Shown: positions 1 to 64,000 of the stretch, piece after piece
Layout of the letters: every line of letters begins with the position of its first letter
Numbering within the stretch: the stretch's first letter is position 1
DNA from: Chryseolinea sp. H1M3-3
GTDB taxonomy: Bacteria > Bacteroidota > Bacteroidia > Cytophagales > Cyclobacteriaceae
DNA: 64,000 nt
Reading direction: 5' to 3'
Assembly (NCBI RefSeq): GCF_029360725.1
Contig: NZ_JARKMY010000018.1
Coordinates: 558,001-622,000 of the forward strand
The notes under the pieces: model-generated
Told to the model about the DNA's origin: nothing
The model's database searches: none
The model's input: only the letters and a program-made list of their open reading frames with translations
Program-made: the position numbers and the translations under genes

Positions 1-198
1 TTTTACATCGAAAATGGTGTCATCAAGTACCCGATTAAGAATTTCAGGTTTAATGAAAGTCCTGTGATCATGTTGAACAACCTAGAAGAATTGGGTAGGC
101 CGGAACGCACGGTGAGTGTTGAAACAAACACCAACTATTTATTGCCGCCCATGAAGATCCGGGATTTTAATTTCACAAGTTTATCCGACGCGGTATAA
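1..198 (+). CDS. TldD/PmbA family metalloprotease, C-terminal fragment
   Basis: The window opens inside this frame, which runs 65 codons to a TAA at 196-198. The visible tail contains FYIENGVIKYPIKNFRFNES near its start and ends KIRDFNFTSLSDAV, the pattern of the C-terminal barrel of TldD/PmbA (TldE) proteins. The catalytic zinc motif lies upstream of the window. In this family TldD and TldE form a heterodimeric protease that unfolds and degrades peptides. A DUF4159 gene follows on the same strand, a neighbourhood seen in many Bacteroidota. Whether this is the TldD or the TldE subunit cannot be decided from the tail. Confidence 0.8.
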   Translation, partial: FYIENGVIKYPIKNFRFNESPVIMLNNLEELGRPERTVSVETNTNYLLPPMKIRDFNFTSLSDAV

Positions 199-222
199 AA
201 TTTCAGCGGCACAAAAAAAATA

Positions 223-254
223 AGTCCCCGGTAAATCGTCGGGGATTTTTATTT
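223..254 (+). terminator. Rho-independent terminator after the TldD/PmbA gene
   Basis: TCCCCG at 225-230 pairs with CGGGGA at 240-245 around a 9-nt loop and is followed by a T-rich run. It starts 25 nt after the stop codon. Confidence 0.75.
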
Positions 255-280
255 TAGCATAACATCTGATTGCAAGCTTA

Positions 281-904
281 TTGGTGGCCTCAAACAAATT
301 CTTCTTCACACGACTTCAGTATGAATCCGGCGATTGGGACGTTGATCAGCGCATGCCCTCCAACGTACTTAATTCGCTCATCGAGTACACTACCCTACCC
401 GTTGATACACAGGAAAATATTGTCGCTCTCAGCAGCAATGATATTTTTCGTTGTCCGTTTTGCTACCTCAGTGGCCATAAGCTGGTAGAGTTCACACAAC
501 AGGAGCGCGACAACTTTGAAAAATATGTCCGGAACGGAGGTTTTGTGTTTGTTGATGATTGCAACCATGATATTGATGGCCTCTTCGCAAAATCATTCGA
601 GGAGCAAATGAAAAAAATCTTTGGCAGTGAAGCATTAAAAAAAATTTCCTCCAGTCATCCGTTATACTCATCGTTTTTCAAATTCGACGGCCCGCCAACA
701 ACCGCACAAGAGCTGAATGGATGGGGCGACGACATTGTTCATGAATATCTCAAAGCGATTGAAATAAACAATAAGATCGGTGTACTCTACAGCAACAAAG
801 ATTATGGATGCGAGTGGGATTACGATTTCCGAAACAAACGATTTTATAAAATTGACAATACAAGGTTCAGTATAAATATTGTGATGTATGCATTGACAAG
901 ATAA
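281..904 (+). CDS. DUF4159 domain-containing protein
   Basis: A 207-aa protein matching DUF4159: an N-terminal FTRLQYESGDWDVD strand, GHKLVEF, a GGFVFVDDCNHD segment at about residues 80-93, HPLYSSFF, and a late YSNKDYGCEWDYD. DUF4159 has no proven enzymatic role; it has a ThuA/glutamine-amidotransferase-like look and often sits near TldD, MoxR and DUF58 genes. No ATG exists before the conserved domain: an in-frame stop at 260-262 leaves only TTG (281), ATT or CTG, so TTG is chosen. Many relatives have an N-terminal signal peptide; this one does not. The terminator just upstream suggests its own promoter. Confidence 0.75.
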   Translation: MVASNKFFFTRLQYESGDWDVDQRMPSNVLNSLIEYTTLPVDTQENIVALSSNDIFRCPFCYLSGHKLVEFTQQERDNFEKYVRNGGFVFVDDCNHDIDGLFAKSFEEQMKKIFGSEALKKISSSHPLYSSFFKFDGPPTTAQELNGWGDDIVHEYLKAIEINNKIGVLYSNKDYGCEWDYDFRNKRFYKIDNTRFSINIVMYALTR

Positions 905-965
905 AACAAGAATCGTCCGTCTTACGTGGCGTTTCAGTTGTCGATTCTCGATTCGAAGTAAAATG

Positions 966-973
966 TATATTTG
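966..973 (+). promoter_or_regulatory. Bacteroidota-type -7 box (TATATTTG) for the dipeptidase gene
   Basis: TATATTTG matches TAnnTTTG exactly and lies about 70 nt before the ATG at 1043. No convincing -33 element is visible. Confidence 0.5.
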
Positions 974-1042
974 CCATAACTTAAAAACTGCGGGCGCAGC
1001 CTTCAAACCGTAAACCTTCTCTAACTTTTTGTAACAACCACC

Positions 1043-2113
1043 ATGTTTACTATCGACGCACACCTGGACCTTAGCATGAATGCGATGGAATGGAATCGTG
1101 ACTTACGAAGACCCATTCAAGAAATCAGAGATCGCGAAAAAGGAATGAGCGATAAACCTGATCGAGGCAATGGCGTTGTTAGTTTTCCTGAATTGCGGAA
1201 AGGTGATGTAGGACTTGTGGTTGCAACACAAATTGCCAGGTATGTTGCGCCTGATAATCCGTTGCCCGGGTGGCATTCACCTGAGCAAGCATGGGCACAT
1301 ACTCAAGCACAACTTGCTTGGTACCAAGCTATGGTGGAAGCCGGCGAGTTGACTCAAGTTGTGGATCTTAAGACGTTAGAAACACAGGTTCAACGATGGA
1401 ATGATGATCAACCTAAAACGTCAAAAGCCATTGGTTATATTTTAAGCCTGGAAGGTGCTGATTCCATTGTTTCCATAAAGTACCTTGAAAAAGCGTATGC
1501 CTATGGACTTAGGGCACTCGGGCCGGCGCACTATGGACCGGGGCGATATGCGCAAGGAACAAATGCAACGGGGGGTTTAGGCAAAGATGGCAAAGCTTTG
1601 CTGCAGGAGATGGAGAGATTAAATATTATCCTGGATGCAACCCATTTATGCGACGATAGTTTCTGGGAGGCGATGGAAAACTTCCACGGACATGTATGGG
1701 CAAGTCATCATAATTGCCGGGCATTGGTTAACCACAATCGGCAGTTTAGCGATGATCAATTGAAAGAATTGATCAGCAGAGGTGCGGTTATTGGCGGCGT
1801 ATTCGATGCGTGGATGGTTGTACCAAACTGGGTAAGAAAAGAATCCACTCCACAAGGCATGAACTGCAATCTGGAAAAAGTAATTGATCACATGGATCAC
1901 ATTTGCCAGCTGGCAGGAAATGCCCTGCATATTGGAATTGGCTCAGACCTCGACGGTGCTTTCGGTAAGGAACAAAGTCCTTATGACCTGGAAACCATTG
2001 CCGACCTGCAAAAACTGCCGGGTTTACTTTTAAAAAGAGGATACAAAAAAGAAGATATTGAGAACGTTATGCACGGAAATTGGCTGCGATTTCTTCGAAA
2101 AGCCTGGATTTAA
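1043..2113 (+). CDS. Membrane dipeptidase, peptidase family M19
   Basis: A 356-aa zinc dipeptidase of the renal dipeptidase family, hydrolysing dipeptides and sometimes D-amino-acid-containing ones. Visible zinc-site motifs are the N-terminal DAHLDLS (HxD at residues 7-9), LSLEGADS (bridging Glu, about 138-145), DATHLCDDSFWEA (His, about 199), ASHHNCRALVNHNRQ (His, about 220) and GIGSDLDGAF (Asp, about 304). Length fits a complete bacterial M19 enzyme. There is no signal peptide, so a cytoplasmic location is likely. It has its own promoter and stands apart from the DUF4159 gene before it. The ATG at 1043 is the natural start, directly before the conserved N-terminal strand. Confidence 0.92.
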   Translation: MFTIDAHLDLSMNAMEWNRDLRRPIQEIRDREKGMSDKPDRGNGVVSFPELRKGDVGLVVATQIARYVAPDNPLPGWHSPEQAWAHTQAQLAWYQAMVEAGELTQVVDLKTLETQVQRWNDDQPKTSKAIGYILSLEGADSIVSIKYLEKAYAYGLRALGPAHYGPGRYAQGTNATGGLGKDGKALLQEMERLNIILDATHLCDDSFWEAMENFHGHVWASHHNCRALVNHNRQFSDDQLKELISRGAVIGGVFDAWMVVPNWVRKESTPQGMNCNLEKVIDHMDHICQLAGNALHIGIGSDLDGAFGKEQSPYDLETIADLQKLPGLLLKRGYKKEDIENVMHGNWLRFLRKAWI

Positions 2114-2264
2114 AGGGTTTTTATGGCCGCCACATTGCTTTTGAGCAGTTCAACCCCAGGTGCTTTCTTCTATAAAATTTAATCTAAAAATTTGTCCTTT
2201 TACGGTAAATTGCTTTTTCAAACTATTTGTGGTGTTGTTTCGTTTTCTTCTGAGATCCTACGGT

Positions 2265-3911
2265 ATGAACAAGAAATTTTTTTGGTTTGCATCAATCGTC
2301 GCACTTGTTGCCACGCTTTCCTATACAAAACCGGCAGAACGTTATTTCGAAATTGCCAAGAACCTTGACATCTTCGCAACCCTATTTAAGGAAGTTAATG
2401 CGTTGTACGTAGAGGAAGTTAATCCCAATAAACTTGTGCGTACGGGCATTGATGCCATGCTCAGCTCTTTGGATCCTTACACCAATTACATACCTGAAGA
2501 TGAAGTAGAAGATTTCAGAACGGTTAATACAGGTCAATACGGGGGAATTGGTGCGATTACCCGCGAAATTGGAAACAGAACCGTTGTGACGATGCTAATG
2601 GAGGGTTATGGCGCGCAGAAAGGCGGACTAAAAATTGGCGATGAAATTATTAAGATCGATGACATCAGCCTGGCCAAACTAACGCGGGAAGAGTCAAGCC
2701 AGATTATGAAAGGCCAGGTAGGCACACCCGTTTCTTTAACCGTGAAACGTGTTGGTGTTGAGGAACCCATAAAGCTTGAATTTAAAAGAGAACGGATTAA
2801 ACTGACTAATGTCCCTTATTCGGGAATGGTCGACAAGGATATTGCTTATATACAACTTTCTGATTTTACACCTGATGCTGCGAAAGAAGTAAAAAATGCT
2901 TTGGTCCAATTAAAAGAAAAAGGTGCAAAAGCAGTTATCCTTGACCTTCGCGGAAATCCAGGTGGGCTGCTTATCGAAGCTGTAAACATTACAAACCTTT
3001 TCATTCCAAAAGGGAAGTTGGTTGTGAGTACCAAGGGTAAAATCCCTGAAAACAATTTAAGTTATGAAACACTGAATCTCCCTATTGACACCGAGATACC
3101 TGTAACCGTTCTCATCAACCGTGGCAGTGCGTCGGCTTCTGAAATTGTAGCCGGTACATTGCAGGATTATGACAGGGCTATTGTCATCGGTGAAAAATCT
3201 TATGGGAAGGGACTTGTACAGGTAAGCCGCCCGTTGTCTTACAATTCTCAACTGAAGGTAACGACGGCCAAATACTATACCCCAACCGGTCGATGCATTC
3301 AAGTTTTGGATTATGGACATCGTCGCGACGACGGAAGTGTAGGCTCTATTCCTGATTCGTTGAAGAAAGCTTTTAAAACAACCAATGGCCGTCAGGTATT
3401 TGACGGTGGTGGTATTGACCCTGATATTAAAACTGAAAATCCTGAAGCACACATGCTAACACAAGTGCTTTTTGAAAAAGGCTTTCTATTTGATTATGCC
3501 ACCCAATATGTCCTTAAACATCCTGAACCAGTCGATCCGAAGACTTTTTCGTTGGACGATGAAGCGTATCAACAATTCTTGAGTTGGATGAAGACCAAAA
3601 ATTATTCCTATAAGTCTTACATGGAATACCAGTTACAACAGTTCACTGAAGAAGCTAAGAAAGAAAAGTACTATGCTGATCTGAAGAGCCAGCTCGATTT
3701 GGTTTCCGCGCGAATAGCTGAGAGCAAAAAGAATGAGTTGGTTTTGCACAAAGATGAAATCAAAATGTTGTTAGAAGAAGATATCGTTTCCCGATATCAC
3801 CTTGAAAAAGGAAGTGTCGAATCCGGTTTTAAATACGATAAGGATATAAAAACGGCGACTGAAATTCTCCGGAATACGACGCAATACAAAAAGCTGCTCA
3901 ATATTCAATAA
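2265..3911 (+). CDS. S41 family carboxyl-terminal processing peptidase
   Basis: About 548 aa. The N-terminus MNKKFFWFASIVALVATLSY is a signal anchor, so it acts in the periplasm. A PDZ domain follows (about residues 75-165, with YGGIGA and GLKIGDEI), then the S41 tail-specific protease domain. The catalytic dyad is visible as Ser in NRGSASASEIVAGTL and Lys in GEKSYGKGLVQ; the substrate-cleft region includes LDLRGNPGGLL. A helical C-terminal extension of about 150 residues is typical of Bacteroidota CtpA-like enzymes. An upstream GTG at 2160 would add 35 residues in front of the signal, so the ATG at 2265 is preferred. It abuts the next gene without a spacer, suggesting co-transcription. Confidence 0.9.
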   Translation: MNKKFFWFASIVALVATLSYTKPAERYFEIAKNLDIFATLFKEVNALYVEEVNPNKLVRTGIDAMLSSLDPYTNYIPEDEVEDFRTVNTGQYGGIGAITREIGNRTVVTMLMEGYGAQKGGLKIGDEIIKIDDISLAKLTREESSQIMKGQVGTPVSLTVKRVGVEEPIKLEFKRERIKLTNVPYSGMVDKDIAYIQLSDFTPDAAKEVKNALVQLKEKGAKAVILDLRGNPGGLLIEAVNITNLFIPKGKLVVSTKGKIPENNLSYETLNLPIDTEIPVTVLINRGSASASEIVAGTLQDYDRAIVIGEKSYGKGLVQVSRPLSYNSQLKVTTAKYYTPTGRCIQVLDYGHRRDDGSVGSIPDSLKKAFKTTNGRQVFDGGGIDPDIKTENPEAHMLTQVLFEKGFLFDYATQYVLKHPEPVDPKTFSLDDEAYQQFLSWMKTKNYSYKSYMEYQLQQFTEEAKKEKYYADLKSQLDLVSARIAESKKNELVLHKDEIKMLLEEDIVSRYHLEKGSVESGFKYDKDIKTATEILRNTTQYKKLLNIQ

Positions 3912-4817
3912 ATGACTTTCAGGATCGGAAGGAAGATCCGTTGGACCATGCTTTCTTTCATTCCTATCACAGGAATATTGCTGCACTCATGCATTTCCTT
4001 CCGCATGAACCCGAGGCAAATTGACGATTTCTTTAGAAAGAATAACGTCACGGCGACACAGCATAGCTACCAGGTTGGCTTTCGCGAACTGCACTATGTA
4101 AAGGCTGGGGATCCATCAAAACCCTTGATCCTTTTTCTTCACGGCTCACCAGGGTCTTTAAGCGCTTTCATTGGCTTTCTTACCGACAGTACCTTGTTAA
4201 AAAACGCTCTTTTGGTCACAGCAGACCGACCCGGTTTTGGATATTCAAACTTTGGTAATGGCGAGCCTTCTTTAAAGAAGCAGGGCGAAATATTGAAACC
4301 TATTCTGGAACGGTATAAGATGAATCGCCCGATAATACTGGTAGGCCATTCGTTGGCGGGAGCTTTAATAGTTCGTATGGCAGCTGAATACCCTGAGTTG
4401 GTGGATGGTTTGATCATTGTTGCTGGCTCGGTGGATCCTGAACTGGAGCCGAATGAAACGTGGTTTCGCGCTCCACTGGCAACGCCCTTCCTAAGCTGGC
4501 TTCTTCCCAATTCGTTCCGCGCCTCCAATGAAGAAATTTATCAACTTAAACCTGAGTTGGAGAGAATGCTTCCACTATGGAAAAATGTACGATGTCCGGT
4601 CATTGTAATCCAGGGAAAAAAAGATGTGCTCGTTCCTGCAGCAAACGCCGACTTCGCGAAGAAGATGTTGGTAAATGCGCCTGTCTTCTTAAAGCTGGAA
4701 GAAGACATGAATCATTTTGTCCCATGGAGTCACCCTCATCTTATCGATAATGCTATTCTGGAAATGATTCAGCGAATTGCTGAAACTGATACTTCTAAGG
4801 AATTATCAGCTCATTGA
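3912..4817 (+). CDS. Alpha/beta hydrolase, probable lipoprotein
   Basis: A 301-aa alpha/beta-hydrolase fold protein. The oxyanion-hole segment FLHGSPGS, the nucleophile elbow GHSLAGA (Ser about residue 146), an acid in QGKKDVLVP and the catalytic His in DMNHFVPW are all present. The N-terminus has basic residues, a hydrophobic stretch and the lipobox-like GILLHSC, so it is probably lipid-anchored in the periplasm or outer membrane. Its ATG follows the stop of the S41 peptidase gene directly, so translational coupling is likely. Substrate is unknown; esterase, lipase or peptidase are all possible. Confidence 0.85.
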   Translation: MTFRIGRKIRWTMLSFIPITGILLHSCISFRMNPRQIDDFFRKNNVTATQHSYQVGFRELHYVKAGDPSKPLILFLHGSPGSLSAFIGFLTDSTLLKNALLVTADRPGFGYSNFGNGEPSLKKQGEILKPILERYKMNRPIILVGHSLAGALIVRMAAEYPELVDGLIIVAGSVDPELEPNETWFRAPLATPFLSWLLPNSFRASNEEIYQLKPELERMLPLWKNVRCPVIVIQGKKDVLVPAANADFAKKMLVNAPVFLKLEEDMNHFVPWSHPHLIDNAILEMIQRIAETDTSKELSAH

Positions 4818-4862
4818 GTTCCGCATACCGCCTTCTCCGGCTTCAGCGCATGTGTGGTAGTT

Positions 4863-6341
4863 TTATTTAGTTCCGTATAGTTTCTTTCCGACCTCTTCAA
4901 ACTTATCACCCTTCACCCATGTAGGTCGTTCTTTTTCGTTGGCAATTAAATATCCACCATAAACAAATGATCGATGGAACTTTTCGATATAGCTCATGTC
5001 AAGAGAATGCACTTCATCTGATGGTTGATGATAGTATTTAAAAAGTTCCTTATCAAATGTTTTGATTCCGGGGGCAATGTCAACGGCAGGAACGCCTTTC
5101 GCCGCAAAATTTAGATTGTCTGATCGCTCGTATAGATTCTGTTCAGGCGCGGGGTCGCCCTTTAATTCTAGGCCAAACGTTGCACAGGCTTTCTTCAACA
5201 GCTCATCAACTGAAGTTCTTTTCAAATCTATCAGCGTTGCAATAGTCTTATCGTTATATCCAGCGCCATCGCAGTTGTAATTAAAGACTGTTTGGTTCAG
5301 AGGGATTAAAGGATGAGTTGAATACCATTCACTTCCTAACAATCCTTTCTCCTCTCCTGTTACTGCCAAAAATAATATGGATCGTTTAGGAGAATGTTGA
5401 CCAAAAAATTTCGCAGCCTGCAGCAATGCTACTGTACCGACAGCATTATCGCGTGCGCCGTTAAATATTGAATCAGGGCTTGCATTTTTCTTTACGCCGA
5501 CGTGATCATAATGCGCAGAAATAACGATCCATTCTTTTTTTAAAACGGGATCTTTACCTTCAATCATTCCCGCAACATTTTTTGCTGGGATTGATTCAGG
5601 TGCCTTTGCTTCTACCTGAAGCCTTCCAATACCTTTTTTGCTTTCGATAAATGCCGAAATACTTGCCGCGTCACTTTTTTTCATATATAAATGCGGCATC
5701 GTGGTTTGAGATTGTTTCTGTGTCATCATCCGCTCAGCGGAAAGAAAGTTGACCAAGGATTGCCACGGCAATCCCGGTAGCATCATGATCTCTATAAATG
5801 CAGCGGCGCCATGCGATGCTGCAACTTTTCCTTTTGCGGGCGAGTCGGTGAGCAGCGCCTGAACGGCATTTGTGGTTGCATTACTTCCTGCTAATGCCAC
5901 CACTATTTTTCCTTTTACATCGGCTTTTTCAAAGTCGGAAGGTAATCCATATCCGACGTAAACCATTTCTCCATTCAGCGAGGTACTGCCTCCACTAATG
6001 TATAGCAGATCGTCCTTCAGCTTAAAAACATCCGCTCCTATCGTCAGCGATGCTGCTGAAGCTGCCACAATTTTTTCAAGCTGCACGGGTTGAAAATAGG
6101 TTGTGTCGCCTGGAACGGGTTTGGCACCATAAATCTTCAATTGCGTCTTAATGTAATTTGCAGCAATGTCGATTTCGGGCGAGCCGGTATCACGGCCTCT
6201 CATTTCATCGGAGGCAAGAAAAGAAAGATGCGCTTCTGATTCCCTTGCCGTAACGGAGGACTGTATACTTTCAACAATTTTTCGTTGGGCTATCGTGCTT
6301 CCTGCACTAATGATTAGCAATATCAGAAAGATGCTTCGCAT
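4863..6341 (-). CDS. M28 family zinc peptidase with PA domain
   Basis: About 492 aa with signal peptide MRSIFLILLIISAGSTIAQ, so exported. A protease-associated (PA) insert covers roughly residues 115-240. The M28 catalytic domain shows the zinc ligands in SAHYDHVG, NGARDNAVG and TGEEKGLLGSEWY, followed by the distal QPSDEVHSLD His. The family comprises aminopeptidases and carboxypeptidases with two co-catalytic zincs. An in-frame TTG eight codons upstream (6365) exists, but the ATG at 6341 gives a clean signal peptide. It lies downstream of glnN on the same strand but is separated from it by a strong terminator, so it is probably transcribed separately. Confidence 0.9.
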   Translation of the reverse strand: MRSIFLILLIISAGSTIAQRKIVESIQSSVTARESEAHLSFLASDEMRGRDTGSPEIDIAANYIKTQLKIYGAKPVPGDTTYFQPVQLEKIVAASAASLTIGADVFKLKDDLLYISGGSTSLNGEMVYVGYGLPSDFEKADVKGKIVVALAGSNATTNAVQALLTDSPAKGKVAASHGAAAFIEIMMLPGLPWQSLVNFLSAERMMTQKQSQTTMPHLYMKKSDAASISAFIESKKGIGRLQVEAKAPESIPAKNVAGMIEGKDPVLKKEWIVISAHYDHVGVKKNASPDSIFNGARDNAVGTVALLQAAKFFGQHSPKRSILFLAVTGEEKGLLGSEWYSTHPLIPLNQTVFNYNCDGAGYNDKTIATLIDLKRTSVDELLKKACATFGLELKGDPAPEQNLYERSDNLNFAAKGVPAVDIAPGIKTFDKELFKYYHQPSDEVHSLDMSYIEKFHRSFVYGGYLIANEKERPTWVKGDKFEEVGKKLYGTK

Positions 6342-6380
6342 GTTAAATGGAGATGTTTTATGCAAGATAAAAATTGTATA

Positions 6381-6422
6381 AAATAAAAGCGGATTCCCGG
6401 TTAAAGGAACCCGCTTTTATTT
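6381..6422 (-). terminator. Strong hairpin terminator after glnN
   Basis: AAATAAAAGCGG at 6381-6392 pairs with CCGCTTTTATTT at 6411-6422. The stem continues through one mismatch for four more pairs. On the minus strand it begins about 20 nt after the glnN stop and is T-rich on its exit side. Confidence 0.75.
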
Positions 6423-6442
6423 ACAGGGTTGGATACGTCAGA

Positions 6443-8605
6443 TTAACGCAGGAATAAAAGTTCTCTATATTTCACCAATGGCCAGTCTTCGTTGTCTACC
6501 AATAATTCCAGTTTATCGACAGAATCACGGATAACTTCAAAATACTTTTCTTTGATATCGTCGCAATATCCAATCGCACGCTTATGTGTATCAGTCAATT
6601 TATTGAGTCGTTTACGCTCTTCAATCATTGCGCGGACATTTGTCTTGATTGCTTCAATGTGTCCGGAAATTTCCTTGATAGTTTGTACTACTGCATTGTT
6701 ATCAACCCCCAGGCCCTTTAATCCATTTGCATTAACAATCAATTTGTTCTGGTATGCAATGGCTGTTGGCACGATATGATTCATAGCTAGATCACCCATT
6801 ACTCTGGCTTCTATCTGAACACGTTTAATGTAAGATTCGAGTTTGATCTCTACGCGTGCTTCCACTTCTTTCTCAGACATCACTTCGTGCTTAGCAAAAA
6901 GCGCTTTCGATTCTTTTGTGAGATAAGCATCTAATGCACGAACCATGTTCTTTACATTTCCAAGCTTGCGTTTCTCAGCTTCTTTTACCCACTCTTCAGA
7001 ATAACCATCACCTTCGAATCTAACATCTTTAGATTCTTTGATATATTTCCTTAACACGTTAACAATGGCAAGGCGTTTTTCTTCACCTTTTTCAACTTCC
7101 TTATTAACCGCATCGTAGAATTGTTCGAGTTGTTCAGCTACAATCGTGTTAAGCGCGGCCATTGCTCCGGCACAATTATCGCTGCCTCCCACTGCCCGGA
7201 ACTCAAATTTATTTCCAGTAAATGCAAAAGGAGAAGTACGGTTACGATCAGTAGCATCCAAAATGATTTCGGGAATTTGATCAATTCCTAATTTCATGTA
7301 CATGTTATCACCTTTCTCTATTTTAACATTTCCTTTTTTCTCCAGCTCATCCAATACTGCAGTCATCTGAGACCCGATGAACACAGACATGATTGCAGGA
7401 GGTGCCTCATTAGCACCCAGACGGAAATCATTTCCAGGTGTAGCAATGCTCGCCCGTAAAAGATCTGCGTAGGAATGAACAGCTTTAATGGTGGTAACAA
7501 AAAATGTTAAGAACATCAGGTTATCACGAGCGCTGCTGGTTGGTGCATAAAGGTTCACACCGGTATCTGTAATTAACGACCAGTTATTGTGTTTACCAGT
7601 ACCATTCAATCCCGCAAAAGGTTTTTCATGGAATATCACTTGAAGGTTATGGCGGTCCGCTACGCGGCTCATTACATCCATCATCAACTGATTATGATCG
7701 TTTGCCACGTTCACTTCTTCAAAAAGCGGCGCTACTTCAAATTGACTTGGGGCCACTTCATTGTGACGTGTACGAACGGGTATACCCAACTTCCACGCTT
7801 CGATTTCAAAGTCCTTCATAAAGTCATATACCCGTGGAGGAATAGACCCAAAGTAGTGATCTTCCATTTGTTGTCCACGTGCAGGAGCATGGCCAAACAC
7901 AGTGCGTCCTGCCATTACCAAATCTGGTCTTGCGTTAAACAACGCTTTGTCGACAACGAAATATTCCTGTTCAGGGCCGAGCGATGCAACTACATGCTGA
8001 ATGTCTTTATCGAAAAGCTGGCAAACCTGGGTTGCTGCTTTATCAACAGCTTTTAAAGCTTTCAATAATGGTGCTTTTGTATCTAGGGTTTCGCCAGTAT
8101 AGGAAACGAAAATAGTAGGAATACAAAGTGTTTTGCCATAAAGGAACATGGGAGACGTAGGATCCCATGCCGTATATCCACGCGCTTCAAATGTGCTGCG
8201 AATACCTCCACTTGGAAATGACGATGCATCCGGCTCTTGCTGTACTAATTCACTTCCTTTAAACTTTTCAATTCCTGAGAGTGCATCAAAAAATGAGTCA
8301 TGTTTTTCTGCAGTACCACCTGTCATTGGTTGAAACCAGTGCGTGAAATGTGATGCACCTTTTGCCATGGCCCACGATTTTGCGGCAGATGCAACAGCAT
8401 CAGCAGTAGTTTCATCAATTTTCTCGTGATTTTTAATTGACTGGCTTACTTTTTTATAGACAGCCGGTGCGAGGGTACCGCGCATCTGTTCCATTCCAAA
8501 GACATTTTCTCCGAAAAATTTGGAGACATTTGGGCTGGGCAGATCGACATGTACTCGGGAACGTTCGCTCAATTTTTTTAGAGCTTCAAATCGTAGGTGG
8601 GCCAT
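6443..8605 (-). CDS. glnN: Glutamine synthetase type III
   Basis: A 720-aa protein, the size of GSIII and much larger than GSI. It makes glutamine from glutamate, ammonia and ATP. Diagnostic segments include the N-terminal FGENVFGMEQMRGTL, GPEQEYFVVD (metal-binding Glu), RTRHNEVAPSQFEVAP, GLNGTGKHNNWS, PGNDFRLGANEAPPA and DRNRTSPFAFTGNKFEFRA. The C-terminal helical domain is complete. A TAGATTTG box sits just upstream. The gene is monocistronic, ended by the hairpin at 6381-6422. GSIII is the common nitrogen-assimilation enzyme of Bacteroidota. Confidence 0.96.
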   Translation of the reverse strand: MAHLRFEALKKLSERSRVHVDLPSPNVSKFFGENVFGMEQMRGTLAPAVYKKVSQSIKNHEKIDETTADAVASAAKSWAMAKGASHFTHWFQPMTGGTAEKHDSFFDALSGIEKFKGSELVQQEPDASSFPSGGIRSTFEARGYTAWDPTSPMFLYGKTLCIPTIFVSYTGETLDTKAPLLKALKAVDKAATQVCQLFDKDIQHVVASLGPEQEYFVVDKALFNARPDLVMAGRTVFGHAPARGQQMEDHYFGSIPPRVYDFMKDFEIEAWKLGIPVRTRHNEVAPSQFEVAPLFEEVNVANDHNQLMMDVMSRVADRHNLQVIFHEKPFAGLNGTGKHNNWSLITDTGVNLYAPTSSARDNLMFLTFFVTTIKAVHSYADLLRASIATPGNDFRLGANEAPPAIMSVFIGSQMTAVLDELEKKGNVKIEKGDNMYMKLGIDQIPEIILDATDRNRTSPFAFTGNKFEFRAVGGSDNCAGAMAALNTIVAEQLEQFYDAVNKEVEKGEEKRLAIVNVLRKYIKESKDVRFEGDGYSEEWVKEAEKRKLGNVKNMVRALDAYLTKESKALFAKHEVMSEKEVEARVEIKLESYIKRVQIEARVMGDLAMNHIVPTAIAYQNKLIVNANGLKGLGVDNNAVVQTIKEISGHIEAIKTNVRAMIEERKRLNKLTDTHKRAIGYCDDIKEKYFEVIRDSVDKLELLVDNEDWPLVKYRELLFLR

Positions 8606-8636
8606 AGATGATTTTGATTTAGACTTATTTTGCGCC

Positions 8637-8644
8637 CAAATCTA
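8637..8644 (-). promoter_or_regulatory. -7 box (TAGATTTG) of glnN
   Basis: The minus strand reads TAGATTTG, an exact TAnnTTTG, leaving a leader of about 27 nt before the glnN ATG. Confidence 0.5.
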
Positions 8645-8794
8645 TTAGAATTTTCGAAACGCCCTTAAAAATTAATCTACAATTTTAATTTTTTATTAAG
8701 AATACGTTTGCGATGGGTAGATTTTACACGACTGGCTATAAATTTCGTTTAAAAACACAGCAACGATAGAGGCTTTCGGAAACGAATGAAGTCA

Positions 8795-11185
8795 CTATTC
8801 TTCCTCTTCTCCCCGTTCCTCCTGGTTGTTGCGCTGTCTTTCTTTTGCCTTATTTAAGCGGTAAGTGAAAGTAACCGTGAATTGCCTTGATCTCCACTGA
8901 AACTCAGAATTAGAATAGTATCCATCGCGATCAATGATTGCACGCCGCTTACGCGAGTTCATCAGGTCACGCACATTCGCCGTAATGGTACCCTTGCCTT
9001 TTAACACATCACGGGATAATCCAAGATCAATTGAATAAATAGATAGATCTTTTCCCTGCGTGGTCAGACGAGGTGCGCGATAATTAAACGAAGCCTGAAA
9101 ATCCCATTTTTCAAAAAGCGTCATTTTGGATGTTGTGCGTGTTGTCCATGTGTAGGTATCGCTTTCAAGAACCTCGCCTTCGTAAACTCCCTTCATAATA
9201 GACCGATAAAAGTTGGCACTGGTATTTACACGCCACCAATCTTGAATATTCAATGAAAGGTTAAATTCCACACCATAAGAATTTTCGTCGGCCAAGTTTA
9301 TAGGCATAACTCTTGAACGGCCCGCAGAATCGGGCTCCGTAATGATTCGCTGTATCACATTCTTTCTGTGCCGATAATAAACATTTGAAAGAATGGAGCC
9401 ATAGTCCCAATCCAACAGATAGCCGGTCTCAATAGAGTTGGTGAAAACGGGGCGCAAATTTGGATTTCCTCCGAAGAGCACGCGTGGATCCCGAAAATCA
9501 GAGAATGGTAATAAGTTACGAAAGTCCGGGCGGTTGATACGATAACTGTAGCTGAGTTGAAGCGTCTTATTCTCCTGAACTTTGTACGACAAGCTGGCAC
9601 TTGGGAAAAGGTTAAAATAGTTTTGAGGTATTGATGTAAATGGTTCTTTCAGCTCGGTTGAAATGTCTGTTAGTTCTGCGCGAAGACCTCCTTGCATCGA
9701 TAATCTTCCGAATGTATTACTACCCATCATATATGCGGCGTGGATGCGTTCTGTGTAAACCAATTCGTTAGTATACTGCGGAATATTGATCCATTCCATT
9801 GAATTATCCAGTGCATCTAAGCCATAGTCATTATTGATGATGCGGGTTGCTGTTTTTACCCCGGCTTCCAATTTACCTTGCTTGCCGAAAGGGTGAATAT
9901 AATCAGCTTGGAAAAGCCAATTGATTTCGTCGGCAAAATTGATTGAGTTTTGAAGGGAATCCAGTCCGTCGTTAACTGACTCGTTGTAGTCTGTACTTTC
10001 GTCGTCTACACTTTTTATCCATTTAAAATCAGCAGTAAAGATTTGGCCCTTTCTTTCAAAATTCTTTTTTAGGCTGAGCGAAGTTTCAATATTCTCTTCA
10101 TCTTCTTTCTCTCGTTCATTCCTTCGTACGGTACGGGCTATCAAACCAGCTTCATCGAAGTCTTCGTATACGGTTTCAGCTTTGCTCAGGCCATCGCCGG
10201 TGTTATACAAGATTGACGCCGTCAATGTAGTGTTATCATTAAGAAAGTAATCCGCGCCAACCGTAAAATTGTGCGAGAACTCACTTTGCGTCCGGTCGTT
10301 CCGTTGCGTGTAGCTGAAACTTGTGTCTGCACTCGTATATTGCTGAAACGAATTTCCATATCCGGGCCGCTTATCGTACTCAATGCCATAACTGGAAAAG
10401 AGATTGACCTTCTTCCTTCGTATATTGATGCTGTATGAACCGCCGTACTGGGCAGGATAACCTACATTGGCGGAGAAACTTCCGTTTACGCCTTTCTCCT
10501 GATTTTTCTTTAATATAATGTTGATGATTCCCACTTCTCCCGCCGCATCGTATCTTGACGAAGGATTGGTGATTACTTCAATACTTTCAATCAGGTTGCC
10601 TTGAAGCATCCTCAGCGCTTCTGGATCACGCGAAGTGAGACCTGAAGGCTTGCCATCGATTAGTATTCTAACGTTATCACTACCGCGCAAACTTACCGTG
10701 CCATCAACATCGACAGTAACAGAAGGTAAGTTTCCAAGAATATCGGAAGCATTGCGTCCCACATTGCTCAAATCTTTTTGAATGTTAAAAACGCGCTTAT
10801 CCAATTGAAGCTCCATAGAAGCTTTTTCACCCTGGACGATAACTTCCTCCAACACCTGGCTGCTTTCATTTAATGTTACAACGCCAAGGTTAAAGGTTGC
10901 ATTGGATACGGCTACGTCAGGAATTATCTTATCCTGGTAAGACAAAAAACTAATCTTGACATAATATTTCCCCGGCTTTACAGGAACGTGAAATTTTCCC
11001 TCTGCATCTGACACGCCACCGGTAATCAAAGCGGAATCAGCAGGATTGTGAACTGCCACATTTCCATATGGCACAGGATTTTTTTGATTGTCCACAATAG
11101 ATCCGATTATAACCGGTTCTTGCGGATTGTCCTGGCCGAATGCAGTGTAACTTATCAAAACAAACAGTAAAAAATGATATTTCAT
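8795..11185 (-). CDS. Outer membrane beta-barrel receptor with carboxypeptidase-regulatory-like domain
   Basis: A 796-aa protein with signal peptide MKYHFLLFVLISYTAFGQ. Residues about 22-105 form a CarboxypepD_reg-like Ig domain (GSIVDNQKNPVPYGNVAV). A plug domain follows (NASDILGNLPSVTVD, VSLRGSDNVRILIDGKPSGL), then a 22-strand-type barrel with many aromatic-rich strands. This is the OMP_b-brl_3 branch of TonB-dependent receptors, smaller than SusC and without a SusD partner here. The C-terminus is unusually charged (RQRNNQEERGEEEE), past the expected last strand TVTFTYRL. It is the last gene of a leftward group with a two-component system, which may control it. Ligand unknown. Confidence 0.88.
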   Translation of the reverse strand: MKYHFLLFVLISYTAFGQDNPQEPVIIGSIVDNQKNPVPYGNVAVHNPADSALITGGVSDAEGKFHVPVKPGKYYVKISFLSYQDKIIPDVAVSNATFNLGVVTLNESSQVLEEVIVQGEKASMELQLDKRVFNIQKDLSNVGRNASDILGNLPSVTVDVDGTVSLRGSDNVRILIDGKPSGLTSRDPEALRMLQGNLIESIEVITNPSSRYDAAGEVGIINIILKKNQEKGVNGSFSANVGYPAQYGGSYSINIRRKKVNLFSSYGIEYDKRPGYGNSFQQYTSADTSFSYTQRNDRTQSEFSHNFTVGADYFLNDNTTLTASILYNTGDGLSKAETVYEDFDEAGLIARTVRRNEREKEDEENIETSLSLKKNFERKGQIFTADFKWIKSVDDESTDYNESVNDGLDSLQNSINFADEINWLFQADYIHPFGKQGKLEAGVKTATRIINNDYGLDALDNSMEWINIPQYTNELVYTERIHAAYMMGSNTFGRLSMQGGLRAELTDISTELKEPFTSIPQNYFNLFPSASLSYKVQENKTLQLSYSYRINRPDFRNLLPFSDFRDPRVLFGGNPNLRPVFTNSIETGYLLDWDYGSILSNVYYRHRKNVIQRIITEPDSAGRSRVMPINLADENSYGVEFNLSLNIQDWWRVNTSANFYRSIMKGVYEGEVLESDTYTWTTRTTSKMTLFEKWDFQASFNYRAPRLTTQGKDLSIYSIDLGLSRDVLKGKGTITANVRDLMNSRKRRAIIDRDGYYSNSEFQWRSRQFTVTFTYRLNKAKERQRNNQEERGEEEE

Positions 11186-11281
11186 CGGGTCAAAATATTA
11201 TTTACAACTTTCTCTCATCGGTAAAGATCTAACCTTTACCAGGTGCTAAAGTTCTAAAAACACTTTGAGGAGAATTTGAAG

Positions 11282-12547
11282 TTATTTGGCCGGTAAAAAA
11301 CTTATGCTAAGGCAATGTTTGCTATCGAGGTATTCATATTCGACTGTAAAATTGCTTAGTTCACAAATTTGCTTTACTATAGAAAGCCCCAGTCCTGTGG
11401 ATTCAGCGTTTTGCTTATCCTTTTTGAATCTTTTAAATAATTCGTGGGGAGGGCTTTTAGGGGCCTCTCCAGAATTTTTAACTACCAAGCCAGATGAAGT
11501 GAGCATAATTGAAATGTTGCCATTGGCAGTGTTATGTCTGATGGCGTTGCTCAACAAATTTGTAAACAACATATCCGCCAAAACTGGATTGATGCTGAGA
11601 TAAACTTCTTTATCAATTTTGGTGGTTAGCATTAATGATTTCATCTCGATCAACTCTTTGAAGGATTCAATCACTTTTTCCACAACACCGCTGAAATTGA
11701 TTTTTTGATCAACAGGGTATTCCTGATTCTCCAAGCGGGTCAATAATATTAAGGACTGATTGACAGATGAAAGCTTTTGCACAGCATTATGTATGCCCTC
11801 AATGAGGAGAGCCTGCTTTTCATTGATGTCTGTGTCTAACAATAATTCTAGTTTTCCCCGAATGATCGCCAAAGGTGTTTGCAACTCATGCGAAGCATTT
11901 TCTGAAAATTCCTTTAAGGACCGATAGTCATCCAACGCTTTGTTGGTCATTTTTTCAAGAAACTGATTTAGTTCTTTAAATTCATGCGTGTGGGTCTCTT
12001 CCAATTTCATTCGATGTTTCTGCTTGAGCGAAAAACTTTGAATGGTTTTCAATGTTCGGTTGAAGTTGGACAGAATTCTCTTTGATATTTGGCGGCTTGT
12101 GATTCCAACAATGCTAAGCAGAATTACAAGTGTAACGGCTAATGACGCTATGATTCCTTCTAGAATTTCATCAGGTTCGGCAATAAAATTATAGGCCGAA
12201 ATGTAATAGTGTTTACCATTTATCTTGAATGATGAAGCTACGCTAAATTTTCTGTCTACGGCCCTGCTTGGGAGAGAGAACATACCCATGGAATCAGTAG
12301 TTTGAAGGTGAATCTCAGGAGAATCAAAGGCCAACTCTTTTACATCAATCTGTTTAGTCTTTATTGAACTAACAGGAATTCCCTCGCCAAGCATTTCAGC
12401 AGCTTGATGAAGGTCACGTTTCAGCCGTTGTGTAACTTCTTTCTCTATTTCTGCCTGAACCCGATAAAAGACGATAACACCGCCGGCTAGTAGGACCAAC
12501 GTTGTGATGGCAAGATACCAAAGGGTGAGTTTGTTGATGAGCTTCAT
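11282..12547 (-). CDS. Sensor histidine kinase
   Basis: A 421-aa kinase with two membrane helices (about residues 8-28 and 133-153) enclosing a roughly 105-aa periplasmic sensor region of no recognisable family. The HisKA phospho-acceptor is the His in SENASHELQTPLAI (about 221). The ATPase shows the N box LLSNAIRHNT and the G2 box STGLGLSIVKQI. The start overlaps the response regulator gene by 4 nt (12544-12547), so the pair is translationally coupled. The receptor gene lies 96 nt downstream. The signal is unknown. Confidence 0.92.
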   Translation of the reverse strand: MKLINKLTLWYLAITTLVLLAGGVIVFYRVQAEIEKEVTQRLKRDLHQAAEMLGEGIPVSSIKTKQIDVKELAFDSPEIHLQTTDSMGMFSLPSRAVDRKFSVASSFKINGKHYYISAYNFIAEPDEILEGIIASLAVTLVILLSIVGITSRQISKRILSNFNRTLKTIQSFSLKQKHRMKLEETHTHEFKELNQFLEKMTNKALDDYRSLKEFSENASHELQTPLAIIRGKLELLLDTDINEKQALLIEGIHNAVQKLSSVNQSLILLTRLENQEYPVDQKINFSGVVEKVIESFKELIEMKSLMLTTKIDKEVYLSINPVLADMLFTNLLSNAIRHNTANGNISIMLTSSGLVVKNSGEAPKSPPHELFKRFKKDKQNAESTGLGLSIVKQICELSNFTVEYEYLDSKHCLSISFLPAK

Positions 12548-13227
12548 GTGATGTTGGTATCGAACTTGTAACCTATGCCGTAGACCGTACCGATATAGTC
12601 TTTACCATTAGCTGCGCTGATTTTCTTTCTTAGATTCTTAACATGCTGATAAACGAAATCGAAATTGGAAAGATTATCGGTGTAGTCGCCCCATAGGTGT
12701 TCTGCAAGGGATTGCCTCGTTAAAATCCTGTTTTTATTGATTAAAAAATAGAGTAGAAGATCAAATTCTTTTTTTGTGAGGTCTAACAAGACATCGTTAA
12801 CACTCGCCTCCATAGAAGTTGTGTTGAGAACGATTTCATTATAACTAACTGTATGATCACCTTCCAATGCATTTCTGCGATAAATCGCTTTAAGACGGGC
12901 ATTTAATTCTGAAAGGTGAAATGGCTTGGTCAGATAGTCATCTGCACCAAGGTCAAGCCCATGAATTTTATCATCCAGGGAATTTTTTGCAGAAATGATT
13001 AAGACGTTACTTTTTATCTTTTCGGCCTTGATAAAATTAAGGAGATCGAGTCCATTGCCATCGGGCAGCATGATATCCAGCACAATGCAATCGTAATGAA
13101 AGGAAATTAGTTTTTCCTGCGACTTTTCAAAAGTTGGGCTCCATTCGCAAACATATCCTTCGTGAAGCAAGTATTCCTGAATATTACGCGCTAAATCTGC
13201 ATTATCTTCAACGACGAGAACTTTCAT
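12544..13227 (-). CDS. OmpR/PhoB-family response regulator
   Basis: About 227 aa. The receiver domain begins MKVLVVEDNADLARN; the phospho-acceptor Asp is in CIVLDIMLPDGNG (about residue 51), with the switch Lys in DDYLTKPFH. The C-terminal winged helix (about 130-227) ends with the usual YIGTVYGIGYKF hairpin. An ATG two codons upstream (13233) is equally possible; the chosen start matches the usual first residues of the family. It is coupled to the histidine kinase gene and preceded on the same strand by the GIN-domain gene. Confidence 0.93.
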   Translation of the reverse strand: MKVLVVEDNADLARNIQEYLLHEGYVCEWSPTFEKSQEKLISFHYDCIVLDIMLPDGNGLDLLNFIKAEKIKSNVLIISAKNSLDDKIHGLDLGADDYLTKPFHLSELNARLKAIYRRNALEGDHTVSYNEIVLNTTSMEASVNDVLLDLTKKEFDLLLYFLINKNRILTRQSLAEHLWGDYTDNLSNFDFVYQHVKNLRKKISAANGKDYIGTVYGIGYKFDTNIT

Positions 13228-13295
13228 AATCATCTAAAATAAAGATGATTTTTTGAAGTAATCTTGAAGTACAATGCATACCTGTTTAATCGATA

Positions 13296-13982
13296 TTAAT
13301 TAGACTTTTTTACAGAACCACCACTTGTTGAATTGGTGATCGACTTATCAGGATTGCCATGGTAACGGATGCTTCCCCCGCTGCTTGCGTGGGCTTTTAG
13401 ATCTTCGGTAACGGTCAATTTTATAGAGCCAGCACTGGCAGCTTCAGCGGATACTTTTTGGGCTTCCAGATCGTATGCATCAATTTGTCCGGCAGTAGCG
13501 GCGTCAATTTCCAGAAACCGGGTTTTACCCTGTAACTCAATCTCACCAGCACTCGAGGCACTTGCTTCCACTGAGCCGGCGTTAACAGCTATTTCGATCG
13601 ACCCTGCACTCGAAGCATTTACCTCCATTTCATCGGCTGTCATCGTATCTTCTGAAAAAATGCTCCCCGCTGAACTTGCAGAAAGCTTATCTACTTTGAT
13701 GTAGGTCACGTAAACCTTTACACTAATTCTGCCTCTGTACCCTCCATCCCTCATATGAACTCGTAGATACGAGCCTGATACATCCGTCATTACGTTTTCT
13801 AACTTCGTCCCTTCAACTTCCACACGCACACTTTCCTTATCACCTTTCTGAAGGTATACATCAATCCCTTCCGTCACTTTAACCCCCGAAAAAGAGCCTA
13901 CGTTGCGTGTTTCTGTTTCTTGACCGAACGAGAAACTGCAAGCAGTAACAAGGAGGAATGCTATAAGCAATAAATTCTTCAT
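13296..13982 (-). CDS. GIN-domain (DUF2807) exported repeat protein
   Basis: A 228-aa protein with signal peptide MKNLLLIAFLLVTACSFSFG. The DUF2807 domain begins with RNVGSFSGVKVTEGIDVYLQ. From about residue 107 it carries seven copies of a motif close to ASSAGSI spaced 18-21 residues apart, as expected for the coils of a right-handed beta-helix. Function of the family is not known; it is thought to be periplasmic or surface-exposed. It is first in a leftward run with a response regulator, histidine kinase and outer membrane receptor, so it may take part in the same envelope-sensing unit, which is inference from position only. Confidence 0.85.
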   Translation of the reverse strand: MKNLLLIAFLLVTACSFSFGQETETRNVGSFSGVKVTEGIDVYLQKGDKESVRVEVEGTKLENVMTDVSGSYLRVHMRDGGYRGRISVKVYVTYIKVDKLSASSAGSIFSEDTMTADEMEVNASSAGSIEIAVNAGSVEASASSAGEIELQGKTRFLEIDAATAGQIDAYDLEAQKVSAEAASAGSIKLTVTEDLKAHASSGGSIRYHGNPDKSITNSTSGGSVKKSN

Positions 13983-14140
13983 AAGACGCTTAAATTTGAC
14001 CTAAAGACAGCCGGCAAATATAAGGGTTGCACACCCAAAGCACATACCAACTATTTTTGCTGATGTACGAAAACACTCAATTTTGCACGAAATTTCAAAG
14101 TACATTTATTGACATTTGTATTCCATAAAAAGTGTTACAT

Positions 14141-14545
14141 ATGATTTTTGATAAGAAATCGGAATTGAATGTGTTGATTAATCTAGCTGCGAGCGATAGA
14201 AACGTAGCTTCACGGGAATCAAAACTTATTCATACCATCGGCAAGGCTAACGGAATTGCAAAGGATGAGGTTGATATTATGTTAAAAAATCCTCAACCTA
14301 TCGGCAACATTGATACCCTCACATCCGATGAAAAGTTTGAACATTTATATCATCTGATTCAATTGATGAAAATGGACGGACAGGTGTTTCGCAGTGAAAT
14401 CGTTTTTTGCGAACAAATCGCCGACAAACTTGGATTCAAGAAATCGGTTGTTGGTGAAGTATCACAGCACGTCTACAGCGATCCCACCATTACAGCGGAT
14501 CGCGATATGGTGAAAACCAAAGCGATGAAATTTTTAAAAGCCTAA
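14141..14545 (+). CDS. TerB-like (tellurite resistance B fold) protein
   Basis: A 134-aa all-helical protein. The segment LINLAASDRNVASRESKLIHTIGKANG followed by HLIQLMKMDGQVFRSEIVFCEQIADKLGF matches the TerB/DjlA N-terminal fold, with the paired D/E-rich loops that bind metal in that fold. It has no signal peptide. The ATG at 14141 is preferred over the GTG three codons earlier. It is monocistronic between two leftward genes and followed by a strong terminator. The name does not imply tellurite resistance. Confidence 0.75.
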   Translation: MIFDKKSELNVLINLAASDRNVASRESKLIHTIGKANGIAKDEVDIMLKNPQPIGNIDTLTSDEKFEHLYHLIQLMKMDGQVFRSEIVFCEQIADKLGFKKSVVGEVSQHVYSDPTITADRDMVKTKAMKFLKA

Positions 14546-14568
14546 GAAGAAGCTAAACGATAGAATAT

Positions 14569-14600
14569 AAGGGAAGGAATCAAACACCTTCCCTTTTTTT
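14569..14600 (+). terminator. Terminator after the TerB-like gene, probably bidirectional
   Basis: AAGGGAAGG at 14569-14577 pairs perfectly with CCTTCCCTT at 14587-14595, followed by a T run. The convergent amidohydrolase gene ends at 14603. Confidence 0.85.
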
Positions 14601-14602
14601 TA

Positions 14603-16318
14603 TCATGGCTTCTCGTAAACAACTTTTCCGTCGATGATGGTCATCGCTACGTCCGTTGTCAAAAGTTCATTTTCCGGAATCTCCATAAGGTCGTTAGTGA
14701 AGATGGTAAAGTCAGCCAGTTTTCCTGGTTCTATAGATCCTTTGATCGTTTCTTCAAATGCCCCATACGCCGCATCAATGGTGTAGGAACGCAATGCTTG
14801 CACCCGTGTCATTCTTTGTTCAGGTTCATAACCACCTTCGGGAAGATCTTGAAGTGTCTTTCGTGTAACAGCGGCATAAAATGACGGAATTGGATTAAGT
14901 GGCTCAACAGGTGCATCTGTTCCGTTGATGATCCTCGCTCCAGAAGTTAATAACGATTGCCACACATAAGCGCCTTCTTTTATTCTTTGTTCTCCCAAAC
15001 GATCTATAGCCCACGGCCTGTCGGATGACATGTGGATGGCTTGCATAGCAGGAATTACACCGAGCGTGGCAAACCTTGGAATGTCGTCGGGATGAAGGTG
15101 TTGCGCATGTTCTATTCTAAAACGATGATCGTTCATTTTATCAGGATGTTCTGCTAAAGCAGTTTCATATCGATTTAGTATTTCTCTGTTCGCCCGATCA
15201 CCTATTGCATGCGAACATACCTGGAATCCATACTTCAGGGCTTCGCGGGATATCTTCACAACGGTATCCATAGGTAATGTCGGCATCCCCGAAAAATCAG
15301 GACGATCAGAGTAAGGTTCCAGAAGCCATGCTCCTCTGGATCCCAAAGCTCCATCACAGTTTAGTTTTATCGAACGAATGGTAAGCCATCCAGAGGAATC
15401 AATCTCCGGCCCCCTCCGTAACCACTCATACACCAGTGGACTGTCGCCACCCGTAATCATCACGTATAACCGCACCGCTAGCTTTCGGGTTTCTTTAAAT
15501 TGATGGAATAGCCTGATATTTTCGCGGCTAGCACCAGCATCATGAAAACTTGTAATACCATTTCTAAGACATGCTTGCATCGCTAGGTCTAGTGCACGCA
15601 TGTTCGTTTCCAATGTCCTTGCGGGAATGTGTTTATCGATTAATTGCATGGCCCGCTCATTAAACAATCCCGTGGGGTTGCCCATTTGATCACGCACGAC
15701 TTCACCACCCTCACTTTCTTCCAATTTATTTTTTTCAACCGAAAGCAACTTAACACCAGCTCCCTGCATCGCTTTTTCGTTAGCAAAACCTGCATGGCCA
15801 CTGGCATGGCGGAGAAACACAGGATTGTCTGGTGATACTTCGCTAAGTTTTTTATGAATGGGAAATCCTTTTATCACAACATCCGGCTTTACATCCCATT
15901 TGTCTTGATGCCAGCCTCGCCCAAGGATCCACTCACCAGGTGAAGCTTTACTTACGGCGTCTCTAACTTTTTGAACCATCTCATCGTAGCTTTTGATTTG
16001 CGAGAGGTCAAGTTCGAGTTCATTGTAGCCAACCCCCATGATATGGCCATGCCCTTCGATGAATCCAGGCGTAAGAATCTTTCCTTGCAGGTCAATTTTT
16101 TTCGTCTCTGCTCCGATGTACTTTTTTACATCGGCTTCGGAACCTGCAAATGTTATTGTATTACCATTGACAGCCACCGCCTCGACAACTTGATTTGCAT
16201 TATTTACGGTGTAAATCTTTCCACCCGAAATGACGAGGTCGGCAGGTTTATTTGAAGTGCAACCAAAAACAAAAATTAAACAAGTGAGCGAGATATTATA
16301 TATAAGCCGATTATTCAT
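14603..16318 (-). CDS. Amidohydrolase family 3 (YtcJ-like) lipoprotein
   Basis: About 571 aa starting MNNRLIYNISLTCLIFVFGC, a lipoprotein signal. The amidohydrolase shows the small beta-sandwich start (DLVISGGKIYTV), the metal motif GHGHIMG, HDAGAS, CSHAIGD, RIEHAQHLHPDDIPRF, NGTDAPVEPLNP, and the final LADFTIFTNDLMEI and VAMTIIDGKVVYE. The family hydrolyses amide bonds of diverse substrates, so a specific one cannot be assigned. The open frame extends 33 codons upstream, but only the ATG at 16318 gives a sensible export signal. Confidence 0.88.
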   Translation of the reverse strand: MNNRLIYNISLTCLIFVFGCTSNKPADLVISGGKIYTVNNANQVVEAVAVNGNTITFAGSEADVKKYIGAETKKIDLQGKILTPGFIEGHGHIMGVGYNELELDLSQIKSYDEMVQKVRDAVSKASPGEWILGRGWHQDKWDVKPDVVIKGFPIHKKLSEVSPDNPVFLRHASGHAGFANEKAMQGAGVKLLSVEKNKLEESEGGEVVRDQMGNPTGLFNERAMQLIDKHIPARTLETNMRALDLAMQACLRNGITSFHDAGASRENIRLFHQFKETRKLAVRLYVMITGGDSPLVYEWLRRGPEIDSSGWLTIRSIKLNCDGALGSRGAWLLEPYSDRPDFSGMPTLPMDTVVKISREALKYGFQVCSHAIGDRANREILNRYETALAEHPDKMNDHRFRIEHAQHLHPDDIPRFATLGVIPAMQAIHMSSDRPWAIDRLGEQRIKEGAYVWQSLLTSGARIINGTDAPVEPLNPIPSFYAAVTRKTLQDLPEGGYEPEQRMTRVQALRSYTIDAAYGAFEETIKGSIEPGKLADFTIFTNDLMEIPENELLTTDVAMTIIDGKVVYEKP

Positions 16319-16421
16319 ATTGTATCCGTATTGTGACGTTCTAATGTTGCGGGTTGCAAGGATGCTCAACAATTTAACCAAACCTTCTCTCACCGAATAT
16401 AAGAAACAAACATTCATCTCT

Positions 16422-16429
16422 TATCTTTG
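16422..16429 (+). promoter_or_regulatory. -7 box (TATCTTTG) for the DUF2062 gene
   Basis: Exact TAnnTTTG match, about 45 nt before the ATG at 16475. Confidence 0.5.
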
Positions 16430-16474
16430 AATGCTGTCGCCAGAAAAAATCTTATGTCGACCTAGGCAACTTTC

Positions 16475-16954
16475 ATGAAGTTAAGTACAAAGCATGTAAA
16501 AAAAGTTTTTTATGACGCTTTCCGCCAGGGACTGACGCCCCATAAACTTGCAATGACGTGTGCCTTGGGAGTGGTCATTGGTATTTTCCCCATTTTTGGA
16601 ACAACGACCATGCTTTGCTTTGCGATAGCAATTGCCTTCCGGTTAAACATTGCAATCATCCAATTGGTTAATTACCTGGTCGCGCCGCTCCAAGTGCTTT
16701 TCATCGTTCCCTTTATCAAGATCGGGACAATATTATTTCGGATGAATCCATTTCCCTATAACGCGGATCAATTAACCGAGCTTTTCCAGAATGACTTTTT
16801 TCTTTTGTTAAAGGAAGTAGGGCTTGCGTTACTTTTAGGAACAGCCGTTTGGGCTACGTTTTCGCTGCCGCTTTTCTTCGTTTTGTACTACTTGTTTTTT
16901 CTACTCTTCAGCAGGTGGCTGAGAGGTCCTCAGCGCGAATTAAAATCCCAGTAA
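16475..16954 (+). CDS. DUF2062 membrane protein
   Basis: A 159-aa membrane protein with the DUF2062 pattern: FRQGLTPHKLAMTCALGVVIGIFPIFGTTT, then LVNYLVAPLQVL, and two C-terminal hydrophobic segments (about 110-150). In other bacteria DUF2062 occurs next to or fused with glycosyltransferases and lipid-handling genes, but no activity is established. Its last 25 nt overlap the end of the convergent LtaS-like gene, so the two are packed 3' to 3'. Whether it belongs functionally with the phosphonate cluster is unclear. Confidence 0.8.
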   Translation: MKLSTKHVKKVFYDAFRQGLTPHKLAMTCALGVVIGIFPIFGTTTMLCFAIAIAFRLNIAIIQLVNYLVAPLQVLFIVPFIKIGTILFRMNPFPYNADQLTELFQNDFFLLLKEVGLALLLGTAVWATFSLPLFFVLYYLFFLLFSRWLRGPQRELKSQ

Positions 16955-18759
16955 AGTTTTTGTATGTAGGCTTTACCTTCCAGCAGATGATCGTCTTTGT
17001 AATCGCCCTTTTGCTGGATCACGGCATTAGATACGTTATCATAAACAAAAAGGCCATTCTCGCGGATCATTCCGAATCCATTATTAAAAACATAGACGGC
17101 AAATGGATTGTAAGACGACCCTAAAATATTCTGACCAAATTTAAATTCGTCGGCGCTTAAGTTAAACTGAGCGAGTACCGTGTTAGGTATATCAGTTTGT
17201 GTTGCAACAGCGTGAATAACGGTATCCCTAACATTTAATGCCCCGCCTAACCATAACATCGGAACCCGGAATTTCGTCGGGTTGGAAACGCCTGGATTGT
17301 CAGGATATGGATGGCCATGATCAGCCGTAACAATAATCAGTGTATTTTCCCACCAGGAACTCTTTTTCGCTTTGTCGATAAATTCTCCAAATTCTTTGTC
17401 TGTATAGTATACCGAATTCAGAAACTGGTGAACTTCATCCTTGCCCTTAATAACCGTTTCCATGGGCACTTCGAATGGTTCATGACTACTTTGCGTCATC
17501 ATGATTTTAAAGAAGGGCGTAGCTGCGGCTTGCGTCTCTTCAAAAAACTTATCAAAAACAAATTCATCATGCACACCCCACTTGCTCGTATTCAGTTCTT
17601 CCGGAAAATCCGCACTGTGCGTTATATGATCGAATTCTGCATGGATAAGGTAAGAATTAAAGTTAGCGTAGTTGATGTTGTATCCGTAGGTAAATTCGGT
17701 CCGATACCCAAGCTGTTTAAAAATCTTGTTAAGATAGGGCAGGCTTTTAGTTTTCTTCGGCTCCTTGATAATGGACGTGAGCGGTTGCGAAGGATAACCG
17801 TTTAAGATCGCTACAATACCTTTGTCCGTACGATCGCCACTGCAATGAAAATGATCGAAAAGAATTCCTTCTTTCACAAGTTCGTTAAAACGCGGCGTGA
17901 TCCCCGGACGTCCACCCAATGGTTCAATGACGCTTGATGTGAAACTCTCTAAGACAATAATGAGAATGTTTGGTTTTTCACTTTTCAAAACAATCGTAGT
18001 GCTGTCAGACTTCGGAAAAAGTTTTTGATAATATTGCTCTGTCAATGTCTTATCAAAGTAATTGTCTGCATACTTCAGCCTATTCATTTTCTGTACAGCA
18101 TAGAGAAAGTTCCAAACAACATTTACTGCGGAGTGATTGGCAAAAATTTTACTTTCATGAAAATAAACAAAACCTGAATTCATCGGCGCGACGCCGAAAC
18201 TACCACGAATTGGAATGATGAAAAGCGTTGTCGAAAATAAGACTGTAGGAATCGCCTTCCAGTCAGCAGCAGGAAGCTGGAGAATTCTATTTTTAAAATA
18301 TCTATAGAAAGAAAAAAGACCTGCGCTAAAAATCACAAGCCAATAGACCAGCAAAAATATAGTTTGCCAGAAGTCACCCGAGCCAGCTGCTTCTTTTCCC
18401 ATATACATCAATGGCGTCGCATCTAATCTAAAGCCCCAGTGCTTGTATAATTCAAAATCAAGAACGATGATAAAACTCGATACAAACAAAATGATCGCGT
18501 GATAAACAATCCAGATGGGCCAAATATTTCTTCCGGTAAGAAACGATCCTATTGAAAATAATAATCCTGGGAACAGTGAAAAATATCCAGCCATGGAGAA
18601 GTCCATTCGGATTCCATTCGTAAAAACACGAATCATTTCGAAGATGGAAAGCTCATTGGCAAGGTTGCTATGATAAAGCATGAACAACCCCCGTGCGATG
18701 AGAAAGAAAATCGTCCAGGCTATGAATCCAGAAAAAAGAATAATTAGTCTTTGTTTCAT
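16930..18759 (-). CDS. LTA synthase/phosphoethanolamine transferase-like membrane protein (Thr nucleophile)
   Basis: A 609-aa protein with five predicted N-terminal membrane helices (within residues 5-190) and a sulfatase-fold catalytic domain outside the membrane. Metal and catalytic residues resemble LtaS/EptA: Glu271 in NILIIVLESF, nucleophile Thr311 in CSGDRTDKGI, and TADHGHPYP for the distal metal ligands. Such enzymes transfer phosphoglycerol or phosphoethanolamine from a phospholipid to an acceptor. It lies 133 nt downstream of the phosphonate nucleotidyltransferase on the same strand. That position suggests it may transfer an aminoethylphosphonate head group from a phosphonolipid, which is inference. 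A plain phospholipid donor remains possible. Confidence 0.85.
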   Translation of the reverse strand: MKQRLIILFSGFIAWTIFFLIARGLFMLYHSNLANELSIFEMIRVFTNGIRMDFSMAGYFSLFPGLLFSIGSFLTGRNIWPIWIVYHAIILFVSSFIIVLDFELYKHWGFRLDATPLMYMGKEAAGSGDFWQTIFLLVYWLVIFSAGLFSFYRYFKNRILQLPAADWKAIPTVLFSTTLFIIPIRGSFGVAPMNSGFVYFHESKIFANHSAVNVVWNFLYAVQKMNRLKYADNYFDKTLTEQYYQKLFPKSDSTTIVLKSEKPNILIIVLESFTSSVIEPLGGRPGITPRFNELVKEGILFDHFHCSGDRTDKGIVAILNGYPSQPLTSIIKEPKKTKSLPYLNKIFKQLGYRTEFTYGYNINYANFNSYLIHAEFDHITHSADFPEELNTSKWGVHDEFVFDKFFEETQAAATPFFKIMMTQSSHEPFEVPMETVIKGKDEVHQFLNSVYYTDKEFGEFIDKAKKSSWWENTLIIVTADHGHPYPDNPGVSNPTKFRVPMLWLGGALNVRDTVIHAVATQTDIPNTVLAQFNLSADEFKFGQNILGSSYNPFAVYVFNNGFGMIRENGLFVYDNVSNAVIQQKGDYKDDHLLEGKAYIQKLYWDFNSR

Positions 18760-18892
18760 GTCTGGGCCGTTAATCCGTTGATAGTTTCAGGGCTGATCAA
18801 AGGAAATGTATCATTGAATGTTCTCTATTAAATACAGATTTTTAACAAATATTTAAAATCCAATACATAACAAGCAACATTCAAATGTTGGT

Positions 18893-19627
18893 TCATTTCT
18901 GTTGAATCTTCGGGTAAATTAATGTAAGTGCCCGTTGCAGATGGTTTTCATCATCGATTTCACACCATACCAAATCCTGTATTACTTTAATATTGATTGG
19001 TTGTTGATGCGCGACACCTACCAAAGCATCTTCATAATTTAACATCTTGTTTCCGTTTTTAAAATGGGTTTCTGAGAAGAATGCCATTTTCTGCAACGTG
19101 CTCACCGTTAACTTACTTATCCCTACCAGTTCGCCGCTGATATGACTCAGTATACTTCGATTTTTACTCATTTGTTGCAGATGACTTTCCGGCGATGCCT
19201 GGATAAAAACTTCGTCACCTGATTGTGTTGCACCACTGGCCAGAATAATATCTTCCAACGGATCCTCCTGAAGATATTTCAGCGCTACGGGGTCATATAG
19301 CAAGTCGCTTTCCAAAAGCAAAAACGGTCGTTTGACTAAATGTCGAAGAACATACAGTGTGTACATGCTTCCCGTAGTGCTGTAGTCGTCATTTCGAAAA
19401 GTGGTAATCGGATACTTTTCTTTTAACATTTCAAAATGTTCAGCACGATAACCGGTACCTATAACGATTTCAGTTATTCCGGCATTAAGCAAGTTTGAGA
19501 CAGATCGTTCCATCAGGGACGTTCCATCCACTTCCAGGAAACCTTTCGGCTGCGCCTCGGTATGATGTTTTAGGCGGGAACCCAATCCAGCGGCCAGTAT
19601 AACGGCCGTGGTAACTTTTGAATGCAT
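18893..19627 (-). CDS. Sugar/choline-phosphate-type nucleotidyltransferase, candidate CTP:2-aminoethylphosphonate cytidylyltransferase
   Basis: A 244-aa Rossmann-like NTP transferase. The signature loop is intact: LAAGLGSRL at residues 11-19 and Lys28 in AQPKGF. NDDYSTTGSMYTLYVL and LLLESDLLYD resemble the LicC (CTP:phosphocholine) and PntC (CTP:AEP) enzymes, in which the aspartate binds metal. It overlaps the phosphonopyruvate decarboxylase gene by one base (TAATG), so the two are translationally coupled. Expected reaction is CTP + AEP to CMP-AEP + PPi. CTP and AEP specificity are inferred from family and context. Confidence 0.85.
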   Translation of the reverse strand: MHSKVTTAVILAAGLGSRLKHHTEAQPKGFLEVDGTSLMERSVSNLLNAGITEIVIGTGYRAEHFEMLKEKYPITTFRNDDYSTTGSMYTLYVLRHLVKRPFLLLESDLLYDPVALKYLQEDPLEDIILASGATQSGDEVFIQASPESHLQQMSKNRSILSHISGELVGISKLTVSTLQKMAFFSETHFKNGNKMLNYEDALVGVAHQQPINIKVIQDLVWCEIDDENHLQRALTLIYPKIQQK

Positions 19628-20754
19628 TAACCGATGAATTTGATCAACCTTTCCTTCACTTCAAATGGCTTCACGGTCGGCCTGCCTAATTCAGCAGGAG
19701 AACCTTGCGATATCTTCATGTGAATAAAAGTAAGTTGGCCATCTTTTTTCCACGCCTTAATTGCTTCTTCCAATTCGTGAAGAGAATTGACTTGCAGTGA
19801 TACGGGATAACTTACCGTTGATGCCATGGAAGCAAAATCAACAATGTGAGAAACCGTTGCCTGGCCACCAGTAGAGTCATGCGCATTGTTATCAAGTAAA
19901 ATGTGCATGAGGTTCTTGGGTTGGTAGTACGCATTTGTTGCAAATGAACCCATGCGCATCAATGCCGATCCATCGCCATCAATGGCAATAACTTTTTTAT
20001 CCGGGCGGGCTAACGCGAGGCCTAAGCCCAGTGAACTAATGCATCCCATCGATCCAACCATGTACAGGTTGTTCGGTTTGTCTTCGACTTCAAAAAGTTC
20101 ACGCCCTGTTTTGCCTGTGGTGGCGAGGAGGATTGTATCCTTGTCAGCCAAATCAGAAATGGCTTTCAATGCCTGCGTGCGGATTGGAAGAGATTGCTTT
20201 GCAGAAGATTTTTGAAGTTTGCTATTGGAAACTTGTTTTAACGCCTGCGGGTTAAGTTTTACATCACCAAACACTCCTTTTTTAACTACAAAAAAGAAAG
20301 TGCGACCTTCTTCAATATGCTTGTTTGCTTCTTTTAATTGTTTGATAGCTTCAGCTTCGTCTTCGGAAAGATAAGCCCACTCTACCTTCATCAGCGCCAG
20401 CATTTTTTCGGTAATCTGCCCCATTAGTTCATGCTGTGGTTCGTCTTTAACGCCTGGTTCTCCACGCAGACTAACAAATCCCAAGACAGGCAGCTTAAAA
20501 GTATAATTCAATGAAGTTAACGGTGACGTTGCATTGGTCAATCCGGAATTTTGCATCAACACAACAGCTTTCTTCCCTCCTAACTTGGCACCCGATGCAA
20601 TCGCCACAGCATCGCCTTCATTGGCCGCCATCACATAGTCACATTCATTGATCGCATAATTGATCAGAGCTTTCAAAAAAGAACAAGGCACCCCGGAATA
20701 AAAATCAAAACCCAGGGCTTTCATTTCATCACCAAATGTTTTTGTATTAATCAT
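19627..20754 (-). CDS. ppd: Phosphonopyruvate decarboxylase
   Basis: A 375-aa ThDP enzyme. The N-terminal pyrimidine-binding domain shows YSGVPCSFLKAL and AANEGDAVAIASGA (activating Glu); the C-terminal half has the ThDP motif GDGSALMRMGSFATNAYY ending at LLDNNAHDSTGGQ. These are the hallmarks of Ppd/AepY rather than acetolactate synthase, and the short length fits. It decarboxylates phosphonopyruvate to phosphonoacetaldehyde, which drives the unfavourable PEP mutase step. The start lies 15 nt after the pepM stop, and its stop overlaps the nucleotidyltransferase start, so the three genes form one operon. Confidence 0.95.
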   Translation of the reverse strand: MINTKTFGDEMKALGFDFYSGVPCSFLKALINYAINECDYVMAANEGDAVAIASGAKLGGKKAVVLMQNSGLTNATSPLTSLNYTFKLPVLGFVSLRGEPGVKDEPQHELMGQITEKMLALMKVEWAYLSEDEAEAIKQLKEANKHIEEGRTFFFVVKKGVFGDVKLNPQALKQVSNSKLQKSSAKQSLPIRTQALKAISDLADKDTILLATTGKTGRELFEVEDKPNNLYMVGSMGCISSLGLGLALARPDKKVIAIDGDGSALMRMGSFATNAYYQPKNLMHILLDNNAHDSTGGQATVSHIVDFASMASTVSYPVSLQVNSLHELEEAIKAWKKDGQLTFIHMKISQGSPAELGRPTVKPFEVKERLIKFIG

Positions 20755-20769
20755 CTCAAAAAATTAGAA

Positions 20770-22368
20770 TTACAGACGAAGTTTTCCGGCATTTTGAAAA
20801 TCAACAATGGTATCTACATCCAGCCATGCCCCGCTGATGTACTTTACTGCGATGGTTTGTTCTTTCGCAATTTCATTAAAAAGATCGGTACACGTCATCG
20901 TTTTGAAGTTGGGATCCTTGCTAAGTTTTTCCAAAGCTTTCAATACCTGTGCAGCGCCAGTTTGATTAACTTTCCACAACCCAATGAATTCACCAAAGAT
21001 GTCTTTTCTTGGAAGTGTTGTGCCCATCTTTTTGAAAACTGAAGTTCCAAGGTAATTGGTTCTATCATACTTTTCGGAAGCAGAAACAAAATCCTTATCA
21101 AGTCCATCTTCTTCACAATCTGCATCTACCACAATCGTGATATTGTTTTGATCGTTTAGCAATTCGTGTAATACATATCGTTTGAAAATGATATCACCAT
21201 AGCTAATCAATGTATTTTCTTTGATTTGATCTTTCGCCAGGTATAAAGAGTAAAGTTCTTTTGTAGTAGCATATTCATCATTATCTACTGTGCTAATGTT
21301 GTTAAGTTTCACCTTCTCCTTTTTGAAACCGCGCACAACCGTAACATCTTTTATGCCTAACTGATTGAACTCTTCCACCTGCGTGTTGAGCAAAGATTTT
21401 CCGTTTATCTCTAACAACGTCTTAGGTGCATCTTTAGTCAGATCACCGAGTGACCCTTGGCTTGCCGCCAGTACAATACTATTTACTTTCTTTCCGGTTG
21501 TAGGCAGGTACTTATCTTCAGCGGCCTCCAGTTCATCGGCACCTTGCAAACGAAAAATTTCATTTACGCTTACAACTTTGCTTTCAACATTAATCAACGT
21601 TTGTTCCTTGAAGATGCGGGCTGACGTCTCCTGCATAGCTTTTATTGAAGACCTCACATTGTGGTTTGCCCAAATGATGGTACTTATTCCAATTTGCCTG
21701 AAATGATCTGTAGGGATAGAATAATATTTCGTGGGCACAATAATAACCGGGCAACGGTTCCCCCACTCCTTCATAAATGCATCAATATCGGATGAATCCG
21801 CTTTTTTGCTGTGGCAGAGAATTGCATCTGCTCCTGCCTTGTGATATGCGTCTGCTCTTCTCAACGCCTCATCCAGGCCCCATCCGGCGATGAAAGCCTC
21901 CAGACGAGCCACCACCATAAAATCGTCATCCGATTGTGTATCCTTTGCTGCCTTTATTTTTCCACTGAACTCGTCTACATCTGCCAACGGCTGATTTTCC
22001 CCGCCGATAAAGGAGTTGGTTTTGGGAAACAGTTTGTCTTCAATGCATACTGCAGCGATGTCGCGTTGCTCCAGCTTTTTTACCAGCCGGCGCATGTTGT
22101 TGAAGTTTCCATAGCCGGTATCGCCATCCAATAAAATCGGAATGGTTGTGGCATCGCTCATGAATTCGAGCACATCTAAGACTTGTGTCCACGAGGCTTC
22201 GTTGTTATCACGTACGCCAAGCGCTGCGGAAATGGACAGACCGCTTCCCCAGATACCCTTGAAACCTGCTTCTTCAACAATCTTTGCCGATAAGCCGTTG
22301 TGGGCTTCCATAAGAAACGCCATTTCCGGCGAATTGACCATTGTTCTTAGCTGTGTCGTTTTCTTCAT
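20770..22368 (-). CDS. pepM: Phosphoenolpyruvate mutase fused to a nucleotidyltransferase domain
   Basis: A 532-aa two-domain protein. Residues about 1-285 are PEP mutase: DGDTGYG at 81-87 and [10 protein letters not shown] at 110-119, the exact motif that separates PEP mutase from isocitrate/methylisocitrate lyases. It converts PEP to phosphonopyruvate, creating the C-P bond. Residues about 296-532 are a LicC/PntC-like nucleotidyltransferase domain ([33 protein letters not shown]). Its nucleotide loop is altered: AASQGSLG at 301-308 in place of AAGxGSRL, so Arg is missing while Lys316 is kept. The domain may be inactive or have a different specificity. First gene of the leftward arm, with its own -7 box. 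Confidence 0.95.
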
Positions 22369-22396
22369 ATTAAAAAATGTCTTTTAAAAATGCGGC

Positions 22397-22404
22397 CAAA
22401 AATA
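22397..22404 (-). promoter_or_regulatory. -7 box (TATTTTTG) of the pepM operon
   Basis: The minus strand reads TATTTTTG, an exact TAnnTTTG preceded by TTG, with about 25 nt of leader before the pepM ATG. The 224-nt divergent spacer (22369-22592) presumably also holds the rightward promoter, for which no exact box is visible. Confidence 0.5.
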
Positions 22405-22592
22405 CAACCTTATCATAATATCTTGATCATCTTCCTTTAAAATAACCTACCTCCCAGCCTATTTTAGAATTTTATTTACTTTTTTTGCGTTGTGAGAGTT
22501 CGTGATACGGTTTATCAGATCATTTTTTCCTGACTCATGTTCGTGCTTTCAATTTTTGAGGTAAGGGTAACGCTCCACTTTTACATGACGAT

Positions 22593-24536
22593 ATGCACAT
22601 TTTGAAGTATTTCAAGGACGTCCGCCTGAAAGGCAATATATATTGGGTTCTGTTTTTACGCCTCATGCTGGCAATGCTGTTATTTACGCTTTGCAGGGTC
22701 GGCTTTTACATCTACAACACTACCTATTTCCCCGAAATGACTGTGGTTCATTTTCTAAGAATCATGTGGGGCGGACTTCGGTTTGACATGACGGCGGTCT
22801 TGTATATCAATGCACTTTTTATACTGTTGCACCTTGTCCCTTTTGACTTCCGGTTCAACTCGGTTTACCAGGCGATGTTGAAGTTTATGTTTTTCATTCT
22901 GAATGGCATTGGCATCGCCGCCAACCTCGCTGACTTCATTTATTACAAGTTCACGCTGCGAAGAACCACCGCCGACATTTTTAATGAATTTGAAGAAGGT
23001 CCTGGGGCGGGTAATCTGTTCTTTCGGTTTCTTTTGGACTACTGGTATGTTACCGTTTTTGCTGTCGGAATTTATTGGCTGATGGTATTTCTTTACAAAC
23101 GGATACATGTTGAAGGGCCCATGGTGCAGAACCGGATTGCTTACTACAGTGCGGGAGTCCTTGCCATACCAATGGTAGCATACCTGTTCATCGGCGGTGT
23201 TCGCGGCGGCTTCAAGCATAGCACACGACCAATCACACTTAGCAATGCTGGCGAATATGTAAAATATCCCCGCGAAACAAACCTGGTGCTCAACACGCCA
23301 TTTTCTGTTTTCCGAACGATTGGAAAAACTAAAATTCAAAAAGTAAAATATTTTGAAAGTGACGAAGCCGCAGCCTCCGTTTTCAATCCTGTGCATACAC
23401 CGGAAGACACCGTTGCGTTTCGCCCAGATAATGTTGTGGTTATTTTGCTGGAGAGTTTTTCGAAGGAATTTTTCGGCGCTTTCAATAAAGATAAACCTGG
23501 CTATAAAGGATACACACCTTTTCTGGATTCATTGATTCAGCACAGCAGAACTTTTCAATATTCATTTTCAAATGGACGAAAATCAATTGATGGTCCGCCT
23601 TCCGCTTTAGCGAGTTTACCTACGTTGGGTGTTCCATTCGTCTTGACGCCTTACGCTACCAATAAGTTTAATAGTCTGGCAACAACGTTGGGAGACAAGG
23701 GGTATCATACTGCTTTTTTTATCGGGCATCCGAATGGTGCAATGGGATATACTGGGTTTACGCAACTGGCAGGATTTCAAGAATATTATGGTATGGATGA
23801 ATATGGCAATTCTGATGACTCCGATGGCTTGTGGGGAATCTGGGATCATAAGTTCTTACCCTTCTTTGCCGACAAACTCAATGAATTTAAAAAACCATTT
23901 TTTGCGACATTGTTTACGGTCAGTTCCCATCATCCCTTCAAAGTGCCTCAGGAATTCGAAGGAAAATTTAAGGGTGGAGATAAGCCTATTTTGAAATGCA
24001 TTGAATACACCGATCATTCGCTCCGAGAGTTCTTTAACACTGTAAAGAAAGAGCCGTGGTATAAAAACACCTTGTTTGTTTTTACAGCAGATCATTGTTC
24101 ATCGGATATTATTTTTGATGAATCACGGACGAATTGGGGATACTATTCGGTACCTGTCATTTTTTTCAAACCTGATAATAGTTTAGCGGGGCATACTAAC
24201 GAGATCGCGGCACAAGTTGATATCATGCCTTCAGTGTTGGGGCACCTCCATTATGATAAACCGTATGTAGCATTTGGAAGAGATATCTTTCGCGAGAAAC
24301 TGCAACCCATTGCCTTTAACTACAACGATGCATACAACCTATATCAGGGCGAATATCTGCTTACCTTCAATGGAGAAAAGACTATCGGGCTTTACAACTT
24401 TGTTCAGGATAAAATGTTGACGCATGATTTGAGGAACGAAAAACCTGAAGTTATTGAACAGATGGAACCGAAAATTAAGGCGATCATTCAACAATATAAC
24501 AACAGGCTAATCGAAAACCGGCTGACGGTGAATTAG
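22593..24536 (+). CDS. LTA synthase-family sulfatase-fold membrane transferase (Ser nucleophile)
   Basis: A 647-aa protein with about five N-terminal membrane helices (residues 15-205) and an extracytoplasmic sulfatase-fold domain. Glu287 in VVVILLESFS is the metal ligand, the nucleophile position is Ser331 in SNGRKSIDG, and the distal ligands are in TADHCSSD. LtaS/EptA enzymes normally use Thr here; Ser occurs in many Bacteroidota members. It is transcribed divergently from pepM and precedes the CDP-alcohol phosphotransferase gene by 97 nt. It is a plausible transferase of a phosphonate or phosphoethanolamine head group. It is only distantly similar to the leftward paralogue, so the two probably have different acceptors. 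Confidence 0.85.
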   Translation: MHILKYFKDVRLKGNIYWVLFLRLMLAMLLFTLCRVGFYIYNTTYFPEMTVVHFLRIMWGGLRFDMTAVLYINALFILLHLVPFDFRFNSVYQAMLKFMFFILNGIGIAANLADFIYYKFTLRRTTADIFNEFEEGPGAGNLFFRFLLDYWYVTVFAVGIYWLMVFLYKRIHVEGPMVQNRIAYYSAGVLAIPMVAYLFIGGVRGGFKHSTRPITLSNAGEYVKYPRETNLVLNTPFSVFRTIGKTKIQKVKYFESDEAAASVFNPVHTPEDTVAFRPDNVVVILLESFSKEFFGAFNKDKPGYKGYTPFLDSLIQHSRTFQYSFSNGRKSIDGPPSALASLPTLGVPFVLTPYATNKFNSLATTLGDKGYHTAFFIGHPNGAMGYTGFTQLAGFQEYYGMDEYGNSDDSDGLWGIWDHKFLPFFADKLNEFKKPFFATLFTVSSHHPFKVPQEFEGKFKGGDKPILKCIEYTDHSLREFFNTVKKEPWYKNTLFVFTADHCSSDIIFDESRTNWGYYSVPVIFFKPDNSLAGHTNEIAAQVDIMPSVLGHLHYDKPYVAFGRDIFREKLQPIAFNYNDAYNLYQGEYLLTFNGEKTIGLYNFVQDKMLTHDLRNEKPEVIEQMEPKIKAIIQQYNNRLIENRLTVN

Positions 24537-24633
24537 GGAAGTTCGCAATGGAAATAATACATGTGAAATGTTCAGATAAAATAAACGCGAGCATTAACCC
24601 TATTTCAAAATTTATTTCACTTCTTTTGCTGCG

Positions 24634-25620
24634 ATGAGACCGTATCAATACCGATGTAATGACTATTCTCTGTTAACCCCAGCTTTTAAACGTTGGATCA
24701 TAACACCGATGATTCGATTTGTACCCTGGGTTATACCCGCAAATATTATCACGTTTATCTCTAATGGTATTGTTTATTTTGGTCTATACCTGGCGTTGAA
24801 CCCACAACATTTTGGTAAAGCCACACCATTTCTGATCTCAGCAACATTTATCCTGTACTTAATCGGAGATCATCTCGACGGAATGCAAGCAAAACGGACC
24901 GGAACTGGTTCAGCATTAGGAGAATTTTGTGATCATTACCTGGATGCATTTAACAACGGCTTAATCATATTTACCATGATTGTAGTTTTTGGAATTACTC
25001 ACACGCCAGTAATCGTTGGATTGATCGTAGTTTCTTATTGGGCGCACATGACCGTTTTTTACGAGCAGTTCAAAACGGGATGGCTAACCTTTGAGCCGGT
25101 TGGATCGCTTGAAGGCGTATTACTATCCGCAGTACTTATCGCCATGTCGGCGTTTGAGCCCATCTATGCGATTTTTACGTATCCACTTTTTGAAGATTAC
25201 ACGGTCATCGAATTCGTGCTGATTTTATCTTCATTAGGGGCAGTCATCACGTTATATAAAACCTGGAAACGTACGCCCGATGTTAAGTCGGGGTTCTGGA
25301 TGTTTACATGTTTATCGGCTGTCGCTGGCATTTTAGCTGCTCCCTTCTTCAGCAGCTTTCAACTATTTGTTTTGCTAACACTCTATTGCAGCCTCTACAT
25401 CGGCCGTATTATGCACGGTCATTTGATTGATGGCAACGAACGTTCAACGGACTATCTAACACCAATAATTCTTTTAGCATTATACATACCACCATTTCCG
25501 TATACCCACTACGTGTTCGGGGTACTAACCACATATCTATCGATCAATATTGCTATTCTTATTTTCAAAACTTTTTCAGTCCTGAAAGTATATTGGGTCT
25601 GGTTAAACTTACGCACCTAG
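24634..25620 (+). CDS. CDP-alcohol phosphotransferase, candidate CMP-AEP:diacylglycerol (or ceramide) transferase
   Basis: A 328-aa membrane protein with about eight to ten helices. The family signature DGxxAR-x8-Gxxx-DxxxD is present as D82-G83, A86-K87, G96, D100 and D104, with Lys in place of the first Arg. The surrounding DGMQAKRTGTGSALGEFCDH is strikingly like the eukaryotic choline/ethanolamine phosphotransferases rather than bacterial PgsA or PssA. The size also suits that branch. It sits 1 nt before the AEP transaminase gene. The likely reaction is transfer of AEP from CMP-AEP to diacylglycerol or ceramide, giving a phosphonolipid. CDP-ethanolamine use is an alternative. Confidence 0.85.
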   Translation: MRPYQYRCNDYSLLTPAFKRWIITPMIRFVPWVIPANIITFISNGIVYFGLYLALNPQHFGKATPFLISATFILYLIGDHLDGMQAKRTGTGSALGEFCDHYLDAFNNGLIIFTMIVVFGITHTPVIVGLIVVSYWAHMTVFYEQFKTGWLTFEPVGSLEGVLLSAVLIAMSAFEPIYAIFTYPLFEDYTVIEFVLILSSLGAVITLYKTWKRTPDVKSGFWMFTCLSAVAGILAAPFFSSFQLFVLLTLYCSLYIGRIMHGHLIDGNERSTDYLTPIILLALYIPPFPYTHYVFGVLTTYLSINIAILIFKTFSVLKVYWVWLNLRT

Positions 25621-25621
25621 C

Positions 25622-26734
25622 ATGAAGCAAGTCGCTCGAAAAATTTTATTGAACCCTGGTCCTGCTACCACAACAGATACCGTAAAGCAAGCCATGGTGG
25701 TTGAAGATATTTGTCCGCGTGAAAAAGATTTTGGAAAACTATTAGATTCCATCAAAGAAGACCTGGTAAAAGTTGTGCATGGCGGAGACGAATACATCGC
25801 CGCGTTGTTTACAGCAAGTGGCACCGGAGGTCTTGAAGCTGCCATTACCTCTGCGGTACCGAAAGAAAAAAAAATTTTGATCATCGACAACGGAGCCTAC
25901 GGAGCGCGAATGGCAAACATTGCTTCAACCTATGGGATTGACGTTGTTTCATATAAAGTTGCCTATGGTGATTTCCCCGACGTAAATCATGTTGAAAAAC
26001 TCTTAAAGGAAAATAAGGATGTAAGTCATTTGGCTGTTGTGCATCACGAAACAACAACTGGTATACTAAATCCTGTCCAGGCGATATGCGATTTGGCAAA
26101 AAAGTTTGGGGTAGAAGTAATTGTGGATTGTATGAGTTCATACGCCGGGATCCCCATAGACGTCAAAAGATGGGGTGCCGGTTATTTAATTTCATCCTCA
26201 AACAAATGCATTCAGGGAATGCCCGGAATGGTTTTTGTGATTTTCAAGAAGGCACTGTTACCGGAATTAAAAAATCAAAAGCGTTCGTATTATTTTGATT
26301 TGTATAGCCAGTATGTTGGTTTTGAAAAAACGGGTCAGATGCAGTTTACGCCACCCGTGCAGGTGGCCTATGCACTAAGGCAAGCCATTGACGAATATTT
26401 TACAGAGGGTGAGGCGAACCGCTGGAACCGGTATCAGGAGAATTGGAATGTGTTGTGCAGCGGCCTAAAAAAATTAGGTTTTGAATTTCTCTTGCCAGAC
26501 CAGTATCAATCAAAAATTTTATTGGCGATCAAAGAGCCTAGCAGTCCCCGATACAACTTCGATGCTATGCATGATTACCTATACCAACGCGGGTACACCA
26601 TTTATCCGGGAAAAGGAGCTAAAGAGGCAACTTTTCGGCTATCGGTGCTCGGTGACTTATACAAAACAGATATTGAGAATTTCTTAGCTGAACTGAAAGG
26701 TTATTTACTTCATGCAGGCATTATCACGGCATGA
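25622..26734 (+). CDS. phnW: 2-aminoethylphosphonate transaminase (PhnW type)
   Basis: A 370-aa class V PLP aminotransferase. The N-terminal LLNPGPATTTDTVKQAM is the PhnW/AEPT hallmark. HETTTGILNP (residues 142-151), Asp169 in VDCMSSY, and the PLP lysine K195 in SSSNKCIQGMPG are visible. In phosphonate degradation the enzyme converts AEP plus pyruvate to phosphonoacetaldehyde plus alanine; beside pepM and ppd it should run in reverse to make AEP. No phosphonatase (PhnX) is in the window, which supports a biosynthetic role. It starts 1 nt after the phosphotransferase gene and overlaps the next gene by 4 nt. Confidence 0.93.
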   Translation: MKQVARKILLNPGPATTTDTVKQAMVVEDICPREKDFGKLLDSIKEDLVKVVHGGDEYIAALFTASGTGGLEAAITSAVPKEKKILIIDNGAYGARMANIASTYGIDVVSYKVAYGDFPDVNHVEKLLKENKDVSHLAVVHHETTTGILNPVQAICDLAKKFGVEVIVDCMSSYAGIPIDVKRWGAGYLISSSNKCIQGMPGMVFVIFKKALLPELKNQKRSYYFDLYSQYVGFEKTGQMQFTPPVQVAYALRQAIDEYFTEGEANRWNRYQENWNVLCSGLKKLGFEFLLPDQYQSKILLAIKEPSSPRYNFDAMHDYLYQRGYTIYPGKGAKEATFRLSVLGDLYKTDIENFLAELKGYLLHAGIITA

Positions 26735-27483
26735 TGATATTCAACAAAACCATCTTGCAAAAAGATTTAGGAATTCGCAGAGGCCTTATAGCTTTTTTAC
26801 TGTTGCTTAACGTAACGGCTAACGGTCAGCAGTTCGGATTATCCTTTTCTTATTTCATTCCAAAAAATGGTGACTTCTCCACACCTATCAGTCCGTTTTC
26901 AATTCGTGGATTAGGTGTTGATCTTAATCGATTTATCGCACTTGAGACTGGCGCATCGCTTTATCGGATGTCAGGTTTGAATATAAAAGATCTCCCTTTC
27001 GAATCCAAAAAAGCATTGGTGGGACCGAACTTTACCATTCTGGTTCCTGCTGAAATCGTTTTCTCACTCAAAGGCTCCGCTGTTGAATTCGACGTAAAGG
27101 GTGGAGTCTTCGGATTTTATGGATTTGGCCAGAAAATCAATTATGGAAACTTTGACCGCGCCATCCGGGAATATGAAAATTGGCAAGTTGCTAATAGTGA
27201 TTTCTCTTACGACAACAAACCAGGGTGGGGATATCACGCCGGCGCTGAACTCACCATTTATGTAACGCAACAGGTAGGCATTTCGTTAGAAACGAATTAC
27301 TTGATGGGTAGTTCCAAATTTCCACTGAAAGGAAGTTATATTGGAGGAAACGCCTCCCTTGAAACAAAGCAGGTGGAATATGCTGATGCCAAAATCGATT
27401 TAACAGGACTTGAATTTTCAATCGGAGTAATTTTTAATTCAGGCCAAGGCGGTGGACCTCCAAAGAAAAAAAGGCGCAGATAA
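26731..27483 (+). CDS. Uncharacterised outer-membrane beta-barrel-like protein
   Basis: A 250-aa exported protein. The N-terminus has basic residues and a hydrophobic core (LIAFLLLLNVTANG) before QQFGLSFSYFIPK, a probable signal peptide. Alternating aromatic strands (GWGYHAGAELTIYVTQQVGISLETNY) suggest a small outer-membrane barrel. It ends in a basic tail, PPKKKRRR, beyond the last predicted strand. Its ATG lies inside the phnW stop region (ATGA overlap at 26731-26734), so it is translated with the AEP transaminase. No family is recognised with confidence. The coupling suggests a role in handling or sensing phosphonate-modified envelope components, which is inference. Confidence 0.7.
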   Translation: MMIFNKTILQKDLGIRRGLIAFLLLLNVTANGQQFGLSFSYFIPKNGDFSTPISPFSIRGLGVDLNRFIALETGASLYRMSGLNIKDLPFESKKALVGPNFTILVPAEIVFSLKGSAVEFDVKGGVFGFYGFGQKINYGNFDRAIREYENWQVANSDFSYDNKPGWGYHAGAELTIYVTQQVGISLETNYLMGSSKFPLKGSYIGGNASLETKQVEYADAKIDLTGLEFSIGVIFNSGQGGGPPKKKRRR

Positions 27484-27527
27484 GGTTATGGTGCTATGCT
27501 TGAAGTTAAGCTCCTGTTCACGACGGT

Positions 27528-28418
27528 ATGACAAAAGGTAATTCTGAAGATAAAATATTCATCATCGGGATGATATTGAGCATGACTTGCTGGGGTTTTA
27601 GCTGGACTTCAGGAAAAATCCTTTCCAACTACGGAGATCCACTTACCATTTCATTTCTCCGGTTTTTAGTGACGTTTCTTTCCCTGGTGGTTATACTTTA
27701 CTTCATGAAAGAACGGATGTCAATAAGCCGCAATGGTTATGTTGATCTTTTCGTTGCGGCGGCACTGATTTCACTTTATACTTTTCTTTTTTTCAAAGGT
27801 CTCACATTAGGTAAGCCTGGGGCCGGTGGTGTACTGGTGACCGTGTTAAATCCCATCATCACGTATGCGATGAGTCTGGTTTGGGCTGGACGTAAACCAA
27901 CACGAAATGAATTCTTTGGATTGACGTTGGGGCTTATCGCAGGGGTCGTTTTACTAAAGCTGATTACGGAAGCAGGTGAAATATTTAAGGCAGGAAATAT
28001 TTTCTTCCTGTTGGCGTCATTTACATGGGCTATATTAAGTCGTTTCACCGCAAGAGCTACACGTTACGGTTCGTCTCTGTCTTTCAGTTTCTGGATGTAC
28101 GGAATTAGCACGCTGCTGATGTTTTTATTGTCGGGTTGGAGTGCATCTTCAGAGACCCTGAGCAAGAGCGATTTTACTTTTTGGGGAAATCTTTTTTTTA
28201 GTGCAACTATAACGACGTCGCTGGCTACAACATTTTATTTTGTCGCTACGTCAAAGGTTGGTGCAAGCAAGGCCAGTAGTTTTATCTTTATGGTGCCGTT
28301 TTCTGCTGCCCTGGGCTCGTGGATTTTTCTGGGAGAGATCATACAAATGCACACAATGATTGGTGGAATTTTAGGGATCGCAGCAGTTTACATTTTGAAT
28401 AAGAAGGAAGCCTCCTGA
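27528..28418 (+). CDS. DMT-superfamily (EamA) transporter
   Basis: A 296-aa integral membrane protein with about ten helices in two EamA repeats. The first repeat starts GMILSMTCWGFSWTSGKILSNYG, and the second ends FMVPFSAALGSWIFLGEII. DMT/EamA proteins are drug or metabolite exporters, with substrate not predictable from sequence. It lies 45 nt after the barrel protein on the same strand, so it may be read through from the phosphonate operon. It converges on the capA-like gene with only 29 nt between the stops and no clear terminator. Confidence 0.88.
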   Translation: MTKGNSEDKIFIIGMILSMTCWGFSWTSGKILSNYGDPLTISFLRFLVTFLSLVVILYFMKERMSISRNGYVDLFVAAALISLYTFLFFKGLTLGKPGAGGVLVTVLNPIITYAMSLVWAGRKPTRNEFFGLTLGLIAGVVLLKLITEAGEIFKAGNIFFLLASFTWAILSRFTARATRYGSSLSFSFWMYGISTLLMFLLSGWSASSETLSKSDFTFWGNLFFSATITTSLATTFYFVATSKVGASKASSFIFMVPFSAALGSWIFLGEIIQMHTMIGGILGIAAVYILNKKEAS

Positions 28419-28447
28419 TCTGCGAACGATGGGGTATTAGCACTTCA

Positions 28448-29584
28448 CTATTCAGTTAATGGCGTTCGCGTCAAATATCCCTTAGGTCTCCGCTTCATTT
28501 CTTCCACATCTTTGTTGTATTTTCTAAACAACAATCTGGAATCTTCAACGAACACCTTTACCGCAGCTTTTGATTCAGCATCTTTAATGAAATTTAAATT
28601 CTCTTTGTCGTTATCATTAACAGGAATCAAGTAATAATCCTTGTTAGCATCAGCCGTTCTGTACACCCAACCCAGGTAATATCCAGCGCTGTCGATGGTA
28701 GTCACAGCACTATCAGCTATGTAACTAATCTTTTGAAGTTCGAGATAGGCCATGGCGCCTCCGTCTGTATAGCGTTTACGTTGTCCTGAAATGTAATTGC
28801 CCAACGAATAGGCTACAAATTGATTTTTATCTTTTCGCCATTCCATCGGTTGAATCACATGAGGATGCGCACCAATGACTAATTGAGCTCCGTGTTTAAA
28901 ACAAAATTCAGTTAAAGCCTTTTGCCATTTGGAAGGCAGGCTTTCATATTCATTTCCCCAATGCGTAAATACAATGATGACGTCCGGTCTTGCAGCTTTT
29001 GCTTCGGCAAGGTCTTGTCGCATAATGGCTGTATCCAGATGATTAACAACGTTGGGTTTCGTTACCGGAATACCATTTGTACCATAAGTATAATTCAATA
29101 CAGCAAGCTTGAACCCGCCTTTTTCAATAAACAGCGGCGATTCGTTAATCCTTGAAAGAGAATCTTTGAACGTTCCCGTATGTGCAATCTTAAAACTATC
29201 CAGCATATCGATTGTCCGTTCGAGACCCTTCCGTCCTCTGTCAACACAATGGTTATTCGCCGTTACCAAAACGTCAAATCCAATATCTTTTAAGGTAGTA
29301 CCCAGTGCATCCGGCGAGCTGAATTGAGGATAACCTTTGAATGGAGGACCTGCCAGGGTTACTTCAAGATTTCCGATTGCAAGATCCGCAGAATCTAAGT
29401 AGGGCCTCATGAACTGGAAACAAGAACTGTAATCATACTTCTTCCTCACAGGGTCGTATGCCGACGCAATCTGTGAATCATGTCCCATAACATCACCTGC
29501 GAAAATTAATGAAAGACGTGTTGTGTCTTGGGCATTAGCCGTTAAAAAACCGACGGTTAGCAAAAAAAGTAATGTGCTTCTCAT
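28448..29584 (-). CDS. CapA-family exported metallophosphatase-like protein
   Basis: A 378-aa protein with signal peptide MRSTLLFLLTVGFLTANAQ. It matches the PGA_cap/CapA fold: LIFAGDVMGHDSQI, AIGNLEVTLAGPP, VTANNHCVDRG, FTHWGNEYESLPS and IGAHPHVIQPMEW supply the metal-site Asp, Asn and His residues. CapA is needed for poly-gamma-glutamate capsule in Bacillus, but Bacteroidota homologues are common without a cap operon and none is seen here. It is a single gene, convergent with the DMT transporter. Confidence 0.88.
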   Translation of the reverse strand: MRSTLLFLLTVGFLTANAQDTTRLSLIFAGDVMGHDSQIASAYDPVRKKYDYSSCFQFMRPYLDSADLAIGNLEVTLAGPPFKGYPQFSSPDALGTTLKDIGFDVLVTANNHCVDRGRKGLERTIDMLDSFKIAHTGTFKDSLSRINESPLFIEKGGFKLAVLNYTYGTNGIPVTKPNVVNHLDTAIMRQDLAEAKAARPDVIIVFTHWGNEYESLPSKWQKALTEFCFKHGAQLVIGAHPHVIQPMEWRKDKNQFVAYSLGNYISGQRKRYTDGGAMAYLELQKISYIADSAVTTIDSAGYYLGWVYRTADANKDYYLIPVNDNDKENLNFIKDAESKAAVKVFVEDSRLLFRKYNKDVEEMKRRPKGYLTRTPLTE

Positions 29585-29657
29585 ATCCTATTCAACTGTG
29601 CCTACAGCCTACGATTTCCTTTTAATATTTTGGAATACTCAAAAAGTGTCGATCGTT

Positions 29658-30308
29658 TTATTCCTTCACTTCTACAATTTTCTCCTCCACAATAACAAAT
29701 ACCTTATCTTCTTTTTTGGGCCAGATTTTAGCTAAACCAGTAAACATCCCGAAAGCGGGAAGTAAGCCCGAGCATTCACCAAAATAGAAGCATGGCAAGG
29801 TAACAGATTGTTTGCCCTTTCCCCGGAGATTTACGCCAGGATGTATGTGTCCGGCGATATTGTAACATTGCATCTCGATTTCCGTCATCGGGTGGTGCGT
29901 GAAAATAAATGGATCGAGGCGCAACGTATCGTGCAACACAATTCCTTTGCGGCTATATTGTACGCGACTCATAATATCATGATTGCCTAAGACCAATTCA
30001 AAAGAAATGTTTGTGAAATGTTTTACCACTTCTCCAAAAACTTCCCACTCTGGATTGTAATGACTGTGAAACAGGTCGCCAAGGCAGATGACACGTTCGG
30101 GCCGCGTCAGGTATAAAAGATCAATTAATAATTCAAGATTGCGTTCGTTTGCTTTAGACGGGACGGCGATTCCCGACTTACGAAAGTGATTTATCTTACC
30201 GAGATGGAGGTCAGCAATAAAAAGAACATTCTTCTTCTTCCAACGCACAGCCTTTTGAGGCCACAATTCCAGAACTTCGTCAAAAATTTTTACTTCAGTC
30301 ATTCCCAT
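29658..30308 (-). CDS. pdeM: Ligase-associated-type metallophosphoesterase PdeM
   Basis: About 216 aa, of the calcineurin-like fold. All metal motifs are present: FIADLHLGKINHFRKSG, ICLGDLFHSHYNPEW, LVLGNHDI, FTHHP and IAGHIHPGV. GKINHFRKSG and the GKGKQSVTLPCFYF segment are characteristic of PdeM (YkuE-like), which usually clusters with a DNA ligase and a Lhr-like helicase. Those partners are absent here, so it is an orphan copy. ATG codons at 30308 and 30302 are both possible starts. Confidence 0.85.
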   Translation of the reverse strand: MGMTEVKIFDEVLELWPQKAVRWKKKNVLFIADLHLGKINHFRKSGIAVPSKANERNLELLIDLLYLTRPERVICLGDLFHSHYNPEWEVFGEVVKHFTNISFELVLGNHDIMSRVQYSRKGIVLHDTLRLDPFIFTHHPMTEIEMQCYNIAGHIHPGVNLRGKGKQSVTLPCFYFGECSGLLPAFGMFTGLAKIWPKKEDKVFVIVEEKIVEVKE

Positions 30309-30588
30309 CAAAAATCAATTCAAGATAAAAATTAAACGGCGATGTTCCGTTTACTCAATCGAATCTAAAAATTCAATTCTGCATTAAAAGAACTTTGGAA
30401 GAACATTGCAAAAAAAGAATTAAATTCCTTTAAGTTAATCATCCCTGTTCGGTCACAGCGATTTTCCCGTGCCGTAATTGCGTATAAGGTCTAAAGCTAT
30501 CAAATTAAAACTTTCGGATGGTTTAAAAGTGTGTATTTACATCCTGCATAATTAAAAGTATATTCAACTTTATCAACATGAATTACTC

Positions 30589-33264
30589 ATGAAAACAACC
30601 TCTAACAGACGTTCATTCCTGAAAAAAATTAGCGTTGGTAGTGTGTCTGCCACTGTCATGCCTGCGGCTTTGCTTGCGAGAGAAGATGGTAGTGCCGCCA
30701 ACGGTTTGACGGCGACAAAGCCAATCCTTAAACAAGAAGGTCGTGTGTATAACGGCAGCTATCACAAAGAATTCCTGAAACGCGTAGCCTTTCCAATTGG
30801 CGGCATGGGGGCTGGGATGTTTTGCCTGGAAGGAAATGGCGCCATTTCCCATATGTCTGTTCGCAGCAAACCCGATGTATTTAACGAGCCGGGAATGTTT
30901 GGAGCCATTTCAGTTAAAGGAATTAAAAACGGTGCGAAAGTTATTGAAGGACCCGTTCCAGAGTGGAAAAGTTTTGGCCAACCGAATACTGGCAACGGCG
31001 CTGGCGGTTCTATTTTTGGATTACCACGTTTTGAAAACCCCACATTCCTGGCGCGGTTTCCGTTTGCCACTATTTCCCTTCAGGAAAACGACTACCCCTT
31101 ACAAATAGAACTTACTGGGTGGAGTCCATTTTTTCCAAATGATGCTGACAATTCCAGTTTGCCCGTCGGAGCGCTGGCTTACAAATTTAAAAATATCAGT
31201 AGGCAGTCCGTTGAATGCGTGTTCTCCTTTCACAGCAAAAACTTTATGAAGCCAAAAGAGGCCGATCAGGAAAAGAACAAAGCAGGAAAAAATTATATTC
31301 AATCCATACCCAATGGTTTTATCCTTTCCCAGGCGGGAACTGAAAGCCGCCCACACGATGAGGGTGACTTTGCGATCTTTACTGACGCATCCAACACGAT
31401 AGTAGACCATTGTTGGTTTAGAGGCGGCTGGTTCGATCCCCTCACCATGACATGGGAAGCAATTCGTAAAGGTGAAATAAAACAGGTCGATCCCGTGGAA
31501 TCAGGCGCACCAGGCGCTTCCTTATTTGTGCCATTCACAATTAACGCGGGCGAGGAAAAAACTATAGCCGTCATGATGGGATGGTATGTGCCGGTTTCAG
31601 ATATGCGGCATGGCGGTGATGCAAAAGAGGAAGACAAATGCGACGGCAGTTCAGGGTGCTGTGCCACATCGGAGTCACTAGGCGCAAAAGCTGTTGATCA
31701 ATATAATAACAGTGAAAACTATAAGCCCTGGTATAGCAGTAGGTTCAAGAACATTCAAGAGATAAGCGAATATTGGACAAAAAATTACGATGACTTGTTT
31801 ACAAAATCGACATTGTTCAGTGACACTTTCTATGCAAATTCATTACCACCGGAAGTAACGGAGGCCATAGCTGCTAACCTCACCATTCTGAAATCACCAA
31901 CCGTTATGCGTCAGCATGACGGTCGGCTCTGGAACTATGAAGGCTGTGGCGACGCATGGGGCTGTTGTCATGGATCGTGCACGCATGTTTGGAACTATGC
32001 ACAAGCAATTCCGCATTTGTTTCCTGCGCTTGAACGGACACTTCGCCACACTGAATTTTGCGAGAATCAAAGTAAGTCAGGACATCAAACTTTCAGAGCT
32101 GCCTTACCCATCCGGCCCGTAGATCACAGCTTTTATGCTGCTGCCGATGGTCAGCTTGGAGGCATTATGAAAGTGTACCGCGACTGGCGCATCTATGGAA
32201 ATAACGATTGGCTTAAGACGATGTATCCTATGGTGAAGAAAAGTCTCGACTATTGTATTAGCACCTGGGATCCAAAAGGAAAAGGTGTTATTGAAGAACC
32301 ACACCATAACACTTATGATATTGAATTTTGGGGACCGGATGGCATGTGTACGTCTTTTTACCTGGGCGCTTTAACGGCGATCATCCAAATGGGTAAGTTC
32401 TTAAAAAAACCTAAGGATGTTGCTGTTTATCAAAACCTGTTAGAGAAAGGAAAAAAATTCATTGAAACAGAACTTTATAACGGCGAGTACTTTTATCAGA
32501 AAATTCAAGTTGAAGGACTCAATGCTCCTAATCCTATTTTGGCTTCAGAAAAGTCGATGGGCGGACATTACTCTGATGAAGCACGACAACTTTTGGAAAA
32601 GGAAGGGCCTAAGTATCAATATGGAACGGGCTGTCTTTCAGACGGGGTCCTAGGTGCCTGGATTACTAAAGTTGCCGGACTGGATGATCCCTTCGATGGA
32701 AATAAGATCAAAAGTCATTTGTTGGCTGTTTACAAGTATAATTTCAAGAGCGATTTGAGTGAACATGCCAATCCGCAGCGACCCTCGTTCGCCTTAGGGA
32801 ATGAAGGAGGTTTGCTACTGTGTTCGTGGCCGAAAGGGGGAAAGCTGTCACTCCCATTTGTTTATAGCGACGAAGTATGGACTGGCATTGAATACCAGGT
32901 TGCTTCGCACTTAATCTTTATGGGTAATGTAAAGGAAGGATTAGAAATTGTGCGCGCATGCCGCGACCGTTATGATGGCACAAAACGGAATCCTTTCAAC
33001 GAATATGAATGTGGCCACTGGTATGCAAGAGCCCTTTCGAGTTATGGATTGCTTCAAGGTTTAACAGGTGTGCGATATGACGCCGTAGAGAAAGTATTGC
33101 ATATAGATTCAAAAATAGGCGACTTCGCCTCCTTTCTTTCTACGGCCACTGGATTTGGGACCGTAGCCTTAACGGATGGAAAAGTATCGCTGACAGTTGC
33201 CCATGGACAAATTCCTGTAAAAAAAATAAACTTGGCGGGAAAGGTTAGCAACTTTGAATCTTAA
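30589..33264 (+). CDS. GH116-family glycoside hydrolase with Tat signal
   Basis: An 891-aa exported enzyme. The N-terminus TSNRRSFLKKISVGSVSATV carries a twin-arginine motif. An N-terminal beta-sandwich (about 55-345, with AFPIGGMGAGMFCLEGNG) precedes an (alpha/alpha)6 catalytic domain (about 400-885), the GBA2-like architecture of GH116, whose members act on beta-glucosides, beta-xylosides or glucosylceramide. Likely nucleophile Glu451 is in WNYEGCGD and acid/base Asp577 in NTYDIEF. Cysteine-rich patches (C351, C357, C358 and C453, C459, C460, C464) are unusual and might form disulfides or bind metal. No sugar-utilisation genes flank it. Substrate cannot be assigned. Confidence 0.85.
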   Translation: MKTTSNRRSFLKKISVGSVSATVMPAALLAREDGSAANGLTATKPILKQEGRVYNGSYHKEFLKRVAFPIGGMGAGMFCLEGNGAISHMSVRSKPDVFNEPGMFGAISVKGIKNGAKVIEGPVPEWKSFGQPNTGNGAGGSIFGLPRFENPTFLARFPFATISLQENDYPLQIELTGWSPFFPNDADNSSLPVGALAYKFKNISRQSVECVFSFHSKNFMKPKEADQEKNKAGKNYIQSIPNGFILSQAGTESRPHDEGDFAIFTDASNTIVDHCWFRGGWFDPLTMTWEAIRKGEIKQVDPVESGAPGASLFVPFTINAGEEKTIAVMMGWYVPVSDMRHGGDAKEEDKCDGSSGCCATSESLGAKAVDQYNNSENYKPWYSSRFKNIQEISEYWTKNYDDLFTKSTLFSDTFYANSLPPEVTEAIAANLTILKSPTVMRQHDGRLWNYEGCGDAWGCCHGSCTHVWNYAQAIPHLFPALERTLRHTEFCENQSKSGHQTFRAALPIRPVDHSFYAAADGQLGGIMKVYRDWRIYGNNDWLKTMYPMVKKSLDYCISTWDPKGKGVIEEPHHNTYDIEFWGPDGMCTSFYLGALTAIIQMGKFLKKPKDVAVYQNLLEKGKKFIETELYNGEYFYQKIQVEGLNAPNPILASEKSMGGHYSDEARQLLEKEGPKYQYGTGCLSDGVLGAWITKVAGLDDPFDGNKIKSHLLAVYKYNFKSDLSEHANPQRPSFALGNEGGLLLCSWPKGGKLSLPFVYSDEVWTGIEYQVASHLIFMGNVKEGLEIVRACRDRYDGTKRNPFNEYECGHWYARALSSYGLLQGLTGVRYDAVEKVLHIDSKIGDFASFLSTATGFGTVALTDGKVSLTVAHGQIPVKKINLAGKVSNFES

Positions 33265-33270
33265 TTCCAT

Positions 33271-33317
33271 TTGAATATTCGATGTTTAAGGCAAAACCTC
33301 AAACATCGAATATTCAA
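33271..33317. terminator. Bidirectional terminator between the GH116 and SDR genes
   Basis: TTGAATATTCGATGTTT at 33271-33287 pairs perfectly with 33301-33317. One mismatch and three further pairs extend to a CAAAA loop. Both genes end within 8 nt of it. Confidence 0.85.
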
Positions 33318-33321
33318 TTTA

Positions 33322-34110
33322 CTATTTATCTTCCTCAGATTGCTTTCTCATATTTTCTGCGAGCACGGTATCTGGCAGAATGTTACTCAAAACTGATTGT
33401 ACCTTGTTCTTAAATCCGGAGACAACTTTGTCATCACCCTTCATCAAAGCGTTATAACCGTCTAGGGCAACTTCGCGGGGGTCGGCTAACTTTTGATCAG
33501 TAACCAACTTTGAATTTTGTGCTCCTGCTTTGTTAAAGAAATCGGTGTCTGTCGCGCCTGGCTGAAGTGCGGTAAGCGTTACATTTGTATCCTTTACTTC
33601 ATTTATCAGTGCTTCTGTAAAAGAAAGAATATACTGTTTAGTTGCACCGTATACAGCTTGCAACGGTGAGGGTATTTCTGAAACAATGGAAGCCAACTGC
33701 AGAATTTTGCCATCGTTTCTCGCTACCATCTCCTTCAAAAATAAGTATGTTAATACAGTTAGGGACGAGATATTTAATTGAATGATATCCAATTGTTGGT
33801 GAATATCCGTCTCAATAAATCGTCCATAAACACCTTGTCCGGCGTCGTTGACAAGAATATCAATAGTGATACCCTTTGCTTTTACTTCATCATACAGTTC
33901 AAAAGCCGAAAAAGGTTGAAATAAGTCCTTGGCTATTGTCATTACGCGAATTCCATAAAGACCTTGAAATTCGTTGGCCACAATATTCAGGTCATCTTCC
34001 GTGCGTGCAACAAGCACGAGGTTATATCCATTTTCAGCAAATACTCTTGCTAGTTCATAGCCGATGCCACTCGTGCCACCGGTTATTAAGACATATTTAT
34101 TTTCTATCAT
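33322..34110 (-). CDS. Short-chain dehydrogenase/reductase
   Basis: A 262-aa classical SDR. The dinucleotide motif ITGGTSGIGYELA is at residues 9-21, NDAG follows at about 88-91, the catalytic Ser is in LQLASIVSEIPS, and the YxxxK pair is YGATK. The sequence LVLVARTEDDLNIVANE suggests NADP preference through the Arg. It belongs to the DltE/YqjQ-like branch, for which substrates are largely unknown. Cytoplasmic, monocistronic. Confidence 0.92.
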   Translation of the reverse strand: MIENKYVLITGGTSGIGYELARVFAENGYNLVLVARTEDDLNIVANEFQGLYGIRVMTIAKDLFQPFSAFELYDEVKAKGITIDILVNDAGQGVYGRFIETDIHQQLDIIQLNISSLTVLTYLFLKEMVARNDGKILQLASIVSEIPSPLQAVYGATKQYILSFTEALINEVKDTNVTLTALQPGATDTDFFNKAGAQNSKLVTDQKLADPREVALDGYNALMKGDDKVVSGFKNKVQSVLSNILPDTVLAENMRKQSEEDK

Positions 34111-34466
34111 AATTTTTTATTTAGGATACCAAACTCGACTAACGGTCTGGATATGCATTTTTGATTACTATCAAAAAAATTGTGCCATCACATTTTAAGA
34201 CCACGCGACAACATTTTTTGTGTAATAAAATCCATAATGGGGAGTTCGGTTCTGTGGATTGTTGTTGCCCGATTCGCACTTAAGAGACATTTTTGAGAAT
34301 ATTACCCAACAATGATTAGGTTAGGATCTAATAAATGACTAGCTTGCAGCGCAATTTAAGAACAGTGCCTGTCAACACTTACCTGCCTCAAGATTTGTTG
34401 TTACGACCTTCCTTAATAAATTCATTCATTTTCTGATTGTAAATCATAATTGAATAATTAATTGCC

Positions 34467-34503
34467 GGTTAAGCACACTTAACCCATTGAAGTGTTTTTT
34501 TTT
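34467..34503 (+). promoter_or_regulatory. Alternative hairpins in the cold-shock gene leader
   Basis: GGTTAAG (34467-34473) can pair with CTTAACC (34478-34484). Alternatively ACACTT (34475-34480) can pair with AAGTGT (34490-34495), directly followed by eight T residues. The two share 34478-34480 and cannot coexist. The rest of the roughly 400-nt gap from 34111 to 34517 is AT-rich and shows no credible gene. Confidence 0.4.
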
Positions 34504-34517
34504 AATTTAAATAAATA

Positions 34518-34712
34518 ATGCAAGGAACAGTAAAATTCTTTAATGAGACCAAGGGATTTGGATTCATTAAACCAACCAATTCAAACACAGACATCTTCGT
34601 TCATTCTTCAGGTCTCATTGATGAGATCCGTGAAAATGATGTCGTTGAATACGAAGAAGAACGTGGAAAAAAAGGTATGAATGCGGTAAATGTTAAGCTA
34701 GTAGAAAACTAA
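34518..34712 (+). CDS. Cold-shock domain protein
   Basis: A 64-aa single OB-fold protein of the CspA family. RNP1 is KGFGFI at residues 12-17 and RNP2 is DIFVH at 25-29; the start MQGTVKFFNETKGFG is canonical. It binds single-stranded RNA/DNA and melts RNA secondary structure. The length is minimal for the family. The preceding 20 nt are nearly all A/T and have no Shine-Dalgarno sequence, as expected in Bacteroidota. A terminator follows. Confidence 0.95.
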   Translation: MQGTVKFFNETKGFGFIKPTNSNTDIFVHSSGLIDEIRENDVVEYEEERGKKGMNAVNVKLVEN

Positions 34713-34734
34713 TAAGACATTTGTTATAGTTAAG

Positions 34735-34760
34735 AAAGAACCACTTTACGTGGTTTTTTT
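34735..34760 (+). terminator. Terminator after the cold-shock gene
   Basis: AACCAC at 34739-34744 pairs with GTGGTT at 34750-34755 around TTTAC and is followed by a T run. Confidence 0.8.
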
Positions 34761-34883
34761 CATTTATATCCAGCGCACGAAACTGTCAAGAACCGAATAA
34801 AAGGTACAGCCTTGAATTAATTTGTTTTCTTATTCGTTCTTTTGATAGTCCATAGAATTAATCTTTCCATTAACGTCATATTC

Positions 34884-35981
34884 TTGAAAGTAAAATCTTT
34901 AACCTTCGCACGTACGAATCTTGATTTCTCATCGACCTTAAACCATAGAGTTAATGAGTATTTCAAAGCAAATCAAATTAATCGTCATGGAAATTTAGAA
35001 ATGGTAATAAAAACCATTCTGATGTTTCTATTATATTTTTTGCCCTACGGTCTTATTCTCGCAGGAATTATTACGGCGCCTCTAGCACTCTTTGCATCTG
35101 TTATTGTCATGAGTATTGGACTCGCCGGCATTGGACTCGCAGTTATGCATGATGCAAATCATGGAGCCTATTCCAAGAAAAATTGGATCAATAACGTAAT
35201 TGGCTATTCCTTAAATCTTGTTGGAGCAAATGCATTCAACTGGAAAATGCAGCACAACGTTCTGCATCATACATATACAAATGTGCACGATCATGATGAA
35301 GACATAAGCCCACGGGGCATCTTACGACTGACGCCGCATACAGACTGGAAATTTGTTCACAAATTTCAGCACTGGTATGCCTGGTTCATCTATGGACTCA
35401 TGACACTCACGTGGATGCTGGTAAAAGATTTTACACGTCTTGCCAAGTATCAGAAGAACGGAATGGCAAAAAAACATAAAGCGAATATTTTTAAAGAATG
35501 GTCTATTCTAATCCTTACTAAATTCGTTTATGTAGGATACATTTTGGTACTTCCTTTAATATTTACTTCACTGCCTTGGTGGCAAATCCTTTTAGGAATT
35601 TTTATCATGCATTACATCGCTGGGTTTGTTCTGGCAATAATTTTTCAACCTGCCCATGTCGTTGATGGAACTGAATTTCCACTACCGAATGAAGACTACT
35701 CCCTTGAAGACAATTGGGCAGTGCATCAATTAAGAACCACTACAAATTTTGGAAACAAGAGCAGATTCTTTTCCTGGTACGTTGGCGGCTTGAACTTTCA
35801 AATTGAGCATCATCTATTCCCGAATGTTTGCCATGTTCATTACCGAAAGATCTCCCCCATTGTTAAAAAGACTGCACATGAGTTCGGGTTACCTTATAAA
35901 AGTGCACGAACATTTCTTGGAGCACTTCAGGGTCACGGACGATTGCTAAAGCAACTGGGCTCAAAACCAGTGACTCAATAA
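34884..35981 (+). CDS. Fatty acid desaturase (FADS-like, no cytochrome b5 domain)
   Basis: About 365 aa, with membrane segments around residues 45-90 and 185-245. The three histidine boxes of the di-iron site are HDANHG, HNVLHHTYTN and QIEHHLFPN. Gln at the first position of the third box is typical of front-end (delta-5/6-like) acyl desaturases, though the fused cytochrome b5 of the eukaryotic enzymes is missing. No ATG is available upstream of the conserved LTFARTN start; TTG at 34884 gives MKVKSLTFARTN, which fits relatives best. TTG at 34842 is an alternative. Its position after the cold-shock gene fits membrane adaptation to temperature, which is inference. Confidence 0.88.
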   Translation: MKVKSLTFARTNLDFSSTLNHRVNEYFKANQINRHGNLEMVIKTILMFLLYFLPYGLILAGIITAPLALFASVIVMSIGLAGIGLAVMHDANHGAYSKKNWINNVIGYSLNLVGANAFNWKMQHNVLHHTYTNVHDHDEDISPRGILRLTPHTDWKFVHKFQHWYAWFIYGLMTLTWMLVKDFTRLAKYQKNGMAKKHKANIFKEWSILILTKFVYVGYILVLPLIFTSLPWWQILLGIFIMHYIAGFVLAIIFQPAHVVDGTEFPLPNEDYSLEDNWAVHQLRTTTNFGNKSRFFSWYVGGLNFQIEHHLFPNVCHVHYRKISPIVKKTAHEFGLPYKSARTFLGALQGHGRLLKQLGSKPVTQ

Positions 35982-36023
35982 CGCTTCGACACAGGCGAAT
36001 TGGCAAAACATATTCATTCAAAT

Positions 36024-36056
36024 ACAAAAGCTGGACGTATCCAGCTTTTGTTATTT
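36024..36056. terminator. Terminator between desaturase and permease genes
   Basis: ACAAAAGCTGGA at 36024-36035 pairs perfectly with 36040-36051 around a CGTA loop, followed by TATTTTA. It lies between convergent genes. Confidence 0.85.
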
Positions 36057-36092
36057 TAGGTTAATGAATCGTATTATTTTGAGTCAAGTTCA

Positions 36093-37211
36093 TTAAAAAC
36101 TTCGCAGCACCTGAAGCACCTTACTTTTATATAATTTAATAAAGCGCGCCTTTGAGAATACCGGTATAGAAGCGAAGCTTAAACAAAGGGCCGCACAAAT
36201 AAAGTTATTGGTTACACCGGTGAAATACGCTCCGGATGAATAGATACCTAAAATGAGAATTACTGAAAATGGTAATGAACACGCAAGGATGTTCATAGCA
36301 AACTCTAAATCAAAAATCTTATTTCCTCCAACGTCAGACTTCCGTTCTAATTCACTGACGGCGGCCATGTGTGCAAAAGGCCAGAAGCTGCAAGCGCTTT
36401 GAGGAAAAACTACTATCAGTAGCGCAATGGCGGTGTCTTGCACAGGCAAAAACATCAACAGCACACCGCTAAGGAGAAAAGCCATACCAGATCTGAAAAA
36501 AAGAAAAGACAAAATAACCTTGGCTTGCTGCCGTGTTAGTTTCATGGAAATACCGATGAATAGCAATACTAAAGGAGTCATCATGATGCTAAGGCGATCC
36601 ACATTCATCGTAATAAACCCCGGAAGAGACTCGAAATTTAACCCTAAGGCTAACATTATGATCGCCGTTACAATCACCATATTTACCGGCTCTTCCACAA
36701 GCGCTTTTAACAAGTCTTTTATTTTCGATTTGCTGTTGCGTTCAGTCAGTGCATGATTAGTGAAGTACCATTTCATCGCCACGAGATATGCAATAATCAA
36801 TACAAAAATTTTATTCCCGATATCACCTAATGCCGCCATCGCGAACGGCAATTCACCGCTGTACTCTAAAATAAATGGAAAACACGACAAACCCGGCGCT
36901 AAAGAAGGAAGTAATAAAATCGCTGCGCGGTGCTGGGAAACCGGCACGTCAAAAGCTGACCGAAGTGGCAGCTTTTCAACAAGTACATACAGAATCAAAT
37001 TAAAAGCCAAAGCGAGAATAGGAATGAAAATCATGGAAGGCTCAAATTCAATTTTCAGCAGCGCAATAAAAATTGTTGCTGGCAATGCAAGACTTAATAT
37101 GATTGTTTTTATTCCTTCCTTTTGCTCCTTGCTTTTAATTTTATTCCGGAGCAGAAAACCGATGGCAATCATCAGGAGTAAAGAAAGTGTTTTTATGACA
37201 GCTGAATTCAT
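36093..37211 (-). CDS. AEC-family (auxin efflux carrier-like) permease
   Basis: A 372-aa membrane protein of about ten helices. The N-terminal IGFLLRNKI and LSLALPATIFIALLKIEF segments and the C-terminal FPQSACSFWPF motif match the AEC/BASS-like permeases, which move organic acids or amino acids. The sequence after residue 345 is basic and may be cytoplasmic. It is a single gene; the aminotransferase gene upstream on the same strand is 123 nt away. Substrate unknown. Confidence 0.75.
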   Translation of the reverse strand: MNSAVIKTLSLLLMIAIGFLLRNKIKSKEQKEGIKTIILSLALPATIFIALLKIEFEPSMIFIPILALAFNLILYVLVEKLPLRSAFDVPVSQHRAAILLLPSLAPGLSCFPFILEYSGELPFAMAALGDIGNKIFVLIIAYLVAMKWYFTNHALTERNSKSKIKDLLKALVEEPVNMVIVTAIIMLALGLNFESLPGFITMNVDRLSIMMTPLVLLFIGISMKLTRQQAKVILSFLFFRSGMAFLLSGVLLMFLPVQDTAIALLIVVFPQSACSFWPFAHMAAVSELERKSDVGGNKIFDLEFAMNILACSLPFSVILILGIYSSGAYFTGVTNNFICAALCLSFASIPVFSKARFIKLYKSKVLQVLRSF

Positions 37212-37334
37212 GAAGAAAAAAAGTTACGGGGAAATAATGACGATAGGTTGCAGGTGTATAGACAATCAGCAAAAGCTTCTAGGTCTATACAACCTGCAGA
37301 TCATGGCAGAAATATATTTCTGCACTAATGGAAC

Positions 37335-38516
37335 TTAAGCTATCTGGGTAAATGCTGCCTCAAAGGTTTTCATTTCCTCCATCAGTCCAATACTCACCCG
37401 GCACCAATCCTGATTATTGAATTTCCAGTAACGGACGCTCACACCACGGTTCATCATTTCTTCCACAAACTTCTTTCCATCCATCTTGATTGGAAATAGG
37501 ACAAAGTTCGTTGACGAAGGAATGTAGTCATACCCTTGTTTCTTCAATACCTTATATAAAAATTCCTTTGATTCAGTAGTGCTTTTTAAGGCTGCTTGTA
37601 GAAATTCAGCGTCATTGTAACTCACGAGGGCGGCACTACCTGATGTAGCAGAGATTGAGCGCGCTCCTTTCGTTAAAGGTTTCATCGCTTCCAACATCGG
37701 CGTTTGTGCCACCAGGTAACCTACCCTTAACCCTGCAAATCCATACAGCTTTGAAAACGTACGTGCAACCATTACGTTGCTTCCTTTGCGAATACACTCC
37801 ATCACAGATGCTTCCTTTGGATTTTCCATGTAATCGATATACGCTTCGTCAACAAAAACAGGAACACGCTTAGAAACCCGCTCGCAGAAAGCTTTAAGTT
37901 TCGCAGCATCTACAGTTGTACCGGTTGGGTTATTCGGATTACATACATACATCAAAACGGTTTTATCATCTATTGCTTTTTCCATGGCGTCCAGGTCAAG
38001 CTTGTAATCAGATGTAAGCGGTATTTTTTTCCATGTAGTATTGAAATATTCTGTCATATCGTTAGGAATATTTCCATACGTTGGGTCACCGCTGATCAGG
38101 TTCCCTCCCATCTTACCAAAATGAACAACTGCAGCCTGAAGCAATGGGCCAGAACCGGCTCCCAACATTATGTTTTCGGGCTTAAGGCCTTCATATGTCG
38201 CAATGTTTTCAGTCAACTCCGTTAAGGTCTTCATCGGATACTGATAACTTTTATTAATCGCCTCAATCAAAGCTTTCTTTGCTTTTTCAGATGGCCCAAA
38301 AGGATTTTCATTGGCTGATAGTCTCGCTTTTATTTCAGCCATGGCTTGTCGTCTGAGCATTTCACCAGACATCGTCTCAGTTGTACTAACATATTTTGTA
38401 AGCGATGTTGGAACTGCCAATACATCGGTAAGGCTACCGGATAACAGCGCCAGTGATCCGGTTACAATTGAACTGTTCTTAATCCATTGGCGCCTGCTAA
38501 AAGTTTTTGTTGCCAT
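37335..38516 (-). CDS. Class I/II PLP aminotransferase (HisC-like) with Tat signal
   Basis: A 393-aa fold-type I aminotransferase similar to histidinol-phosphate aminotransferase: ARLSANENPFGPSEKA, the phosphate-binding GAGSGPLLQA, NPNNPTGT, VDEAYIDY, and the PLP lysine in ARTFSKLYGFAGLRVGYL. The N-terminus MATKTFSRRQWIKNSSIVTGSLALLSG is a twin-arginine signal, which would export the folded, cofactor-loaded enzyme. A periplasmic role distinct from histidine synthesis is therefore suggested. Downstream on the same strand is an AEC permease; upstream lies the SusC/SusD locus. Substrate unknown. Confidence 0.87.
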   Translation of the reverse strand: MATKTFSRRQWIKNSSIVTGSLALLSGSLTDVLAVPTSLTKYVSTTETMSGEMLRRQAMAEIKARLSANENPFGPSEKAKKALIEAINKSYQYPMKTLTELTENIATYEGLKPENIMLGAGSGPLLQAAVVHFGKMGGNLISGDPTYGNIPNDMTEYFNTTWKKIPLTSDYKLDLDAMEKAIDDKTVLMYVCNPNNPTGTTVDAAKLKAFCERVSKRVPVFVDEAYIDYMENPKEASVMECIRKGSNVMVARTFSKLYGFAGLRVGYLVAQTPMLEAMKPLTKGARSISATSGSAALVSYNDAEFLQAALKSTTESKEFLYKVLKKQGYDYIPSSTNFVLFPIKMDGKKFVEEMMNRGVSVRYWKFNNQDWCRVSIGLMEEMKTFEAAFTQIA

Positions 38517-38655
38517 GTTGTGGGGGTTTTAGAGTGATTATTTTTATTTAGAATGTTTCGGGCAAGGGACATAAGAGCAACAGAATGATCTTCCGCTTAC
38601 GGGTTAGGTAGAAGCGTGAAGACCATTTGTTGCAATGTGACCTGCCACCTACAGG

Positions 38656-39045
38656 TTACTTTTTAATTCTGAATGCGATGCCTTTGTAGCTGCCGGCATA
38701 CTCATTGGGTTTTGTCCCCTCGTATGAAACACTGATGCTTCCTTCAGCATTGGTGGTGAATACTCCCACAGGAGTGCTCGCCGCAAACACCTCAACAGCC
38801 AGATCTGACACGGGAAGCGAGTCTATCCCTACCGTATGATCCAGTATTCCGGTCTTGTCTAGTTCATAGAAATATGCCGTGATCTCATTAGCTCCAGTGC
38901 TTTTAACATCTAATAAGACTGGTGATGCAACCTTGTTGACTGCCATGTCGGATACATCTTCACAGCTGGACAAGGTTACAATGATCATTGCCGCAAGCAG
39001 TATCAGGATGTAATTGGTTCGTACTTTTGATGCTGTTTCATTCAT
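38656..39045 (-). CDS. Small lipoprotein of the SusC/SusD locus
   Basis: A 129-aa protein with a signal ending in TLSSC, a clear lipobox. The rest looks like one beta-sandwich (SISVSYEGTKPNEYAGSYKGIAFRIKK). No known family is recognised. It is 13 nt downstream of the SusD-like gene, so it is probably a third, surface-exposed component of that transport complex, a role played by small lipoproteins in other Sus-like systems. The role is inferred from position. Confidence 0.7.
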   Translation of the reverse strand: MNETASKVRTNYILILLAAMIIVTLSSCEDVSDMAVNKVASPVLLDVKSTGANEITAYFYELDKTGILDHTVGIDSLPVSDLAVEVFAASTPVGVFTTNAEGSISVSYEGTKPNEYAGSYKGIAFRIKK

Positions 39046-39058
39046 AACATTTCGATTT

Positions 39059-40531
39059 TTAGTTTTCTACCCACCAGAGTTTAGTTTTCATATTGTCAGG
39101 GCCGCCATTGAGAGCCTCGGCGGCGGTTACCTGTGCGTCATTCAGTGAATATTCAGTGGACGGGTATACCAGCCGTGTCGGCAGCACACCATCATTCTGA
39201 AATTTCGCTTGAGGATCGGGTGCAGGCATGACAGGAAAGCCAGTACGGCGATACTCAGTCCAAGCTTCGATGCCCTGGCCAAATAAAGCAATCCATTTTT
39301 GCGTCATGATGTTTTCCTTTGACACACCACCCAATTGCGCGATGTAACCGTCAGGAACAGCAACACCGTATTGATCGAAGGCTGCAGTGATGGCAGCCTC
39401 AAACAACCCTTGGGCATCGCCGGAGATATCTCCCTCAAGCGCTGCTTCTGCCTGGGTAAAAAGCAGTTCGGCGTAGCTCATTAAAACCGCTGGTGAAGTC
39501 GTCTGGGCGAACACAGCAGGATTGATGGTCGCACTATATCCCAAATACTTTGTTGCAACTTCACCAGGCAGTCCGTTGGGGTGACCAGAAATAACACCAC
39601 CGGCAAGACTACCGGGTATTGCGTAGACCGCGAGGCGCGGATCATTTAATGCCTCGAGCTTGTTTACAAAAGTGCTGCTGATATTCCAGTCTGTACGGCC
39701 TTGCTGAATTAAGATGTCGTTCCACGGATTGTTTGTGGGAACTGCACCATATTTCAGCTGAGCGATTTCAGTTTTGTTATCAATCATAGGGTATGTTGCA
39801 GGGTCATCGATCATGGCCTGCATGTCTGCGGCGGAAGTAGGTACCAGATGCGCTTGCCTGTTCAGCAACTTGAATCGTAAAGAGTTAAAAAACTTTTTCC
39901 AGAGAATAATTTTACCGCTAAACAGGATATCACCTTTGATTGGAGAGCCGGCAACATTCAGTTTTTCATTGGCAATTTTTAAGTCTTCGATAACACCCGC
40001 ATAAATTTCCTGCTGAGAATCATAAGACGGCGAATACACAGGTTCATCCGAAGTTCCTGAAAGCGCGGATTTGTAAGGAATAGCACCCCAGACATCCGTC
40101 AGCAAAGAAAATCCCCAGGCACGCATGCCAATTCCAATACCCTCATAGTTGGGATTCGGGCTTTTAGATTCAGCGTCAGATGTTTCAATAATTTTCTGAT
40201 AGTTAATGAGCGCATCCGCATAAAATACTTCCCAATTTTTAATGTTGACAGATGGCTGCACGTTATAATTATCGCCTTCGTTTTCATAAATGTTTCGGGT
40301 GAGATAACCCACCCACGACATCGCATGATCAAAATTGATACGTTCGTTTCGGGCTTTATTCCCCCAATAGTTGTCGATAGACATTTGCAACGCTTGTGGC
40401 AATAAATACTGCGGAGTGACTTCTATTGGTTTGTTGGGATTTGTGTTGAGATCTTCGAAGTCACCTGTGCAGGACCCAACAACGGTCAACATTACCAAAG
40501 CGATGATGATATTTTTGATAGATGGATTCAT
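39059..40531 (-). CDS. SusD/RagB-like outer membrane lipoprotein
   Basis: A 490-aa lipoprotein; the signal is MNPSIKNIIIALVMLTVVGSC followed by DFEDLNTNPNKP, the classic start of SusD-like proteins of the SusD-like_2 group. Helical repeats include MRAWGFSLLTDVWGAIPY and PAVLMSYAELLFTQAEAAL. It forms the lid that captures ligand above the SusC barrel. It is 10 nt downstream of the SusC-like gene. No glycosidase is linked, so the ligand may be peptide or another nutrient rather than a glycan. Confidence 0.93.
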   Translation of the reverse strand: MNPSIKNIIIALVMLTVVGSCTGDFEDLNTNPNKPIEVTPQYLLPQALQMSIDNYWGNKARNERINFDHAMSWVGYLTRNIYENEGDNYNVQPSVNIKNWEVFYADALINYQKIIETSDAESKSPNPNYEGIGIGMRAWGFSLLTDVWGAIPYKSALSGTSDEPVYSPSYDSQQEIYAGVIEDLKIANEKLNVAGSPIKGDILFSGKIILWKKFFNSLRFKLLNRQAHLVPTSAADMQAMIDDPATYPMIDNKTEIAQLKYGAVPTNNPWNDILIQQGRTDWNISSTFVNKLEALNDPRLAVYAIPGSLAGGVISGHPNGLPGEVATKYLGYSATINPAVFAQTTSPAVLMSYAELLFTQAEAALEGDISGDAQGLFEAAITAAFDQYGVAVPDGYIAQLGGVSKENIMTQKWIALFGQGIEAWTEYRRTGFPVMPAPDPQAKFQNDGVLPTRLVYPSTEYSLNDAQVTAAEALNGGPDNMKTKLWWVEN

Positions 40532-40541
40532 ATTGCTAGGA

Positions 40542-43500
40542 TTAAAATTTAACGTTCACATTAAAGCCAATACTTCTGGTGCTTGGCAACTGGCCGCTGT
40601 TAAATCCCATATCGGCGCTGCTTACTTCAGGATCTATATGGCGTGCATTCTTGTGGAAAATGGCAAGGTTTCGTCCCACTGCGGAGATACTGATAGACTG
40701 GAGGAAGTTTTTATCAAACCATTTAGCAGGTAGTGTATACGTGATACTTGCTTCTCTTAGTTTTACATAACTTCCATCCATAATAGCGGCCTCGTGATAT
40801 TGTCTGCCACTATAATAGGTCATAAAGGTTCTTGTGGAGGCCACTACATCATTTGGTACAAAGTTGGGAGATTCCTCAGAGCCAATATTTTTGACACCGA
40901 GACCAATAACACCTTCTTCTCTTCCATCGAGACTTTCTTCGAGTACACCATTCTGACGACCGAGGCTGCTTCCCATGTCATAGATGTCCCCACCCTTTTT
41001 GATATCAATAAGTGCACTCACTGTTATACCTTTGAAGCTTACGGCATTTAATACACCACCCGTCCATTCGGGTGTGATATTTCCAATGACATGCTGGCCC
41101 GGAAGGTTATAAGGATAACCGTTTCGGAAGATGAGTTGTCCGTCTTCGGTACGCGCAAATTTATTTCCGTACAAGTTTCCATACGGCTGGCCTACACGTG
41201 CTTCAAGAGATGCCCCACGTTGTGTCCACAAAACCAATGAATTCAGGCCGTCGGCAAGCGTAACGACTTCATTTTCATTTTTGGCAAAATTGACACTGGC
41301 ATCCCATGTTAAACCATTTGCAAATTTCAGTAAGGTTCCGCTCAATGAAATTTCAATGCCCTTGTTCGTAATTTTACCAGCATTAAGGATTCTTCCCGTG
41401 TATCCAGATCCCCGCGAAATATCCACGGCGAGAATTTGATCTTTGGTGGCTTGATCATAATAATTAATATCCAACCCGATTCGTCCATTCAAAAACCGGA
41501 TGTCTGCTCCAACCTCCACACCAGTGGTATATTCAGGCTTTAAGTCTTTGTTGTAAATTTGAGAGCTCTCAGAAAACTTAGGTATGCTTCCGTTCCATAG
41601 CCCTTTTGGGTTGTAGACCTGTTGCAAATAATATGGTGGCGCATCGCTGCCTACTTTGGCCCAGCTCCCCCTTAATTTTAAGAATGAGATTACATTGTTG
41701 AACATAGAAGGAACCATTTCGGAAACAACAGCGCTCAAGGCAGCCGAAGGATAGAAGAATGAATTATTCTCCTTCGGCAATGTGCTGGACCAGTCGTTCC
41801 GACCTGTAACATCAAGGAAGAGCACGTTCTTGTAACCCAACGTCACAGCGCTGAATAAGCTATTCATTTCCGATTCGGCTATCGCGCTTTCATTTAGATT
41901 AGGGCTAGCGTTGTTTCCCAGGTTGTAAACCCGATCGATAGTAAGCTCGTTGACTCTCGTATAATTACTTTTAAAATAATTCGTACGGTGTATCCCGCCG
42001 AGCTGAACCACCAATGAAAAGTCTTTGAACTCTTTATCAGCCTTTAAGATGAAATCAGAATTGGATTCCTGGTTCCGCAGTACTTCTTCGCTATAACGTC
42101 CCGCTCTGAAGGAACCACCTTTGGTGCGCGCGTAACGATCTACCACGATTCTCGTATCGGTCCACAAATCGGTTCCCGTTCTGGCCAGAACGCTTAGCCA
42201 TGTCGTGAGCTGATAACTGACAGCGACATTTCCAAGGAAGCGGTCTTTTTCGTTTGGAGACACCGTAACCTCCTGTTCAAAATATGGATTGCTGAAAAAT
42301 GTATGCTGCCAGTTTGGTGGTTCAGTATCGCCTGGGGGCTGAATGTGAACAGATTCATACTGACGGTAATTTTTTAACTGATTGAAGTTAGTGTGACGGT
42401 GATGCCAGATAAAATTACTGGAGCTTGAAAAAGCCCGGTTATCTGATCCCGACTTTACATATTCGCCGGAAACAGTGACTTTTAATTTGTCGGTGAAATT
42501 ATAAGAAGCATTTAACCGAAAATTATTCCGATAGTAGTCATTGTTGTATACAATGCCGTCTTGTTTGAGTTGGCCAGCAGAAAATCTGAAGGATCCAAAT
42601 TCGTTATTACCAGTAATCGAAACGTTGGTATTGAATGTTTTACCAGTCTCCCACCATTGCTCCCAGTTGTTTGGCTCCGGCACCAGCGGAGCAGTTTCTT
42701 TACCTGACCACCAATGGCGTACCAATCGTCCATCCATAGGTGATCCCCAGCTTTCATCAGTTCCATCTGAACCTTTAAATCCATCGACAGTACCGCTCCA
42801 ACCATCAGCATACCAGGTTAAATAACCAGAGCCCCCACCATACGTATTTTGGAATTTGGGTTTGACTAGCGGCTCCTCAAAAGTTGCGCTAAAGTTAACC
42901 TCAGCTCCAATGCCTTTCTTACCTGATGCGCCACTTTTTGTCGTTATTAGGATTACACCATTAGCAGCACGGGAACCATACAACGCAGCGGCTGAAGGTC
43001 CTTTTAATACACTAATGCTTGCAATGTTACTGGGATCTATTTCTGAAATTCCACCGCCATACTGTTGATTTTGCTTGCGATTAAAATTCGGGTCATTTCT
43101 TGTAACGTCTTCGCTACTGGTTAAATTTCTGGAGTTAACGGTCTGTGCGATAGGAACACCATCAACAACAACAAGCGGTTGATTATTTCCGGATACCGAA
43201 GAAAAGCCGCGAAGTACAAACTCGGGACTTCCGCCAGGCACAGCATTGGTGGCCACTTGCAAACCAGCCACTTTACCTGAGAGATTGTTTACAACAGAGG
43301 ATGTTGGTGTCTTTGCGATGTCTTCACCTTTTACTTCCTGAACGGCATATCCCAGTGCTTTCTTCTCACGTTCTAATCCGAAAGCCGTGACAACCAATTC
43401 CGAAAGTTGTTTGATATCGGTCTCCATAGCGACATCAATCACCGATTGATTTCCTATCAAAACTTCTTTAGGAGCCAATCCTATAAAAGTGAAAATCAAA

Positions 43501-43739
43501 GTTTCAGCTTGTTCCGGAACATTAAGTGAATAACTCCCATCGCCACTGGAAATGGTGCCGATCGTAGTTCCCTTGACGACAATGTTTACACCTGCTACTA
43601 CGGATTGATCTTCAACAGATTTTACGGTACCTGTGATGACACGTTCCTGAGCAAGGACCGATGCGCTGAGAAAAAAGCAAGCTGCTAGGCAAATAAGGAA
43701 AGCACTGCTGAGAATTGGAGGAGTAGAAATTCTCTTCAT
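40542..43739 (-). CDS. SusC/RagA-family TonB-linked outer membrane transporter
   Basis: About 1,065 aa. Signal MKRISTPPILSSAFLICLAACFF, then a CarboxypepD_reg-like domain (GTVKSVEDQSVVAGVNIVVKG), a TonB box region (LSELVVTAFGLE), the plug (GGSPEFVLRGFSSVSGNNQPLVVVDGVP, SVLKGPSAAALYGSRAANGVI) and a 22-strand barrel ending RSIGFNVNVKF. It imports a ligand delivered by its SusD partner using TonB energy. The frame extends 12 codons further upstream, but the ATG at 43739 gives the best signal peptide. First gene of a four-gene leftward group. Confidence 0.95.
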   Translation of the reverse strand: MKRISTPPILSSAFLICLAACFFLSASVLAQERVITGTVKSVEDQSVVAGVNIVVKGTTIGTISSGDGSYSLNVPEQAETLIFTFIGLAPKEVLIGNQSVIDVAMETDIKQLSELVVTAFGLEREKKALGYAVQEVKGEDIAKTPTSSVVNNLSGKVAGLQVATNAVPGGSPEFVLRGFSSVSGNNQPLVVVDGVPIAQTVNSRNLTSSEDVTRNDPNFNRKQNQQYGGGISEIDPSNIASISVLKGPSAAALYGSRAANGVILITTKSGASGKKGIGAEVNFSATFEEPLVKPKFQNTYGGGSGYLTWYADGWSGTVDGFKGSDGTDESWGSPMDGRLVRHWWSGKETAPLVPEPNNWEQWWETGKTFNTNVSITGNNEFGSFRFSAGQLKQDGIVYNNDYYRNNFRLNASYNFTDKLKVTVSGEYVKSGSDNRAFSSSSNFIWHHRHTNFNQLKNYRQYESVHIQPPGDTEPPNWQHTFFSNPYFEQEVTVSPNEKDRFLGNVAVSYQLTTWLSVLARTGTDLWTDTRIVVDRYARTKGGSFRAGRYSEEVLRNQESNSDFILKADKEFKDFSLVVQLGGIHRTNYFKSNYTRVNELTIDRVYNLGNNASPNLNESAIAESEMNSLFSAVTLGYKNVLFLDVTGRNDWSSTLPKENNSFFYPSAALSAVVSEMVPSMFNNVISFLKLRGSWAKVGSDAPPYYLQQVYNPKGLWNGSIPKFSESSQIYNKDLKPEYTTGVEVGADIRFLNGRIGLDINYYDQATKDQILAVDISRGSGYTGRILNAGKITNKGIEISLSGTLLKFANGLTWDASVNFAKNENEVVTLADGLNSLVLWTQRGASLEARVGQPYGNLYGNKFARTEDGQLIFRNGYPYNLPGQHVIGNITPEWTGGVLNAVSFKGITVSALIDIKKGGDIYDMGSSLGRQNGVLEESLDGREEGVIGLGVKNIGSEESPNFVPNDVVASTRTFMTYYSGRQYHEAAIMDGSYVKLREASITYTLPAKWFDKNFLQSISISAVGRNLAIFHKNARHIDPEVSSADMGFNSGQLPSTRSIGFNVNVKF

Positions 43740-43809
43740 AGGGGATATGTTTAGGTTAATTAAAAACCTTGTCACGATAACAATACCCCTAACCCGATTA
43801 GACCGATTC

Positions 43810-43817
43810 CAAAATTA
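43810..43817 (-). promoter_or_regulatory. -7 box (TAATTTTG) upstream of the SusC-like gene
   Basis: Exact TAnnTTTG on the minus strand, about 70 nt before the ATG. The remaining divergent spacer to 44204 is AT-rich with a short hairpin (AGTCCC 43992-43997 with GGGACT 44010-44015) and no visible gene. Confidence 0.4.
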
Positions 43818-44204
43818 AAATTGGCCTTGTACTGTTTTCACAATAAATCTAAATAGAGAAAACGCCATTTAACCAAATATTGTAATGTATTAGATGCGTT
43901 TACTTCAGAACGCGTTTGAAAATAAAATTTTCCGAAAAGGTTTGCTGCCGCCTCTTACCAGGCTTGGATTGTGAGTGCATTCGTGTGAATCAGTCCCGAA
44001 AACGAAACAGGGACTATTTCGCGCTGTCAAAAAACAAGGGGTGCGTTTCTGAAATTTTCAGGATGTATCTAGCCAGTTAAAGCAACAAAGGCGCGAATTT
44101 TACATGTTGTGAAATTTTCTAACATCAAATAATGTGAGAAATCGGCAAACCAATCATAACAATATCTGGCTATAATTGTCAGCCTTCTATATTTTAATGT
44201 TCCT

Positions 44205-46799
44205 ATGAATTATCATTCACAATCAATTGCCGAAACAGCAGAAGCACTAAAAACCAGCCCGGCGGGTCTAAGCACCATGGAGGCAAAACAGCGGATGGAG
44301 AAACATGGGAAAAATCTTCTCGAAGCAAAAAAGAAAAAGACCATTATCAGCATGTTATTAAGTCAGCTGACCGATTTCATGATTTTGGTATTGGTAGCTG
44401 CAGCTGTGGTGTCTGGTTTCATAGGCGACTTGACAGATACGATTGTTATCCTGGCTATTGTAATTATTAACGCAGTCATAGGGCTGGTCCAGGAATGGCG
44501 TGCTGAGAAGGCAATGGAAGCATTAGAAGGTATGGCAGCCAGTCAGGCGCGAGTGCAACGTGATCACCAAACTATCGAAATAGATGCCGCCGATTTGGTA
44601 CCTGGAGATGTAATTCTGGTTGAGGTTGGCAACATCATTCCTGCGGATGTGCGATTCATAGAAACATATACATTAAAGGTAGATGAATCTTCTCTTACCG
44701 GCGAATCTGTTAACATAGAAAAAAATATTGAACCGCTACCTGAAGGTGACTATCCGCTGGGAGACCGGCTTAACATGGGATATAAGGGTACAAATGTTAC
44801 GAATGGACGTGCTTCTGCATACGTGGTGGCTACTGGCATGAATACGGAGTTGGGTCGAATTGCAAAGATGATCCAGACGGAAGAAATAAAGACCCCTCTT
44901 CAGAAAAAGTTGAATGCCTTTGGAAAGCGTTTAACGATCATCATATTAATCTTATGTGTCGTTTTTTTTCTAGTCGGTTGGTTGCGCGGTCAGCCATGGT
45001 CTGTTATGCTCCTAACATCAATCTCGTTGGCGGTCGCGGCCATTCCGGAAGCATTGCCGGCTCTCGTCACCATTGCGCTTGCCCTGGGTGCGAAACGCCT
45101 CGTAAAAAATAACGCGCTCATTCGTAAACTTCCGGCAGTAGAAACACTCGGGTCCGTTACCTACATATGTTCCGATAAAACAGGCACCTTGACATTAAAC
45201 AAAATGACTGTTCAGGAAATTTATGAAGAAAAGAAAACAACTGATGAACTGAGCAATCGATTAGGAAGTAACGTTTTGCTTCATGCTATTGCATTAAATA
45301 ACGACGTAACAAAGGACAAAGAAAATAAATGGGTAGGTGAATCAACTGAAGTTGCATTAGCACAATATGCCTTGGAAAATGACCATGACCGGTTTGCCCT
45401 GGAACGAAAGTTTAAGCGTTTAGCTGAATTGCCTTTTGATTCAAATAGGAAATGCATGACGACACTTCATCAAACCGAATCAGGGGTTATCGCTATCGTA
45501 AAAGGCGCTGTTGAAGTTTTGTTCGGAAAATTAAAAGAGGAAGAGAAGAAATTGATTCCGGATTTGGAACTCCAGGTTAAACTAATGGCCGAAAAAGGTT
45601 ACAGAACCTTAGGGTATGCGATTAGGATATTTGACCAATCCCCTGCTGAATTTACGCCTGAAAAGATAGAGACTTCTTTAACATTCATTGGGTTCGCCGG
45701 AATGATTGATCCGCCTCGCGAAGAAGCGAGGAAAGCAGTTGCTGAATGCAAGAGTGCAGGTATCCGTGCCGTGATGATAACCGGTGATCATAAACTCACC
45801 GCAAAAGCAATAGCAGAAAGTCTGGGCATCGTTGCCTCGGAAAAAGACATCGTGCTCACCGGGCCGGAACTTCAAAAGATGAATGACGAAGAGTTTCTTT
45901 CAAAGGTTGAAAATATTCGTGTTTATGCCCGGGTAGATCCGGCACAAAAACTCCGTATCATCAGTGCGCTACAATCAAAACATCATTTTGTGGCCATGAC
46001 AGGTGATGGGGTCAACGACGCACCAGCACTTAAAAATGCAGACATCGGTATCGCGATGGGTATAAATGGAACTGAGGTCTCAAAAGAGGCAGCGCATATG
46101 ATCTTGTTGGACGATAATTTTGCCACGATTGTCGTCGCTGTAAAACATGGTAGGCGAATATTTGACAATATTCTTAAGTTCATTAAGTATATCATGACGG
46201 GAAATTCTGGGGAGATATGGGCCCTCTTCCTCGCACCACTGGTAGGCTTACCCATACCGTTACTAGCGATTCACATCCTTTGGGTGAATCTTATATCTGA
46301 TGGACTGCCGGGTTTAGCGCTGGCTTCAGAGCCCTCGGAAAAAAATATCATGAACCGTCCTCCCCGGCCTCCGGGTGAAAGTGTTTTTTCAAAAGGAATG
46401 GGATGGCATATCTTATTTATTGGATTTCTCATTGGAATAGTAACGATGGGGATACAGGCGTGGGCCATAAACAATGACTATAACCACTGGCAAACCATGA
46501 CATTTACCGTGCTCTGCTTTAGTCAGCTTGGCCATGTCATGGCTATCCGCTCTTCTCACCGATCAACCTTTGCCCTGGGCGTGTTTTCCAACAAACCAAT
46601 GATTCTCGCACTGCTCATTACAGTTATGCTGCAAATGATGATTATTTACGTGCCCTTCTTCAATAAAATATTTAAGACAGCTCCATTAACGTGGTCAGAA
46701 CTTCTTATTACAGCAGCCGTCTCGAGCATAGTGTTCTGGGCTGTCGAATTGGAAAAACTGATTCGAAGGAGGCGATCCAGAAACCGTACTGTTCAATAA
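44205..46799 (+). CDS. P-type cation (Ca2+-type) ATPase
   Basis: An 864-aa P2-type pump. TGES at residues 165-168, PEALP at 281-285 in the fourth membrane helix, phosphorylated Asp324 in CSDKTGTLT, and the hinge [21 protein letters not shown] are all present. Membrane segments follow the usual pattern of two, two and six helices. The PEALP motif and the N-terminal cation_ATPase_N domain point to Ca2+ or Mn2+ export, but Na+/K+-like specificity cannot be excluded. The C-terminus is very basic ([11 protein letters not shown]). Its last 7 nt overlap the convergent gene that follows. Confidence 0.93.
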
Positions 46800-47242
46800 A
46801 TTCCGATTTGAATCTCGGTTACATTTGCATCAGGGTTTTGGAAATCGGAGTTGATATATATTTCCCTGTTCATCATCGAAGGTTCCATTTTGTGTTTGGT
46901 AATGAATTGCATCATCTTGTTATAACTGGACGGAATTTCATTCCAGCCACCTTCGTGAATTGTTGTAACACATTTGAATGGCTCCGATCTTTTAAAATGC
47001 AGTTTACCATCATAGTCGGGAACGATTGCCGATACAGGCAACGCAATTTCCAACGTAAACGGCTTTTGATTGTCGGTGAACCCGAAATAATGCCAATGAA
47101 TCGGCCCTGTAATGTGTAATTGCAATTGGACAGCTTCCTTAAATAATTCCTTTGCGATAGGAACAAGATTAATAAGGTTGTCCACCGTTGTTTCGGTTCT
47201 GTAAAAAATAAAGTTGATGGGTTTAACTTCTTTGACTAGCAT
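46793..47242 (-). CDS. GyrI-like/AraC effector-binding-type small-molecule-binding protein
   Basis: A 149-aa protein that starts MLVKEVKPINFIFYRTETTVDNL and shows QLHITGPIHWHYFGF, FTLEIALPV and HEGGWNEIPSSYNKM, the arrangement of a SOUL/GyrI-like (BmrR effector-binding) domain. It has no DNA-binding domain and no signal. Members bind or hydrolyse hydrophobic cations or other small ligands; the ligand here is unknown. ATG at 47242 is preferred over a TTG ten codons earlier. It is convergent with the ATPase gene. Confidence 0.7.
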   Translation of the reverse strand: MLVKEVKPINFIFYRTETTVDNLINLVPIAKELFKEAVQLQLHITGPIHWHYFGFTDNQKPFTLEIALPVSAIVPDYDGKLHFKRSEPFKCVTTIHEGGWNEIPSSYNKMMQFITKHKMEPSMMNREIYINSDFQNPDANVTEIQIGIY

Positions 47243-47379
47243 ATGCGTGTGTTTAAATTTTACGCTAATCAAAGAAGTTAGTATGACAACCCTGTGTCAG
47301 CAGAAAAAACTTTGAGCTGTAATTCACATCTTAAATTCTTGCCATTTGGCAACATCACTGCGAATTACTTTTGACTCAA

Positions 47380-48480
47380 TTAAACGCTTACACTTTCTTC
47401 AGCAAATACCGGATAATCTGTGTAACCTTTTTCCCCCGGCGTGTAGAGTGTGCTTGCATCAAGCTTAATATTTAGCGGCAGGCTCCTTTGAAAACGATGG
47501 ACTAAATCCGGGTTGGTGATAAATGGCTTTCCAAAACCGATAAGATCGGTAACGCCGGCAGAAAGATCCTGGTGTGCTTTTGACAAGTTATATCCACCTG
47601 TAAACAAGAGGGTATTTGAAAATTCTTGGCGTATTGATTTTTTTAGCTGTGATGGGACATGAGGTGCTTCTTCTGCACCATGGTCGAGTAAATGAAGATA
47701 CGCTAAGCCCAATGTGTCTAATTGTTCGGCAAGGTATGTGTAGGTCGCATCGATCTCAGGATAATGGGGCATATCATTAAACACACCATATGGAGATAAT
47801 CGAATCGCCGTTTTATCACCTCCAATAGCAATACTTACTTCCTTTGCCACTTCAAGAACAAAACGGGTTCTGTTTTCAATATTTCCACCATACTCGTCTG
47901 TCCTTTGATTGCTGTGTGGTGATAAAAATTGTTCCAGCAGATATCCATTCGCCGCATGAAGCTCAATCCCGTCAAAACCCGCTTCAATCGCATTTATAGC
48001 GGCTTGAACAAATTCCGACTTCGTTGCCAGCAATTCTTTGTAAGATAACGCTTGGGGTATGGGTAGATCTAATAAGCCTTGCTGGTCGGTCCACATCTGG
48101 CCTTGCGCTCGAATGGACGACGGTGCCACGACACGTGCGCCCTCGGGTAGGTTATGCGCATGCGAAATACGACCGGTATGCATCAGTTGGGCAAAAATCC
48201 TTCCACCGTTCTCGTGCACTGCGGCAGTAATAGGCTTCCATGACTGCACTTGTTCCTTGGAATAGAGCCCAGGAATACGGGCATAACCCAGGCCATTGGG
48301 TGAGGGTGATATCCCCTCTGAGATAATCAAACCGGCCCCAGATCGCTGAGCATAATAATCAGCCATCAGGCTGTTTCCAAGATTGTTAATTGCGCGGCTG
48401 CGGGTCATAGGCGCCATTACCACACGGTTTGAAAGCGTGATGGAGCCGAGGTTGTGAGTTTTAAATAAGTTGTTTTCCAT
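47380..48480 (-). CDS. Old yellow enzyme-family ene-reductase
   Basis: A 366-aa FMN-dependent TIM-barrel protein. MAPMTRSRA near the N-terminus, FAQLMHTGRISH, the substrate-binding HAANGYLLEQFLSPHSNQRTDEYGG and the late GFGKPFITNPDLVHR are the OYE hallmarks. The His-Ala-Ala-Asn arrangement is that of NemA/OYE1-type enzymes, which use NAD(P)H to reduce activated alkenes such as quinones and nitro compounds. An ArsR-family regulator gene lies 159 nt upstream on the same strand and shares a repeated motif with this promoter region, so electrophile-inducible expression is plausible. Confidence 0.93.
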   Translation of the reverse strand: MENNLFKTHNLGSITLSNRVVMAPMTRSRAINNLGNSLMADYYAQRSGAGLIISEGISPSPNGLGYARIPGLYSKEQVQSWKPITAAVHENGGRIFAQLMHTGRISHAHNLPEGARVVAPSSIRAQGQMWTDQQGLLDLPIPQALSYKELLATKSEFVQAAINAIEAGFDGIELHAANGYLLEQFLSPHSNQRTDEYGGNIENRTRFVLEVAKEVSIAIGGDKTAIRLSPYGVFNDMPHYPEIDATYTYLAEQLDTLGLAYLHLLDHGAEEAPHVPSQLKKSIRQEFSNTLLFTGGYNLSKAHQDLSAGVTDLIGFGKPFITNPDLVHRFQRSLPLNIKLDASTLYTPGEKGYTDYPVFAEESVSV

Positions 48481-48597
48481 ACTAATTAATTGATTGGTTT
48501 ATATATTTAAATGTGTCGATTAGTTTAAGCATAGCTATTCCTCCAGGGAATTACCCTGTTCACTTACTTTTCGAAAGTTTTACCTAATTACCAAAAC

Positions 48598-48613
48598 ATT
48601 AATACATTTAAAT
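48598..48613 (-). promoter_or_regulatory. Candidate ArsR operator upstream of the ene-reductase gene
   Basis: ATTAATACATTTAAAT is the exact reverse complement of 48939-48954 before the arsR-like start. A partial copy (ATTTAAATGT, 48505-48514) lies closer to the ene-reductase start. Confidence 0.5.
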
Positions 48614-48639
48614 AGTTCGATGTATTTAGGTAAAAAATT

Positions 48640-48924
48640 TTAGGTTACCCTAAATTGTGAACCTATAGTATTTAAATAATCCTTCATCAACTGATCATTC
48701 AACGTGTATTTATGATTTCGTCCTTCCTTTTCGGGCTCTATCAATCCTGCCTCAATCAGAATTTTAACATGGTGGCTTATAGAAGGTTGTGTTAAATCAA
48801 GTACATCCTGTATTTCCGAACACTGTCCCGAACCGCCTTTCTTTGATATGTGTTGCAAAATTTTTAGTCGATTTGCATCCCCCAAAGCCTTAGAAATTTT
48901 TTCAACCTGTTTTAAAGTAAGCAC
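48640..48924 (-). CDS. ArsR-family winged-helix repressor
   Basis: A 94-aa HTH_5 protein: KALGDANRLKILQHISKKGG, then the recognition region DLTQPSISHHVKILIEAGLIEPEKEGRNHKYTLN. The only cysteine is in GQCSEIQDV (about residue 33); no CxC or CxxD metal site is visible, so it may sense by cysteine oxidation or alkylation, or not by metal. Start is GTG; no ATG is available. It precedes the ene-reductase gene on the same strand and has a candidate operator directly upstream, so self-regulation is likely. Confidence 0.88.
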   Translation of the reverse strand: MLTLKQVEKISKALGDANRLKILQHISKKGGSGQCSEIQDVLDLTQPSISHHVKILIEAGLIEPEKEGRNHKYTLNDQLMKDYLNTIGSQFRVT

Positions 48925-48938
48925 AGACGTATCGAAGA

Positions 48939-48954
48939 ATTTAAATGTATTAAT
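48939..48954 (-). promoter_or_regulatory. Candidate ArsR operator at the arsR-like promoter
   Basis: ATTTAAATGTATTAAT lies 15 nt upstream of the GTG start and just downstream of a near -7 box (minus strand TAGATTTA, 48956-48963). A bound repressor would cover the transcription start. Confidence 0.5.
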
Positions 48955-49019
48955 ATAAATCTAATACGCAAAGGAACCTGAAAAAGTTGCAATCCTCAAA
49001 ATTGACCCAAAAAAAAATA

Positions 49020-50411
49020 TCACATTTCCATCCTTAAATCAGTCCATTGGCGGATATCATGTGCATAATGGGTGATCAGTATTAAAGTAGTGTCCCCTTT
49101 CAAATGCGTCAATAAATAACGCGTTAACCGTTCCTTTTGAAAATCATCCAAAAATTGAAAGGGCTCGTCCAGCAGCAGCAACTCCTTTTCAACTAAAAAA
49201 CAGTTCATGATCATCAAAAGCTGCAATTCTCCGGAAGAGAGGAACCTCATGGGTTTTTTGATAAACTCCTCAGCATGAAAATATACAATAAGGCCGTTTA
49301 GTACTTCTTCATCAAGCTTACTATGAACATCCCTAAAATAATCTTTTCCGGAAATAGACATTCCTTTGTGATTTAGGTAACTGATTTGTTCTGGTCCAAG
49401 ATAATTGATTCGTTTTTTTATATCCCAAATGGACTCGCCTGAGCCGCGGCGTTTGCCAAACAAAAAAATACGTTGCGCATAGGCCTGGGGATGATCCGCA
49501 AAGATCATACTGAATAAAGTCGTTTTACCAGCACCGTTACGCCCAACTAGCGCCCAACGTTCACCTTTGCTAACTTTCCAGTTAAAGTTTTCGAAAATGA
49601 TTTTGTCACCGTATTTCAATTGAACATTTTGCATTCGCACGACCTCTTCAGCATCATTACCATGAACTTTTGATGTCAAAGAAATCATAGCATCATGCCC
49701 ATGTATTCCAGAAATGTAAGAGCGATCGACTTTCTCAATTTCAAAATTATTCAAGAACAACCGTCGATTAATACAGGCTGGAAGATGATGATGATGGTCT
49801 ACAAGGATAACCTGAACATGATGGTGGCTCGACATAAAATCAATAAACTCACAAAGATTCTCCCGGCTTTCAAAATCCAAGCCTTCGAAAGGATAGTCCA
49901 ATAAAAGAAGCTTCGGTATCCCCTTTAAAAAATTGCGTAACAATAAAAGTTTCTTGAGTTGTCCGTTCGACAACTTCGTTACTTCAACATCGAGTAAATG
50001 GGCGATGGATAAGCTCGCTGGCATATTTAGCTTATCCATTTTGTTCACGTTTTCCCCCAGCATTGCTCTTACTGTTGCAATGTCTTCATCACCCAGATCA
50101 TAGTAGCGTTGTTGATAATATAGTTCCTGACCGCCCTTGATAAAGTTATCCAAAGCATGCGCTGGAATGTAGTTTATTTGTTTTCGTTTTTCATTGTAGC
50201 GTTCCTCCCACGTATCACCAGCAATGAAATCGTAGCATATTTCTCCGTTAGGAAAATGCAACACTCCAGACAGCGCCTCCAATAAAATTGTCTTACCACT
50301 TCCGTTAACACCAGTGATTACCCAGTTTTCATTATTTTGAATTTCCCATGAAAAATTCTTAAACAGGCAACGGCCCGATTTTACCACATCAATATTTTTA
50401 ATCACTATCAT
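49020..50411 (-). CDS. ModF-like tandem ABC ATPase
   Basis: A 463-aa protein with two ABC domains and no membrane part. Domain 1 (about 1-230): Walker A GVNGSGKT, signature LSNGQ, but the Walker B/catalytic position reads LLLLDYPF with Tyr173 instead of Glu. Domain 2 (about 255-463): Walker A GRNGAGKT, signature LSSGE and intact LLLLDEPF. FGKRRGSGESIWDIKKRI is typical of ModF/PhrA-type proteins, whose role (molybdate-linked or photorepair-associated) is unsettled. No mod genes are nearby. One competent and one degenerate ATPase site is an asymmetric arrangement known from other ABC proteins. Confidence 0.85.
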   Translation of the reverse strand: MIVIKNIDVVKSGRCLFKNFSWEIQNNENWVITGVNGSGKTILLEALSGVLHFPNGEICYDFIAGDTWEERYNEKRKQINYIPAHALDNFIKGGQELYYQQRYYDLGDEDIATVRAMLGENVNKMDKLNMPASLSIAHLLDVEVTKLSNGQLKKLLLLRNFLKGIPKLLLLDYPFEGLDFESRENLCEFIDFMSSHHHVQVILVDHHHHLPACINRRLFLNNFEIEKVDRSYISGIHGHDAMISLTSKVHGNDAEEVVRMQNVQLKYGDKIIFENFNWKVSKGERWALVGRNGAGKTTLFSMIFADHPQAYAQRIFLFGKRRGSGESIWDIKKRINYLGPEQISYLNHKGMSISGKDYFRDVHSKLDEEVLNGLIVYFHAEEFIKKPMRFLSSGELQLLMIMNCFLVEKELLLLDEPFQFLDDFQKERLTRYLLTHLKGDTTLILITHYAHDIRQWTDLRMEM

Positions 50412-50416
50412 CCGTT

Positions 50417-50424
50417 CAAAACTA
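50417..50424 (-). promoter_or_regulatory. -7 box (TAGTTTTG) directly before the ModF-like gene
   Basis: Exact TAnnTTTG on the minus strand, only 5 nt before the ATG, predicting a leaderless or nearly leaderless transcript. Confidence 0.4.
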
Positions 50425-50494
50425 TAAATGTTTTTACTGATACGTTTAAAAAATTTCCCTGAAAACAGTTAAAAGTTTCCTAACTACGATTTGC

Positions 50495-50502
50495 TATCTT
50501 TA
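50495..50502 (+). promoter_or_regulatory. Near -7 box (TATCTTTA) for the nuclease-domain gene
   Basis: Seven of eight positions allow TAnnTTTG; about 68 nt before the ATG at 50570. Confidence 0.3.
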
Positions 50503-50569
50503 GTGTACGTACAGCTTGGGATTAACTCAAGAAAACTAGTCTGTTGTGAATCATTAATACTATTAATCT

Positions 50570-51580
50570 ATGGGCACTTTAAAAATCATTGGTCAAATTG
50601 AACTCAATCAATTTTGGCCCGACGGCTTGTCGGATGCTGACACTTCCAGTATTCTTGTTTCTGTTGACCAGGACTCTTTTTTTTACAGAAAAGATAATCA
50701 ATCGGCATATCGAAAAACAAAAGTTTTTTATGATGCTTCAGTCGTTGGAAAGAGTAAAGCGAAGTTTGTGAAAAACCACAAAATTAAGGTCCGCTTTCAA
50801 GGCATTGACGCGCCGGAACTTCACTATAAAGCACCCGCTCTGCAAAACGATCCCAGTGTTACCGCTACAATGCGAAAGGAATACAACGAAAAAAATAAAG
50901 AGTTCCGTCAAAACTTAAGTGAATCAGCCGCATTCGCACTCAGGAAATTCTTAAAAAGTATAGATGATACAATCGTTTCTTGTGAAGTATTGTCATACAA
51001 TGTAGAGAAACCTCGCGAAGTTGTCGATACGTATGGAAGGTTTGTGGCAAACGTGAATGTAAAAAAGAAAAACAAAACATACGATCTGAATGTGTGGCTT
51101 GCCCAAGAGGGCTGGGTGGCTCCAACCTTTTATACTTCAATGACAGAAAGTGAAATGAATGAAATACTAAAAGCCGCCCGAAGAGGGAAAAAGAAAAATC
51201 GGATTTGGAAATATCTCCGAGATGATACTAGCATTTTCAAGTATCGTCAGCAATTCCGAAAAGGTATAACCGATTTTACTCTTGGTGATGACTTCGGTGT
51301 TCTGCTGATGCCAAAACTCTTTAGACGGCAAGTTGCCTATGAGATGCAAAAAAAGGTTGGCCAGTTTTCAGGAACAATTTCTGAATTTCTTGCCAAAAGC
51401 AAAGATCCGTTTTACAAATTAGAGGATTTCATACAAGAAAATTATGACGCAAAGTTGTACTACATCGATGAGTTCTTCAATGGGAAAAAATTTCAGCTGA
51501 GTCCGGAAGCATTGGTATTCCGCGAAAAATATAGCAATGTTGTGAATGAAGATGGTGCAGAAATAACTAAATGGTCGTAG
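50570..51580 (+). CDS. Staphylococcal-nuclease-domain (thermonuclease family) protein
   Basis: A 336-aa protein with an SNase OB fold at about residues 66-195. The catalytic residues of the family are visible: Arg75 and Glu83 in VRFQGIDAPELHYK, and Arg157 in DTYGRFVANV; LNVWLAQEGW follows. No signal peptide or membrane segment is present, so it is cytoplasmic or released by another route. About 140 residues after the nuclease domain match no domain I recognise. An insertion of about 30 residues (ALQNDPSVTATMRKEYNEK) separates the two active-site segments. Monocistronic. Confidence 0.85.
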   Translation: MGTLKIIGQIELNQFWPDGLSDADTSSILVSVDQDSFFYRKDNQSAYRKTKVFYDASVVGKSKAKFVKNHKIKVRFQGIDAPELHYKAPALQNDPSVTATMRKEYNEKNKEFRQNLSESAAFALRKFLKSIDDTIVSCEVLSYNVEKPREVVDTYGRFVANVNVKKKNKTYDLNVWLAQEGWVAPTFYTSMTESEMNEILKAARRGKKKNRIWKYLRDDTSIFKYRQQFRKGITDFTLGDDFGVLLMPKLFRRQVAYEMQKKVGQFSGTISEFLAKSKDPFYKLEDFIQENYDAKLYYIDEFFNGKKFQLSPEALVFREKYSNVVNEDGAEITKWS

Positions 51581-51665
51581 CTCAGAAACCACGCGAAGCA
51601 GGGTATCGACAGATCATTCTTAAACAATTTCCTTGAAAAGCTGATTATACAATAAATATAAAACC

Positions 51666-52094
51666 ATGTCAGCAAATTTTATAGCAAAAGCTTCTGTTAA
51701 CATTGCCGCTCCGGCATCACGTGTTTGGGATGCCCTTACCAATCCTGATTTAATAAAACAATACTTTTTTGGAACACAGGCAGTATCAGATTGGAAGGAA
51801 GGAAGCACGCTTGAATTTAAAGGTGTTTGGGACGGCAAAACGTACCTTGACAAAGGTGTGATCTTAAAAAGTCAACCCGAAAAGTTATTTCAATATACTT
51901 ACTACAGCTCTTTTTCAAACTTACCGGATGCGCCGGAAAACTACTCTAATATTTCCTATGAACTTGACGAGGAAAACGGTGAAACTGCGCTGACGATAAA
52001 ACAAGAAAATGTTGCCAACGAAGAAGCTCGCAAACATTCAGAACAAAACTGGAATCACGTGCTTAAAAGTTTAAAAGATTTACTGGAAAAATGA
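51666..52094 (+). CDS. SRPBCC-family (AHSA1/START-like) protein
   Basis: A 142-aa START-like protein. VNIAAPASRVWDALTNPDLIKQYFFG is the typical AHSA1 opening, followed by WKEGSTLEFKG and the C-terminal helix HSEQNWNHVLKSLKDLLEK. The fold binds hydrophobic ligands or acts like the Aha1 C-terminal domain; no specific role can be given. It ends 3 nt before the end of the convergent YdeI-like gene. Confidence 0.88.
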   Translation: MSANFIAKASVNIAAPASRVWDALTNPDLIKQYFFGTQAVSDWKEGSTLEFKGVWDGKTYLDKGVILKSQPEKLFQYTYYSSFSNLPDAPENYSNISYELDEENGETALTIKQENVANEEARKHSEQNWNHVLKSLKDLLEK

Positions 52095-52097
52095 TTT

Positions 52098-52355
52098 TCA
52101 CTTTCGTCCTCCCCACCGCATCTTCATGTAGCGGTCACCCTGCTTAAGTTCGTCCAGCATCTGCTTAATTCTTTTTTGTTTTGTTGCTTCAAGTTTTGCA
52201 CGCGAAATCCATCCCAAATAATCATTCTGTTGGTAAGGAGGACGTGCTTTGTATTTCTCCAGCAAACCATTTTTGACCAGCAGTGCACGGATACCTCTCG
52301 GCATCGGGTTTAAAATTCGCTTCAGTGTTTGTTTTTTTGTCGATTGCACTTTCAT
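52098..52355 (-). CDS. YdeI/OmdA-family short protein
   Basis: An 85-aa basic protein. ARPPYQQNDYLGWISRAKLEATKQKRIKQ and the terminal DRYMKMRW match the C-terminal part of the YdeI/OmpD-associated family. It is roughly half the length of full YdeI, so it is either a short subfamily member or represents only the C-terminal domain. ATG at 52355 is used; the TTG two codons earlier is less likely. Function unclear. Confidence 0.7.
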   Translation of the reverse strand: MKVQSTKKQTLKRILNPMPRGIRALLVKNGLLEKYKARPPYQQNDYLGWISRAKLEATKQKRIKQMLDELKQGDRYMKMRWGGRK

Positions 52356-52485
52356 TGACAAGTATCTAAAGTTATGCTAAGTGAAAAAGAAATAAGTTAC
52401 TTGGCGTGTTTGCTGGCGCGACTCTTGATTCCAAAAGCGGCGAGCAACAAGCCAAGAATTTGCAAATGGTTTATAAATTTGTTCA

Positions 52486-53553
52486 ATGCGCCGACTTATC
52501 CGTTTTCTTTTATTAAGACCAATCCTATGGCTCGTGAATACGTTTTCATCGTCACCAAATCGTGAACGGATTTATGATGCACTCACGACATTAATGAATC
52601 GACTTCAAACTGATCCCGGAAAAAAAGGTTTTGTAATTCCGCTTGAAATTAACACAGGCAAATTTATTTTGTTTTCTGACCAGCATAAAGGAAGGAAAAA
52701 TGGAGCGGACGATTTTGTCCTTGCAGAAGCTAATTATATAACAGCGCTAAACTATTATAATCAGCAAGGTTATCATCTTATTTGCTTGGGAGATTGCGAA
52801 GAGTTGTGGAAAAACACTTTACATCAGGTAAAGAAACACAATACACCTTCATTTGAAGTCGAAAAAAAGTTTGCAAAAAGAAATGCGTTCACTAAAATTT
52901 TCGGCAATCACGATTTGGATTGGGAGATCAACCCCACTGCAGGAAATGATTTGAAAGAGTTATATGATACTGATGTTGCCGTAATGGAAGGTGTAATGTT
53001 GCAGACCATGATTGAAAAACGTGCATTCAAAATATTTTGTACCCACGGACATCAAGGAGACATTCAAAGCGACGGAAATTTATTCAGCAAGTTTTTTGTC
53101 TCAAAAATATGGGCACCGTTGCAAGCCTACCTCCGCATAAATCCCAATACGCCTGCTTACAACGCTACTTTAAAAACCGAGCACAATACTATTATGTACG
53201 AATGGTCGTCACAACAGAAAAACCTGCTGCTTATCACTGGCCATACCCATCAACCCGTTTTCGAATCGCTGACACATCTGGAAAGGCAACGAAGGGAGGA
53301 AGCAAAAAAACAAAATCACGCTAACCCAAGCACGCCATTTAATCTCGAATATTTCTCAAAAATAAAACCTACATACTTTAATACAGGATGCTGTTGCTAT
53401 GATGATGGAGACATAACCGGAATAGAAATATCCGATGGATCTATCAAGCTAGTCAAATGGGAAGAAAACGAGCACACAAGTTCACGCATTGAGTTAGAGA
53501 AAATATCTTTGCTAGAATTAGTAAACCAACTCGCATTATCCAATAACGCCTAA
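52486..53553 (+). CDS. Calcineurin-like metallophosphoesterase
   Basis: A 355-aa protein with all five phosphoesterase motifs: LFSDQHKG, LGDCEELW, FGNHDLDW, CTHGHQGD and ITGHTHQP. The first Asp-x-His is present (SDQH). The N-terminal 20 residues are hydrophobic and basic (MRRLIRFLLLRPILWLVNTF), suggesting membrane association. After GHTHQP a charged insertion (LERQRREEAKKQNH) precedes the final strands. Substrate unknown; it is not the PdeM type. It has no operon partner. Confidence 0.85.
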   Translation: MRRLIRFLLLRPILWLVNTFSSSPNRERIYDALTTLMNRLQTDPGKKGFVIPLEINTGKFILFSDQHKGRKNGADDFVLAEANYITALNYYNQQGYHLICLGDCEELWKNTLHQVKKHNTPSFEVEKKFAKRNAFTKIFGNHDLDWEINPTAGNDLKELYDTDVAVMEGVMLQTMIEKRAFKIFCTHGHQGDIQSDGNLFSKFFVSKIWAPLQAYLRINPNTPAYNATLKTEHNTIMYEWSSQQKNLLLITGHTHQPVFESLTHLERQRREEAKKQNHANPSTPFNLEYFSKIKPTYFNTGCCCYDDGDITGIEISDGSIKLVKWEENEHTSSRIELEKISLLELVNQLALSNNA

Positions 53554-53569
53554 CGGCACCTGTAGGGCA

Positions 53570-53590
53570 GCCGGTTGGAGCCGGCATTTT
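53570..53590 (+). terminator. Possible terminator after the metallophosphoesterase gene
   Basis: GCCGG at 53570-53574 pairs with CCGGC at 53581-53585, followed by ATTTTA. The stem is short and the T run is weak. Confidence 0.35.
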
Positions 53591-53711
53591 AAAAAAGGGC
53601 ATTAAAAGCCAGTCACAAGGCCTGGGCGCGGCGTACCTGATATTATTTAAAGTTCGGCGAACTAACTAGAGTGTAAACTGGTTGTCATTCAGTTAGTGTC
53701 AGTAAATTTTA

Positions 53712-53719
53712 TATCTTTG
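53712..53719 (+). promoter_or_regulatory. -7 box (TATCTTTG) of rhlE
   Basis: Exact TAnnTTTG match, giving a leader of about 95 nt. Long leaders are common for DEAD-box helicase genes. Confidence 0.55.
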
Positions 53720-53818
53720 CACTTTCAGTCCTCCGAATTCCGTAAAAAAAGCGTTTCTGCGCTGCGTTAACAAGAGGCCTTTTAACAATTAGAAGCTTCT
53801 TGCACCTAAAACAAACAC

Positions 53819-55090
53819 ATGTCATTCGAAAAATTAAATCTCATTGAGCCGATTTTGCGTGCCCTCAAAAATGAAGGGTATACAAAACCAACACCAATTC
53901 AAGAACAAGCTATTCCACTCATACTGGAAAGAAAAGACCTTTTGGGCTGCGCTCAGACCGGTACTGGTAAAACCGCCGCTTTCGCGATACCTATTTTACA
54001 ACTACTCCATCAGGACGAACTTTTCGTAAAAGGCCCGGCTGGAATTAAAGCTTTGATTCTAACGCCGACACGCGAACTCGCGATTCAAATCGGAGAAAGC
54101 TTTGCCGCCTACGGAAAGCATCTGCGCATAAGCCATACGGTAATTTTCGGAGGCGTTTCACAACGGTCGCAAACGGATGCGCTACGCTCAGGTGTCGATA
54201 TCCTGATCGCGACGCCAGGCAGATTGCTCGACCTCATGAACCAACGCTTTGTAAAACTCCAAAACTTAAAGATGTTGGTATTGGATGAAGCGGACCGAAT
54301 GCTGGACATGGGTTTTATTCACGATGTAAAAAAGGTGATTGCGCGTATCCCGGAGAAACGGCAAACGATATTCTTTTCGGCTACTATGCCTTCGGAAATT
54401 GCAACCTTAGCAAATACCATTCTGAAGAATCCTGCGCGCGTTCAAGTAACACCCGTATCATCAACAGCCAACACGATTAAACAAGCAGTTTACTTTGTTG
54501 AGAAAAAAGACAAACGAAAATTGCTGTTGCATTTACTTCAAGATAGAACAATCATAACAGCATTGGTTTTTGCACGCACCAAGCACGGCGCCGACCGCGT
54601 TGCCAAAGATCTTGTGCAATCTGGTATACGTGCAGAAGCGATCCATGGAAATAAATCTCAAGGCGCACGCCAACGTGCATTGAGTAATTTTAAATCACAA
54701 CAAACCCGTGTATTGGTGGCAACCGATATCGCTGCACGCGGAATAGACGTTGATGATCTATCGCATGTAATCAACTTTGAGTTACCAAATGTTCCTGAAA
54801 CCTATGTTCATCGTATTGGACGTACAGGCCGTGCCGGAGCAAATGGAATTTCCTTGTCATTTTGTGATGAAGAGGAAAAAGAGTTTCTGCGCGACATTCA
54901 TAAACTGATTCAAAAAACAATACCCGTTGTTGAAGACCAACCGTACCACATGACTCACGTGGGCATGCCACGGCCACAACCTCAACAACGTTCACGTTCT
55001 TCTTTTAAGGCAAGGAATAATTCTTCCGCCAGAAATTCAGGGCAACAGTGGAACAGCAGGGATCGACGCGAACGCGATAATCAACGCTAA
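53819..55090 (+). CDS. rhlE: DEAD-box RNA helicase, RhlE group
   Basis: A 423-aa ATP-dependent RNA helicase. Q motif [10 protein letters not shown], Walker [27 protein letters not shown], and C-terminal [15 protein letters not shown] and HRIGRTGR are all present. The C-terminal tail (about 375-423) is basic and rich in Gln, Arg, Ser and Asn, as usual for RNA-binding tails of RhlE. Roles in the family include ribosome assembly and cold adaptation. Convergent with the SOD gene and separated by a strong terminator. Confidence 0.93.
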
Positions 55091-55100
55091 GACTATAGCA

Positions 55101-55133
55101 AAAAAAGAGGCTCCAAAAAGGAGCCTCTTTTTT
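55101..55133. terminator. Bidirectional terminator between rhlE and the SOD gene
   Basis: A perfect 14-bp stem (55101-55114 with 55120-55133) around an AAAAA loop, with A and T runs on opposite sides so that it can work in both directions. Confidence 0.92.
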
Positions 55134-55146
55134 TATTTATCTAAAA

Positions 55147-55752
55147 TTATTTAGCAGCAAATCTCTTGGCTACTTCATTCCAGTTGACAACGTTCCAGAA
55201 TGCGTTTACATAATCTGGTCTGCGATTTTGATAATTTAAATAGTAAGCATGCTCCCAAACATCAATACCAAGAATCGGCTTACCTTTTATTTCAGCTACG
55301 TCCATCAGAGGGTTGTCCTGATTTGGTGTAGAGGTGATCTGTAATTTTCCACTGCTATCCGCAATTAGCCATGCCCAACCGGAACCAAAACGTCCGGCAG
55401 CTGCGGCTGCAAATTTCGTTTTAAACTCATCAAAGTTTCCAAAGGCGGCATTAATGGCATCAGCAACAGCACCAGAAGGTTTGCCGCCCGCGTTGGGTCC
55501 CATAATAGTCCAGAAGAAGCTATGATTCCAATGACCACCACCATTATTACGAACAGCCACAGGATACTTCGAAATATTTTTACAGATTTCTTCAATGCTC
55601 AAATTTTCTTCGGGTTTGCCAGCTACTGCGTTATTCAAGTTCGTGACATACGTATTATGGTGTTTGCCATGGTGAATTTCCATGGTGCGTGCATCAATAT
55701 GAGGTTCAAGCGCATTAAACGCATAGGGAAGTGCAGGAAGTGTGAATGCCAT
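55147..55752 (-). CDS. sodA: Superoxide dismutase, Mn-type or cambialistic
   Basis: A 201-aa Fe/Mn-family SOD. Metal ligands are His in [12 protein letters not shown], His in [10 protein letters not shown], and Asp and His in [15 protein letters not shown]. The residues that usually discriminate metals are Gly in NGGGHWNH (Fe enzymes have Gln) and Gln in TPNQDNPLM (Fe enzymes have Ala), both pointing to Mn or dual use. No signal peptide, so cytoplasmic. A TATATTTG box lies about 48 nt upstream. Confidence 0.94.
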
Positions 55753-55799
55753 AATTGATAATAGATTTTTTAGGGTTAAACATTAGTTTCAAGCGGGCT

Positions 55800-55807
55800 C
55801 AAATATA
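55800..55807 (-). promoter_or_regulatory. -7 box (TATATTTG) of the SOD gene
   Basis: Exact TAnnTTTG on the minus strand, preceded by TTG; leader about 44 nt. Confidence 0.55.
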
Positions 55808-55866
55808 CAACCATAACTTCATCCTGAAAACGGACTGTCATGGGTAATGCTAGTGGGTCGCTTGTT

Positions 55867-56217
55867 TTAAAACGGCAAATCCTCCGAAGTGTTATTGGAA
55901 TCTGCCATAAACGGCTCATCGGCTGGTGGTGGTGGCATGTCCGAATTACTACTTCCGCTTCTATCAAGCTTCCATGCTCTCGCTTCTGTATACCACCGAC
56001 CATTATATTCACGGCTCTCCAGCTCGATTGATGCATTAATGGATTGACCTACAGCGACATTAAACTGGTCCACTTTATCGCCCCAAACCGAAAGACAAAC
56101 CTTCTTTGGAAACTGACCTTGGGTTTCCACAATGAACTCCTGTTTTTTCCAGGGACCTTTTTTGCCCATACCCGATTGAAGCGGCAGGAGCTGAACTACT
56201 TTTCCTTTTAATTCCAT
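55867..56217 (-). CDS. DUF3127 protein with SSB-like C-terminal tail
   Basis: A 116-aa protein. Residues 1-80 match DUF3127: VVQLLPLQSGMGKKGPWKKQEFIVET, VCLSVWGDKVDQF and ESREYNGRWYTEARAWKL, an OB-fold-like pattern. The tail is Pro/Ser/Asn-rich and ends SEDLPF, closely resembling the acidic tip (DDIPF type) through which SSB recruits repair and replication proteins. The family is common in Bacteroidota and has no established function. It lies 12 nt downstream of tadA on the same strand. Confidence 0.82.
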   Translation of the reverse strand: MELKGKVVQLLPLQSGMGKKGPWKKQEFIVETQGQFPKKVCLSVWGDKVDQFNVAVGQSINASIELESREYNGRWYTEARAWKLDRSGSSNSDMPPPPADEPFMADSNNTSEDLPF

Positions 56218-56229
56218 TTTATTACTTAT

Positions 56230-56673
56230 TTACTTTCTAATTTCTTTAAAAAATCCATCGATCAGTTTTTTGCACTCTTCCGACTTGATTCCCTTAATGA
56301 CTTCTGTTCGCGGATGTAACAATGGCGATTTCACCAAAGTAAAACCGCGTTGTACGTCAGATGCACCAAAGACTAATTTTTGCAATTGCACCCAATGCAA
56401 GGCACCCGCACACATAGCGCATGGTTCCAATGTGACATATAAGGTGCACTCATTTAAGTATTTTGATCCTAGGTGGTTAGATGCTGCCGTGACCGCTAAC
56501 ATCTCTGCATGCGCAGTGGCATCCGTCAACTTTTCCGTTTGGTTATGCGCCCTGGCGATGACACGATTCTTACAGACAACAACAGCGCCAACTGGAACTT
56601 CACCAATTTCAAATGCTTTGCTAGCCTCTTTAAGGGCTTCACGCATAAAATATTCATCGGTATACAATTCCAT
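56230..56673 (-). CDS. tadA: tRNA-specific adenosine deaminase
   Basis: A 147-aa zinc deaminase that makes inosine at the wobble position of tRNA-Arg(ACG). The zinc/catalytic motifs are HAEMLAV (His and Glu, about 54-60) and PCAMCAGALHW (two Cys, about 84-87). GEVPVGAVVV is the typical N-terminal segment. Length and motifs fit TadA better than other nucleoside deaminases. A -7 box 7 nt before the ATG predicts a nearly leaderless mRNA. The DUF3127 gene follows closely. Confidence 0.92.
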   Translation of the reverse strand: MELYTDEYFMREALKEASKAFEIGEVPVGAVVVCKNRVIARAHNQTEKLTDATAHAEMLAVTAASNHLGSKYLNECTLYVTLEPCAMCAGALHWVQLQKLVFGASDVQRGFTLVKSPLLHPRTEVIKGIKSEECKKLIDGFFKEIRK

Positions 56674-56680
56674 AAGATGG

Positions 56681-56688
56681 CAAAGCTA
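56681..56688 (-). promoter_or_regulatory. -7 box (TAGCTTTG) of tadA
   Basis: Exact TAnnTTTG on the minus strand, 7 nt before the tadA ATG. Confidence 0.4.
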
Positions 56689-56788
56689 AGGAAGTTAAGT
56701 GTAAGCAGAAAAGCTTAACGCGGAAAGCTTAAGAACGCCAACAACGCAAAGATTTATGACTGCAGTGACTCTTAAGACACTGTTTGGC

Positions 56789-57352
56789 TCATTTCACCTT
56801 AATATTCTTCATCATTGCCCGAGCCGTTTCCTGCCAATCTTGCTTGTCGCGACGTGAACAATTGAATGAAAACACCAGCGTCTTTCCGGGCTGAATAAGA
56901 TATTGGATATACGTGTATTTCAAAACAGGATCCTGAAAACCTTCTTGTCGCGTTCCATTTAGTCGTGAATCAAACTCAAAAAAGATAAATTTCTTCTTAT
57001 TCACTTCGCGAATACCTTCTTCAATCATTTCAACCCGGTCGAACATACTCATGACACTCGCTTTAAAAAATTTCTGCGCCATTTCTAAGTCTGTTTCACC
57101 CCATTGGGTGGCAGAAATATTTACGCTAAAATCGATGGTTCTGTCCAGGTTGGTATAAGCCGCCAACGGCGCTCGCACTGAGGGATATCGTTGTGTAAAA
57201 TCCAATGCATCCATGGCATTCCATCCTTGAGGAATGGATACTGTTATAGCGTCATTTACTTTTGTTTTTACCAGCTTGGGACGATCAGCCGCCACTAAAG
57301 CCAACGCTATCAAAAAAAACCATTTGCCTAATACACTTTTAATTTTTTGCAT
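56789..57352 (-). CDS. Exported protein of unknown function, PsbP/DcrB-like
   Basis: A 187-aa protein with a probable signal peptide (KWFFLIALALVAAD). ITVSIPQGWNAMDALDF and a final FSFNCSRRDKQDWQETARAMMKNIKV resemble the Mog1p/PsbP/DcrB-like fold, in which the last helix follows a strand with aromatic residues. No catalytic motif is visible and no specific family is assigned with confidence. It is divergent from aspS with 73 nt between starts. Confidence 0.65.
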   Translation of the reverse strand: MQKIKSVLGKWFFLIALALVAADRPKLVKTKVNDAITVSIPQGWNAMDALDFTQRYPSVRAPLAAYTNLDRTIDFSVNISATQWGETDLEMAQKFFKASVMSMFDRVEMIEEGIREVNKKKFIFFEFDSRLNGTRQEGFQDPVLKYTYIQYLIQPGKTLVFSFNCSRRDKQDWQETARAMMKNIKVK

Positions 57353-57425
57353 ACACTTACGATACTAAAGTATTGTTAAATTCGCGCCAACTGTCGCATG
57401 GCAGGCAAAATTAATTAAAACTCAG

Positions 57426-59198
57426 ATGTTACGGACGCATACTTGTGGTCAATTGAGATTATCGGATGTAAATAAAACAGTCACGCTTGCCGGTTGGGTT
57501 CAACGCTCAAGAGATAAAGGAAGCGTCCTTTGGGTGGATTTGCGTGACCGTTATGGTTTGACTCAATTAATGTTCGAGGAAGCTAAGACCAGCGCCGATG
57601 TCATCTCTTTGGGGAGAAGCCTAGGACGTGAATATGTCATCCAGGTCGACGGCGTGGTCGTTGAAAGACTTTCCAAAAATGACAAAATACCTACCGGTGA
57701 AATTGAAGTTAAAGTCACCAAGCTCACCGTCTTAAATGCTGCAAAGCTCCCACCTTTCACCATCGAAGATGATACTGACGGCGGTGATGAATTGCGGATG
57801 AAATACAGATACCTCGACTTGCGCAGAAATCCTGTTCGTGAAAGTCTGCAGTTACGCCACAAAATGGCTCAACACACAAGAACATACCTTGATGGACAGC
57901 AATTTATTGAAGTTGAAACACCAGTCCTGATAAAATCTACTCCGGAAGGGGCGCGCGATTTCGTGGTGCCTTCAAGAATTCACCACGGTGAATTTTATGC
58001 GCTGCCGCAGTCGCCGCAGACGTTTAAGCAATTGCTCATGGTTTCTGGTTTTGACAGGTATTATCAGATCGTAAAGTGTTTTAGAGATGAAGATTTACGC
58101 GCTGATCGTCAGCCTGAATTCACACAGATCGACTGTGAAATGTCTTTCATCACTCAGGAAGATATTTTAAACACGTTTGAAGGATTGATCCGTTACCTTT
58201 TCAAAAACGTAAAAGGAATCGACCTTCCGGAAGTTCCAAGAATGAAGTATGATGATGCCATGAAGCTTTATGGGTCCGACAAACCTGATACACGGTTTGA
58301 AATGAAATTTGTGGAGATAACAGAGCTAACCAAAGGAAAAAATTTTCCGGTATTCGAAAGTGCAGAACTGGTGGTAGGTATAAATGCCAAGGGTTGTTCG
58401 GAATATTCTCGCAAACAAATCGATGAGCTTACAGAATATGTTAAGCGGCCCCAGATTGGGGCGAAAGGATTGGTATATGTTCAGTATAGAACCGACGGCA
58501 CCATTAAGTCTTCCGTTGACAAGTTTTATTCTTCGGAAGAATTGAAACAATGGGTTGAAAGATTCAACGCACAGCCTGGTGATTTAATGCTGCTGATGGC
58601 CGGCGAAGCTTTTACAACAAGAAAACAATTAAATGAACTTCGTTTATTGATGGGCGATCGATTAGGCTTCCGCGATAAAAATAAATTTTCAGCTTTATGG
58701 GTTCTTGATTTTCCACTGCTTGAATGGAGTGAAGAAACCAATCGTTATCATGCGATGCATCATCCTTTTACGTCTCCTAAGCCGGAAGATATTAAGTTGT
58801 TGGATACAGATCCGGGGCGGGTTAGGGCAAATGCGTATGATATGGTTATCAACGGGACAGAAGTTGGTGGTGGTTCAATCCGTATTCACGATAGGGCTAC
58901 ACAACAAATGATGTTTAACCACCTGGGGTTCACGGAAGCGGAGGCAAAAAAACAGTTCGGATTCTTAATGGAGGCTTTCGAATTTGGTGCTCCTCCGCAT
59001 GGCGGCATTGCTTTTGGATTCGACAGGCTCTGTTCAATTTTTGGTGGCGCTGATTCGATCCGTGATTTTATTGCTTTCCCTAAGAACAATGCGGGTAAAG
59101 ACGTAATGATTGATACGCCCTCTACAATTTCGGATGAACAAATGAAAGAACTCGGTTTGACCGTAGTCAATACAGAAAGCGCAAAGCAGAAAGCTTAA
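57426..59198 (+). CDS. aspS: Aspartate--tRNA ligase, bacterial type
   Basis: A 590-aa class II synthetase. Anticodon-binding OB fold at about residues 1-110 ([23 protein letters not shown]). Motif 2 is [18 protein letters not shown], the bacterial GAD insertion spans about 290-410, and motif 3 is [15 protein letters not shown]. The GAD domain marks the bacterial type. Whether it discriminates against Asn cannot be judged without gatCAB context. It loads tRNA-Asp in the cytoplasm. Confidence 0.97.
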
Positions 59199-59386
59199 CA
59201 CTGATCTTTGAGAAAGCCTATTGTTTCAATTTCAAACGGCTGAAGAAACTTGAAACACACTTGTTAAGCGAAGACGTTACGTTTCTTGTCAACGTGGTTT
59301 ACATGGCGTGCTGATAGCATCGTCTTGCCCCTATTTCTTCTAACCGCACTTGACTGCCAGCAGTCAATGCCAACTCCGTATTCACA

Positions 59387-60565
59387 CTAAAGATAACTCA
59401 GCCACCATTTGCTCCGTTGTTCGGCTTTGTACTGATCGTACCATTTGCACAGGGGGTATAAAATTATGACAACACCGAACCACACCAGGTACACAACCCA
59501 CAGGCTGAAGCCGTATCCTACAAGATTAGGTGAGCTTGTTACCCAAGTATCAAAAATCATATCCGACGCATCATATCCGGTAAGTATCGCAGCAATTACT
59601 GCTAGAATGTGAATAAGATACAAATGCAATAAATAATAGAACATTGGTACCCGTCCCAATATTTTAACACCCTGCGACACACGTCCCATAAAGTTTTCTG
59701 AGATCGCAAGAAAAATTATTGCTGGCCCGAGCGTTATCAATAGGTAAAGCAATGAAGGCGGATACTTTGTCACGTTTAAGAAAGAAAGAACTGTAAAAAC
59801 CGGACTTGGCTGAATAGACCAGGGATTCGGATCGCCATACGCATTGATAAATCTGAGCAACACAAAAAGTAGGACTAAACTTGAACCCAGATAAAGCAGT
59901 ATTTCTCTTCGTGCAGATTGCGTATAAGTACCTTCAAAAAAAATTCCAAAACAATACCCAACTAACATCACCCCGACCCATGGCACAAGTGGATAACCTA
60001 CGAAAAGAAAATAGTTTTCCGACAACGAAAATCCCTGGAATTGGTGAACGATGGACCATGCGATGGCGTCCATGCCATTACCTTCCACATGAATGGAATC
60101 TAACGCGTTGTGGCCCACGATCATCAATATACCGAGCAGCAATGTTACCTTAAATGGTAAATGAATGCACATGGCCAGCACGATCATTCCGACGCCCAGC
60201 GCCCATATTACAAAGAGGGTAATCAATGAGAACTGAGCATTGAAAAACCACGCGAAATTTACGATCGTGAGTTCAAGGAAGACCAGCCAAAGCCCACGTT
60301 TTAGCAGGAAAACGGATAGTTCATTTTTACTTCTTCGCAGCCCGACGAAGAAAGCCGAAGTACCTGCTAAAAAGATGAACACAGGTGCACAGTAATGCGT
60401 GATCCACCTTGTGAAAAATAAAATTACACTTGTCTTGGACAGGTCTGTGGGATCATATAAAAATGCATCTGCATGAAAATAATCGCGGACATGATCCAGC
60501 GCCATAACAATCATAACGATGCCTCGCAATAAATCGATGGATTCAATCCGGGCTGTTTTTGTCAT
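59387..60565 (-). CDS. DUF1624 acyltransferase-like membrane protein
   Basis: A 392-aa membrane protein of about ten helices. RIESIDLLRGIVMIVMALDHVRDYF is the hallmark of DUF1624/heparan-alpha-glucosaminide N-acetyltransferase-like (YeiB-related) proteins; the Asp-His pair in ALDHVRD is the presumed active site. ITHYCAPVFIFLAGTSAFF follows. Members may transfer acetyl groups across the membrane to glycans; the acceptor here is unknown. Isolated gene; the 188-nt gap between it and aspS holds no recognisable element. Confidence 0.85.
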   Translation of the reverse strand: MTKTARIESIDLLRGIVMIVMALDHVRDYFHADAFLYDPTDLSKTSVILFFTRWITHYCAPVFIFLAGTSAFFVGLRRSKNELSVFLLKRGLWLVFLELTIVNFAWFFNAQFSLITLFVIWALGVGMIVLAMCIHLPFKVTLLLGILMIVGHNALDSIHVEGNGMDAIAWSIVHQFQGFSLSENYFLFVGYPLVPWVGVMLVGYCFGIFFEGTYTQSARREILLYLGSSLVLLFVLLRFINAYGDPNPWSIQPSPVFTVLSFLNVTKYPPSLLYLLITLGPAIIFLAISENFMGRVSQGVKILGRVPMFYYLLHLYLIHILAVIAAILTGYDASDMIFDTWVTSSPNLVGYGFSLWVVYLVWFGVVIILYPLCKWYDQYKAEQRSKWWLSYL

Positions 60566-60704
60566 AAAACAATAGATACGAAGATTAGAATGGAGGGTTG
60601 ATCAAAACCCGAAAAATTGTTTATCAAAGGAAAAGAGAATTCAAGAAAATTGTACTACGGAATCTTGCTCTTTTTCTAAAGGAGAAAATCAATTAACAAC
60701 AACA

Positions 60705-61541
60705 TCAAAGCTTCAACAATTTTTCTGGCAATGCTGTGATCTCTTCAACTTCCAGGTTCCGATAAAAAATTTCCGCTCCTTCTGACTGAATCTGGATCTT
60801 TCCCTTATTTAAAGGCTTATCTCCGCTCCCATCAGGCTGACGAAGGTTATGCAATATCATCACAACTTTTCCATTCACGACATGAATACTGGTATCATTA
60901 AAACAGTAAAGGTCAATGACATTCCATTCCCCTGACGGTTTTTCTGCGTCAGGATACTTCACGCAATTTCTTCCATTCGGACCTTTATCACGAAAAGTAA
61001 GCAACGGTGCCCCTGCTGTATATATAAATTTATTTGACCCTTGCTTTGTGGCTGGCACATCGGCGAACGCTCCGCCGCATCCCCAATAATCACCACAGTC
61101 TCCTTCCTGAATTTGAAACTCATGCGATCTCATCCAGAATGCCCCATCAGCCCCATGCGGTCCTACCGCATGATATAATAAACCACTATCACGTTTCGCA
61201 TTTCGCTTCGGTGCAAACTTCAAATGTCCCCATTTAAATTCGAGGCGCAGATGATAATTTGAAAATTCCTGTTTTGTTGAAATGCCTCCAAAATTTTCGC
61301 CGGAGACCCGAATGGCAGGTGTACCATCTTTTTGTACCACAGTAAAAACCTGACGCGGGTCTTTATTCAGACCAATAGGTGCACCGCTAAAGTCCTGTTT
61401 AAACGAATCATACAACGGCCCAATGTAAACATCCCACCCTTTCAAGTCTTTACCATTAAAAATGGGCTTCATTTTCTGAGGGGAAAATGTTGTTGTAAGC
61501 ATTGATATCGCAAAGAATAGAACATGGCATGAATAAAACAT
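60705..61541 (-). CDS. DUF1080 (3-keto-disaccharide hydrolase-like) exported protein
   Basis: About 278 aa. Signal MFYSCHVLFFAISMLTTTFS precedes a single DUF1080 concanavalin-like domain: PIFNGKDLKGWDVYIG, FSNYHLRLEFKWG, DSGLLYHAVGPHG, SHEFQIQEGDCGDYWG and PSGEWNVIDLYC. Some relatives hydrolyse 3-keto-glycosides or bind glycans. ATG at 61541 gives the signal peptide; a TTG eight codons earlier is less likely. It is divergent from the TetR gene. Confidence 0.87.
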   Translation of the reverse strand: MFYSCHVLFFAISMLTTTFSPQKMKPIFNGKDLKGWDVYIGPLYDSFKQDFSGAPIGLNKDPRQVFTVVQKDGTPAIRVSGENFGGISTKQEFSNYHLRLEFKWGHLKFAPKRNAKRDSGLLYHAVGPHGADGAFWMRSHEFQIQEGDCGDYWGCGGAFADVPATKQGSNKFIYTAGAPLLTFRDKGPNGRNCVKYPDAEKPSGEWNVIDLYCFNDTSIHVVNGKVVMILHNLRQPDGSGDKPLNKGKIQIQSEGAEIFYRNLEVEEITALPEKLLKL

Positions 61542-61634
61542 AATCTTAAAAGTTAGCAATGCCAATTTAAAACTTCTGGATGACTGTTAACCAAATGTTA
61601 TGTAACCGAAAAAAATACAAAATATCTATAAAAG

Positions 61635-61648
61635 AATGAACATTCATT
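61635..61648 (+). promoter_or_regulatory. Candidate TetR operator
   Basis: AATGA-ACAT-TCATT is an inverted repeat (5-bp arms) that abuts the -7 box at 61649-61656 and lies 19 nt before the TetR-family start. Self-repression is the simplest reading. Confidence 0.5.
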
Positions 61649-61656
61649 TATATTTG
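61649..61656 (+). promoter_or_regulatory. -7 box (TATATTTG) of the TetR-family gene
   Basis: Exact TAnnTTTG match only 10 nt before the ATG, so the leader is about 6 nt. Confidence 0.5.
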
Positions 61657-61666
61657 CACAAACAAA

Positions 61667-62263
61667 ATGCGCACGAGAGACGAACATAAAGAAGCTGCCA
61701 TCCGCGAAAAAGCGCTTGTTATGGTAGTAAAAGACGGATTTGACGGCCTAAGTATGCAAAAACTAGCCAAAGCCGCTAACGTATCGCCTGCCACGATTTA
61801 CATCTACTTTAAAGACCGCGATGATTTAATTATACAACTGTGGCTTGAGGAAATGAAAAAAATGGCGAATGCCACATTGGTGGGATTTGATCCGGCGATG
61901 CATTTTGAAGAAGGCCTGCGGATTCAGTGGCTTAACCGTGCCAAGTTTTGTATGGAGAATCCAGCGAGCATGCATTTTTTGGAACAGATGAAATTCTCTC
62001 CATACCACGAGATGTGTATGAAAAAAATGGACAACACATTTATCAAAGCCATGGGCGAATTTGTTCATCACGCTATCAATAGAAAAGAAGTAGTCAAATT
62101 GCCAGTTGAAGTCTATTGGTCAATCGCGTTTGCGCCTTTATATCAGCTCGTTAAAATGCATATGTCGGGACGAGGATTACGCGGGGGCAGTGAGAAATTT
62201 GTACTAGACGAAAAAATCATGAATCAAACGCTCAAGCTTGTACTAAAAGCGTTGAAACCTTAG
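61667..62263 (+). CDS. TetR/AcrR-family transcriptional regulator
   Basis: A 198-aa regulator. The HTH is at about residues 8-52: REKALVMVVKDGFDGLSMQKLAKAANVSPATIYIYFKDRDDLI, a textbook TetR_N. The ligand domain (about 75-198) contains several aromatic and Met residues, as in multidrug-binding members. It is first in a rightward group with a small HMA-like protein (8 nt away) and an MFS transporter, an arrangement typical of ligand-induced efflux control. Confidence 0.94.
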   Translation: MRTRDEHKEAAIREKALVMVVKDGFDGLSMQKLAKAANVSPATIYIYFKDRDDLIIQLWLEEMKKMANATLVGFDPAMHFEEGLRIQWLNRAKFCMENPASMHFLEQMKFSPYHEMCMKKMDNTFIKAMGEFVHHAINRKEVVKLPVEVYWSIAFAPLYQLVKMHMSGRGLRGGSEKFVLDEKIMNQTLKLVLKALKP

Positions 62264-62271
62264 CCGATCGA

Positions 62272-62538
62272 ATGGAGTTTAAAAATCAAAATATGGCAAC
62301 GAATCACTACACCGATATGCTTTCAGAAGTGCTGGTATTTAAAACCAATATTTCAACGGAGAGACAACTTGAAAGTGTCAGCACTATTCTCTCCTCCGTG
62401 CAAAACATCATTCAATGGAACGTTGACCGTAAAGATATTGACAATGTTCTGCGCATAACGTGCGAACAACTGTCGCCAAATACCATTATCGAAGCGTTGA
62501 GAAAAGCCGGTTTTGAATGTGAGGAGTTACCAGATTGA
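62272..62538 (+). CDS. Small HMA-like (ferredoxin-fold) protein without the CxxC metal site
   Basis: An 88-aa protein. EVLVFKTNISTERQLESVSTIL, then NIIQWNVDRKDIDNVLRITCEQLSPNTIIEALRKAGFECEEL gives the beta-alpha-beta-beta-alpha-beta pattern of heavy-metal-associated domains. The usual MxCxxC loop is absent (KTNISTER in that position). The two cysteines lie elsewhere. A second ATG at 62293 is possible. It is sandwiched between the TetR and MFS genes. Function unknown. Confidence 0.7.
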   Translation: MEFKNQNMATNHYTDMLSEVLVFKTNISTERQLESVSTILSSVQNIIQWNVDRKDIDNVLRITCEQLSPNTIIEALRKAGFECEELPD

Positions 62539-62617
62539 CTTTTATATAATCAAACTTTGGTCTCAATAGCATGAATCGTAAACACTCAATACACAATATT
62601 TAAAATACTTTTCTTCT

Positions 62618-63874
62618 ATGAAGGAAAAAGTTTTCAGCAGATACGAAGTTTTTGTTATTGCCATGGTAACCATCGTACAATTTACTGTTGTACTCGATTT
62701 TATGGTGCTCTCCCCGTTGGGCGCGATTTTGATGCCGGAGTTAAATATTACGCCAGCCCAATTCGGCATGGTGGTGTCAGCCTATGCATTTAGCGCTGGT
62801 GCCTCCGGGTTACTGGCAGCAGGTTTTGCCGATAGATTTGACCGAAAAAAACTCTTACTCTTCTTCTATGGTGGATTTATTATCGGAACCACATTCTGCG
62901 CCGTGGCGCCCGATTATCACGATTTAATGCTGGCCAGAATTATTACCGGGATATTCGGTGGCGTTTTAAGTTCCATAAGCTTCGCTATCATTACCGACTT
63001 ATTTAAGCTCGAAGTTCGCGGGCGGGTTATGGGATTTGTCCAAATGGCCTTTGCTTCAAGCCAAGTACTTGGCATACCCATAGGGTTGTATTTTGCAAAT
63101 CTTTTCGGATGGCATTCGCCGTTCATTATGCTTGTCGGGATTTGTGTTGTTGCCGGTTTGCTGATCATCGTGTTTATGCGGCCCATCGATGCGCATTTAA
63201 AGATTCCTTCAACAAGAAATCCATTTCAACACCTCATCAAAACTATTTCGAAATTAGACTACTTGCGCGCCTTTGCTGCAACCACGTTGTTAGCAACTGG
63301 AGGGTTTATGTTGATGCCGTTTGCCAGCGCATTCAGTGTGAATAACTTGGGAATCACGTTAGAACAACTCCCGATGCTGTACATGGTGACCGGAGTTTTT
63401 TCAATGATTACCGGTCCACTCGTCGGGAAATTCAGTGACCAGGTTGGTAAGTATAACATCTTCATGATCGGTTCATTGATAACCATGGTTGTTGTTGGAA
63501 TTTATTGCAACCTTGGAATAACCCCCCTTTGGATCGTGCTTGCGCTGAATGTTATCATGTTTGCTGGAGTGTCTTCCCGTATTATCTCATCATCTGCATT
63601 ACTAACTGCCGTACCCCTGCCACAAGACCGCGGCGCATTCATGAGTATTAATTCTTCTGTACAACAAATTTCGGGAGGCATCGCTACTTTTATTGCCGGA
63701 TTGATTGTTGTTCAAACTCCAAATGGAAAACTTGAACATTACGATACGCTAGGTTATGTAGTGATTGGCGCTATGCTGATAACAATTATCATGATGTATA
63801 CCATTCACGTGTATGTTGAAAAGAAATCAAAATCAGTTATAAAACCTCAACCCGCTCCTGTGAGTCCCGACTAA
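62618..63874 (+). CDS. MFS transporter (DHA1-like drug/metabolite efflux)
   Basis: A 418-aa, 12-helix transporter. VVLDFMVLSPLGAILMPEL in helix 1, the loop motif GFADRFDRKKLLLF between helices 2 and 3, and the helix-4 Arg in DLMLARIITGIFGG are typical of DHA1 proton antiporters. It lies 79 nt after the HMA-like gene and is likely part of the TetR-controlled operon. Substrate unknown. Its stop overlaps the stop of the convergent small gene. Confidence 0.92.
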   Translation: MKEKVFSRYEVFVIAMVTIVQFTVVLDFMVLSPLGAILMPELNITPAQFGMVVSAYAFSAGASGLLAAGFADRFDRKKLLLFFYGGFIIGTTFCAVAPDYHDLMLARIITGIFGGVLSSISFAIITDLFKLEVRGRVMGFVQMAFASSQVLGIPIGLYFANLFGWHSPFIMLVGICVVAGLLIIVFMRPIDAHLKIPSTRNPFQHLIKTISKLDYLRAFAATTLLATGGFMLMPFASAFSVNNLGITLEQLPMLYMVTGVFSMITGPLVGKFSDQVGKYNIFMIGSLITMVVVGIYCNLGITPLWIVLALNVIMFAGVSSRIISSSALLTAVPLPQDRGAFMSINSSVQQISGGIATFIAGLIVVQTPNGKLEHYDTLGYVVIGAMLITIIMMYTIHVYVEKKSKSVIKPQPAPVSPD

Positions 63875-64000
63875 AAAAGAATTAAATAAATTAAAAACAG
63901 GAGTAACAAAAGGAGTACGCCCCATCTCAGTCCTTTAGATGACGTTGTAAATTCGTAGTTACAGACAGGACAAATCTTACTTTTCACATCCACCTGCATC
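63871..64000 (-). CDS. Small zinc-knuckle/membrane protein, possibly cut at the window edge
   Basis: Reading leftward from the window edge, a frame of at least 42 codons ends at 63871-63873. It carries KICPVCNYEFTTSSKGLRWG followed by a leucine-rich membrane segment at the C-terminus. The CPVC pair is half of a zinc ribbon; a second pair may lie beyond the window. An ATG at 63997-63999 could be the start, or the gene could extend further. Function unknown; probably a tail-anchored membrane protein. Confidence 0.5.
   Translation of the reverse strand, partial: MQVDVKSKICPVCNYEFTTSSKGLRWGVLLLLLLFLIYLILF

Follow-up and report, generated by a model that had tools for sequence, protein, structure and literature searches.

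A candidate lipid-linked phosphonyl-tailoring cassette in Chryseolinea with a eukaryote-like phosphotransferase and an LtaS-type transferase

How might a bacterium that can make 2-aminoethylphosphonate (AEP) place it on its envelope? The abstract of a 2019 study called the steps after installation of the C–P bond enigmatic, and that paper's discussion ends at CMP-AEP (PMC6697681). The locus described here lies in a 64,000-nucleotide stretch of Chryseolinea sp. H1M3-3 (the window), and its conserved genes form a compact set that allows a lipid-loading step and a transfer step both to be named and tested. An original prediction described these genes as a divergent cluster for making AEP and placing it on lipid or envelope glycan, and all of the genes it named are present where, and on the strands on which, it placed them. 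They form an island (16418..26730), stretching from an amidohydrolase gene to a barrel gene, that is missing at the same site in two congeners. By first-start ORF calls, the amidohydrolase and barrel genes are separated by 211 bp in one congener (G093), 65 bp in the other (G136), and 10,313 bp in the window. A foreign origin of the island was rejected on composition, as its GC content is not unusual and shows no step.

Two arms diverge from an intergenic region (22369..22592), which was inspected as sequence and to which no promoter was assigned. The leftward arm (minus strand) encodes PepM (20770..22368), Ppd (19627..20754), a free nucleotidyltransferase (18893..19627), and LtaS-A, an LtaS-type membrane transferase (PF00884; 16930..18759). 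These genes had been described as having one-base or short gaps, which is apt for pepM and ppd (15 nt apart) and for ppd and the nucleotidyltransferase gene (1-nt overlap); the 133 nt before the LtaS-A gene are longer than implied. The rightward arm (plus strand) encodes a second LtaS-type transferase, LtaS-B (PF00884; 22593..24536), followed after 97 nt by a CDP-alcohol phosphotransferase, CDP-AP (PF01066; 24634..25620), and after 1 nt by PhnW (25622..26734), whose gene overlaps that of a barrel-like protein (26731..27483) by 4 nt (ATGA).

The island very probably makes AEP. Judged by family membership, PepM would convert phosphoenolpyruvate to phosphonopyruvate, Ppd would decarboxylate phosphonopyruvate to phosphonoacetaldehyde, and PhnW would aminate the latter to AEP. 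All three passed curated cut-offs: PepM with 398 bits (TIGR02320, cut-off 320), Ppd with 417.9 bits (TIGR03297, 312.5), and PhnW with 436.2 bits (TIGR03301, 360.8). Against the narrower TIGR02326, PhnW scored 367.7 bits, under that model's cut-off of 400.8. The diagnostic PepM motif reported from the sequence, EDKxxxxxNS, occupies residues 110-119 (22012..22041, minus strand) and is kept in 12 of 12 aligned sequences. The search for a phosphonatase or C–P lyase, originally noted as absent from the window, was widened to the genome: a search for PhnX with TIGR01422 gave three weak matches and none over the cut-off, with the 14 control genomes likewise yielding none and the search thus lacking a positive control, and PhnJ had no match, with E. 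coli as the positive control.

The free nucleotidyltransferase is likely PntC, a CTP:AEP cytidylyltransferase by homology, and would turn AEP into CMP-AEP. Its best PDB match is PntC of Treponema denticola (6pd1, E = 1.6e-65); all five active-site residues tested, taken from the GxG(T/S)R..PK motif and the AEP site, are kept (corresponding to R15, K25, E104, K153, and E196 of that enzyme). With PepM, Ppd, and PhnW over their cut-offs and a likely PntC, the gene set from phosphoenolpyruvate through AEP to CMP-AEP appears complete, as had been proposed. An addition to the original account is a second nucleotidyltransferase domain (PF12804, 34.9 bits) fused to PepM, which occupies residues ~295-532 after a PepM part of residues ~1-280. 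The catalytic Arg of the GxG(T/S)R..PK motif is missing from this domain in 12 of 12 sequences, while the Lys is kept; the missing Arg disfavors the fused domain as PntC, and it is probably not the CMP-AEP synthase.

CDP-AP is the candidate for the lipid-loading step. Alignments place the CDP-alcohol phosphotransferase signature, DxxDGxxA[RK]x8GxxxDxxxD, at residues 79-104 (24868..24945, plus strand). On its predicted structure (pLDDT 91.8), CDP-AP is a full-length enzyme of the CEPT/CPT type: the model matched eukaryotic choline/ethanolamine phosphotransferases with Z 30-33 over ~320 residues (8ul9, presumably from yeast, Z 33.1 over 325 residues). Among the aligned chains, only these enzymes covered the protein at full length, and the next family reached Z 15 over ~185 residues. 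In the VIA list, no family besides the PIPS/PgsA/PSS types and CEPT/CPT was prominent, which does not count as evidence that others are missing. CDP-AP likely loads AEP from CMP-AEP onto diacylglycerol, giving AEP-diacylglycerol at the inner membrane face, a role suggested by fold, motif, and co-occurrence. Strong CDP-AP matches (E 1.5e-150 or better) were found in 6 of 148 genomes of the family, exactly the six with fused PepM, using a profile built from the sequences of those same six genomes; the next matches (E 1e-60) were proteins of 25-26% identity. A motif-based survey of one genome per species across 84,980 species recovered 16 CDP-AP loci of at least 38% identity. In these, pepM was present in the locus (11 cases), elsewhere in the genome (3), not searched for (1), or not found (1, where the contig begins at the CDP-AP gene). 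The proposal that the phosphotransferase makes an AEP-lipid is strengthened by this tie between a lipid-type enzyme and fused PepM, and the AEP-lipid itself is the predicted product. Three Treponema/Spirochaetaceae genomes in which homologous CDP-AP and pepM are both present, not together, count against this explanation.

Conservation of the cassette extends to LtaS-A. All six family genomes with fused PepM have CDP-AP beside it and contain LtaS-A, two of them on a second contig, a co-presence of fused PepM and LtaS-A with a chance probability of 3.4e-4 on the assumption, which does not hold, of independent genomes. Homologous clusters consistently lacking the phosphotransferase and transferases, which the original prediction had named as evidence against it, were not what we observed. 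Across 13 loci, LtaS-A lies inside the cassette in 10, on a second contig in two, and is absent from one; the chromosomal contexts of the cassettes that contain it vary. The cassette is also found in Splendidivirga corallicola BMA10 (L055), and two Bacteroidota MAGs (L063 and L064) have CDP-AP and LtaS-A alongside a different PepM architecture. Nine other genomes of the family carry pepM, with products 35-41% identical over the PepM part.

LtaS-A resembles LtaS in its catalytic center and departs from it at the aligned head-group positions. Its best PDB match is VP1736, followed by LTA primase/LtaS; the predicted structure (pLDDT 63) was too poor for a structure search. The Thr nucleophile and metal ligands of LtaS are E255, T300, D475, and H476 (PMC7576196). 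Taking these together with H416, we found the full set in the window's LtaS-A as E271, T311, H426, D480, and H481. Four of these are invariant in 31 of 31 aligned rows, and residue 311 is Thr in 25 rows, with Ser in the other 6. The glycerol-phosphate residues of LtaS are H347, D349, W354, and R356 (PMC4973235). By Staphylococcus aureus numbering, transferred with the aligned His of LtaS relatives as the starting point of the count, these are replaced in the window by Y358, Y360, A365, and F367, which speaks against LtaS proper. The loop concerned, residues 358-367 (17659..17688, minus strand), includes Tyr360 and Tyr364, both of which fall at LtaS head-group positions in the alignment. The combination of Tyr360, Tyr364, and Met421 marks all 10 cassette copies from Cytophagales and none of 35 non-cassette copies; this signature was found post hoc, and 17 of the 35 were fetched after it was fixed. 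Those 35 were drawn from 39 rows, from which the G109 sequence (in two pieces) and one additional copy each from G049 and G113 were set aside; L055, being identical to L037, was left out of both the tree and the residue comparison. Singly, Tyr360 occurs in 1 of 18 non-cassette copies and Tyr364 in 3 of 17. The non-cassette copy (L104) of a cassette-bearing genome, G046, lacks the signature. So do the two Bacteroidales cassettes, L063 and L064, in which all three residues are missing and which were counted apart from the ten as counter-cases. The reading of LtaS-A as an AEP transferase now has a residue-level correlate and is about as likely as not.

Other genes of the locus are less constant. 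The exported barrel, originally counted in the cluster, is better described as a flanking gene: it was rejected as a system member because it also stands at the empty site of the two congeners and beside LtaS-A without fused PepM in nine other genomes. It has no Pfam match. LtaS-B has Ser aligned with the Thr nucleophile and was rejected as a conserved member; only the window has it within the cassette. It lies beyond the DUF2062 gene on the LtaS-A contig in two genomes (G110 and G046), beside CDP-AP at a locus without pepM in another (L065), and elsewhere in the chromosome in the two congeners; neither G015 nor G107 yielded a match at E<=1e-60. As a second transferase, LtaS-B is optional. The original proposal that both sulfatase-fold enzymes pass the head group on is therefore narrowed to LtaS-A, which is kept in the cassette and for which transfer is a prediction from sequence. 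The DUF2062 membrane protein (PF09835, 66 bits; 16475..16954, plus strand), whose gene overlaps that of LtaS-A tail to tail, adjoins LtaS-A in 9 of 10 Cytophagales cassettes; because 37 of the 148 family genomes encode a homologue, it is a weak cassette marker.

We favor, with moderate confidence, a lipid-linked phosphonyl-tailoring cassette, in which AEP is converted to CMP-AEP and then AEP-diacylglycerol, from which LtaS-A would transfer it to the envelope. The AEP-lipid would be flipped across the membrane, where Thr311 of LtaS-A may take AEP from the lipid and pass it to an envelope acceptor, as cassette conservation and the two tyrosines suggest. The diacylglycerol freed by LtaS-A could be recharged by CDP-AP. 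More tentatively, and with somewhat less than even confidence, we envisage a two-stage relay in which AEP-diacylglycerol serves mainly as a donor in a closed diacylglycerol cycle and LtaS-A is dedicated to AEP transfer, with a head-group pocket remodelled (Tyr360 and Tyr364, with Met421) on joining the cassettes. The LtaS fold would then be an alternative to LicD in decorating the envelope with phosphonate, possibly reached twice, because a single clade of the Cytophagales cassette LtaS-A, a group named after a first tree, is disfavored (p-AU 0.02).

A somewhat doubtful alternative holds that the pathway stops at the AEP-lipid, LtaS-A and LtaS-B being general head-group transferases (for phosphoglycerol or phosphoethanolamine) that merely share the locus. 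Of the 148 family genomes, 41 have an LtaS-A homologue, and fused PepM is missing from 35 of these (35 of the 142 without it), including those with the nine loci beside the barrel, and in G142 and G036 LtaS-A is paired with a distant CDP-AP where fused PepM is absent; the basic job of the LtaS-A family is thus not AEP transfer. The alternative also draws on LtaS-B, present in 23 of 148 family genomes, most without fused PepM, on the tyrosine-less LtaS-A of L063 and L064, and on the Desulfobacterales locus L059, where the lipid genes are present and LtaS is absent. It fits less well with the retention of LtaS-A inside cassettes despite differing contexts, its presence in every fused-PepM family genome, and the restriction of the tyrosine pair to cassette copies.

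Other rivals concern the acceptor or the fate of AEP. That CDP-AP acts on ceramide, yielding a ceramide-AEP sphingophosphonolipid, is unlikely. Such lipids exist elsewhere, and the genome has four matches to an L041 protein that we take to be serine palmitoyltransferase (best 37% identity), but the enzyme family is large, and these could represent other members. The full-length structural matches are choline/ethanolamine phosphotransferases, and the top-scoring one was solved with diacylglycerol; the only gene interposed in any of the 13 cassettes is a HAD gene, present in some. A LicD-type enzyme encoded elsewhere could instead move AEP directly from CMP-AEP onto a glycan, the route proposed for other Pnt clusters; this would leave CDP-AP another role and seems improbable. 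Other-architecture pepM clusters of the family do have LicD genes nearby (3 of 3 proteins scanned, from three of the nine genomes), and the same holds for Stealth genes (2 of 2 scanned). In the window, however, none of the ten genes at 16475-28415 was identified as LicD by a Pfam scan, and CDP-AP goes together with fused PepM. AEP breakdown or small-molecule export in place of envelope decoration is very improbable. PhnW also starts AEP catabolism, and an EamA transporter is encoded at 27528-28418, but PepM and Ppd build a C–P compound, the PhnX and PhnJ searches described above gave nothing over cut-off, and among scanned cassette loci EamA was seen only in the congener G015.

If the lipid-linked reading is true, a eukaryote-like enzyme loads a rare C–P compound onto a membrane lipid, from which it may be transferred to the envelope. 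A head group with a non-hydrolysable C–P bond would be used like phosphoethanolamine, by a second route besides LicD inside one bacterial family, and poorly understood steps would gain testable enzymes.

The Pnt clusters of T. denticola, Atopobium rimae, and Olsenella uli, described for phosphonyl tailoring, share with the island a PepM-fused nucleotidyltransferase domain, a separate PntC, AEP-making genes, and a CMP-AEP donor; their neighborhoods are described as having LicD-like phosphotransferases or glycosyltransferases (PMC6697681), whereas in the island that place is filled by a lipid phosphotransferase of the CEPT type together with transferases of the LtaS type. A phosphonolipid cluster predicted in a lichen Nostoc, which has a homologous counterpart in Burkholderia, likewise combines pepM, ppd, AEPT, a nucleotidyltransferase, and a CDP-alcohol phosphatidyltransferase, with a phosphonolipid proposed as product; it differs in an oxidase and further genes, and no LtaS-type enzyme is mentioned in the passages on it (PMC5987646). 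Among the open-licence papers searched, we found none linking AEP with LtaS, which leaves room for such a link elsewhere in the literature. LtaS-A shares with the lipid head-group transferases LtaS, OpgB, and EptA a sulfatase-fold domain on membrane helices, the Thr nucleophile, and the metal ligands; relative to LtaS, cassette copies have Ala/Ser for W354 and Phe for R356, with Tyr360 and Tyr364 added. CDP-AP resembles CPT1/CEPT1 of the eukaryotic Kennedy pathway in full-length fold, CDP-alcohol motif, and a cytidine-activated amino-alcohol donor, and differs in sequence (14-18% identity over the structural alignment) and in its proposed donor, CMP-AEP, with a C–P bond. In a Treponema MAG (L070), a 30% identical homologue adjoins a cytidylyltransferase-choline kinase fusion; a bacterial CEPT-type enzyme there too sits beside the maker of its donor, with a choline kinase domain in place of PepM, Ppd, and PhnW, so the donor plausibly follows the neighboring gene.

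A check of the window bore out the gene coordinates and strands of the original prediction, as well as the ten-residue motif it had reported in PepM (20770-22368, minus strand). PepM, Ppd, and PhnW all exceed the curated cut-offs of their family profiles. The cassette almost certainly encodes, judged by family membership, synthesis of 2-aminoethylphosphonate (AEP) and CMP-AEP; formation of an AEP-lipid is likely. That LtaS-A (16930-18759, minus strand), an LtaS-type membrane transferase, acts as an AEP transferase is plausible, with chances about even; a catabolic role of the gene set is unlikely. Phosphonolipid pepM clusters with a CDP-alcohol phosphotransferase have already been published (PMC5987646), and an LtaS relay for phosphonate was not met in the literature searched. 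The closest relative with a matching locus is G015, of the same genus. The source genome (6.88 Mb) also carries, on contig C2, a PEP_mutase-family gene split across two overlapping frames, perhaps by a frameshift (L049, 9609-10342).

Two nucleotidyltransferase domains occur in the window, one free (18893-19627, minus strand) and one fused to PepM (20770-21486). The free protein matches T. denticola PntC (6pd1) over nearly its whole length (E 1.6e-65). Together with 16 aligned relatives, it keeps R15, K25, E104, K153, and E196, placed at CTP or AEP in PMC6697681; the exceptions are L063, which lacks K153, and L098, where a contig end cuts off two of the positions. The fused domain gives weaker matches to LicC and PntC; its Lys and acidic motifs are kept, and its GxG(T/S)R motif lacks the catalytic Arg in 12 of 12 fused PepMs, one from a Desulfobacterales MAG among them. 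Fused and separate domains also coexist in T. denticola, A. rimae, and O. uli, where the same source presents the assayed enzymes Ari1348 and Tde1415 as the separate ones (PMC6697681). Given the 6pd1 match, the kept residues, the Arg-less fused domain, and these assayed separate enzymes, the free gene is the better PntC candidate.

In alignments, the CDP-alcohol phosphotransferase (CDP-AP; 24634-25620, plus strand) retains the DxxDGxxA..GxxxDxxxD signature. Its predicted model (pLDDT 91.8) aligns with choline/ethanolamine phosphotransferases over 319-325 of 328 residues, scoring Z 33.1 against a cholinephosphotransferase with bound diacylglycerol (8ul9), 33.0 against human CHPT1, 32.8 against human CEPT1, and 30.4 against Xenopus CHPT1; the next family follows at Z 15 over ~185 residues. 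Within the family, 6 of 148 genomes have CDP-AP matches at E 1.5e-150 or better, the same six that encode a full-length fused PepM. Since the profile was made from these six proteins, they were bound to score well; the informative point is that none of the remaining 142 genomes has a match better than E 1e-60. The weaker matches number four (G142, G036, G145 as a fragment, and G075). At the order level, the PepM query found matches at E ≤ 1e-60 in 4 of 390 genomes, one without the fused domain. A motif-led CDP-AP scan of one genome per species (84,980 species) yielded 24 loci, 16 of them with at least 38% identity, a 31-residue fragment (L073) not being included in the 16. In the 15 of these 16 where it was sought, pepM lies within the locus in 11 and elsewhere in the genome in 3, and was not found in 1; for the other 8 loci, it lies elsewhere in 3 and was not found in 5. 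One Treponema homologue adjoins a cytidylyltransferase-choline kinase fusion. A decayed cassette with an 81-residue CDP-AP remnant and a HAD gene is present in L145 (3415-4551), apparently the same record as L073; no pepM match was found in its genome.

LtaS-A most closely matches VP1736, followed by LTA primase and LtaS, and retains the nucleophile and metal residues. The LtaS residues described in PMC4973235 as binding glycerol phosphate (H347, D349, F353, W354, R356, and H416) align with LtaS-A positions 358, 360, 364, 365, 367, and 426, respectively, with S. aureus numbering transferred by counting. When 10 Cytophagales cassette copies were compared with 18 others, a strict separation was seen at only two residues, 364 (cassette Tyr vs Phe) and 421 (cassette Met), and at 360 (cassette Tyr vs Gly) there was one exception. 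Two of these three residues are among the six that make up the pocket (p 2.4e-4, a post hoc value that ignores phylogeny). Among 17 further non-cassette copies fetched afterwards, Tyr364 occurs in three, and Tyr360, the Tyr pair, and Met421 in none. Cassette copies do not form one clade (p-AU 0.0195, on a tree without those columns and for a group named after the first tree); two changes are needed at 364 and three at 360. A counter-case to the Tyr signature comes from L063 and L064, whose LtaS-A both carry Gly and Phe.

LtaS-A also occurs apart from phosphonate genes. In G142 and G036, it forms a divergent pair with a distant CDP-AP that is 25-26% identical to the window protein; the gene after LtaS-A is a diacylglycerol kinase by Pfam in G142, with a likewise placed gene in G036. 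In G054, the divergent partner of LtaS-A is a diacylglycerol kinase. These arrangements fit a diacylglycerol-type donor lipid and show that LtaS-A did not originate as a phosphonate-specific enzyme. Loci L086 (8135-11059) and L087 (8849-11756), where LtaS-A and a distant CDP-alcohol phosphotransferase are divergently arranged and the locus has no pepM, represent a sister module. This module adjoins a diacylglycerol-kinase gene, identified as such by Pfam in L086 only, and the last Asp of its CDP-AP motif is replaced by Glu. Amidohydrolase and barrel genes lie 211 and 65 bp apart (ORF calls) in the congeners G093 and G136, which at the thresholds used have no LtaS-A, CDP-AP, or fused PepM anywhere in the genome, vs 10.3 kb in the window; the cassette was therefore gained, moved or, on a less parsimonious reading, deleted in the congeners, in each case as a block. 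The barrel gene (26731-27483, plus strand), originally counted as part of the system, is instead a neighbor, because it is present at the congeners' site and stands beside LtaS-A without fused PepM in nine other genomes.

Thirteen distinct loci carry pepM and CDP-AP on one contig (the window, G015, G107, G016, G110, G046, L051-L054, L059, L063, and L064). The Cytophagales order is LtaS-A, (HAD), PntC, Ppd, and PepM on one arm and CDP-AP and PhnW on the other. LtaS-A shares the contig in 10 of the 13; in G110 and G046 it lies on a second contig beside a PntC truncated by the contig end, from which we infer contiguity. Four cassettes (L036, 7444-8097; L037; L052; L094) carry the interposed HAD hydrolase, of phosphoglycolate phosphatase/PpaX type, with PntC on one side and LtaS-A on the other, and the window lacks it; one also stands beside LtaS-A without fused PepM in L088. 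In L065 (7459-10461), LtaS-B, the second LtaS-type transferase (window 22593-24536, plus strand), immediately precedes CDP-AP in a locus that has no pepM; the pepM of that genome lies at another contig end (L115), beside another CDP-alcohol phosphotransferase and a nucleotidyltransferase gene.

A second kind of phosphonate cluster in the same bacterial family (L040-L045) comprises Ppd, PhnW, PntC, and a PepM whose N-terminal domain is cytidylyltransferase-like. LicD genes were confirmed near three of these clusters (L041, L042, and L044), and none was seen by eye in L040; sphingolipid-synthesis-like genes lie within ~10 kb of some. In L063 and L064, CDP-AP and LtaS-A are joined to PepMs of this other type (best match, the L041 protein). 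The Desulfobacterales locus L059 (5388-10987) lacks LtaS-A and consists of four genes, encoding PepM-NTP, Ppd, a PntC-transaminase fusion, and CDP-AP, which is a minimal phosphonolipid set. Its PntC-transaminase fusion parallels that of T. denticola, where Tde1415 is fused to the transaminase (PMC6697681).
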